Below, in pieces: positions 1-33,289 of a stretch of 33,289 nucleotides of DNA. Numbering within the stretch: the stretch's first letter is position 1; the number at the start of each line of letters is the position of its first letter. The DNA is taken from the NCBI GenBank assembly GCA_028344155.1, contig JAOMAI010000009.1, positions 1 to 33,289 on the forward strand, in the 5' to 3' direction. Made by a program: the position numbers and the translations under genes. Under the pieces are notes generated by a model. It ran no database searches. It was not told the DNA's origin and saw only the letters and a program-made list of their open reading frames with translations. Source of the stretch: Candidatus Nitrosopelagicus sp. (GTDB lineage: Archaea; Thermoproteota; Nitrososphaeria; Nitrososphaerales; Nitrosopumilaceae).

Positions 1-1
1 A

Positions 2-835
2 ATTACCGGTAAATATGGATCAGCACATGCAAAACTAATGTTAGAGTATGGTACAAACATTGTTGCAGGAGTTACACCTGGCAAAGGTGGACAGAAATTT
101 GAAGATAAAATTCCAATTTATGAATCAGTAAAAGAAGCAGTGGATGCAACAGGTGCGGAAATATCAATAGTCTTTGTTCCAGCAAAATTTTTCCTAGGTG
201 CAGCAAAAGATGCATTAGAGTCAGGAATTAAACTACTAGTTGCAATTCCAGAACATGTTCCAATTAGAGATGCTATGGAGGCAATTGAACTTGCAAAGAA
301 AAAAGACGCAATAATTATTGGACCAAACACTCCAGGAGTGATTGTACCAGGATTAATCAAGGTAGGAATTATGCCTGCCACACCGTTTTCGACAGGAAAG
401 GTTGCAGTATTATCAAAAAGCGGTACACTACTTTATGAAATTTCTAATAATTTGACCAGCGCAGGATTTGGGCAAAATATCACAATAGGAATAGGTGGAG
501 ACCCAGTAAATGGTACAAGAATGATTGATGCGTTTGACATGGTAAAAGATGACCCAGATCTCGAAGCCATGGTAGTGGTAGGCGAAATTGGAGGAGACTC
601 TGAAGAGATTTTGGCACAACATATTATCGATACAGGTTTCAAGAAACCAATAGTTGGATACATTGCAGGACGTCAAGCACCAAAAGAAAAACGTATGGGG
701 CATGCAGGCGCCATAGTCATGGGAAATTATGGTTCTGCAGAATCAAAGATATCCATGTTCGCAAAGGCAAACATTCCGGTTGCAAAAAGACCAGGTGAAG
801 TTGCAGTACTCTTAGCTGGAAAAATGAACAGCTAA
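2..835 (+). CDS. sucD: Succinyl-CoA synthetase (ADP-forming) alpha subunit, 5' end cut by window
   Basis: The reading frame is open from base 2, so the gene starts outside the window; the first internal ATG is at 38. The visible part begins ITGKYGSAHAKL, the N-terminal CoA-binding (Rossmann) region of the family, followed by GVTPGKGG, GPNTPGVI, SGTLLYE and GIGGDP. GHAGAI near base 701 carries the histidine that is phosphorylated in the catalytic cycle. The enzyme interconverts succinyl-CoA and succinate with ADP/ATP together with a beta subunit, which is probably upstream outside the window. In these archaea it would connect the partial TCA cycle to the succinyl-CoA of the hydroxypropionate/hydroxybutyrate cycle (inference). 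About 278 codons are visible, so only the first few residues are missing. Confidence 0.93.
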   Translation: MTGKYGSAHAKLMLEYGTNIVAGVTPGKGGQKFEDKIPIYESVKEAVDATGAEISIVFVPAKFFLGAAKDALESGIKLLVAIPEHVPIRDAMEAIELAKKKDAIIIGPNTPGVIVPGLIKVGIMPATPFSTGKVAVLSKSGTLLYEISNNLTSAGFGQNITIGIGGDPVNGTRMIDAFDMVKDDPDLEAMVVVGEIGGDSEEILAQHIIDTGFKKPIVGYIAGRQAPKEKRMGHAGAIVMGNYGSAESKISMFAKANIPVAKRPGEVAVLLAGKMNS

Positions 836-867
836 TAGAATAAATAACAGATTTTTCACGAATTACT

Positions 868-1035
868 ATGCCAGTTGCAGATCCTCTAAAAAAACAGATT
901 GCGCAAAAAGCAAGACTTCATATGAAAATTTGTATTTCATGTGGTGCAAGATTAGATATGAGTGCTACAAGATGTAGAAAATGCAGAAGTACTCAACTAA
1001 GATTGAAAAACAGAGCACTGGGAATTAAAAAGTAA
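868..1035 (+). CDS. rpl40e: Ribosomal protein eL40 (L40e)
   Basis: This 55-residue basic protein starts MPVADPLKKQ and has a CxxC pair (C22, C25) and a second pair in TRCRKCRS (C36, C39), the four-cysteine zinc ribbon of archaeal/eukaryal eL40. It belongs to the large ribosomal subunit. A TATA-like AATAAATA lies about 25 nt before the ATG, consistent with a leaderless transcript. Its TAA stop at 1033-1035 directly abuts the stop codon of the convergent DnaJ-like gene, leaving no spacer. The family match is clear from length, Cys spacing and the TRCRKC motif. Confidence 0.92.
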   Translation: MPVADPLKKQIAQKARLHMKICISCGARLDMSATRCRKCRSTQLRLKNRALGIKK

Positions 1036-2142
1036 TTATTTTTTCTTAAACAAACCAGAAAATTTAGAGGTCCAATTAGACGGAATCACACCACTACTTT
1101 CTTCTAATTTATCCAGAAACTCATATGTCATATCTCGCCCTCCAAATCCAATTAATTTTCTAGTTTTAAGATCATCTAAGAAAAATTCCTTTCCATTTTC
1201 AAGTTTCAATATTGCATCATCACTAATATCAAATCCAGAGCCTTTGTCATAGAAACGAATCATTCCACCTTTCTTTAGCTCAAAAAATACGTCATAACTA
1301 ACCTTAGGACCAAAGACAGAAATCTTCTTTCCCCTTACAATTACATTATCAATAAGATTTAGTGCCAAAACTTCTTGTGCATCTAACAAAACAGTTTCAC
1401 GTACATCACCTGCAATAATTTTTCCATTCGGTGCTTCTAGTTTAGTAAAATGTTCTTTTATTATTGACATTCCAACACGACCTGTAGGATGTGGAACTTG
1501 TTGTCGTATTCCATTTACATTACCACAAACAATATCACCATTATCTACAATAATGTGTGAGCCATTTTCTATATTGTAACCATTTTCTAACGGCTCCATT
1601 AGTTTGAAGGTACCATGTGTTAGATGAATTATTGTTTTTGAATCGCCGTCATCTAAAAAATAAGGACTAGTCATGCTGCCCCACATGAATACATGGTTTG
1701 GGTATGAAATTTTTCCAGCCCAGAATTTACCCTTAATTGATAAAGCACCAGTAGGTTTTCGCTCAATTTCTACTTGTCCTAATTCATTTGAACCAAATAA
1801 TCTAATTCCGGTAGCATCAGTTCTTGTTAATGCATCAATCCATTCTTGCGCAACTTTAATTTCTCTTGCAACATCATTAGACAATAATGTATTTTGCCGA
1901 AGACGTTCTTCTTCATCAGTTCCCCAAAAGAATTTTGACCTACGCTTTTTTTCATCAAGAGAGTCAGGGAATTTTTTTCCAGATTTAAGATCTTCAAACG
2001 CTTGTTTGATTATAATGAATTCTTCATCCTGACCGCCCCTATCTGCATGATGTGTTAATGCAAGATTTCTAAATGCAGTACGAATTTCATTTCGTGATGC
2101 ATTTTCAGGCACGCCTAAAATCTCATAATTACTTTTTACCAT
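1036..2142 (-). CDS. DnaJ-domain protein with altered HPD motif, unknown C-terminal part
   Basis: Residues 3-60 match a J domain (SNYEILGVPENAS, then RTAFRNLALTHHADRGG), but the catalytic HPD tripeptide reads His-Ala-Asp (H32-A33-D34). J domains use HPD to stimulate Hsp70 (DnaK) ATPase; loss of the proline may weaken or change that activity. Residues 60-368 are mostly beta/alpha sequence with no family I recognise and contain no zinc-finger CxxCxGxG repeats, so this is not a canonical DnaJ. No membrane segments are visible. The gene stands alone, convergent with eL40. The J domain is secure; the partner and function of the long C-terminal part are unknown. Confidence 0.75.
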   Translation of the reverse strand: MVKSNYEILGVPENASRNEIRTAFRNLALTHHADRGGQDEEFIIIKQAFEDLKSGKKFPDSLDEKKRRSKFFWGTDEEERLRQNTLLSNDVAREIKVAQEWIDALTRTDATGIRLFGSNELGQVEIERKPTGALSIKGKFWAGKISYPNHVFMWGSMTSPYFLDDGDSKTIIHLTHGTFKLMEPLENGYNIENGSHIIVDNGDIVCGNVNGIRQQVPHPTGRVGMSIIKEHFTKLEAPNGKIIAGDVRETVLLDAQEVLALNLIDNVIVRGKKISVFGPKVSYDVFFELKKGGMIRFYDKGSGFDISDDAILKLENGKEFFLDDLKTRKLIGFGGRDMTYEFLDKLEESSGVIPSNWTSKFSGLFKKK

Positions 2143-2187
2143 AATAACTCACTCATCTCTTAGAATATCTATAAGTTGTGTGATTTT

Positions 2188-3438
2188 CTAGAAAAATTTC
2201 GTATAAATGAAGAATAGTGCAAATCCCGTTAAGAACACAATACCAGACATACTAAGTCCTTTTATCCATACAGAAGGTTGTGAATTTTTAGGTAGAAATT
2301 TACCTATTACTAATTTATGATTTAATATTGCAATGATTGGTGCAACCAGAAAAGATAAGGTTGTTGCAAAGTCAACTAACTCTTTTAATTTATCTCCAAA
2401 TTGCATTATAATTAAAATTGAGCCAATTGCAAGTATGCAAACTATACCAACATATGATTTTCTTGAATCATCAGATTCATTATTTCGTAACAGCTGTATT
2501 ATTTTTTGAAATGAACGGGAATAACCATCAAAAACTGCAAGAATTGTCCCAAACATCACACTAAATGCAGATGCTGCAATTATGATATAGCTCCACTGAC
2601 CAATCGTATTAGCAAACATTGTAACAATTTTGTGTGCAAATAATGAATTATTATTGGGCAGAGAATCTCCAGATCCAAAGAAAACTAACGTCCCTAGTCC
2701 CAGAAAGAAAATAGCTAATAATGATGTGATAAAATAACCAATTCGAAATTCAGTCAGAGTTTCCTTCAGTTTTGGTCTATAACCTGTCTGCTTGATACGT
2801 GCAATTGTCCATAAACTATTCCAGCTAGAAAGATCTATCGCAGTAGGCATCCAACCCATTAATGCAATTAAGAAAAATATTCCGGAATCATCCCATAATT
2901 CACGAGGAAGAAAATTCTCTGATTGTTCAACAGGTCCATTAACAAATGCCAAAATGAATGCAACAGCTGTAGAAATAATCAATACAAACCCGATTATCTT
3001 AATTATTCCATCTAGTGTCCCAAATTTTCCAACACATAAAATAAATCCACAAACTGCAAATAAAATAACCATAGTCCACATTCCCAAAAATTCAATTTGG
3101 AATAAATTTTCAAAAAATCCAGCAGTTACAAATCCCACAGCGGCGGTAACAAAAAACATAGAACCTAAAGTTATTCCTAAATACAAAAAAAGGAATTTCC
3201 GTCCTAATTTGTCATAACCGTCAATAATACTTGTACCCGTGACATTGGCATATCGGGACCCATGTTCAAAAAATGGATATTTCATGACATTTGCTAAAAT
3301 TACAAATCCTAAAATCACAAAGCCAAATTCTGCACCTGCACGTGTTGACTGTACAAGATGGGATACACCGATTGCAGTACAAGCAAAAAGTATTCCAGGA
3401 CCAAAAGTTTTCCTATACCGATAGAAAACATTAGACAT
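2188..3438 (-). CDS. Divergent NRAMP-family divalent metal transporter
   Basis: The protein has 416 residues and about eleven hydrophobic segments, with the NRAMP fold signature FGPGILFACTAIG at the start. In classical Mn/Fe NRAMP proteins, helix 1 carries DPGN and helix 6 carries an M-P-H motif that bind the metal. Here the helix 1 region reads GVSHLVQS (24-31) and the helix 6 region MGWMPTAID (194-202), so the usual Asp/Asn pair and the His are absent. This points to an NRAMP-related subgroup whose substrate may differ from Mn2+/Fe2+. The ATG at 3438 has no better upstream alternative. It is monocistronic, with 36 bases to the thioesterase gene upstream on the same strand. Confidence 0.82.
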   Translation of the reverse strand: MSNVFYRYRKTFGPGILFACTAIGVSHLVQSTRAGAEFGFVILGFVILANVMKYPFFEHGSRYANVTGTSIIDGYDKLGRKFLFLYLGITLGSMFFVTAAVGFVTAGFFENLFQIEFLGMWTMVILFAVCGFILCVGKFGTLDGIIKIIGFVLIISTAVAFILAFVNGPVEQSENFLPRELWDDSGIFFLIALMGWMPTAIDLSSWNSLWTIARIKQTGYRPKLKETLTEFRIGYFITSLLAIFFLGLGTLVFFGSGDSLPNNNSLFAHKIVTMFANTIGQWSYIIIAASAFSVMFGTILAVFDGYSRSFQKIIQLLRNNESDDSRKSYVGIVCILAIGSILIIMQFGDKLKELVDFATTLSFLVAPIIAILNHKLVIGKFLPKNSQPSVWIKGLSMSGIVFLTGFALFFIYTKFF

Positions 3439-3474
3439 ATCTAAAATTCTGATATTAATTACTTAAAGTATGAG

Positions 3475-3939
3475 TTATTTTTTTCGCTCTTTTATTCTAC
3501 GTTCCATTCGAAGTTTACCTTCATCAAAACGCTTTTGATCATCAGGATTATCAATACATAATGTTGGAACCGTAGTAGGTTTACCGTTATCATCTAATGC
3601 AACAAATGTAACATATGCATTTCCAGTATGAACACGAGTTCCCTTTGCAATATCTTCAGCTTCAACGTTTACTTCAATCTCCATAGATGATTTTTGAACA
3701 TAATTCACACGTGCATTTACAAATAAAACATTCCCAACAAAAACAGGTTTTAAGAAGCTTATCTTATCCATACTAACAGTTACAGCATTCGTCTGACTAT
3801 AACGCTGTGCAACAATTCCTGCAACCATGTCTATGTGTTTTAAAATTGCACCACCAAATACATTCCCAGCAGGATTTGCATCAGAAGGAAACATTCTGAT
3901 AATTACTTCAGCTTTTGAATCATTGGGGGTTTTTTCCAT
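3475..3939 (-). CDS. Acyl-CoA thioesterase, hotdog fold (YciA/ACOT type)
   Basis: The protein has 154 residues. The segment NPAGNVFGGAILKHID (about 22-37) is the hotdog signature in which the Asn-x-x-Gly-Gly region and the following Asp act in thioester hydrolysis, and the beta-strand run through VSMDKISFLKPV matches the YciA/acyl-CoA hydrolase group. The C-terminus is charged (RMERRIKERKK), as in several members. It should hydrolyse acyl-CoA to free acid and CoA in the cytoplasm; chain-length preference cannot be read from the sequence. It lies just upstream of the NRAMP gene on the same strand, with no obvious functional link. Confidence 0.87.
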   Translation of the reverse strand: MEKTPNDSKAEVIIRMFPSDANPAGNVFGGAILKHIDMVAGIVAQRYSQTNAVTVSMDKISFLKPVFVGNVLFVNARVNYVQKSSMEIEVNVEAEDIAKGTRVHTGNAYVTFVALDDNGKPTTVPTLCIDNPDDQKRFDEGKLRMERRIKERKK

Positions 3940-3996
3940 TTTAGTTTTATAGAAATAGTTATGATTAAAGGTTATTTTTCTAAGCTAGAACTAATT

Positions 3997-4170
3997 CTAG
4001 CCGTAAATTAGACAATGTTCACAATCACAATCAGGTTGTTCTTTAGATTTGAAAAGACATTTTTTGTGTTGACCTGCCTGACATTGAACACAAATTTTTT
4101 CCAAATTATCAACACTAGTGTATTTTTTTGACTGATCAAAGCCAAAACCACCATCTTGCGGACCAACCAT
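3997..4170 (-). CDS. Small cysteine-rich (zinc-binding-like) protein, 57 aa
   Basis: The frame runs from an ATG (complement of 4168-4170) to a TAG (complement of 3997-3999). The C-terminal half holds six cysteines (C27, C30, C38, C48, C50, C53) and H35, arranged as CxxC-x7-C and CxCxxC, which suggests one or two bound zinc ions. The N-terminal half is Gly-rich and polar (MVGPQDGGFGFDQS). I do not recognise a named family. It lies between the thioesterase and DUF427 genes on the same strand, with gaps of 57 and 24 bases. The Cys spacing makes a real gene likely, but function is unknown. Confidence 0.7.
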   Translation of the reverse strand: MVGPQDGGFGFDQSKKYTSVDNLEKICVQCQAGQHKKCLFKSKEQPDCDCEHCLIYG

Positions 4171-4194
4171 AAGAAACGTATTACAAACTACTAT

Positions 4195-4473
4195 TTAGAT
4201 TACTTGAACGCCATTCCAAAAAGCAACTCTTCCTTTAATTTTTTCAGCCTCTTTACTTGGAACAGGATAATACCATGCGCAATCTGTATTTGTTTTTCCA
4301 TTTACAGTAACAGAATAATAGCTTGCCATTCCTTTCCACGGACATGATGTGCTAGTTGCGGTTTTACTAAAGAATTCATTTTTTATGGAGTTTTCTGGGA
4401 AATAGTGATTTCCGTCAACCACTACAGTATCATCACTTTCGGCAATTACTTCATCATTCCATATCGCTTTCAT
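4195..4473 (-). CDS. DUF427 family protein
   Basis: This 92-residue protein carries the DUF427 hallmarks: KAIWNDEVIAESDDTVVVDGNHYFP at the start (quoted in part: IAESDDTVVVDGNHYFP), then TSCPWKGMASYYSV and AWYYPVP, ending with VAFWNGVQV. The family is a small beta barrel of unknown biochemical role, widespread in bacteria and in these archaea. The length is normal for a single-domain member. It lies 24 bases downstream of the start of nothing else on this strand and 46 bases from the next gene upstream, so it may be separately transcribed. Confidence 0.88.
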   Translation of the reverse strand: MKAIWNDEVIAESDDTVVVDGNHYFPENSIKNEFFSKTATSTSCPWKGMASYYSVTVNGKTNTDCAWYYPVPSKEAEKIKGRVAFWNGVQVI

Positions 4474-4519
4474 TACTTTTGATATGATTTTAGATAATTT
4501 ATGGATATCCTGTCTAAAA

Positions 4520-4828
4520 TTATTTTAGAATTATTTGTTTTTTGGCATCATTTGCAGACATTACATCAAATGTGTAGAGAGGGAATTCCTTTTTATAAAA
4601 TTTGGAAAAAGATAAGGCAACATCATGATTTTTGAAATTTGTTCTAATTCCACTTAATTGAGCCCGATTTCCATAGACATCAAAAATAACTATAGTGAAT
4701 GTTTTAGATTCAATCTTGATCCCTTTTTTTAGAAGTAATGCAAAAAATACAACAAAAAATCCAAGAGTCATTATACTTCCCAATAAAATAATTATTGAAA
4801 ATCCAGGAGTTTTTAGATCTTTTACCAT
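4520..4828 (-). CDS. Small single-pass membrane protein next to cbtA
   Basis: The protein has 102 residues with one strong hydrophobic segment (about 10-34, FSIIILLGSIMTLGFFVVFF) after a short N-terminus. A soluble C-terminal domain of about 65 residues follows (KTFTIVIFDVYGNRAQLSG onward). I do not recognise a family; it lacks the His-rich tail of CbtB, the usual small partner of CbtA. One base separates it from the CbtA-type gene upstream, so the two are almost surely co-transcribed. It may be an accessory subunit of that transporter (inference from position only). Confidence 0.65.
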   Translation of the reverse strand: MVKDLKTPGFSIIILLGSIMTLGFFVVFFALLLKKGIKIESKTFTIVIFDVYGNRAQLSGIRTNFKNHDVALSFSKFYKKEFPLYTFDVMSANDAKKQIILK

Positions 4829-4829
4829 A

Positions 4830-5549
4830 CTAATTCTTCAGCTTAAGTCGTTCTTGAAGTTTTTCAATGAATCCACCAAGAATCAAACCTAATGTGAGCC
4901 AGTAAACGGTTACTGCCACAAATGATGCACCTCTAAATCCATCAACTAGTTCCATAGGTGCAGTTATCTCATCAGGATTTTCCGGCATTAAGAAAAATAC
5001 AGCACTGATGAATACAGCATATCCTGCAAATGCAAGAATTTTTTTATTTTGTAACTTTTTGTAAACTTGATAAAATGCAACAGCCCCTAATCCTGAAATT
5101 GCTATAAAGGATAGGAAAAGAATTGAGCGTAAGACTACAGTTTCAGTTTCTCCTACAGTAGGAGGATTTGCAGGATATTTCAAGAAAGGAATTACAAATA
5201 TTGTAAACCACATCAACCCAGATAAAACAAGTGTTTTTTTGACATTATTTCCTTCAGGCAATACTTTTCTTGCAAATAGAAACACAATTCCAACTAACGC
5301 TGCAATAGATGTTCCAAGTATTGCACCAGCTAAAACTTGACCACCCTTTTGCCAGACACGATACGAATTGTATTCTACCCAAAATTCAGGAGTGTCTTCT
5401 TCTTCACCAATTGCAAAGAGAGTCTGATTTTCAATTCCAATTGCCTGATCAAGGTATGGCTCTACTATTACAAGATTAATTCCGCCATGAATTATTCCTG
5501 CAAAGCATCCAGAAACTAATACTATGATTATGAATAGACCGGTTTTCAT
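4830..5549 (-). CDS. cbtA: CbtA-type cobalt transporter
   Basis: The protein has about 239 residues from the ATG at 5549; an in-frame TTG at 5558 would add three residues. It has five to six hydrophobic segments. The N-terminal FAGIIHGGINLVIVEPYLDQ and the C-terminal GFRGASFVAVTVYWLTLG match the CbtA family, predicted cobalt transporters often under cobalamin riboswitches in bacteria. Ammonia-oxidising archaea make cobalamin, so cobalt uptake fits their physiology (established for the group; transport here is inferred). No riboswitch-like sequence precedes it. It forms a two-gene unit with the following small membrane protein. Confidence 0.75.
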   Translation of the reverse strand: MKTGLFIIIVLVSGCFAGIIHGGINLVIVEPYLDQAIGIENQTLFAIGEEEDTPEFWVEYNSYRVWQKGGQVLAGAILGTSIAALVGIVFLFARKVLPEGNNVKKTLVLSGLMWFTIFVIPFLKYPANPPTVGETETVVLRSILFLSFIAISGLGAVAFYQVYKKLQNKKILAFAGYAVFISAVFFLMPENPDEITAPMELVDGFRGASFVAVTVYWLTLGLILGGFIEKLQERLKLKN

Positions 5550-5617
5550 TATTAACAATCAACGTATTTCATAATAAAACCTTATCGTACTAATTCTAAT
5601 TTTTTAGAATTATTCAA

Positions 5618-5692
5618 TGGATCCGGCGAGACTTGAACTCGCGACCTCTGCAGTGTGAGTGCAGCATCCAAACCAGGCTAGACGACGGATCC
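5618..5692 (-). tRNA. tRNA-Val (anticodon CAC)
   Basis: Read on the minus strand, the 7-bp acceptor arm is GGATCCG/CGGATCC with discriminator A. The D stem is GTCT/GGAT, the anticodon stem CTGCA/TGCAG with loop CTCACAC (anticodon CAC, reading GUG), and the T stem GCGAG/CTCGC with loop TTCAAGT. All stems pair and the total is 75 nt. There is no intron and no encoded CCA, so the CCA end must be added by the nucleotidyltransferase. Confidence 0.96.
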
Positions 5693-5772
5693 AAGATTAT
5701 TTTTGAAATTGTGTTATTTAGACGTTAAATTATTTTCAAAAGATATAGAAACAGTTCATTTTGAATTAAACT

Positions 5773-7542
5773 GTGCAAAATTACAAAAAAGGCATATGGG
5801 ATCTTGATGATTTAGTCAAAAATCCAACTAGACAGACATTTGATAAGAAAATTAAAGAGATACAAAGACAGTCTGAAAAATTTGCAAAAAATAAATCTCA
5901 ATTAAAACCAAATATGTCATCTAAGAAATTTTTACAGCTACTACATGAAATTGAAGATATAACAGAAAAAGCAAGTAAGGTTGGAGGGTATGCAGGATTA
6001 AAGTTTTCAGAAAATACCCAATCAGATGAGGCTACAGCACTATTAAATAGAATTTCTCAATTTGGCTCAACTATAGAAAATAAAATGCTATTTTTTGATT
6101 TATGGTGGAAAAAACAAGTGGATGAGAAAAATGCAAAGAGATTGATTAAAGATGCAGGTGAACTGTCAGATTATCTACGATATAAGAGACTAGTAGCAAA
6201 ATATGCATTAACAGAGCCTGAAGAAAAAATTATCAATACTTTGGATGTTACAGGAATTTCTGCACTAGTAAAAATTTATGATAAAATAACAAATGCATTT
6301 ACCTACACGGTAAGTGTTAATGGTAAAAAAAAGACAATGGGAAGAGAGCAGCTTACAACACTTGTAAGAAATAAAAATCCAAAAATTAGAGAGGCAGCTT
6401 ACAAATCACTATTAACAAAATACCAAGATAATAAAGGAGTAATTGGTCAGATTTATCAGAATATTGTACTAAATTGGAAAAATGAAGGAATGGATATGAG
6501 AGGATTTAAGAATCCAATTTCAATTCAAAATATTTCTAATGATGTGGATGACAAAACAATAGATGTTATGTTAGAAGTGTGTAAGAAAAATGCACCGGTA
6601 TTTCAAAAATATTTCCAACAGAAAGCAAAACGGGTAGGAGTAAAAAAACTTAGAAGATATGATTTGTATGCACCATCAAAAAAGAGTGCAGCAGAAAAAA
6701 ATTATACATTTGATCAAGGAACAAAACTTGTTCTTGATTCTCTTAATAGATTTAGTCCAAAAATTGCAGAATATGCGTCACGTGTTTTTAATGAAAATCA
6801 CATAGACTATTCATTAAGACATGGAAAAAGAGATGGTGCATTTTGTAGCACTCCACTTCCATACATTACACCATTTGTTTTAATTAATTATACAGGAAAA
6901 TCAAGAGATGTGTTTACACTAGCTCATGAAATTGGACATGCAGTGCACAGTGTTGCAGCCTCTGATAAATCAATTCTAGTTTCAGATGCACCATTACCAC
7001 TTGCAGAAACTGCATCTACATATTCAGAATTATTACTCTACGATAACATTTCAAATCAAATCTCAGATGGTGAAAAAGCCAGTATGCTTTCAGATAAGAT
7101 AGATGATTTCTATGCAACAATTGGAAGACAATCATTCTTTACTCTATTTGAAATTGAAGCCCACAACCAAATTGCAAACTCAATAACAGTTGATGACATA
7201 TCAAATATCTATAGAAAAAATCTGAAAGAACAATTTGGAAATTCAGTAGATATTTCAGATGATTTTGGAATAGAGTGGAGTTGTATTCCACATTTTTATC
7301 ATTCACCGTTTTATTGCTATTCTTATTCATTTGGCAATTTACTTGCAGTATCATTATTCCAGACATACAAAAATGAAGGAGATGATTTTGTCTCAACATA
7401 TACAGATATTTTATCTGCAGGCGGTTCACAAAAACCTGAAAAATTACTAAAAGAACATGGTCTGGATATTTCTAAAGCAAAATTCTGGCAGAGTGGATTC
7501 GATTATATCAAAAAACAAGTAGACGATCTGGCCAAATTATAA
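5773..7542 (+). CDS. pepF: Oligoendopeptidase F family M3 metallopeptidase
   Basis: This 589-residue protein carries the zinc site HEIGH (H385, E386, H389) in FTLAHEIGHAVHS, and the third ligand is probably E412 in LAETASTYSE, as in family M3. C-terminal substrate-binding motifs such as IPHFYHSPFYCYSYSFGN are also present. It should be a cytosolic zinc peptidase cleaving short peptides; there is no signal peptide. The start is GTG at 5773, because the codon two triplets upstream is a stop and no ATG follows near the conserved N-terminus. It stands alone after tRNA-Val. Its length is typical of PepF (about 560-600). Confidence 0.93.
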   Translation: MQNYKKGIWDLDDLVKNPTRQTFDKKIKEIQRQSEKFAKNKSQLKPNMSSKKFLQLLHEIEDITEKASKVGGYAGLKFSENTQSDEATALLNRISQFGSTIENKMLFFDLWWKKQVDEKNAKRLIKDAGELSDYLRYKRLVAKYALTEPEEKIINTLDVTGISALVKIYDKITNAFTYTVSVNGKKKTMGREQLTTLVRNKNPKIREAAYKSLLTKYQDNKGVIGQIYQNIVLNWKNEGMDMRGFKNPISIQNISNDVDDKTIDVMLEVCKKNAPVFQKYFQQKAKRVGVKKLRRYDLYAPSKKSAAEKNYTFDQGTKLVLDSLNRFSPKIAEYASRVFNENHIDYSLRHGKRDGAFCSTPLPYITPFVLINYTGKSRDVFTLAHEIGHAVHSVAASDKSILVSDAPLPLAETASTYSELLLYDNISNQISDGEKASMLSDKIDDFYATIGRQSFFTLFEIEAHNQIANSITVDDISNIYRKNLKEQFGNSVDISDDFGIEWSCIPHFYHSPFYCYSYSFGNLLAVSLFQTYKNEGDDFVSTYTDILSAGGSQKPEKLLKEHGLDISKAKFWQSGFDYIKKQVDDLAKL

Positions 7543-7616
7543 TTAATTGAAATTCCTGTAGAGCAGATTCAATTACATCAAAAAGCGATAGAACTATCTA
7601 AATTATAATTAAAATG

Positions 7617-7660
7617 TGGGGCTGGCAGCCCGAGCCATCGGACTGCCAGCGTGTTCCCCA
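7617..7660. ncRNA. GC-rich hairpin, candidate structured RNA of unknown family
   Basis: A strongly paired, GC-rich block sits in an otherwise AT-rich intergenic region. The outer stem is TGGGG (7617-7621) with CCCCA (7656-7660), the middle stem CTGGCAG (7622-7628) with CTGCCAG (7643-7649), and the inner stem CCGA (7630-7633) with TCGG (7638-7641) closed by a GCCA tetraloop. Six bases (7650-7655) bulge on one side. Strand is undecided. A 28-codon ATG frame (7614-7700) also spans it, with unusual GC-rich codons, so a short peptide cannot be excluded. It resembles no tRNA, SRP, RNase P or box C/D signature that I can identify. Confidence 0.5.
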
Positions 7661-7761
7661 ACGGTTTGAATTCGATGTCAATTATGCAAAATTAGATTAG
7701 TGATTTAAACGTTATAGCATAAAGCCGTAAACTAAATAAAATAATACAAGTTTCATATTTC

Positions 7762-8988
7762 ATGCAAAGAAAAATACTGTCGCTTGGAGCAATTTTTGGC
7801 ATAATGCTCATGATGCCATTTGCAAGCGGACAGTTGTTTGAAAAGGCCACATTTCAAGAAAGTGCACTTGTAATTTATGATCAACAATATTCAAGTTCAG
7901 TAATAACCTCAATCGGACTAGAAACTACAGATAATCAAGAAATAAAATTTACAGATGAATTAATCCAAAAAATAAATGATAACGATAAGATTAGAGCGAT
8001 AGTTTTTACAAATGCAGGAGAATGTGTGATAGGCGTAACAAGTGAGGAACAATGCATAATGATTAATTTTGATTATCAACAATTGAAAGGTGATGGCGGG
8101 ATCAGAATGGTTCAAGATTCTGCAAGAGAGATGGGAAATGAACTAATTGATCAATTAGATGAAGAGTTAGGAGTAGATAGTAAATTTCATTCCACATTCA
8201 TACATACAGTAGATGATGCAAATCTATTACTAGAAACATCAGGTGTAATTTCTGGAAGAGGCGCAGTTTCAGCCACATTTATCATGCCAAAACAATCAAC
8301 TGATTTCTTATTTACAGACTTGGCAGGGAAATTAATCAGTAAAGAAATTAGAGATGGACAAGGTTTCTATGATATTTCAAAAAAATTATCAAAAAATGAT
8401 GAATCAATAATTTCCATTAGCATTATAAAAACTGGAGATGAAAATTTATTCATTTTCAAGGTGACAAACGAAATGAAAGAGGTAGCTGATGAAATTTCAA
8501 GAATTAACGTACTAGAAAACTTTGGAGTGAACGAAATTTCACGCTCAGATGTGTTTGATGGAAAAAATGTTCCGCTAAATTCAGTCATTCATTTAGTAGT
8601 AATTCCAAGTGAACCTGCAAAAATAGATACAATAGCAACACATGCAATAACTGATTTAACCACATTAGAGAATATTTCAAAAAGAGGTTGGTTCTTTAGC
8701 TCTCCTGCAGGAAACTCAATTGATGCAAAATTCCTATTTGGTCAAAGTAAAGTTATTCCTCAAGATGAATTAAGAGTAGAGATAGGACCATGGGATGGTA
8801 ACAGCGAACTGTCATTTTATTCAGTAGAAGACATTCAACAGAATGATGACGAATACCAATCAATAGAAGACTTTGGAAAGAAAGAATCCGGAGATGATCA
8901 ATCTCAATATGTAGTACTTGTAATTATAATTGCAATAGGCATTGGCGCTGCAGTATTTTATCTAAAAGGATACAAACCGAAACGCTAG
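7762..8988 (+). CDS. Secreted, C-terminally membrane-anchored protein of unknown function
   Basis: The 408-residue protein begins with a signal peptide (MQRKILSLGAIFGIMLMMPF, then ASG) and ends with one membrane helix (about 382-401, YVVLVIIIAIGIGAAVFYL) followed by a short basic tail. The roughly 355 residues between should lie outside the cytoplasmic membrane. I recognise no domain in them; they are acidic and beta-rich, with two cysteines around C88 and C98 that could form a disulfide. A TATA-like AAATAAAAT lies 25 nt before the ATG. Its stop shares the tetranucleotide CTAG with the stop of the convergent arginine decarboxylase gene. Confidence 0.75.
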   Translation: MQRKILSLGAIFGIMLMMPFASGQLFEKATFQESALVIYDQQYSSSVITSIGLETTDNQEIKFTDELIQKINDNDKIRAIVFTNAGECVIGVTSEEQCIMINFDYQQLKGDGGIRMVQDSAREMGNELIDQLDEELGVDSKFHSTFIHTVDDANLLLETSGVISGRGAVSATFIMPKQSTDFLFTDLAGKLISKEIRDGQGFYDISKKLSKNDESIISISIIKTGDENLFIFKVTNEMKEVADEISRINVLENFGVNEISRSDVFDGKNVPLNSVIHLVVIPSEPAKIDTIATHAITDLTTLENISKRGWFFSSPAGNSIDAKFLFGQSKVIPQDELRVEIGPWDGNSELSFYSVEDIQQNDDEYQSIEDFGKKESGDDQSQYVVLVIIIAIGIGAAVFYLKGYKPKR

Positions 8989-9536
8989 AGAATTAGACAT
9001 GCTGCTGAAAAAACGGTAGTCCATTTTCCAGACTTGTCACCTTTAGCAGTCATTGTAATATTTTGAGATTTGTAAATTTTTCCAGAAATTGACCATTGTT
9101 GTCTTTTTTCATCCCAGCTCTTATCAATATCAAAAGGTATTCCAAGTGAAGATGCAAGCATTTGTGCTGCAATATCTTCAGCATAATCACCAGCTTGTTT
9201 TTCATTTTGTCCAAATGCATCATATTCAGACAAGTATCCATATCTAGTACGATCTTTTGGTAATGCCAAGCCAACGGATGCAGAGATCATTCTATGAGGT
9301 TCATTTGTTTGATTTCTGGAGTAAATTGTAAAGAGAATTTGTCCTGGCTTAATCTTCTTCAAACCTTCTTTTTTTGGGATGAGTTTTGCTTTTGGGGGAA
9401 ATATACTAGAGATTAAAACAATGTTTGTTCCAGCAATTCCTGCATCACGTAATGCATATTCAAAACTTGTAAGTTTATCTTCATGAACACCAATTCCTCG
9501 TGTAAGAAATAACTCCTTAGCAACTAAATCAATCAT
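8985..9536 (-). CDS. pdaD: Pyruvoyl-dependent arginine decarboxylase
   Basis: This 183-residue protein matches archaeal PdaD: LTRGIGVHEDKLTSFEYALRD at the start (first part LTRGIGVHEDKL), then NIVLISSIFPPKA. Self-cleavage is expected between S43 and S44, giving a beta chain and an alpha chain whose N-terminal Ser becomes the pyruvoyl cofactor. EPHRMISASVGLALP and the DYAEDIAAQML helix are also conserved. The enzyme decarboxylates arginine to agmatine, the first step of polyamine synthesis in these archaea. It overlaps the stop of the convergent upstream gene by four bases. Confidence 0.93.
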   Translation of the reverse strand: MIDLVAKELFLTRGIGVHEDKLTSFEYALRDAGIAGTNIVLISSIFPPKAKLIPKKEGLKKIKPGQILFTIYSRNQTNEPHRMISASVGLALPKDRTRYGYLSEYDAFGQNEKQAGDYAEDIAAQMLASSLGIPFDIDKSWDEKRQQWSISGKIYKSQNITMTAKGDKSGKWTTVFSAACLIL

Positions 9537-9561
9537 TCTTCGAATAATTTTACGGTGTGAT

Positions 9562-10038
9562 TTATAGTTTGATTTTCTTTAAAGAATTAAGAATTTCTTG
9601 TCCATGAGATGCAACATTAATCTCTCTCATTACATCTTGTATTATTCCATTTTTATCAATTACAAAGGTACTCCGTTTAGCAAGACCGGTGATGTTGGTT
9701 CCGGCGTATTTCTTACAAGCGATTTTCTTTGGATCACTTAGATGTACATATGGAATTTCATATTCCTTGACAAAATCTAATTGAGAATCTACAGAATCTA
9801 CAGATATGGCAAACACAACAGTTTCAGTTGAAGTAATTTCAGAATAAACTGAAATCACACTTTTTGCCATCTCAAAGACTTTTTTTGAAGGACATGCGAA
9901 GAGATGGTTTTTTGGGTAAAAACACAATACAACATTTTTTGAGTTTTTGTATGAACTTAATGTGATGGATGTTCCATCATGTGCTAATAATTCAAAATCT
10001 TCAGCCATATCACCTTTTTGAAGAGTCATGTATTCCAT
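9562..10038 (-). CDS. Peroxiredoxin, BCP/PrxQ-like, with atypical active site
   Basis: The 158-residue thioredoxin-fold protein shows KGDMAEDFEL near the start, VVLCFYPKN in the strand before the active site, and the conserved Arg at R122 (KRSTFVIDK). The peroxidatic Cys is C49 in YPKNHLFACPSKK. In the PxxxTxxC signature the Thr is replaced by Leu (L46), and the Cys five residues after C49 that resolves PrxQ proteins is missing; C39 and C108 are the other cysteines. It should reduce peroxides, perhaps with a different resolving mechanism. The start may be the ATG at 10038 or the one at 10029 (MTLQKGD). It is divergent from the CPBP gene. Confidence 0.85.
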   Translation of the reverse strand: MEYMTLQKGDMAEDFELLAHDGTSITLSSYKNSKNVVLCFYPKNHLFACPSKKVFEMAKSVISVYSEITSTETVVFAISVDSVDSQLDFVKEYEIPYVHLSDPKKIACKKYAGTNITGLAKRSTFVIDKNGIIQDVMREINVASHGQEILNSLKKIKL

Positions 10039-10053
10039 TGGAAGGGGTTATTT

Positions 10054-10626
10054 ATGAAAGTGTGCACTTTGATTACATTGGACCTTTCATTTCTTGATTC
10101 AGATGTATTTCTTATCGGATATTATGTACTAACAGTAGGAGCAAGTCTTCTTTTAATCAAGGATACAAAGAAACGAATTTTAGATCTTAAATCAGGTATC
10201 GGCTCAATCAAATATGCACCAATAGCTTTTGGAATTTTAGTAGTATACGTTTTGTTTGTGTTTGAATATGTTGATCAAATACCAATACTAAACTGGAGTT
10301 GGCTTGGATATAATATTGCGTTTGGGCCATTTGCAGACCAAGGCATGTTAGGAATAATTCCATTTATTCCATTGTTGCTTTACATGTTTTTACATATCAA
10401 TTATTTTGAAGAATTTTACTTTAGAAAATCAAAAAAAATGGTCTTAGTATGGGCATTAATCCACATCGGAATGGGTATAAAGATACACATGGCATTGGTT
10501 TTGATACCAATTGGATTTGTATTCAAGTATATTTATGATAAAAAAGGAATAAAGCATTCTTACGCAATGCATTTTGCGACAAATATTTTGGTTGTGGGAA
10601 TGTTATTTCTTTCGTTTGTACTTTGA
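10054..10626 (+). CDS. CPBP (CAAX/Abi) family intramembrane metalloprotease
   Basis: The protein has 190 residues from the ATG at 10054 (an in-frame TTG at 10018 would overlap the divergent peroxiredoxin start) and about five hydrophobic segments. The family's three motifs are present: EEFYFR (E119, E120, R124), H137 in ALIHIGMG, and HFATN (H173, N177). These residues form the intramembrane metal site in Rce1-like proteases. Substrate is unknown; homologues process prenylated or peptide substrates in the membrane. Its 3' end overlaps the convergent 83-residue ORF by 24 bases. The start region is only a short gap away from the peroxiredoxin gene, so the two promoters interleave. Confidence 0.75.
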   Translation: MKVCTLITLDLSFLDSDVFLIGYYVLTVGASLLLIKDTKKRILDLKSGIGSIKYAPIAFGILVVYVLFVFEYVDQIPILNWSWLGYNIAFGPFADQGMLGIIPFIPLLLYMFLHINYFEEFYFRKSKKMVLVWALIHIGMGIKIHMALVLIPIGFVFKYIYDKKGIKHSYAMHFATNILVVGMLFLSFVL

Positions 10627-10854
10627 ATCTTTTCTTGGATCAATTTTTCTAACTTGTGTCAAGTATAGGTATGCCATGAATGCACCTAAGAATAGATTAA
10701 CTACACCTAAAACAACAATCATGAAATTATTGATTGAACCAGAATCATCAATACTACCTCGGAACAAACCAAATCCAATACCCCATAGACCCACCCCAGT
10801 GAATACTAATATGAGAATTTTGAGTTTCTTTGGCTGAACGTATTTTAATTTCAA
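10603..10854 (-). CDS. Small two-helix membrane protein
   Basis: The frame of 83 residues begins at a TTG (10854), preceded in frame by a TGA stop, with no usable ATG near the start. It has two hydrophobic stretches (about 12-31 and 43-66) and a strongly basic C-terminal tail (RKIDPRKDSKYKRKK). No family is recognised. The 24-base overlap with the end of the CPBP gene is unusual for this dense but mostly non-overlapping region. Codon use and the membrane pattern favour a real gene, but the TTG start lowers confidence. Confidence 0.5.
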   Translation of the reverse strand: MKLKYVQPKKLKILILVFTGVGLWGIGFGLFRGSIDDSGSINNFMIVVLGVVNLFLGAFMAYLYLTQVRKIDPRKDSKYKRKK

Positions 10855-10946
10855 TAATCAAACCAGAGTTTAGAAGTTATTAAATTATGAGTATGGAGAT
10901 AGTTATGCGAAACTAGTTTGAGTAAATTAATAGAAAGATCTTACGA

Positions 10947-11321
10947 TTAGAACTGAATTTTTGAGCCATATTTTCCCTGCAGGTCATCATACAATTTTTT
11001 TCGCTCAGACTTTATTGTTTTAGATTCATCATACATTTTTGTGAAGAAACATGCCAAGACACGTTCATTATTTTCATCAAAAAATCTTACACTGTAACTA
11101 ATTCTTTCTGGTTTTTGTTCTGCTACAAATTCAGCATTTTTTATCATTTCATTGTTAACATGCATGTGACACGGACCGTCATTTTCTCCAATAGTTATCC
11201 ATTGTTCCTTTTGTCTTATTGAAAGAGAATTACTTCTCATTTCTATTGTAGCGCCATTACTTTTGACTATCATCAATACATCATCAACCTTAACAATATC
11301 AGAAAGGAGATCTTTTAGCAT
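10947..11321 (-). CDS. Conserved small protein, possibly ChuX/HutX heme-utilisation-like
   Basis: This 124-residue cytosolic protein contains WITIGENDGPCHMHVNNEMI (about 41-60) and YSVRFFDENNERVLACFF (about 76-93). The alternating strand pattern resembles the ChuX/HutX/HemS heme-binding fold, and similar archaeal proteins are, as I recall, annotated that way; that assignment is tentative. A heme role would make sense beside iron and redox genes, but no heme ligand can be named with confidence (candidates H52 and H54). It is monocistronic, upstream of tRNA-Thr on the opposite strand. Confidence 0.6.
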   Translation of the reverse strand: MLKDLLSDIVKVDDVLMIVKSNGATIEMRSNSLSIRQKEQWITIGENDGPCHMHVNNEMIKNAEFVAEQKPERISYSVRFFDENNERVLACFFTKMYDESKTIKSERKKLYDDLQGKYGSKIQF

Positions 11322-11416
11322 AGATTTTGGATAAATTAATCGTTAGTTAAGATTTCCTAGGAGATATTTCATAATATCTTAACATTTTAAAACAGCAAAT
11401 TTGTAAAAAATGCAGT

Positions 11417-11491
11417 GCCAATGTAGCTCAGCCTGGTTAGAGCAATTGATTTGTAATCAATAGGTCGAGAGTTCAAATCTCTCCATTGGCT
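11417..11491 (+). tRNA. tRNA-Thr (anticodon TGT)
   Basis: The acceptor arm GCCAATG/CATTGGC pairs fully, with discriminator T. The D stem is GCTC/GAGC, the anticodon stem ATTGA/TCAAT with loop TTTGTAA (anticodon TGT, reading ACA), and the T stem GAGAG/CTCTC with loop TTCAAAT. Total length is 75 nt, without intron or encoded CCA. Confidence 0.96.
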
Positions 11492-11499
11492 TTCTTAGT

Positions 11500-11871
11500 T
11501 TAGAAATAATGAATTTTCATATGAGTTTGATGTACCGTCTCATATGGTGTAATATGACCACAGTGAGGGCAAGAGAATAGTCCTTCTGCAGATTGTTTTG
11601 CATCACGTTCAATTGTTTTACCAGCAATAGATTCTATTGATATTATGTCACCTCTAGAAATTACAGCAAAGTTACGTTGTTCACCAATTGAATCTAAAAA
11701 TCGTTTGATAGATGTGACCACCTCGTTTGTATCAATGACACCTTCTTCTTCTATAGGAGACAAAATAAATTCATGATATTTGATATTAGGGATTGCTGCC
11801 ACATCATCAGCCACATAAATTAATAATTCATTTTGAATTGATTCAACTTCATGGCAATCAACTGTAATCAT
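11500..11871 (-). CDS. Protein with a single C-terminal C2H2 zinc finger
   Basis: The likely start is the ATG at 11871 (123 residues); an in-frame TTG at 11886 would add five. The N-terminal domain of about 95 residues is alpha/beta (SIQNELLIYVADDVAAIP, SIKRFLDSIGEQRNFAVISR) and unrecognised. The C-terminal 25 residues, FSCPHCGHITPY then ETVHQTHMKIHYF, give C-x2-C-x12-H-x3-H, the spacing of a classical C2H2 finger. It could bind nucleic acid or protein; nothing in the sequence decides which. It stops nine bases after the convergent tRNA-Thr. Confidence 0.72.
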   Translation of the reverse strand: MITVDCHEVESIQNELLIYVADDVAAIPNIKYHEFILSPIEEEGVIDTNEVVTSIKRFLDSIGEQRNFAVISRGDIISIESIAGKTIERDAKQSAEGLFSCPHCGHITPYETVHQTHMKIHYF

Positions 11872-11968
11872 ATGATAAATTTTCAATTAGATGATTATAA
11901 AAAATTTGACAATTGTTTCATAACAGTAGAAGCTAGATTATAATATCAATTGGAGATTTAGTTATGAT

Positions 11969-13030
11969 ATGACTGATCTATACAGATTACTTCCAGAAGA
12001 GATGGAGAAATTAGTAATTGATATGGGCTATCAAAGGTATAGAGCAGACCAAATTCTAATGCCACTTTATTTCAAATTTCCTAAAAATATTGCAGACATT
12101 AAACAGCTTCCAAAGACAATGATTGCAGAATTGGTTGAAGCAGGATATACAATAGGTTCAGCAAAAGAAATTCACAGAGTTACTAGTGAAGATGGGGATA
12201 CTACAAAATTATTACTTAATCTCACTAACGATAAATCTGTTGAAACTGTTCTCATGCAATATGAATCTGAGAAAGAAGGAGGGCTACCTAGATCAACAGT
12301 ATGTGTTTCAACTCAAATTGGATGTGCAATGGGATGTACATTTTGTGCAACAGGGCAGATGGGTTTTGAGACAAATCTAAAGGCAGAACATATTGTAGCA
12401 CAAGTAGTTCATTTTGAAGAAATTATTGAGCAAAAAAAAGAGCACATTACAAATTTAGTTTTTATGGGAATGGGCGAACCGATGGCAAATTATGATGAAA
12501 TGATTAGAGCCGTGAAAATTTTAACTGACCCAAGAGGTTTTGGGTTGGGACAACGACACATTACAATTTCAACAATTGGAATCAAAGAAGGAATTGAGAA
12601 ATTGGCAAATGAGGATCTTCAGATTGGACTTGCAATATCATTACATGCTCCAAACAATGAATTACGTAAAAAATTGGTTCCTACAGCAACAAAAGATTCT
12701 GTTAAAGAGATAATTGATGCAGGGCATTATTATTTTAAGAAAACAGGACGGCGTGTGACATTTGAATATGCATTAATGGAAGGAGTAAATGATTCGCGGG
12801 ATGTCGCACACGAATTGGCTGAACTTTTGCGAGGAAATGGATCACATGTGAATTTAATTCCAATAAATCCAACAGCAGGTAATTTCAACCGCCCATCAAA
12901 AAGTAGAGTTTTTGAGTTTAAACGAATTTTAAATGAAGCAGGGGTAAATTGTACAATTCGCATTGAGAAAGGAACTGAAATATCTGCCGCATGCGGTCAG
13001 CTTAGAACAGATATTGTAAACACAAACTAG
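11969..13030 (+). CDS. rlmN: Radical SAM RNA methyltransferase RlmN
   Basis: The 353-residue protein has the radical SAM cluster motif C119-x3-C123-x2-C126 in GCAMGCTFCATGQMGF, an N-terminal HhH-like domain, FMGMGEPMANYDEM, and the catalytic C342 in SAACGQLRTD that forms the protein-RNA intermediate with the methylated Cys (probably C112 is not it; the methylated Cys of the family is the C-terminal one). RlmN makes 2-methyladenosine in 23S rRNA (A2503 in E. coli) and in some tRNAs at A37. The family is mainly bacterial. A TATA-like TTATAATAT lies about 27 nt before the ATG. Its stop directly abuts the start of the cupredoxin gene. Confidence 0.92.
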   Translation: MTDLYRLLPEEMEKLVIDMGYQRYRADQILMPLYFKFPKNIADIKQLPKTMIAELVEAGYTIGSAKEIHRVTSEDGDTTKLLLNLTNDKSVETVLMQYESEKEGGLPRSTVCVSTQIGCAMGCTFCATGQMGFETNLKAEHIVAQVVHFEEIIEQKKEHITNLVFMGMGEPMANYDEMIRAVKILTDPRGFGLGQRHITISTIGIKEGIEKLANEDLQIGLAISLHAPNNELRKKLVPTATKDSVKEIIDAGHYYFKKTGRRVTFEYALMEGVNDSRDVAHELAELLRGNGSHVNLIPINPTAGNFNRPSKSRVFEFKRILNEAGVNCTIRIEKGTEISAACGQLRTDIVNTN

Positions 13031-13501
13031 ATGAAAATTATCATCTTAGGTTTAATCATTACCGCATCCATTCTGATCTTGTATGCAAGTATATCAGATA
13101 TGATGAATTTTGAGATTAAAAATACAGATAATGAATTAATTGAATCAATCTATTCTGAAAAGGAAATTTTTACAGAAGCACCGTATAGCGGTAACACAAA
13201 AGATAGAGCCCAACATGTAATCATAATAGTAAAAGATTCATGGAAACAAGGATGTGAGGTAGATGATTCATGTTTCTTACCATATGAAAAAATAATTGGC
13301 GTAGGTGAGACAATATTATTTGTGAATCAAGATGAATTCGAACATAATGTCAGACTAAGAGGAGACCCAAATTATCTACATTTCCCAACAGATGTCATAA
13401 AACAAAATGAATATTTTGTTTATAAATTTCATGAATTAGGAAAATACCAATACCATTGTACACTTCATCCTTGGATGGAAGGTGTGATCACAATCAGATA
13501 A
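13031..13501 (+). CDS. Membrane-anchored cupredoxin (plastocyanin-like)
   Basis: The 156-residue protein begins with an uncleaved-looking hydrophobic segment (2-20) and continues with a cupredoxin domain. The type 1 copper ligands are H105 in DEFEHNV, C143, H146 and M149 in YHCTLHPWMEG. C75 and C81 may form a disulfide. It should carry electrons on the outer face of the membrane; ammonia-oxidising archaea rely on many such copper proteins instead of cytochrome c. The ATG follows the rlmN stop with no gap, so it is translated from the same message unless an internal promoter lies in rlmN. Confidence 0.9.
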   Translation: MKIIILGLIITASILILYASISDMMNFEIKNTDNELIESIYSEKEIFTEAPYSGNTKDRAQHVIIIVKDSWKQGCEVDDSCFLPYEKIIGVGETILFVNQDEFEHNVRLRGDPNYLHFPTDVIKQNEYFVYKFHELGKYQYHCTLHPWMEGVITIR

Positions 13502-13571
13502 TCCATCTATTCATAAATTTTCGATGGTTGTACTATATCGTTTTAAATTAGAAATGCCATGATCATGAAAT

Positions 13572-13961
13572 ATGATTAGTTACCAGCAATTTGCAGAAAG
13601 TAAACCAAAATTACTCATTGCGGTCATTTTGACAACTGTTGCAGCATTATCAGTTCCAGTATTGATGCCTCACATTTATCATGGTGCACACATTTGGCAT
13701 CTACTTTTACACACATCAGGAATAATTTTGTCAGTATTTCTAGCAATTCTCAGTGTTAATGCATACTATAAGATGAGAACAAAAAAGATGATCATAACTA
13801 CAATTGCCTTTATGGTCTTTACAGCAGCAGAGATTGTTCAACTTTTAGATGCAACTAAAACTCACGTTTACAATATTTTAGAATCACCATCAGAGATAGC
13901 ACATTTAATGATGCTTGCAATGATTGGGCTGCTCGCATTAGCTATATTTAGGAGAGATTGA
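13572..13961 (+). CDS. Small four-helix membrane protein with His-rich segment
   Basis: The protein has 129 residues and about four hydrophobic segments. Between the first two it has a His cluster (HIYHGAHIWHLLLH, about 39-52), with further His residues at the loop before the last helix. Such His pairs could bind heme or copper, but no family is recognised. It follows the cupredoxin gene by 70 bases and overlaps the winged-helix gene (TTGA overlap), so it is likely co-transcribed with that regulator. Confidence 0.65.
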   Translation: MISYQQFAESKPKLLIAVILTTVAALSVPVLMPHIYHGAHIWHLLLHTSGIILSVFLAILSVNAYYKMRTKKMIITTIAFMVFTAAEIVQLLDATKTHVYNILESPSEIAHLMMLAMIGLLALAIFRRD

Positions 13962-14473
13962 AATTGGCAAACATGGAATCAAGAGAGGAATTAATCATTT
14001 CAGAGATCAAAAGAAATCCTGGAATTAGATTTAGAGAAGTAATGGAAAAAATAAACCTCTCAAATGGTGTTTTAAGTTACTATGTCAGAAAATTAGAAAA
14101 TAATGGAGTAATCAAAACTCAAAGAACAACACGAGTTTCAAGATTTTTCATTAATGATATGACACAAGAAGAAACCAAAGTTGTATCACGTCTAAGACAG
14201 ACAACACCAAAAGCAATCCTCGTATCATTATTAGAAAATGATAGAATGGAGTTTCAAGAAATTGTCTCAAGTGTCGGAAAAGCAAGTGCCACAGTATCAT
14301 TTTATTTATCAAAATTAGTTAATGATGAAATTGTTAGTTTCAAGAAAGTTAATTTGAAGAAAAATTACTTTATTGTAGAAAAACAAAGAATTTCAAATCT
14401 AATTACAGAATATCACCCAGACGTAGTAGAATCTGCATCAGATAACCTTGCAGACATCATGTCTTCACTATAG
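13958..14473 (+). CDS. Transcriptional regulator with two winged-helix domains
   Basis: Two winged helix-turn-helix units are visible: residues about 9-70 (EIKRNPGIRFREVMEKINLS, then NGVLSYYVRKLENNGVI) and about 80-150 (QEIVSSVGKASATVSFYLSK). Such tandem wHTH proteins are common archaeal regulators. The TTG at 13958 overlaps the stop of the membrane-protein gene, and an ATG at 13973 is a good alternative start five codons later. Pairing with a small membrane protein suggests a membrane-linked sensor and regulator, possibly acting on the nearby cupredoxin operon (inference). Confidence 0.85.
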   Translation: MKLANMESREELIISEIKRNPGIRFREVMEKINLSNGVLSYYVRKLENNGVIKTQRTTRVSRFFINDMTQEETKVVSRLRQTTPKAILVSLLENDRMEFQEIVSSVGKASATVSFYLSKLVNDEIVSFKKVNLKKNYFIVEKQRISNLITEYHPDVVESASDNLADIMSSL

Positions 14474-14538
14474 AATATTCTTAAGATTCAAGTTCAGAAT
14501 TATGAGAAATAGTTAGTCTAAGAGATTTCTATAGGATC

Positions 14539-15600
14539 TTAAGCCTCAGTATTCTCAATTGTTTTCATAGAAACAATAGAATCTACTGTATCATTCATGA
14601 CAACCTCAGATACATCTAAGATGTAATCTAAGATTCGTCTGTTTTGATATATCAAATTTTGATATACGACAGATGCTTCAGAATTTGATTTAGTTGATTT
14701 TACCAAGGCGTTTGTCTCATCAATTAGTGCCTCTATTTCTTCAGCATGTTTTTCTGCCTGTGAATAATCTCTCTCAGATATGAGAGCCATGGTTTTTTCA
14801 AAAAGTTCAATTGTTTTTTGATATGCACTCAAGATGTCTTTTGGGGTTTTTGAGATGTTTTTATCCATGTCAACAACTACGTTTGCAATTGTAGTAATGT
14901 GGTCTGCAATTCTTTCAACGCAAGTGATAATTCGTTTGTAGCCGATTGCCTGAGATGTTTTTTCTAATCCCAATGCAGATAAGATGTTGGCATCATCTAA
15001 GGCCATAACCAGATTTCTGGTAAGATAATATGAGAAACGGTCAATCTCATCGTCCATGTGAACAATTTCTTGGGCATACTCAGAATCACCTTTTTCAATT
15101 GCATGCAGTGTCTCTGAAAACATGCTGGATGTTGATTTGAACATTCTGTTGAATGCCAATTCTAGTTTCATCTCAGGGATTGTAGAAAGCACCTTGATTG
15201 TTATTGATTCTGAATCAGATTCTATAATTTCAGTTCCTACGAATTTAGTTCTAATTAATTTCATGACCATAGAGCGCACATCGGTTTCAATTTTTGCTCT
15301 TGGTGAATTTAACACCATGAAACTGTGCCCAGAAATGTATAATGAGATGATTTTTCGCTTTATTGACTCTACAGAGTCTGTTTTTTTAATTTTAATTTCA
15401 GGATAGGTTGTTGATTCTTCTTGAATAGAATCAGGAGAAAGTGTGATGGAATTGTTTGCGTTGTTTACAATTTGCATGGAATCTCCGTTTTTTAGATTTA
15501 ATTTTTCAATCCATTTTTTTGGAAGTGAGATTACATATGTAGAGCCTCCGCTGATCTGGATATTTCTACGTTCCATGTTTTTGGTCTTTGTAGACATCAT
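14539..15600 (-). CDS. AbrB-PhoU fusion, phosphate uptake regulator
   Basis: From the ATG at 15600 (353 residues) the protein has an AbrB/SpoVT-like DNA-binding domain (RRNIQISGGSTYVISLPKKW) followed by two PhoU-like helical repeats, with DDEIDRFSYYLTRNL and ERIADHITTIANVV typical of PhoU metal/helix motifs. A GTG at 15648 would add sixteen residues, but a TATA-like box (TTATATCC on the minus strand, 15622-15629) lies about 25 nt before 15600, which makes the later start more likely with a leaderless message. It lies downstream of the PiT gene in the same direction and should control phosphate uptake. Confidence 0.87.
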   Translation of the reverse strand: MMSTKTKNMERRNIQISGGSTYVISLPKKWIEKLNLKNGDSMQIVNNANNSITLSPDSIQEESTTYPEIKIKKTDSVESIKRKIISLYISGHSFMVLNSPRAKIETDVRSMVMKLIRTKFVGTEIIESDSESITIKVLSTIPEMKLELAFNRMFKSTSSMFSETLHAIEKGDSEYAQEIVHMDDEIDRFSYYLTRNLVMALDDANILSALGLEKTSQAIGYKRIITCVERIADHITTIANVVVDMDKNISKTPKDILSAYQKTIELFEKTMALISERDYSQAEKHAEEIEALIDETNALVKSTKSNSEASVVYQNLIYQNRRILDYILDVSEVVMNDTVDSIVSMKTIENTEA

Positions 15601-15691
15601 AAATTTTTGAGAAAATATAGAGGATATAAGGGGGCAACATAGTTCCACGTCGTAAAAACAGAGTTATAGAATAAGATACATAGTTGAGAAT

Positions 15692-15711
15692 TGATGATCA
15701 GTTGATCATCA
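15692..15711. promoter_or_regulatory. Perfect palindrome TGATGATCA-GT-TGATCATCA between pit and phoU
   Basis: The 9-base arms (15692-15700 and 15703-15711) around a two-base centre form a 20-base perfect inverted repeat. It lies 19-38 bases after the pit stop and about 65-90 bases upstream of the TATA-like box of the AbrB-PhoU gene, which is the next gene in the same direction. A dimeric regulator site (possibly of the AbrB-PhoU protein itself) is more likely than a terminator, because the two-base loop is too short for a stable hairpin. Confidence 0.5.
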
Positions 15712-15729
15712 TTTTTGGTTTTTTATTTT

Positions 15730-16716
15730 CTATACAAATAGATTTATGATGTAAGTGCCCAACGCCCCCAATCCTGCAGCACCTGGAATTGTTATGACCC
15801 ATGAAAAGATAATTTGTCTACTTACCTTCCACCTTACGGCTCGTATTCTTCGTGCAGACCCTGCACCCATGATTGTACCTGTAATTGCATGAGTTGTACT
15901 TGCAGGAATTCCTAATGTTGCAAATACTGCAAGCATTAATCCTCCACTAGTTTCTGCTGCAAATCCTTGATATGGTTTCAATCTAGTAATCTTAACTCCC
16001 AATGTTTTGATTACCTTGTATCCTCCAAAGAATGTGCCTAATCCCATTGCTGTTGCCGCCGCAAATATTACCCATAATGGCATTTCAAGTTCGGGTATTA
16101 AATCTGCAGCAAATAAAATTAAAACAATAATTCCCATAGTTTTTTGCCCATCATTTGCTCCATGTGTTAAGGCAAACCATGCTGATGAAATAATTTGTAA
16201 TCGCCCAAATGTTTTGTTTACTATAGCGGGTTTTCTTCTTGCAAAAAAGAATATGATGAGCCCTGTCACTGCGACTCCAAAAAGCACTCCTCCAATAGGT
16301 GCAACAATTATTCCTGTAAACACTTTGCCTAATCCATCATAAACTAATTTTTCAAATCCTAATCCTGCAATTCCTGCCCCCATTATGCCTCCAATTAATG
16401 AATGGCTGTTTGAAATTGGCAGTCCAAAGTATGTGCATAAGGAACTCCATGCAATTGCTCCTACTAATCCTCCAATAATCATGTAAACTGTAATGTCATC
16501 GGGACTGACGATTCCTTTTGCTATGGTTGTTGCAACTGCAACTCCAAAAATGAATGGTCCTACAAAGTTTGCAACTGCTGAAATTGCAACTGCATGAATT
16601 GGTTTTAAAACACGTGTGCCAATTACCGTGGCTACCGAGTTTGCTGAATCATTAAAGCCATTAACAAAATCGAACACCAAAGCGATGACAATTCCTATAA
16701 TCGCTATTTCTAACAT
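15730..16716 (-). CDS. pit: PiT-family inorganic phosphate transporter
   Basis: The 328-residue membrane protein has the duplicated PiT signature: FDFVNGFNDSANSVATV (15-31) and, in the second half, WFALTHGANDGQKTMG. It has about ten hydrophobic segments. PiT proteins bring in phosphate with cations (H+ or Na+) at low affinity. Length is typical for archaeal members. A start at 16716 follows the DUF47 stop by nine bases, with AGGAA before it, so the two genes form one operon; DUF47 proteins are known PiT partners. Confidence 0.93.
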   Translation of the reverse strand: MLEIAIIGIVIALVFDFVNGFNDSANSVATVIGTRVLKPIHAVAISAVANFVGPFIFGVAVATTIAKGIVSPDDITVYMIIGGLVGAIAWSSLCTYFGLPISNSHSLIGGIMGAGIAGLGFEKLVYDGLGKVFTGIIVAPIGGVLFGVAVTGLIIFFFARRKPAIVNKTFGRLQIISSAWFALTHGANDGQKTMGIIVLILFAADLIPELEMPLWVIFAAATAMGLGTFFGGYKVIKTLGVKITRLKPYQGFAAETSGGLMLAVFATLGIPASTTHAITGTIMGAGSARRIRAVRWKVSRQIIFSWVITIPGAAGLGALGTYIINLFV

Positions 16717-16725
16717 AATTTTTTC

Positions 16726-17355
16726 CTAGGTATATTTTAAAACAATATCTTCAATTACATCTGCCACATCAACACATCGGTCTGATGCAGTTTCCATAGT
16801 TTCATAGATATCTTTTAGTTTGATTATGTGTATTGCATCATTACTTTCAAAGAGTTCAGTTATTGCAGTTCTGTACAAATCATCAATTTTATGCTCAATT
16901 ACACTTGTATTTCTACAATGTTCAATCATTGATTTAGGATTCTTGACATTGCTTAATTTTGATACCATATATTCAACCTCTTTTGTAGCTTTTACCAGTT
17001 CTTCTGCCATTTCCAGTGCATGCGGAGGAGATGTAGTAATTTTGTAACTCAAGAATCTTGCGCCTATTCCATCCATAAAATCAATAATATCATCTATCTT
17101 TGATGCAACCCTTTGCATATCTTCTCTATCTAATGGTGTGATGAAAGTTCTGTTTAGTTCTGAAAAAATATCCCGTGTTAGGACGTCGGCCTCAGTTTCA
17201 ATTCTTGACACTTGTTTTATTTTTTCAACATTGGTTGGGTCTTGTAATAATTCGTATACAGCTTCAGATGCTTCCACTGATTTTTTTGCTAAACCATCTA
17301 AAATCACTAACAGTTCTTTTTCATTTGATTTTACCCAAGAAAACCATTGTCCCAT
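16726..17355 (-). CDS. DUF47 family PiT-accessory protein (PhoU-like)
   Basis: The 209-residue all-helical protein matches DUF47, which is distantly related to PhoU: VEKIKQVSRIETEADVLTRD, TPLDREDMQRVASKIDDIID and the acidic repeat in METASDRCVDVADVIEDI. The family sits next to PiT genes in many organisms and is thought to control transport. It is the first gene of the DUF47-pit operon. The sequence before its start shares an 8-mer, at the same distance from the ATG, with the ferritin promoter described separately. Confidence 0.9.
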   Translation of the reverse strand: MGQWFSWVKSNEKELLVILDGLAKKSVEASEAVYELLQDPTNVEKIKQVSRIETEADVLTRDIFSELNRTFITPLDREDMQRVASKIDDIIDFMDGIGARFLSYKITTSPPHALEMAEELVKATKEVEYMVSKLSNVKNPKSMIEHCRNTSVIEHKIDDLYRTAITELFESNDAIHIIKLKDIYETMETASDRCVDVADVIEDIVLKYT

Positions 17356-17383
17356 AACAAATAAAATAAAATTTTGAAGTTAA

Positions 17384-17418
17384 GACTGATCCACGTGTTC
17401 TATATGGTAACTATATAG
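17384..17418 (-). promoter_or_regulatory. Upstream region of the DUF47-pit operon: shared 8-mer and inverted repeat
   Basis: Read on the minus strand, GATCAGTC (17384-17391) ends 29 bases before the first base of the DUF47 start codon, exactly as in both copies of the ferritin-type promoter. Further upstream, CTATAT (17400-17405) and ATATAG (17413-17418) form an inverted repeat with a 7-base spacer. Either could bind a regulator, but neither has been matched to a known factor. Confidence 0.4.
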
Positions 17419-17542
17419 TAGACGTATCACGCGATCAAAAGATTTTGTTTATCAATCATCCATAAGAGTTTGATTTGATAATCTTAGAACAAGATCTTAG
17501 AATAACAATTTGATTTATGTTAGAAAAGAAGTTCAAACGAAC

Positions 17543-17707
17543 ATGAAACAAATATCTGAAATTGAGAGTGAAGTAGAAGAAGAACTTCCAATTTTCATTT
17601 GCGATGCTGACGAACACATGTTGGACCCATTAGAGACTATCAAATATTCACTAAATGAGATTCAGCTCACATATGGCTCTGTAGTGAAAGTTCGAGATGC
17701 ACCTTAA
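17543..17707 (+). CDS. Small acidic protein of unknown function
   Basis: The ATG at 17543 gives 54 residues (MKQISEIESEVEEELP onward); a TTG at 17510 would add eleven, but TTTATGT about 27 nt before 17543 looks like a TATA box for a leaderless message. The protein is very acidic, with one Cys and one His close together (FICDADEHM). No family is recognised. The next gene starts two bases after its stop, so the pair is an operon. It is divergent from DUF47-pit. Confidence 0.6.
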   Translation: MKQISEIESEVEEELPIFICDADEHMLDPLETIKYSLNEIQLTYGSVVKVRDAP

Positions 17708-17709
17708 TC

Positions 17710-17955
17710 ATGAAAACAAAAAATACAATACCAGAAAATAAGATTGATGAATTAAAAGCGCTCATCGCAAGAAGTATTTTGATTCGCATAGAACAAAAAA
17801 AGATTGAAGCAAAATTACACGAGATTGCAAAATATTATGATGAAGAATCACTCAAATCAATTTATGAACCAATTGGAGAATCTATGATGAGCGTAGTAGG
17901 ATTAGATTTACCAAGAAAACATCCAAAAGAATCACAAAAATCAAAATCTAAATAA
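17710..17955 (+). CDS. Small charged helical protein of unknown function
   Basis: The 81-residue protein is mostly helix (NKIDELKALIARSILIRIEQ, then KKIEAKLHEIAKYYDEES) with a basic Ser/Lys-rich tail (KHPKESQKSKSK). It has no Cys and no hydrophobic segment. It is the second gene of a pair starting two bases after the preceding stop. Its 3' end converges on the ferritin-like gene 19 bases away. No family is recognised. Confidence 0.6.
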   Translation: MKTKNTIPENKIDELKALIARSILIRIEQKKIEAKLHEIAKYYDEESLKSIYEPIGESMMSVVGLDLPRKHPKESQKSKSK

Positions 17956-17974
17956 TTTCTAAAAAAAAAGGAAA

Positions 17975-18457
17975 TTAGGAAATTTCCAGTTTGTCTAATA
18001 TGTCTTCGATGTCTTGTTCGTCTTTTGCTTCATCAGTTACCAAGTCTAGTGCGAGATGGTATGTTATGTGGTCTTTTCCTTGAGTGCTACTTGCAAGTTC
18101 GTTATAATGTTCTATTGCAGTTCTTTCGAATTCAAGTGCATATTCTAATGCACTTCGCAATGTAACATGGTTACCAGGTTCCAAGTTTCCTAGTCCAGAA
18201 ACTTCTGCCCAGTCTTGTGGATTGTCGGTTGCTTTTGCTCCCAACTGATCCAATCTCAATGCAACTTTTTTTGCATGTTCTAACTCGTCGTTAGCACTTT
18301 CTGAATAGAAATCACTGTGCAAGAATCCCAATCCTTCTGCATACTGATCAATGTAAAACCAGTAATGAAATGCGGACATTTCTAATGCATATGCTTTTTT
18401 TAGCATTTCGATTGTTCCTTCTGCAGCTCCAGCAATTTCAATATTCTTTTTGCCCAT
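17975..18457 (-). CDS. Ferritin-like (Dps-like) di-iron protein
   Basis: The 160-residue four-helix protein has candidate metal ligands E26 (ALEMSAFHYWFY), E58-x2-H61 (NDELEHAKK), E111 (LEFERTAIEHY) and an acidic cluster near E143-D146. This pattern fits the ferritin-like/Dps-like group that oxidises and stores iron or removes peroxide. Length is typical for Dps-like proteins. The ATG at 18457 is about 24 nt from a TATA-like GTATATAC on the minus strand, so the message is probably leaderless. Its promoter is one of two near-identical copies (see 18654-18702). Confidence 0.85.
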   Translation of the reverse strand: MGKKNIEIAGAAEGTIEMLKKAYALEMSAFHYWFYIDQYAEGLGFLHSDFYSESANDELEHAKKVALRLDQLGAKATDNPQDWAEVSGLGNLEPGNHVTLRSALEYALEFERTAIEHYNELASSTQGKDHITYHLALDLVTDEAKDEQDIEDILDKLEIS

Positions 18458-18474
18458 AAGCCGATAACGTAATA

Positions 18475-18523
18475 CTAGTATATACGACTGATCTGTTTTG
18501 TTAAACGCCGTAGTATAACAGAG
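18475..18523 (-). promoter_or_regulatory. Promoter of the ferritin-like gene, copy 1 of a duplicated element
   Basis: This 49-base element matches 18654-18702 at 46 of 49 positions; its first 38 bases (18475-18512) are identical. On the minus strand it contains GATCAGTC followed by the TATA-like GTATATAC. Its downstream edge is 18 bases from the first base of the ferritin-like start codon, the same as in copy 2. An imperfect palindrome, GTTTAACAAAAC, lies upstream of the TATA box and could be an operator. Confidence 0.75.
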
Positions 18524-18540
18524 TAATATTTTAAAAAAAA

Positions 18541-18636
18541 TTATTTTTCTAAAACATCATATGCTATAATTACAGATCTCTTTTTTTTCTTTGAACCCCA
18601 TTCATTTTCGGTATGTCCTAAATCAATTGAACCCAT
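18541..18636 (-). CDS. 31-residue basic protein under a ferritin-type promoter
   Basis: A longer frame reaches a GTG at 18747, but it would run through the duplicated promoter and into the 3' end of the reductase gene. The ATG at 18636 lies at the position where transcription should start from promoter copy 2, giving a 31-residue product, MGSIDLGHTENEWGSKKKKR then SVIIAYDVLEK. It has a KKKKR cluster and no Cys or membrane segment. No family is recognised. Co-regulation with the ferritin-like gene suggests a role in iron or oxidative stress (inference). Confidence 0.6.
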   Translation of the reverse strand: MGSIDLGHTENEWGSKKKKRSVIIAYDVLEK

Positions 18637-18653
18637 GTCCTTGACAAGTGAAT

Positions 18654-18702
18654 CTAGTATATACGACTGATCTGTTTTGTTAAACGCCGTAATATGACAC
18701 AG
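18654..18702 (-). promoter_or_regulatory. Promoter of the 31-residue gene, copy 2 of the duplicated element
   Basis: This is the second copy of the 49-base element at 18475-18523, in the same orientation and 179 bases away. It includes the same GATCAGTC and GTATATAC, and its edge is again 18 bases from the first base of an ATG (18636). The 17 bases between element and start codon differ completely between copies, so conservation ends where promoter function would end. Confidence 0.7.
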
Positions 18703-18709
18703 AAATTTA

Positions 18710-19540
18710 TTATCCGTAAGATTCGAATTTAACTTCGTAACTACCATCTTCGCGTTTGTTTCTCTCTGTTACAAACTCCTTGTTTCCAAGAAAATCCAAG
18801 GTTCCATCAATTGTTCCTTGCCATCCACAAATGTAAAACATGGTATTTTCTTGTGTAATTTTTTCACCAACTAATTCTTCTAATGGAGATATTTGTCCAG
18901 GTCTTGCTCTTAGAAATTGTTCTACTCTTCCCACCTGTCCAGTCCAAGAACGATTTAGCCATTCTTGTGGTCTACTAATTGCTGCTCGATATTTGAAATT
19001 CCATTTGTCCGTACCTCTATCAATACTTTCAAGTTCTAAATCCGTCAAACGTTCTCTGTAACTTAGTTCATCAACGTAACTTGCTCCGTGTAAAACAACA
19101 AGTTCACGCTTATCTCCTACATCATGAAGATGTTGGGCAAAACTAACAAACGGTGCCAATCCGGTTCCACCCCCGATACAGACAATTCTTCGTTTGTCAG
19201 GGTCACCATTTGGTAATTTGTCATTAATTGTAAGAGTGCCATTGGCTTTTCTCCATTGAATTGGATCACCTTCTTTTAGATTAAACATTGCAGTGGTTAA
19301 TCTTCCAGGATATGGTTTTCTTACCCACCTAATGACAAACTCGATATATTTTTTATTTTCAGGATGAGATGCAATTGAATATGCACGATTGATTACACGA
19401 TTATTTTCACTTTTTACAGGGAGTCCTAAAGTGAGAAACTGACCTGCTTTATAATCAGGAAAAGGACCTTCAGGAACTACTCGAAATATAGCTAAATCTT
19501 CTCGTAGTAATTGAATATAACTAACAGTAGCGTTTTCCAA
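18710..19540 (-). CDS. Ferredoxin-NADP reductase-like FAD/NAD(P)H oxidoreductase
   Basis: The 276-residue protein has the FNR fold signatures: RAYSIAS (52-58) for FAD, GGGTGLAPF (123-131) for NAD(P) pyrophosphate, and ICGW (237-240). It should pass electrons between NAD(P)H and a ferredoxin or flavodoxin; in ammonia oxidisers such enzymes may supply reduced cofactor for biosynthesis (inference). The start is TTG at 19540, four bases after the stop of the preceding gene on this strand, with GGGAG upstream. No nearer ATG exists before conserved sequence. It forms an operon with the 129-residue gene. Confidence 0.87.
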   Translation of the reverse strand: MENATVSYIQLLREDLAIFRVVPEGPFPDYKAGQFLTLGLPVKSENNRVINRAYSIASHPENKKYIEFVIRWVRKPYPGRLTTAMFNLKEGDPIQWRKANGTLTINDKLPNGDPDKRRIVCIGGGTGLAPFVSFAQHLHDVGDKRELVVLHGASYVDELSYRERLTDLELESIDRGTDKWNFKYRAAISRPQEWLNRSWTGQVGRVEQFLRARPGQISPLEELVGEKITQENTMFYICGWQGTIDGTLDFLGNKEFVTERNKREDGSYEVKFESYG

Positions 19541-19544
19541 ATTA

Positions 19545-19934
19545 TTAATTCTCCCATGGAGGAATTACAGAAATGATTGCTTGTATCATTTCATGATAAT
19601 GTATAGTTGGCTGAGTACTGATTAGTAATAATTTTCCATCATATGGAATTGAAATTAAAGTTACATGTTCATATTCAGTTAGTGTGAGTTTTTCATGACC
19701 TAAACGAAATGAAAGATTTTGTGCTTTTCTCCATCTTTCCAATGAGTAATTTATTGAAATTTTTATTTCATCATCATCCAAAAGTGGATCTAAATCTTTT
19801 TTTTGAACACTGTGTATTAAATCAGATTTATTATTTACCAAACCTACAAAACGAACACTTTCATTTGAATAAAGTACATCACTACAAAGTTTTTCATAAG
19901 ATTGTGTAGTTACTATTTCTTCAGCCATTCCCAT
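19545..19934 (-). CDS. Conserved archaeal small protein, DUF6659-like
   Basis: The 129-residue protein contains SYEKLCSDVLYSNESVRFVG and LVNNKSDLIHSVQ near the start and ends with HVTLISIPYDGKLLLISTQP. This order of helix, strand pair and late strands resembles DUF6659 proteins, a Roadblock-like family that is abundant in these archaea; the match is from memory and moderate. An ATG at 19928 (third residue) is an alternative start. The four-base gap to the reductase gene suggests co-transcription. Function is unknown; Roadblock-like domains often act with small GTPases. Confidence 0.65.
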   Translation of the reverse strand: MGMAEEIVTTQSYEKLCSDVLYSNESVRFVGLVNNKSDLIHSVQKKDLDPLLDDDEIKISINYSLERWRKAQNLSFRLGHEKLTLTEYEHVTLISIPYDGKLLLISTQPTIHYHEMIQAIISVIPPWEN

Positions 19935-19975
19935 TCAGGTCTCTCTTCGTATTCTTTATCGTCATCCATCAGACA

Positions 19976-21268
19976 TCAAGCGTCAGATTTCTTTTTTGAC
20001 GACTCTAATTTTTCATCAAGGCTTAACTTGAACTCTTCTTCATCAGAGTAAGCTTGTTCTGCATGTTCACTGATATCCAAACCAACGTCTTCTTGTTCTG
20101 GTTCGACACGTATACCAATAAGATGTTTGATTAACTGTAAAAGTAGCCATGTTCCACCAAAGCCCATAGCAGCAGCAACTGCAATTCCAACACCCTGTAT
20201 CCAGATTTGATCCAGACTTCCAGAAATGAGCAAGCCGTCAACACCTGCGGGATTAATCAAAGTGCTTGCGAATATTCCAATTCCAAGTGCACCTACAATT
20301 CCTGCAATACCGTGAACGGAACTTACATCAAGTGAATCATCAATTTTTAATTTATCTCTAATTAGTACGACTCCTCCGTATGATAAGATACCAATTGCTA
20401 TTGCAAGAACAAATGCATGTTCTACGCTGACAAAGCCTGATGCAGGGGTAATTCCTGCAAGACCAGCAATAGCGCCGTTTATTGTAGCAACGATAGATGG
20501 TTTTCCTGTACGCATCCAAGACAATCCAGCCCAGATTAGAGCAGATACAGAAGATGCCAAGTGAGTTACAATTACAGTATTTCCTGCTACACCGCCAGAT
20601 GCGAGTGCGCTTCCTGCGTTAAATCCGAACCATCCTAGCCATAATAATGAAGATCCTAATACTGCAAGAGGAATGCTGTGAGGGATGTTTATGGCAGGGC
20701 CAAATCCTCTTCTTTTTCCAAGTACTAAAGCGGCTGCAAGTGCTGCCATTCCTACAGTAGTGTGAATAACGATACCACCGGCAAAGTCAACTACACCGAG
20801 TTCTGCTAACCATCCACCGCCCCAAACCATGTGAACGATTGGGTAATAGATGAGCATTGACCATGCAGATATGAATATGATAAAAGAGCTGAACTTCATT
20901 CTTTCAGCGATAGTTCCAGTTAGTAGTAAAGGTGTGATACATGCAAACATCAATTGGAACTTTACAAATAATACACCAGGAATTGTTGGCGCGTACTGTT
21001 CAAGAGGTGCATCCCAAGGAATTCCTTTCAAAAATGTCCAATCAAGATTACCAATAATACCCTGTGTTGATGGACCAAATGATAGACTGAATCCGAAGAC
21101 AAACCACATTACACTTAGGAGTGACATTCCAAAGAAGATCTGCATGAAAATCGAAACCACATTTTTCTTTCGCAAAAGACCCGACTCGAATAATCCAAGT
21201 GCTGGGATCATTAACAGAACCAAGCATCCTGCTATTAACATCCATGCTGTGTCTCCGGTATCTATCAT
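19976..21268 (-). CDS. amt: Ammonium transporter Amt
   Basis: The 430-residue protein has eleven hydrophobic segments and the Amt hallmarks: GLFESGLLRKKNVVS, TGTIAERMKF, DFAGGIVIHTTVG with pore His H169, and VSSVHGIAG with H319. The cytosolic tail after residue 390 is unusually acidic and long (EQEDVGLDISEHAEQAYSDE, then lysine-rich). It moves ammonium/ammonia, the energy and nitrogen source of ammonia-oxidising archaea, across the cytoplasmic membrane. It is divergent from glnK, the usual regulator of Amt; GlnK plugs the channel in other organisms. Confidence 0.96.
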   Translation of the reverse strand: MIDTGDTAWMLIAGCLVLLMIPALGLFESGLLRKKNVVSIFMQIFFGMSLLSVMWFVFGFSLSFGPSTQGIIGNLDWTFLKGIPWDAPLEQYAPTIPGVLFVKFQLMFACITPLLLTGTIAERMKFSSFIIFISAWSMLIYYPIVHMVWGGGWLAELGVVDFAGGIVIHTTVGMAALAAALVLGKRRGFGPAINIPHSIPLAVLGSSLLWLGWFGFNAGSALASGGVAGNTVIVTHLASSVSALIWAGLSWMRTGKPSIVATINGAIAGLAGITPASGFVSVEHAFVLAIAIGILSYGGVVLIRDKLKIDDSLDVSSVHGIAGIVGALGIGIFASTLINPAGVDGLLISGSLDQIWIQGVGIAVAAAMGFGGTWLLLQLIKHLIGIRVEPEQEDVGLDISEHAEQAYSDEEEFKLSLDEKLESSKKKSDA

Positions 21269-21311
21269 TAAAAATTTTGAAAGTTTTTTTCATTTAACAG
21301 TTTACCAATTT

Positions 21312-21328
21312 GGTTATCAGTGATAATC
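21312..21328. promoter_or_regulatory. Inverted repeat between amt and glnK, candidate operator
   Basis: GGTTATCA (21312-21319) and TGATAATC (21321-21328) form a near-perfect inverted repeat around one base, in the 112-base region between the divergent amt and glnK genes. The 11-mer AGTGATAATCA (21319-21329) recurs on the minus strand in the P-II fusion/sbtA intergenic region (22887-22897). This would suit a regulator shared by nitrogen and carbon uptake, but no factor is known. Confidence 0.45.
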
Positions 21329-21380
21329 AAAAGATGTACAATTTCTAAATTATTAATTACTTTGACAGATAAAATAATTC

Positions 21381-21710
21381 ATGTTAAAACTTGAAGTCAT
21401 ACTTGCAGAAAACGACGTGATGGAAATCAGTGAAGGATTAAAAGAAATTGACGTTGGCGGACTAACAATTATCAAAGTTAGAGGTCGAGGTGCAAAAACT
21501 GAGCCTGAAATTCACACATCAAAAGGTATGGAAGTGTTTACACCTCATTTTGGCGACAAATATAGAATGATGGTAGTAGTTCCAGAGTCAAAAGAAGAAA
21601 AAACCGTAGACATTATCAAGAAGAACGCAAGAAATGGTAAAATTTTCATCTCACAAATGTTACGGGCAATTGATATCAAATCCGGAAACGAAGGGGAAGA
21701 AGTTATCTAA
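21381..21710 (+). CDS. glnK: P-II nitrogen regulatory protein GlnK
   Basis: The 109-residue protein has the P-II fold: KLEVILAENDVMEISEGLKE at the start (KLEVILAEND), VRGRGAKTEPE leading into the T loop, and the B-loop-like KNARNGKIFIS (81-91). The T loop lacks the usual Tyr51 and is altered (EPEIHTSKGMEVFTPHFG), so uridylylation is unlikely, as in other archaeal P-II proteins. It should sense ATP/ADP and 2-oxoglutarate and gate Amt. A TATA-like box about 26 nt upstream suggests a leaderless message. Three small genes follow at once on the same strand. Confidence 0.92.
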   Translation: MLKLEVILAENDVMEISEGLKEIDVGGLTIIKVRGRGAKTEPEIHTSKGMEVFTPHFGDKYRMMVVVPESKEEKTVDIIKKNARNGKIFISQMLRAIDIKSGNEGEEVI

Positions 21711-21711
21711 A

Positions 21712-21834
21712 ATGAAATTATCACTCGATAGAAGTAAATTCTCAAAATTAACCAAATTAGACTATCTAAAATGCACAATTATAGGCGTAATAGTCGTAAT
21801 TCCACCTCTAATTATGATAATGTTGGTGAACTGA
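21712..21834 (+). CDS. 40-residue single-pass membrane microprotein after glnK
   Basis: The ATG at 21712 starts one base after the glnK stop. The product has a basic N-terminal half (MKLSLDRSKFSKLTKLDYLK) and a membrane helix (about 22-39, TIIGVIVVIPPLIMIML). No family is recognised. A longer frame extends upstream inside glnK, but the ATG at 21712 fits operon spacing. Position suggests co-expression with GlnK and Amt; a small membrane regulator or tether is possible but unproven. Confidence 0.6.
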   Translation: MKLSLDRSKFSKLTKLDYLKCTIIGVIVVIPPLIMIMLVN

Positions 21835-21839
21835 GGAAC

Positions 21840-22115
21840 ATGAGCCTTAGATTAATAACAAAACGTGGAACCTCAAACAAGATAGTTGAAGATGATATCA
21901 GCTACAACTGGGCAGGACAAACATTCAAAGAATATCAATCAAGAAGAACCGCATCAGTCATTTTATCTAAAAGAAATAAAACAGTGATCACCTCAGCAAG
22001 AGGAACTGTAACAAAATATTTGGAAAATTCTTCAGAAATTGAGTCATCCAAACCAAAAATGGCATATATTACCACAGAACGTGGAACAAAACGAAGGTTA
22101 ATCAAAATAAATTGA
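21840..22115 (+). CDS. 91-residue basic protein with three I-T-x-x-R-G-T repeats
   Basis: The ATG at 21840 gives a 91-residue basic protein. The motif I-T-x-x-R-G-T occurs three times: residues 6-11 (ITKRGT), 50-56 (ITSARGT) and 77-83 (ITTERGT), each followed by one or two residues and then Lys or Arg. There is no Cys, no membrane segment and no recognised domain. It lies between two membrane microprotein genes, five bases after the first and overlapping the start of the second. The repeats suggest repeated beta-hairpins that bind a charged partner (inference). Confidence 0.65.
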   Translation: MSLRLITKRGTSNKIVEDDISYNWAGQTFKEYQSRRTASVILSKRNKTVITSARGTVTKYLENSSEIESSKPKMAYITTERGTKRRLIKIN

Positions 22116-22231
22116 AACTAGAACAAATTACAACTCAAATTAGAAAATCAAAAATCTTTGTTGCTAAACTTGGCTTTGCAGCAGTAGGTATGACCTTACT
22201 TGGTCTGTATTTGTTTGCAGATTATATTTAA
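22112..22231 (+). CDS. 39-residue membrane microprotein, TTG start overlapping previous stop
   Basis: A TTG at 22112 overlaps the TGA of the 91-residue gene (TTGA), and the frame runs to TAA at 22229-22231. The product is MKLEQITTQIRKSKIFVAKL followed by a membrane helix (about 18-37, including GFAAVGMTLLGLYLF). The overlap suggests translational coupling. No family is recognised. It resembles the 40-residue microprotein two genes upstream only in layout (basic N-terminal half, one C-terminal helix). Confidence 0.5.
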   Translation: MKLEQITTQIRKSKIFVAKLGFAAVGMTLLGLYLFADYI

Positions 22232-22240
22232 AAAAAATTA

Positions 22241-22807
22241 CTAAATATCTTCGTAAAGCATTGTTGGATTCTTTAATTGCTTATCTAAGGTTGGGAGATA
22301 TTTCAAGATACAATAATTAACAAAATCGCTAAATGAACGAATTCTATAGTCAGATTCTAAAATTTCACTATGCTCATCATAATATTGTTCTAATTTATAC
22401 AAGGTTCGCTTTTGAAGTGGAACCAATCTATTACGTTTTGTAGTAAATCTAACAGGAGTAGGTTTTTCTTCAGGTTCTACATCAGCCTGACCTTCAAGAG
22501 TGGATAGATCAATACTTTCTTCCATATCAAAGACAAAAATTTTACTCTTGATAGATTGAGGAAGACCTGAATTTTTAGAAATTATTTCCAGGACCGCACG
22601 TGCTTCTTTGTCTTGCATAGCCAGTTCAATTTTTGCAAGCATTGTAGATCTAACACCAGTTCCACCAGCACGAGAACCTTTTGATTCACTGATGAATTTA
22701 CTGTCTTCTAAATTTCGTTTATCGATAATGTCAATACCCAAAGAATCTAATTTTTCACGAAGAACAGGGTAATTTTTTCGATTGATTATAGCTTCAATCT
22801 TCTTCAT
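22241..22807 (-). CDS. P-II-like domain fused to a C-terminal helical (possibly ribbon-helix-helix) domain
   Basis: Residues 1-105 follow the P-II pattern: MKKIEAIINRKNYPVLREKL, a T-loop region rich in Ser/Gly (ISESKGSRAGGTGVRSTML), then KIELAMQDKEARAVLEII and KIFVFDMEESI. A charged linker (about 107-120) leads to residues 121-188, a basic helical region with RSFSDFVNYCILKYL (157-171), reminiscent of ribbon-helix-helix or membrane-tethering helices. It ends ten bases from the last microprotein gene and is divergent from sbtA. It could read nucleotide or 2-oxoglutarate state and act on transcription of the neighbouring genes (inference). Confidence 0.72.
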   Translation of the reverse strand: MKKIEAIINRKNYPVLREKLDSLGIDIIDKRNLEDSKFISESKGSRAGGTGVRSTMLAKIELAMQDKEARAVLEIISKNSGLPQSIKSKIFVFDMEESIDLSTLEGQADVEPEEKPTPVRFTTKRNRLVPLQKRTLYKLEQYYDEHSEILESDYRIRSFSDFVNYCILKYLPTLDKQLKNPTMLYEDI

Positions 22808-22867
22808 AATATTTCGCTGAATTATTCTTTATTATACATAATCATTATTTCGAAACTATGGAATATT

Positions 22868-22897
22868 ATATCAAATGCATATCAAATGATTATCACT
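22868..22897. promoter_or_regulatory. Tandem 10-mers and shared 11-mer in the P-II fusion/sbtA intergenic region
   Basis: ATATCAAATG occurs at 22868-22877 and 22879-22888, one helical turn apart, followed by TGATTATCACT (22887-22897), the reverse complement of a motif in the amt/glnK region. The two genes are divergent across 152 bases, and this cluster sits near the middle, where an operator for both promoters would lie. Confidence 0.4.
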
Positions 22898-22959
22898 ATA
22901 GGCATCAAAAATGACCTCTGGATTTTTATTTCAGCAGAAAATTTTTTCAAATATAGCTA

Positions 22960-24042
22960 ATGGATATTTTAGAATTAATCCAATCGAATCTGCTAACTCC
23001 AATCATCCTATTCTTCTTGTTTGGGATTATTGCAGCACGAATAAAATCTGATTTAAAAATTCCTGAAGCAATTTCAGAGTTTTTGCCAATATACCTCCTA
23101 GCTGCTATCGGCCTTCATGGAGGAATAGAGATGAGAAAGACGGGTTTTGAGGAGATGTTAGTACCAATGCTAGTTGCAATAGGTCTGTCATTATTATTCA
23201 CATTGAACCATTATCAAATTCTAAGAAGATTAGGTAAGTTCAACATCTTTGATTCATACGCATTAGCATCCACATACGGGGCAGTTGGAGCAGTAACATT
23301 CTCAGTAGGATTGTCATTTCTCAAAAATCAAGGAGTTACATCAGAAGGGTATTTGGCAGCAATTCTTGCAGTATTAGAACCGGTAGCATTCATCTTGGCA
23401 ATATTTTTGACAAACATGGCAGTATCAAAACAGATTCGTACAAAAAAACAGTCATTTTCAGGTGACAAAGTATCTGATATCGACATGGGAATGAAAGAAA
23501 CTAAAACAAAACTTTCCCAGGTCTTAAAAGAATCAATTACAGGAAAAGCAATAGTAATTTTACTTGGAAGTATTGTAATTGGATACATAATTGGAGAAGA
23601 AGGTTTTGAACCAATCAGTATTGTTTTTGATGATCTGTTTACAGGAGCAATAGTAATTTTTATGATTGAGATGGGAATAATTGCAGGACAAAGATTAGAG
23701 GATATCAAAAAGGTTGGAGTTTTTCTTACCTCATTTGCAATAATAATGCCAACAATTAATGGAATAATCGGCGTACTAGTTTCAACAGCATTGGGATTAA
23801 GTTTAGGCGGGGCAGTTATGTTTGGATTACTTTTGGCTAGTGCATCATTTATTGCAGCACCAGCTGTTTTACGTCATGCCATACCTCAAGCTAATCCAAG
23901 TCTATACATTACATCAGCTTTAGGAATTACATTCCCATACAATATTATCGTGTTACTGCCAATCATGTTCACCGTTTCAACGTGGGTACATGGTGAAGAA
24001 GCAATAGACTTATTCAATTACGTTACAAGGGTGTTCATATGA
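22960..24042 (+). CDS. sbtA: SbtA-type sodium-dependent bicarbonate transporter
   Basis: The 360-residue protein has about ten hydrophobic segments in two inverted halves and SbtA family features: EFLPIYLLAAIGLHGGIEM, ALASTYGAVGAVTFSVGLSF, LAVLEPVAFI and, in the second half, LASASFIAAPAVLRHAIPQA. SbtA brings in bicarbonate with sodium at high affinity in cyanobacteria. Here it would supply the hydroxypropionate/hydroxybutyrate cycle, which fixes bicarbonate (pathway known for the group; role inferred). Its stop overlaps the start of sbtB (ATGA), as in the cyanobacterial pair. Confidence 0.87.
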   Translation: MDILELIQSNLLTPIILFFLFGIIAARIKSDLKIPEAISEFLPIYLLAAIGLHGGIEMRKTGFEEMLVPMLVAIGLSLLFTLNHYQILRRLGKFNIFDSYALASTYGAVGAVTFSVGLSFLKNQGVTSEGYLAAILAVLEPVAFILAIFLTNMAVSKQIRTKKQSFSGDKVSDIDMGMKETKTKLSQVLKESITGKAIVILLGSIVIGYIIGEEGFEPISIVFDDLFTGAIVIFMIEMGIIAGQRLEDIKKVGVFLTSFAIIMPTINGIIGVLVSTALGLSLGGAVMFGLLLASASFIAAPAVLRHAIPQANPSLYITSALGITFPYNIIVLLPIMFTVSTWVHGEEAIDLFNYVTRVFI

Positions 24043-24341
24043 AACTCTATGATGTGAAATTACTTACAATCACCTGTGAGATATTGGCACAGAAAAATGT
24101 CATCGATATTTTGAAGAATCATGAAATTACAGGATACACATCTTATGAAGTGGATGGTAATGGAGAAAAGGGATTAAGAGGTCAAGGAATACAAGCCGAA
24201 AAAAATGTTAAAGTGGAGGTAATTATGCGTGAAGAGAAATTATCAGCAGTAATTGAGGATATATCTAGAACATTATTTCCAGATTTTACCATAATTTTGT
24301 ACGTTAGTGATGTTGGCGTAGTTAGAACAGAAAAGTTCTAG
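24039..24341 (+). CDS. sbtB: SbtB-like P-II protein
   Basis: The 100-residue protein has a P-II-like order: KLYDVKLLTITCEILAQKNV, ILKNHEITGYTSYEV, a short T-loop region with GLRGQGIQAEKNVKVEV, and IEDISRTLFPDFTIILYV. Coupled to sbtA by a four-base overlap, it matches SbtB, which binds adenine nucleotides and closes SbtA. The C-terminal CGPxGC loop seen in cyanobacterial SbtB is absent. Its stop overlaps the stop of the convergent arsR gene by four bases (CTAG). Confidence 0.83.
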   Translation: MKLYDVKLLTITCEILAQKNVIDILKNHEITGYTSYEVDGNGEKGLRGQGIQAEKNVKVEVIMREEKLSAVIEDISRTLFPDFTIILYVSDVGVVRTEKF

Positions 24342-24637
24342 CAAGAGTTTTCATCAGTACATAAAGTTGGGATTTTATTGCTTGTTTTAGTCACAGCAGA
24401 TATCAAAGTAGATAGTTGAGGATTAGAAATTGAATACATTGCCTTTTTTCCCTCGTTTCTTGATTTTACAATTCCACATTGCTTTAGAGTTTTGAGATGA
24501 TGCGAAACAAGCGGTTGATCTTTTTCTAATTTATCAACAAAATCATTTACACATAATTCATCGTCTATTTGTAATAATTCTAAAATTTCAAATCTGGTTT
24601 CATCACAAATACACTTCAAAAGAGCAGGTCCATTCAT
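24338..24637 (-). CDS. arsR: ArsR-family metalloid-responsive repressor
   Basis: The 99-residue protein has an ArsR winged helix: ALLKCICDETRFEILELLQ, DELCVNDFVDKLEKDQP, and the recognition helix PLVSHHLKTLKQCGIV. C29 lies in the ELCV segment used by ArsR for As(III), with C9, C11, C54, C93 and C99 as further possible ligands. It should repress transcription until arsenite or another thiophilic metalloid binds. It is divergent from arsC across 41 bases that hold a long inverted repeat. Confidence 0.87.
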   Translation of the reverse strand: MNGPALLKCICDETRFEILELLQIDDELCVNDFVDKLEKDQPLVSHHLKTLKQCGIVKSRNEGKKAMYSISNPQLSTLISAVTKTSNKIPTLCTDENSC

Positions 24638-24644
24638 ATCAATT

Positions 24645-24678
24645 AATATTTATATCAACATATATTTATATAAATATT
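24645..24678. promoter_or_regulatory. ars operator/promoter: AATATTTATAT ... ATATAAATATT inverted repeat
   Basis: An 11-base arm (24645-24655) and its exact reverse complement (24668-24678) flank a 12-base spacer in the arsR/arsC intergenic region. The TATA-like TTTATATC lies about 25 nt before the arsC ATG (24679), and on the other strand a TATA-like stretch lies about 25 nt before the arsR ATG. ArsR binding here would block both leaderless promoters. Confidence 0.7.
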
Positions 24679-25086
24679 ATGACTAAAGACGTTCTGTTTG
24701 TATGTGTAGAAAATGCAGGTCGCAGTCAGATGGCAGAAGCATTTTTCAAAAAATTCTCAGAAGATAAATTTAATGTAATTAGTGCAGGAACAGTTCCTTC
24801 AACAAAGCTAAATCCAGTCGTTATACAAGTAATGAAAGAAATTGGAATTGACATGACAAATCAATCTCCAAAAACACTATCTCAATCAATGATTTCTAAT
24901 TCATTTAAGACAGTTAACATGGGATGCATGGATAAAGAATCATGTCCGGCACTTTTTGTAAAAGATGTAATTGATTGGAATATACCAGATCCTAAAGAAA
25001 AAACAATAGAACAGGTCAGAGAGATTCGTGATCAGATAAAATCTGAAGTTTTGAATTTGATTGCATCAATAGATGATGAAAAATAA
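24679..25086 (+). CDS. arsC: Arsenate reductase ArsC (thioredoxin-coupled, LMW phosphatase fold)
   Basis: The 135-residue protein has the P-loop C-x5-R (C9 to R15, VCVENAGRS), the redox cysteines C83 and C89 in NMGCMDKESCPA, and the catalytic-loop Asp in DWNIPDPK. This is the ArsC of low-molecular-weight phosphatase type, reducing arsenate to arsenite with thioredoxin. The ATG abuts the operator, giving a leaderless message. Its stop overlaps the start of the aquaporin gene (TAATGA), so the two are one operon. Confidence 0.93.
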   Translation: MTKDVLFVCVENAGRSQMAEAFFKKFSEDKFNVISAGTVPSTKLNPVVIQVMKEIGIDMTNQSPKTLSQSMISNSFKTVNMGCMDKESCPALFVKDVIDWNIPDPKEKTIEQVREIRDQIKSEVLNLIASIDDEK

Positions 25087-25772
25087 TGACATATTCAAAT
25101 TTACAAATTTTTACAGTTGAATTAGTTGGAACCTTCATTCTTGTAGTTTTTGCAACAGGCTCAATTGTTTTGGACGCAGAGATGTTTAACGGAGAACTGG
25201 GAATTCCATTTGCAGCAGTTGCACCATTTGTAGCACTACTAATTGGAGTTTATTCATTTGGAAAGATATCACTTGCACATTTCAATCCCGCTGTAACAAT
25301 TGGATATTACATTACAGGACATATTTCAAAAATTCAGGTAGTGTATTATTTTGCAGCAGAGATAATTGGTGCTATACTAGGTTCATTATTTGTTTTAACG
25401 ATAATTGGGGATAAAGCGGATTTAGGTGCAAATGCGCCAAACTTTGATTTTTCCATGCTTTTGATATTTCCGGTGGAAGTTTTGGCATCTGCAATGCTCA
25501 TGGGAGTCATATTTTATGTCGTGTATACAAAAGGTTTGAGAGGATTTAGCGGCGTAGCGATAGGAGGCATTGTGGGATTAGATATTTTGTTTTTGGCGTT
25601 TATTTCAGGTGCTTCAATGAATCCAGCCCGTGCGCTTGCACCAGCGTTATTATCAGGAGTAATGGAAAATTTGTGGCTATATTGGACAGCCCCATTTGTA
25701 GGAACCATAATTGCAGCGTTTGCATTTCGTGGAAAATTCAAGGCTCAAAGAGAAAGGGAAGCAAAGTCCTGA
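25086..25772 (+). CDS. Aquaporin/glycerol-facilitator family channel in ars operon
   Basis: The 228-residue protein has six hydrophobic segments and both pore motifs: NPA in HFNPAVT (67-69) and NPA in SMNPARAL (179-181), with R182 of the selectivity filter. In an operon with arsC and without an obvious arsB/acr3, it probably releases arsenite down its gradient, as known for AqpS of Sinorhizobium meliloti (precedent known; role here inferred). Some MIP proteins instead move water or glycerol. Confidence 0.9.
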   Translation: MTYSNLQIFTVELVGTFILVVFATGSIVLDAEMFNGELGIPFAAVAPFVALLIGVYSFGKISLAHFNPAVTIGYYITGHISKIQVVYYFAAEIIGAILGSLFVLTIIGDKADLGANAPNFDFSMLLIFPVEVLASAMLMGVIFYVVYTKGLRGFSGVAIGGIVGLDILFLAFISGASMNPARALAPALLSGVMENLWLYWTAPFVGTIIAAFAFRGKFKAQREREAKS

Positions 25773-25776
25773 AAAA

Positions 25777-25956
25777 TTACTTTTCTTCAATAGTACATTT
25801 TTCAAGTTTTACTGAAAGAGATAATTGATAATCATGCTCATGAACCATTTTCATAAATGCGTCTACTCTGCCTAACCAATAGATAGTATCTTGTCGGTTA
25901 TCTGCCCATATCATCTCGTTTATACACTCTTGTAAATTATCTTCTAAACTTTTCAT
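25777..25956 (-). CDS. Small acidic/helical protein of unknown function
   Basis: The ATG at 25956 gives 59 residues (MKSLEDNLQECINEMIWADN onward) and leaves four bases to the stop of the upstream flavoprotein gene. A start at 25986 would add ten residues and overlap that gene. Cysteines at residue 11 and near the C-terminus (KLEKCTIEEK) are present. No family is recognised. It is likely co-transcribed with the flavoprotein and converges on the aquaporin gene, five bases away. Confidence 0.55.
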   Translation of the reverse strand: MKSLEDNLQECINEMIWADNRQDTIYWLGRVDAFMKMVHEHDYQLSLSVKLEKCTIEEK

Positions 25957-25960
25957 CGTT

Positions 25961-27052
25961 TCAGCATGCACACTCGTCTTTGGCATTTTCCAGATTGTCA
26001 AGATACATTCCTTCTTTTTTGTACTGTTCAATTACAGAGACATCTTTGCTTAATTTTATTCCAATATTATTTGCAACGACTGCGAATCTCTGTTGGAATT
26101 TGTAAATGAAACAAAAGATCATATTATGAGATTGTAGCATTGGACCTGTTACATAAAGTCCTGGTGTTTTTGTAGATTCATCATATGAATTTAATTGTGA
26201 TTTTCCATCTTCCCAGTCAAACAATCCTTTAATTAGTGAAAGACTTCCTTTAAAACCGGTAGCAAGGATTGGTTTTGTTTTTGAGCGAAGTTTCTTTTTG
26301 TCTGTAAAAATTATATACTCATTTTGATCTTTTTCTACCCTAATCACTTTTCCAGTATGAAACTCTATTAGGTTGTCAGTGTTGACTTTTCTCAATCTGT
26401 CTTTTGTGTATGGGGAAATTGTTCTACTAGGATCTATATCTTCAGTGCTTAACAAATTATCTTTATCAATTATTAGGACACGTTTTTTTCGTGCTGCTAA
26501 GTTAATTGCAGTATCCATACCGCTTTCATAACCACCAATAACAAAAAATTCTTCACCTTGAACATCCTCCCAATTAGAAATCAAACTATTATGTGTACAA
26601 TGTTTTGAACCTGGAAATGAGTGAATTTTTGGATATTGAAATTCGCCTGCAGCCCAGACTACATATTTAGATTTTATTTCTCCTTTGTTAGTTTTTATTG
26701 TAAATACATCATCTTTTTTGGATACTGAATCTACATTGGTGTTACCCTGAATTGGCAGCTTAAAATGCTCTGAAAGTTTTTTCAGATATGCTGCATATTC
26801 TTGCCCACTTGGATGTTCTGTCTGCAATGTCAATGCAGGTGAAGTATCATAAGTTATTGCGTTGAGGTCTATCATTTTGAATGTGTTGCTAAAAAACGAA
26901 GGAGTTAGTAATTTCATCTGTTTTGGCCATTTAAGAAAAGAACTACCCACATTATTACGGTCTAAAATTGTAAAATTGACTCCCATCTTTTGGAGTATTA
27001 TTGATACGCCAATTCCTGAGGGTCCCGCTCCTACGACAACTACTTCAAGCAT
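25961..27052 (-). CDS. NAD(P)/FAD-dependent oxidoreductase near the ars genes
   Basis: The 363-residue flavoprotein has GAGPSG (8-13) for FAD, a second dinucleotide motif (FVIGGYESGMDTA), and ATGFKGS near the C-terminus, typical of flavin monooxygenases and the ArsO/YpdA/CzcO-like group. It ends with CAC, two cysteines that could bind thiophilic metals. Some ars operons encode ArsO flavoproteins of unsettled function; this may be one, but alternatives such as bacillithiol-disulfide reductase-like enzymes cannot be excluded. It is convergent with the arsC-aquaporin pair and leads the small downstream gene. Confidence 0.75.
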   Translation of the reverse strand: MLEVVVVGAGPSGIGVSIILQKMGVNFTILDRNNVGSSFLKWPKQMKLLTPSFFSNTFKMIDLNAITYDTSPALTLQTEHPSGQEYAAYLKKLSEHFKLPIQGNTNVDSVSKKDDVFTIKTNKGEIKSKYVVWAAGEFQYPKIHSFPGSKHCTHNSLISNWEDVQGEEFFVIGGYESGMDTAINLAARKKRVLIIDKDNLLSTEDIDPSRTISPYTKDRLRKVNTDNLIEFHTGKVIRVEKDQNEYIIFTDKKKLRSKTKPILATGFKGSLSLIKGLFDWEDGKSQLNSYDESTKTPGLYVTGPMLQSHNMIFCFIYKFQQRFAVVANNIGIKLSKDVSVIEQYKKEGMYLDNLENAKDECAC

Positions 27053-27106
27053 ACACTATTTGACGCCTATGAATATTAAAGTTTTTAGGTATTTATCATA
27101 ATAATT

Positions 27107-27131
27107 ATTAAGAATAAGCAATAATCTTAAT
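27107..27131. promoter_or_regulatory. Inverted repeat ATTAAGA-N11-TCTTAAT before the zinc-ribbon/feoB pair
   Basis: ATTAAGA (27107-27113) and TCTTAAT (27125-27131) are exact reverse complements with an 11-base spacer, directly before and touching the TATA-like TAATATATAA of the zinc-ribbon/feoB operon. A metal-responsive repressor (DtxR-like) would suit an iron transporter, but the sequence is not close to a known box. Confidence 0.4.
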
Positions 27132-27169
27132 ATATAAAAATTCCTGAGAAATCTAGTGGTTACGGAGAT

Positions 27170-27973
27170 ATGGGAACTCGGGCATTTAGCGTTACAGGGA
27201 AATTTGTTGAAAAACTAAAAGCGAATAAACAAAATTCTGTAAAAGAAGAAGATAACCAGAGTTATTCAGAATATATTCCAAAATATGTTCAAAAGGACTG
27301 GCAGAGATTTTTTACAAAACAAATCTATGCCTTTGGCAAAGACATACTATACGAGAAAAATCTTTTAGCAGAATATGGATTTACCAAACAGAGCGCCCCA
27401 ATTCCTAAACAGGGAACTAGTCAATACTCATTAACTGAACAAGATGATCAAATAATTCTTTTTGGTTTTGGAATGATATTTGCTACAAAAAATGATGCGG
27501 TATTTTTGTGGCGTCATGAATTTATACCAAAATTACTTGATGTTAATTCAATCCCATCTCATATTTGGGAACCTAATCAGATTTCACATTGCACAATACC
27601 AAAAACTTCTGATGAAAAACTTCTGATGTTAAAACTACTTGTTAAATCCATAAAGTGGTTAGAAAGATACGAAAAATGGGTATTAACAACATGTGGACAA
27701 ACATATCGCGATAAATCATTAGATGGTCAATATTTGTCTCCTCCTGTTCGCTTAGATAAAAAATGGTCTGAATTATCTGAAAAATTTCCAAAAATTCTTC
27801 AAACTTTTGAACCACCAGAACAAGATTATGGTGCAGGAGCATTAGAGCCATTACAAACTAATCTTACACAACAATCTCAAAAAACAAAGAAAGTTTGTGG
27901 TGCGTGTGGGGATTCATGGCCAGAAGAAGTTAGTTTTTGTCCATCATGCGGATGGGATGGCTTACCATGCTAA
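27170..27973 (+). CDS. Zinc-ribbon protein preceding feoB
   Basis: The 267-residue protein has no membrane segment. The body (about 40-210) is alpha/beta and unrecognised, with FGFGMIFATKNDAVFLWRHE and a Trp-rich start to the C-terminal half. A Gln/Thr-rich linker leads to a four-Cys zinc ribbon: VCGACGDSWPEEVSFCPSCG (C-x2-C ... C-x2-C). GGAG lies just before the ATG. It overlaps the feoB start by seven bases, so the two are coupled; it may replace the missing FeoA as a regulatory partner (inference). Confidence 0.7.
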   Translation: MGTRAFSVTGKFVEKLKANKQNSVKEEDNQSYSEYIPKYVQKDWQRFFTKQIYAFGKDILYEKNLLAEYGFTKQSAPIPKQGTSQYSLTEQDDQIILFGFGMIFATKNDAVFLWRHEFIPKLLDVNSIPSHIWEPNQISHCTIPKTSDEKLLMLKLLVKSIKWLERYEKWVLTTCGQTYRDKSLDGQYLSPPVRLDKKWSELSEKFPKILQTFEPPEQDYGAGALEPLQTNLTQQSQKTKKVCGACGDSWPEEVSFCPSCGWDGLPC

Positions 27974-29601
27974 AAAGTTCTTCAACTCCAAAAATTATTG
28001 TAATCGGTAAAGAAGGAGTTGGTAAATCACAATTAATATCATCTCTTACCGGAAAGGATGCAGAGAGTAGTAATTTTAAAGGTTCCACCGTTTCAAAGGA
28101 ATCTTACAATAACGATAAATTTTCCTTTGTCGACACCCCTGGAATTGTTTTTGATTCAGACAGTGAAACAACAAAGATTGCAATTTCATCGATACATGGA
28201 AACGATTCCATATTACTTGTTGTTAGTGCCACAAACATAGATGATGATATTGAATATTTTCTCCCATTGATCAAAAACAAGAAAGGAATGATAATAGTAA
28301 CAAATTGGGATAGATTTAATTCAAAAAATGCAGGTATACTTGAAAATCTAGAACAGGATCTTAAGATTCCCATTACAGCCTTAGATGCACGAAGAATTAC
28401 CGATTCTCAAAAAAGTAGTATTTTTGAGACATTAGAGAATCCACGTGTATTTTCGAACAAAACAGTTCATACAGGCATATCGATTAGGCCAAAATCAACA
28501 ATACTTGAGAAAAAACACGCAGGGATTTTGATTGGACTGGCATTATTGCTTTCTCCGTCCATATTATCAGTCATTGGAGCCAATTATTTTGGAGAGCTTA
28601 TTCATCCAATAATATCAAATCTTTTGAAAGAACCAATAGAAAGTCTTAGCACTTTACCATCGCCATTAATGGACATTTTTGTTGGAGACTATGGATTTGT
28701 ATCCATGGGTCCATTTCTTTTTGTTTGGGCGACCCCTGTAGTTGTAATATACGCATTAGTATTAGGGATTTACAAATCAACGGGATTGTTGGATAGAACA
28801 TCTTTAGCAATTCATCCACTAGTAAAGAAAATTGGAGTGAGCGGGAGAGATGTAACTCGAATAGTAATGGGGTTTGGATGTAATGTTCCTGCCGTTATTA
28901 GTAGTAGATCCTGTTCAAGTTGCACAAGAGGAACAACCGTTTCTGCAATAAGTTTTGGTTCTGCATGTTCATACCAATTTAGTGCATCTATTGCTGTTTT
29001 TTCAGCATCTGGTATGCCTTGGTTGGTAATTCCATTTTTACTTTTTTTGACAGCAACAACTATTCTTTACACCAGACTGGTCAGCAGAAAGAAAAATCGC
29101 GTCAAGTTAAACATGCCAGTAATTGAGGGACAAGTATTCTTTGAAAAACCTACAGTCAGTGCAATTTGGAGAGAATCAAAGTCAAACATTAGTCAATTCT
29201 TTAAGATGGCACTCCCAATATTTTTGGCAATCACATTTGTTGCGTCCATCATAAGTTGGACAGGCATTATAGATTATTTTGCAGTCGAGATTGGTTTCCT
29301 AATGAAATTCTTTAATCTACCGGAAGATGCATCGCTTGCAATAATATTTGGCTCTATTCGAAAAGACGGATTATTACTTCTTGCTGAACCTAATTTAGTA
29401 AGTTCACTTTCAGCATTACAAATTTTGACAGGAGTTTATCTAGCAGGAACATTACTTCCATGCATTGTGACATTCTTAACCGTTATTCGTGAAATGTCAT
29501 GGATGTTTGCAATTAAAATGGTAGGAAAACAAATTGTTGCAGTTGTTGGATTTACATTACTGCTTGCACATTCAGATAAAGTTTTGAATATCATTCTTTA
29601 G
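27967..29601 (+). CDS. feoB: FeoB-like ferrous iron transporter
   Basis: From the ATG at 27967 (545 residues; an in-frame TTG at 27937 would add ten) the protein has an N-terminal GTPase domain with GKEGVGKS (14-21), DTPG and TNWD, then a membrane part with the Feo pore motif GFGCNVPAV and paired gate regions ending in REMSW. It should bring in Fe2+, with GTP-dependent gating. It is shorter than bacterial FeoB (about 750-800 residues) and no FeoA is nearby. It overlaps the upstream zinc-ribbon gene. Confidence 0.85.
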   Translation: MLKSSSTPKIIVIGKEGVGKSQLISSLTGKDAESSNFKGSTVSKESYNNDKFSFVDTPGIVFDSDSETTKIAISSIHGNDSILLVVSATNIDDDIEYFLPLIKNKKGMIIVTNWDRFNSKNAGILENLEQDLKIPITALDARRITDSQKSSIFETLENPRVFSNKTVHTGISIRPKSTILEKKHAGILIGLALLLSPSILSVIGANYFGELIHPIISNLLKEPIESLSTLPSPLMDIFVGDYGFVSMGPFLFVWATPVVVIYALVLGIYKSTGLLDRTSLAIHPLVKKIGVSGRDVTRIVMGFGCNVPAVISSRSCSSCTRGTTVSAISFGSACSYQFSASIAVFSASGMPWLVIPFLLFLTATTILYTRLVSRKKNRVKLNMPVIEGQVFFEKPTVSAIWRESKSNISQFFKMALPIFLAITFVASIISWTGIIDYFAVEIGFLMKFFNLPEDASLAIIFGSIRKDGLLLLAEPNLVSSLSALQILTGVYLAGTLLPCIVTFLTVIREMSWMFAIKMVGKQIVAVVGFTLLLAHSDKVLNIIL

Positions 29602-29679
29602 ATTTGATTAAAAGTAATAGTTCATTCTGAATTGAAAATATTCATTGAATGAGATAAAAAAAATAAGAATTTTGGGTTA

Positions 29680-29922
29680 TCAGCATGAAATGTTTTTGAG
29701 TTGTGTGTCAGACATGGTAGCATACTCGTCAATCTTTAGTCTGATATCATCAGAAGTGGTATCATCCATTCCAGAAAGACCGGCTTTAAATGAAATCTTA
29801 TTTCCAGATATGCTTATGTCAGATAGTTCCATATCTGCATAGACATTGGCAATTTCATTTACCCATGCTTCGGCGTTGTCAACATTTTCAGTTTCAAGAT
29901 TTACTTGAATCATTGTCGTCAT
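29680..29922 (-). CDS. Small acidic protein with an inverted repeat at its start
   Basis: The 80-residue acidic protein (MTTMIQVNLETENVDNAEAW onward) has an alternating strand pattern (LSDISISGNKISFKAGL) and a single Cys at the end. It has no membrane segment and no recognised family. A perfect 9+4+9 inverted repeat (29921-29942) covers its start codon, and a TATA-like AATAATATT lies about 25 nt upstream, so the repeat sits over the transcription start. This points to tight control. Confidence 0.65.
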   Translation of the reverse strand: MTTMIQVNLETENVDNAEAWVNEIANVYADMELSDISISGNKISFKAGLSGMDDTTSDDIRLKIDEYATMSDTQLKNISC

Positions 29923-29942
29923 ATTCTATAACCATAGAATAT
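29921..29942. promoter_or_regulatory. Perfect inverted repeat ATATTCTAT-AACC-ATAGAATAT over a start codon
   Basis: The arms 29921-29929 and 29934-29942 are exact reverse complements with a four-base spacer. The left arm includes the last two bases of the complementary start codon (29920-29922) of the 80-residue gene, so a bound repressor would cover transcription start and the space to the TATA box. A stem-loop in RNA is also possible. Confidence 0.55.
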
Positions 29943-30014
29943 TATTAATAAATGTGTAAAAAGTTAATAACTTTTTTTTAAAATTTTTATGTTTCTTAAT
30001 AACATTGAGCGAAT

Positions 30015-30191
30015 ATGACAAAAAGTATCAGCTGCCACGATGCAGGAAAAGATTGTGAATGGTCTGCAAGCGCACCAACAGAAAATGAATTGATGGTAAA
30101 AATCGAAGAACATGTTAAAGCAGAACACAAAGAAATTGAACTTACTCCCGAAAATGTGGCAAATATCAAGACGCTCATTAAAGAAATCTAA
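30015..30191 (+). CDS. DUF1059 family small protein
   Basis: The 58-residue protein has the DUF1059 pattern: SISCHDAGKDCEW at the start (C7, C14), ENELMVKIEEHVKAEH in the middle, and the terminal TPENVANIKTLIKEI. The family is small and of unknown function, common in archaea and bacteria, with paired Cys and His suggesting metal binding. A TATA-like TTTTATG lies about 26 nt before the ATG. It is too short for many gene callers. Confidence 0.85.
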   Translation: MTKSISCHDAGKDCEWSASAPTENELMVKIEEHVKAEHKEIELTPENVANIKTLIKEI

Positions 30192-30206
30192 TCAAAATTT
30201 TTGAAA

Positions 30207-31715
30207 CTATTCAATAATTTGTGAAAATCTTTCTATCGCAGAGAAGAATCTTTTTCTTTCCGTAGGATTTTTTGCAAATTCAATCATTTCACACATACCA
30301 AGATAGTCAAGTATAGAATCGAATTCAGGAATATTCTCTTTTCTTAACAATTGTAATGCATCCATGTTTGTGATTTCTGTTCCGGTAGAAAATCTATTGG
30401 AATAATAGAATCGAATTGATTGAGATAGTTTTTCATGTGCATCTTTGAAAAGATCCTCATCATACATTTGTTGAGCCTCAGTTAGCATTTCACGGGTTAG
30501 ATCAACATAGCTGATAGTATAATTATCATTTTTTACTATCATAGGAGTTTGTATGATTGATTTCTTTTTTGGAAGTTTCATTGATATGAATACTGCAACC
30601 GCAATAACTCCGATTATCAAAGGAATTATCCATAAGAGATTAGATTCTATTTCATCAGATGGACGTTCTAGTAAGACATTTGTTATTTGTCCATTTTGAA
30701 ATTCTGCAGATATTGCAGCAGACATATCATCATTTTCATATGGAACCGATAACAAGGTCTCATCATCAGACATAGAAAGTGATGGAGATTGTTGTGTCAA
30801 ACCTTCATTTGATAATTGTTCATCAAAATTTTGAAAGTCAGAATTTTGCTGTAATTGCTGCATTAGTTGTTCTTGCATTTGCATTTGTTCTCTAATTTCA
30901 TCTCGAAATTGTTCAGTATTTTGCTCTACCAAGTATGGGCGTTCTGTAGGGTTAACAGGTGCATTTTGTAATTCAGCTGCCATTTCATATTCACTAAGTA
31001 ATTCTTCAGCCTGTTGGAGAAGTTCTTGTTCTTGTGGAGTTAAATTTGTGCCTGATTGTGGACCATTTTGGGAATTATTTTCTTGTTCACCACCTTGTTG
31101 TTGATTTCCTTGTTCACCACCTTGTTGTTGATTTCCTTGTCCACCACCTTGTGAAGAAGATGAACCAGAATCCTGCATTCCTAAATTATCATCAAATGCA
31201 TGTTCATATCGAGGATTCATTTCAGCGTAAACATCATCACATGAAAAATCAACAGCATTCGTGAATCCCGCATTTACTCCATCATCAAGTAAAAGATTGT
31301 ATTTTTCAAAATAGATTTCAATTGGTTCAAAAGTTTCAGGATGTTCAAATTCAACTAATGCAGGAAGCATTACATATCGTCCCAAATCAGAAATTTGAAC
31401 CGGAGAATATGGGATTACCAAGATATGATTTGTAAATAATGTTATAGGCTTGCACGTTTCATCTACTTTTTGAAATTCAACACTTTGAAAACTAGAAACT
31501 GAAACATTCACAGGAGTACCAGAATCATTTGTTAAAACATGTTGTAAGAAAACAGTATTCCCAGTTTCATCCAATTGTTGTATTATAAATCCAGAATCAG
31601 ATTTTAATACCTCAAAACTGATTGCAGACCCAAAACCCCCACCTCCAAATGCGGATAATGCAAAAAGCGGCATTATTCCTAGAAGTAATATGAAAGTACC
31701 AGAAATTTTTCTCAA
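30207..31715 (-). CDS. Membrane protein of a DUF58-VWA operon, with Gln/Gly-rich repeats
   Basis: The 502-residue protein has an N-terminal signal peptide (MRKISGTFILLLGIMPLFAL), an extracytoplasmic beta-rich region, a Gln/Gly/Ser-rich low-complexity stretch (about 184-220), a predicted coiled region of Gln-rich helix (about 225-300), one membrane helix (about 363-381, LLWIIPLIIGVIAVAVFI) and a cytosolic C-terminal helical domain resembling the DUF4129/BatD neighbourhood. It is the last gene of the operon, starting two bases after the VWA gene. Overall function is unknown; such operons with MoxR-type ATPases assemble or stress-protect membrane complexes. Confidence 0.65.
   Translation of the reverse strand: MRKISGTFILLLGIMPLFALSAFGGGGFGSAISFEVLKSDSGFIIQQLDETGNTVFLQHVLTNDSGTPVNVSVSSFQSVEFQKVDETCKPITLFTNHILVIPYSPVQISDLGRYVMLPALVEFEHPETFEPIEIYFEKYNLLLDDGVNAGFTNAVDFSCDDVYAEMNPRYEHAFDDNLGMQDSGSSSSQGGGQGNQQQGGEQGNQQQGGEQENNSQNGPQSGTNLTPQEQELLQQAEELLSEYEMAAELQNAPVNPTERPYLVEQNTEQFRDEIREQMQMQEQLMQQLQQNSDFQNFDEQLSNEGLTQQSPSLSMSDDETLLSVPYENDDMSAAISAEFQNGQITNVLLERPSDEIESNLLWIIPLIIGVIAVAVFISMKLPKKKSIIQTPMIVKNDNYTISYVDLTREMLTEAQQMYDEDLFKDAHEKLSQSIRFYYSNRFSTGTEITNMDALQLLRKENIPEFDSILDYLGMCEMIEFAKNPTERKRFFSAIERFSQIIE
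31088..31150. repeat. 27-base tandem repeat coding for Gln/Gly-rich units
   Basis: The 27-base unit starting CACCACCTTGTTG occurs at 31088-31114 and 31115-31141 with one change at the last base, and a partial third copy continues to about 31150. In the protein it encodes GEQGNQQQG-like nonapeptides. It probably varies in copy number by slippage and provides a flexible linker. Confidence 0.75.
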
Positions 31716-31717
31716 AA

Positions 31718-32668
31718 TTAAATCACTATTCTATATTTGCCGTATACAATGTAAATATTAGCAGCTAGAACAACAACTGCCGCAATGAAAAACCAATCTT
31801 TGATACTTACCTGCTCCAACTCCCTGTCAATTTCATCAGAAATTTCTTCGAAAATTTCATTCAGACTATTATTATCAACAGATTTGTAATACTTTCCATT
31901 CGCTGCAGTTGCAATAGCAATCAACTCCTCTTCATTTAATTCTGCATAAAGAGGATTTCCATAAATGTTAGTTCCAAGTAGTACAGGTTCATCTGAACCC
32001 ATACCTATTGTGTGAATTTGAATTTTTTTCTGTAACGCATATTGTACTGCTTCATTTGGAGTAACTACACCAGCATTATGATCACCGTCACTTAGTAAAA
32101 TAACCACTTTCTTTTTGTTAGGTATGGAATTTGCCATATCCACACCCAATACAAGACCATCTCCAATTGCAGTTGCGCCATCTCTTTGTCTAATTGACTG
32201 TAAATCATCAATGGTTTTGTCTTTGAATGGAGTTAGGTATGAAACGGTGGTAGCACCAGATTCAAATAAAATTATTCCAGTATGATCATTTGGTTCAAGA
32301 TTGGATATTAGAATCTCAGCTGCATCTTTTGCAGATTCTAATCTAGTAGGAGGGTAATCTGTTGCAGCCATACTGCCAGAACCATCAAGAACGAGAACAA
32401 CATTTACTCCTTCTTGTATATTTTCAAGAGGTATTCTCGGATCTGCAAGACCAATTATGATCAAGCCCACGGCAACAAGTATCAGTATAAACGGAAGATG
32501 TTTTCTTAATTGAGATTGCGATGAAACAGAATTTTTTACAAGCTGTAAATTACTAAATTTTAATGAATTTGATTTCTTTGTCTTTGTGTAAAATCTGTAT
32601 AAATAAAAAAAACCAGGTAATATCAAAAGAGCAAGTAAAACATACCAATAACCAAATTCATAATCCAT
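31718..32668 (-). CDS. VWA-domain membrane protein, BatA-like
   Basis: The 316-residue protein has N-terminal membrane helices (about 8-26 and 57-74), then a von Willebrand A domain with a complete MIDAS: D95, S97 and S99 in LDGSGSM, T166 in GATAIG and D194 in LLSDGDHN. One membrane helix closes the protein (about 292-309). It matches BatA-like proteins in MoxR-DUF58-VWA operons. It starts two bases after the DUF58 stop. The intact MIDAS suggests metal-dependent binding of a partner outside the membrane. Confidence 0.87.
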   Translation of the reverse strand: MDYEFGYWYVLLALLILPGFFYLYRFYTKTKKSNSLKFSNLQLVKNSVSSQSQLRKHLPFILILVAVGLIIIGLADPRIPLENIQEGVNVVLVLDGSGSMAATDYPPTRLESAKDAAEILISNLEPNDHTGIILFESGATTVSYLTPFKDKTIDDLQSIRQRDGATAIGDGLVLGVDMANSIPNKKKVVILLSDGDHNAGVVTPNEAVQYALQKKIQIHTIGMGSDEPVLLGTNIYGNPLYAELNEEELIAIATAANGKYYKSVDNNSLNEIFEEISDEIDRELEQVSIKDWFFIAAVVVLAANIYIVYGKYRIVI

Positions 32669-32670
32669 AT

Positions 32671-33288
32671 TTATCGCCTCATCCTTTGATTAAAGAATTG
32701 TCTTAATGCAGTATCAAAAGGAACCTGTTCTGAAACATTAACCATTTCTACCTTTAATTTTGTAATATCATTTTTTATTTTTTCATGGTTATCTTGAGAA
32801 TTTTTTGTAAATGCATCTCTAAATGATTTATCGGATGTGTTAACCAGTAATTGTTCTCCAGATTCAATATCTTCTAACATTGTATATCCAATGTCTGGTA
32901 ACTCAGATTCACGTATGTCAGAGAGATTTACTAAAATTACATCATGACGATTTTTAAGAAATTTTAATGGACGTAAAAAGTTTGGAGAGATGTAATCTGA
33001 AATTATGAATATTACACTCTGTTGTCCTAGAATGTGATGTAATTGCGACAATGAAGATTCAATGTTAGTTTGTGAACTTTTTGGTTTGTACGCAAGTAAT
33101 GTTCGAAGTAATGATAAACTATGTTTACGGCCTTTTCTTGCAGGAACAAATTGTTCAAGTTTATCAGTAAATATTCCAAGTCCAACATTATCATTATTTT
33201 TCATTGCAGAAAATATTATAGATGCTGCAACTTCATGTCCTATTGATTTTTTACTTTTTAAAAATCCAAAATCATTACTTGCAGAATA
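32671..33288 (-). CDS. DUF58 family protein, 5' end beyond the window
   Basis: The frame stays open to the right edge, so the start lies outside; an internal ATG is at 33204. The visible 205 residues include YSASNDFGFLKSKKSIGHEV, GLGIFTDKLEQFVPARKGR and VIFIISDYISPNFLRPLKFL, the C-terminal DUF58/VWA-like core in which a DxSxS motif would lie upstream. DUF58 genes sit next to MoxR ATPase genes, so a moxR is likely just outside. It is the promoter-proximal visible gene of this operon. Confidence 0.85.
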   Translation of the reverse strand, partial: YSASNDFGFLKSKKSIGHEVAASIIFSAMKNNDNVGLGIFTDKLEQFVPARKGRKHSLSLLRTLLAYKPKSSQTNIESSLSQLHHILGQQSVIFIISDYISPNFLRPLKFLKNRHDVILVNLSDIRESELPDIGYTMLEDIESGEQLLVNTSDKSFRDAFTKNSQDNHEKIKNDITKLKVEMVNVSEQVPFDTALRQFFNQRMRR

Positions 33289-33289
33289 A

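Follow-up and report, generated by a model that had tools for sequence, protein, structure and literature searches.

A P-II fusion protein as the probable one-component regulator of the Amt1 ammonium transporter operon in ammonia-oxidising archaea

The window analysed here is a stretch of 33,289 nucleotides from Candidatus Nitrosopelagicus sp. (contig JAOMAI010000009.1). Within 4.4 kb it carries an ammonium transporter gene, a bicarbonate transporter gene and genes for three different P-II-type proteins, one of which is fused to a C-terminal helical domain (the fusion). Do these genes form one unit, and what could the fusion do beside amt? An earlier note had named the five genes and proposed a combined ammonia and bicarbonate island. 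The features are as follows.

19976-21268, minus strand: amt, ammonium transporter (Pfam PF00909 Ammonium_transp, E 7.6e-112)
21310-21340, no strand assigned: array in the gap between amt and glnK, TTGGTTATCA-GTGATAATCA-AAAGATGTACA, with the invariant core TGATAATCA at 21321-21329
21381-21710, plus strand: glnK-like P-II gene, 109 aa (Pfam P-II, E 1.2e-15)
21712-21834, plus strand: 40-aa single-TM-like microprotein (type A), an open reading frame in the sequence
21840-22115, plus strand: 91-aa protein with three RGT motifs, occurring in g1 and in the G192/G068 lineage
22112-22231, plus strand: 39-aa single-TM-like microprotein (type B), its TTG start overlapping the preceding stop
22241-22807, minus strand: P-II fusion, 188 aa, with P-II domain, linker and a helical domain that may be of ribbon-helix-helix (RHH) type
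22865-22895, no strand assigned: array in the fusion promoter, TGATATAAT, TGATATGCA, TGATAATCA toward the fusion, with the core TGATTATCA at 22887-22895
22899-22959, plus strand: sbtA promoter block (GATTTTTATTT box), common to genomes with sbtA elsewhere, its junction just beside the array
22960-24042, plus strand: sbtA, Na+-dependent bicarbonate transporter family (PF05982 Sbt_1, E 2.1e-105, 352.8 bits)
24039-24341, plus strand: sbtB, P-II-like (P-II, E 9.6e-16), overlapping sbtA by 4 nt

Pfam and structure-profile matches confirmed the five genes. The glnK-like protein, the fusion and SbtB all matched P-II, and no other P-II match was found in this 65%-complete assembly. The Amt protein has an acidic C-terminal tail, as judged by eye, and considering its distribution and the published work it probably belongs to the glnK-adjacent (Amt1, low-affinity) type. 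The sbtA product matched the SbtA structure 7cye (E 1.4e-35). The sbtB product is predicted to be SbtB, matching solved SbtB structures (SbtB7001, E 8.4e-8) and sharing an operon with sbtA, although the PII-like TTHA0516 scores better as its best solved relative (E 1.9e-12). As in the cyanobacterial SbtA-SbtB system, a transporter and a P-II-like partner are encoded by overlapping genes; unlike that system, the archaeal pair in many loci has pit, arsR, arsC and aquaporin genes as neighbours, not nitrogen genes.

Three small open reading frames (40, 91 and 39 aa) are located between glnK and the fusion; the earlier note had counted microproteins as part of the locus. Type B is kept at this place in many loci, and a comparison of six pairs of relatives (76/24/107 differences at codon positions 1/2/3) gave it a coding signal. 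Type A has relatives in several g7 loci, and its counts (10/14/17, a single pair) are too few for a verdict.

The fusion consists of a P-II domain (residues 1-105), a variable linker (about 106-123) and the helical domain (124-188). Residues 1-101 of 188 matched PF00543 (E 6.5e-6, 26.9 bits, cut-off 25), and a 19-row profile matched a solved archaeal GlnK (E 1.9e-12). Through structure comparison, the P-II fold was found alike to GlnK/GlnB structures (VIA Z up to 11.7, rmsd 7.4, 97 aligned), and the gene adjoins amt as in the AmtB-GlnK pair. Unlike GlnK/GlnB, the fusion carries the extra C-terminal domain of about 65 residues and is altered at T-, B- and C-loop positions. The canonical P-II positions for ATP and 2-oxoglutarate are G35, G37, Q39, K58, G87, G89, K90, R101 and R103. 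Most are altered in the fusion, where K90 alone is retained in all five rows, and several in the GlnK-like protein of the window, which has a shortened B-loop and retains G35, G37, K58, G89 and K90 (the loop alignment is approximate). Judged on these positions, the fusion does not match canonical GlnB/GlnK signalling proteins.

The C-terminal domain is conserved at least as well as the P-II part, with a modest lead: the mean share of the commonest residue in the same 19 rows was 77% for this domain, 71% for the P-II part and 45% for the linker. It also occurs on its own in two early-branching relatives (G575 and G496), which encode it in separate open frames of 72-75 aa. Its monomer model (pLDDT 87.8) has helices at 10-22, 24-31 and 36-56 and no strand. 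The best Foldseek E was 1.9 and the best VIA Z 6.0 (rmsd 7.1, 56 aligned), a level which the tool calls common. Of the matches, 18 of 22 in Foldseek and 11 of 12 after re-alignment belong to what we take to be DNA binders of RHH or TCP type. Sequence searches (Pfam, NCBIfam, PDB and profile comparison) yielded sub-threshold signals or nothing: RHH models matched 0 of 16 fusion members, distant relatives alone gave Pfam RHH E of 0.013-0.071, below the cut-off and lowest for a trimmed piece, and the domain profile reached a probability of 1-8% against archaeal RHH_1 (reversed controls, 0.1-0.2%). The resemblance to RHH domains is suggestive, not significant.

The fusion had been singled out as the possibly new element, and this view stood. 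In a phylum sample and a class sample (300 genomes each) the fusion was confined to the window's order. A further 397 genomes contained weak relatives of the C-terminal domain in frames of 81-164 aa, one outside this order (G228). A genome-contig scan gave at least 29 loci; among the matches listed, three were archaeal fusions and 26 were bacterial loci with the P-II part only. Among the literature matches listed, judged by title and start of abstract, none described P-II/GlnB with a ribbon-helix-helix or other fused DNA-binding domain.

The shared 11-mer reported earlier is real (TGATTATCACT at 22887-22897 on the plus strand, and as AGTGATAATCA at 21319-21329). It is one unit of a phased array in which TGATNATCA is repeated in steps of about 11 bp; neither this nor the resemblance of the helical domain to DNA-binding domains was mentioned in the earlier note. 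The exact core was found in 24 of 24 amt-glnK gaps, against 1.4% of shuffled gaps, and in some fusion promoters, in agreement with the earlier hint of common control. Five loci near-identical to the window (L096-L099, L171) are not among the 24 gaps; two loci with an interrupted fusion frame (L072, L104) are. The scoring matrix was trained on them, and their recovery in the scan of 1.196 Mb is by construction; 66 scores of at least 14 were obtained, all in amt-glnK or fusion promoters apart from one site, which was matched on both strands.

Outside the training set, all 14 further Nitrosopumilaceae genomes with the fusion had the array at amt (scores 4.7 to 33.7), as did all six of the Nitrosocaldus family (f2; 5.5 to 16.3). 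Among the 14, from which L301 was dropped as the same place as training locus L173 (15 rows to 14), four (G053, G061, G138 and G221) were included through a pattern-search match and ten through amt searches; the four, with G003 and G287, are all six g2 genomes of that pattern search. In f2, L105 and L182, whose contigs are of equal length, were counted once (7 rows, 6 genomes). Genomes without the fusion showed the array at 0 of 13 amt promoters (8 genomes, best score -0.5). Scored stretches covered 160 upstream bases for amt and 450 for Amt2-type genes. The best of 19 Amt2-type promoters reached 5.1 (G203, without the fusion), overlapping the low end of the positives (G352, 4.7), and the best among the nine with the fusion 3.4. 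A second amt in L311 had no array (-14.3). The co-occurrence of array and fusion comprises only three independent contrasts, all concordant (p 0.25). A loose two-site pattern (two mismatches) matched 33 of 35 genomes; since 13 of the 15 that lack an intact fusion are among them (ten matches in G215), genome-wide counts fail to separate the groups; a stricter pattern matched 6 of 7 genomes with the fusion and 5 of 9 without. Of 13 extra matches of the loose pattern, inspected among those listed as possible further members of the regulon, eight lay inside coding genes, and five (L245, L246, L249, L251, L252) in gaps or possibly so, with conservation shown for none.

Considering these results, we propose that the fusion is probably a one-component P-II transcription regulator of the Amt1 operon. 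Its N-terminal domain would receive a nitrogen or energy signal, directly or through pairing with the neighbouring GlnK, and its RHH-like domain would bind the array between the divergent amt and glnK promoters, at sites about 11 bp, one helical turn, apart. RHH operators are short in-phase palindromes bound by dimers; the phased 9-bp palindromes found here track the fusion gene and would be candidate sites of this kind. In several lineages the fusion may also bind the array in its own promoter and control itself; the exact core was found upstream of the fusion in 8 of 23 regions (0 of 5 in g2). The g2 genomes carry the array at amt-glnK even though the fusion gene is not linked to that pair, so that the link between fusion and array would act in trans.

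As to the sign of control, passages of two papers (PMC7490402, PMC9277239) report that the low-affinity, or glnK-adjacent, amt goes down under ammonium starvation, as in the N. maritimus data; they name no regulator for it, and the former describes this amt as restricted to shallow water. Since this amt falls upon starvation, and since the array is located upstream of both TATA-like regions (by eye), activation at ammonium sufficiency would be the likelier sign. An Amt1-type transporter was also lacking in 12 of 16 Nitrosopumilaceae genomes that have no intact fusion.

P-II proteins usually work through protein contact, which would favour another regulator (for example of Lrp/AsnC or HTH type) on the array; the fusion would then be a protein-binding P-II that docks through its helical tail on Amt, on GlnK, on the microproteins or on an enzyme, and its co-occurrence with the array would reflect that both are parts of the Amt1 module. 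The RHH assignment below significance and the 15 of 23 fusion upstream regions without the exact core agree with this. However, the array is missing in g9 and f3, which keep an Amt1-type amt but have no fusion, and it is retained in genomes with fusion and amt unlinked. The array of the Nitrosocaldus family stands beside an amt that is only 43-44% identical and mostly divergent from the fusion, and a basic segment (K, R, R) ahead of the domain's first helix shows at least 90% conservation over 46 rows. We consider this explanation unlikely. Far less probable still is the ordinary case, a known amt-glnK pair with a degenerate P-II paralogue whose tail is irrelevant: the ligand residues are eroded, G278 has a truncated copy of the gene, and G102, G325 and the L104 record have an interrupted one, but the tail is conserved from Nitrosopumilaceae to the Nitrosocaldus family, unlike that of a degenerate paralogue.

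The interpretation in the earlier note stood in part; the outcome which it had named as speaking against itself, neighbours that do not stay together in relatives, was observed for sbtAB. The amt and glnK genes with the fusion are conserved in most Nitrosopumilaceae loci fetched, whereas sbtA-sbtB is a separate conserved block. In 17 genomes outside the window's sub-clade (G108 of the window's genus and 16 of other genera), a single contig carries both the fusion and sbtA; the two are no more than 20 kb apart only in G192, and more than 80 kb apart in the other 16. As a conserved unit, the island is ruled out on this synteny. That the whole 4.4 kb was selected as one co-regulated unit is quite improbable, even though, of the 10 genomes in the window's genus with both genes, 7 have fusion and sbtA side by side (G000, G349, G354, G381, G389, G406, G411), the array core is at most 4 bp from the sbtA promoter block, and G192 holds both modules within 12 kb in a different order. 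Where sbtA does not adjoin the fusion, its upstream region had the exact core in 0 of 10 cases (four have a one-mismatch core somewhere), which also rules out sbtA as the original array target. Relatives with sbtA elsewhere also have the array ahead of the fusion (loci L066, L166 and L167; genomes G108, G340 and G412, the three of the ten in which the two genes are not adjacent). The bicarbonate transporter next to the fusion is a newcomer in this one lineage, and a rearrangement probably placed sbtAB beside the fusion promoter in part of the genus.

Under the proposed regulator model, the fusion would resemble NikR, a tetramer with an N-terminal RHH domain and a ferredoxin-like (ACT-like) Ni-binding sensor, in its one-component layout of ferredoxin-like sensor and RHH-type domain, with the order reversed (P-II first, RHH-like last). 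In AmtR-GlnK, TnrA-GlnK/GlnR and NtcA-PipX-PII, P-II regulates nitrogen genes at the level of transcription by contacting a separate factor; in the fusion a single chain would combine the sensor with the DNA-binding domain, an unusual shortcut for a family which normally uses separate partners. P-II proteins are normally trimeric, and we might speculate, with considerable doubt, that a regulator without the usual ATP/2-oxoglutarate binding reads ammonium by mixing with GlnK, that a trimeric P-II core with dimeric DNA-binding domains forms a hexamer on three phased sites, and that sbtAB, moved beside the operator, lets ammonium status also set bicarbonate uptake in the window's clade. With a named candidate regulator and a defined 31-bp putative operator, the control of amt becomes testable.

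An extra site was also observed upstream of a PhoU/AbrB-like gene in G412; the window, L171 and L099 carry a related inverted pair at the corresponding position, which G108 and G411 lack.

The result deserving a test is a candidate P-II/RHH-like regulator together with its putative operator, predicted from sequence and structure models at the ammonium transporter gene of the window. The assembly containing the window (G000) is 863 kb and 65%-complete, and genomes of this genus (g1) reach about 1.2 Mb at best completeness. Every gene call of the earlier note holds and its observation is confirmed. The features lie in this order:

amt, minus strand, ammonium transporter
21310-21340, operator-like array, repeats about 11 bp apart in the amt|glnK gap
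glnK, plus strand
21712-21834, plus strand, 40-aa ORF, single-TM-like microprotein
21840-22115, plus strand, 91-aa ORF with three RGT motifs (KRGT, ARGT, ERGT)
22112-22231, plus strand, 39-aa ORF, single-TM-like microprotein
22241-22807, minus strand, 188-aa P-II fusion
22865-22895, second array copy, in the fusion promoter
sbtA-sbtB, plus strand
arsR, minus strand, followed by one ArsC-type and one aquaporin-like gene (both named by eye)

For synteny, loci of relatives were fetched and then searched with the window proteins. The arrangement amt(-)|glnK(+) with the convergent fusion next is conserved in loci of the genera g1, g3, g4, g6, g7 and g136. The fusion lies on the opposite side of amt in two g7 genomes (G192 and G068); in g2 it adjoins another P-II near a phosphate transporter, with amt|glnK located elsewhere; and in the Nitrosocaldus family (f2) it is divergent from an amt of 43-44% identity and has a P-II after it, with amt of G479 located away from it. 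In G287 a 55-aa RHH-looking ORF (L079:10112-10279, minus strand), with no match in Pfam, separates the P-II gene from the fusion. The 91-aa RGT protein was found in g1 and the G192/G068 lineage, its sole Pfam match being sub-threshold (E 0.12). Relatives of the microproteins are present in many g7 loci and absent from L076 and L077 (g3, g4), where glnK and fusion almost abut.

Residues 1-105 of the fusion match P-II, and its model aligned to GlnK structures with Z 11.7 (rmsd 7.4, 97 aligned). Over 19 rows, the mean share of the commonest residue is 71% in the P-II part, 45% in the linker and 77% in the last 65 residues. Canonical ligand positions are mostly lost in the P-II of the fusion and several are lost in GlnK; that the two proteins may mix is put forward purely as a hypothesis.

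The isolated C-terminal domain was modelled with pLDDT 87.8. Foldseek gave no significant match to this model (best E 1.9); 18 of the 22 rows are what we take to be TCP- or RHH-type DNA binders (ParB of pCXC100, ParD2, plant TCP factors), and the other four are three homeodomains and one nitroreductase. Structure re-alignment was best with ParB (Z 6.0, rmsd 7.1, 56 aligned) and gave Z 3.8 with the RHH domain of PutA. All sequence tests of the domain for RHH were below threshold, and it is called RHH-like rather than RHH. It occurs on its own in G496 and G575, with weak relatives in G228 and in open frames of 132-164 aa. Such frames in six loci (L359, L360, L361, L363, L364, L365) hold a stretch like this domain and then a cysteine-containing part; two of them scanned against families gave no significant match. 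A single in-frame TGA interrupts the fusion of G102 (L072:9626-10207), whose amt-glnK array is intact. In G278 the fusion is reduced to its first 88 codons, and no amt or glnK match was found within the 19.5-kb locus.

The exact core of the array, TGATNATCA, was found in 24/24 amt-glnK gaps versus 1.4% of dinucleotide shuffles, with the middle base A in 12 gaps and T in 12. Degenerate copies lie about one helical turn from the exact copy, G144 and G309 contain three exact copies at 11 bp spacing, and by eye the array is sited between the two TATA-like regions. The exact core was also found 5' of the fusion in 8/23 regions, namely that of the window, those of four further g1 loci and those of G192, G068 and G371, and in the f2 amt-fusion gap in 5/6 loci, with a one-mismatch core in the sixth (two of the six are apparently the same contig). 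The shared 11-mer of the earlier note is explained by the two array copies of the window. Some g1 genomes have operator-like sites 5' of a PhoU/AbrB-like gene (window 15692-15711; L168:18169-18199), a possible link to phosphate control; none was seen in G108 or G411.

Promoters were scored with a matrix trained on the 24 gaps. Outside this training set, Nitrosopumilaceae promoters with the fusion scored 4.7-33.7 (14/14, four of them retrieved via a pattern match) and f2 genomes 5.5-16.3 (6/6). Promoters without the fusion (n = 13, from 8 genomes) all scored -0.5 or lower, and the highest score among 19 Amt2-type promoters was 5.1. Loose genome-wide pattern counts gave no separation between genomes that have the fusion and those that lack it; the array signal resides in its position at amt. 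An RpoB tree of 30 genomes contained three independent fusion/array contrasts, all concordant and too few for significance. An Amt1-type transporter is likewise missing from 12 of the 16 Nitrosopumilaceae genomes that lack an intact fusion; the remaining four (g9) retain one, with the array absent.

By its distribution, the glnK-adjacent amt is the low-affinity Amt1 type; the names Amt1 and Amt2 are swapped in some papers, according to PMC12254950. Studies of N. maritimus report that the glnK-adjacent amt drops under ammonium starvation (PMC9277239, PMC7490402, PMC11334935), and in the last of these Amt1 expression exceeds that of Amt2 in Nitrosopelagicus brevis cultures. We infer the sign of control: the regulator would switch on amt-glnK at ample ammonium, and such activation is consistent with these starvation data and with the array position. 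AOA P-II proteins are described as GlnK/GlnB homologues in the relevant passages of PMC10432482, where no fusion is mentioned. Three g1 genomes of 86-94% completeness (G320, G332, G345) gave no P-II match and no Amt1-type amt, which agrees with the reported absence of low-affinity amt in deep-water lineages.

The usual neighbours of sbtA-sbtB are arsR, arsC, aquaporin and often pit. At window 22960-25772, as in many loci, sbtAB with arsR, the ArsC-type gene, aquaporin and often pit forms an unexplained bicarbonate/arsenate-phosphate neighbourhood. The earlier proposal of one nitrogen/carbon island is only partly supported: fusion adjoins sbtA in 7/10 genomes of the genus carrying both, but outside the sub-clade of the window the two lie within 20 kb in only one (G192) of 17 genomes with both genes on one contig. 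The conserved sbtA promoter block begins at 22899, 3 bp past the operator core, and is shared by G108, whose sbtA lies at another place; a rearrangement therefore left the sbtA promoter intact and brought an operator of the fusion up to it.
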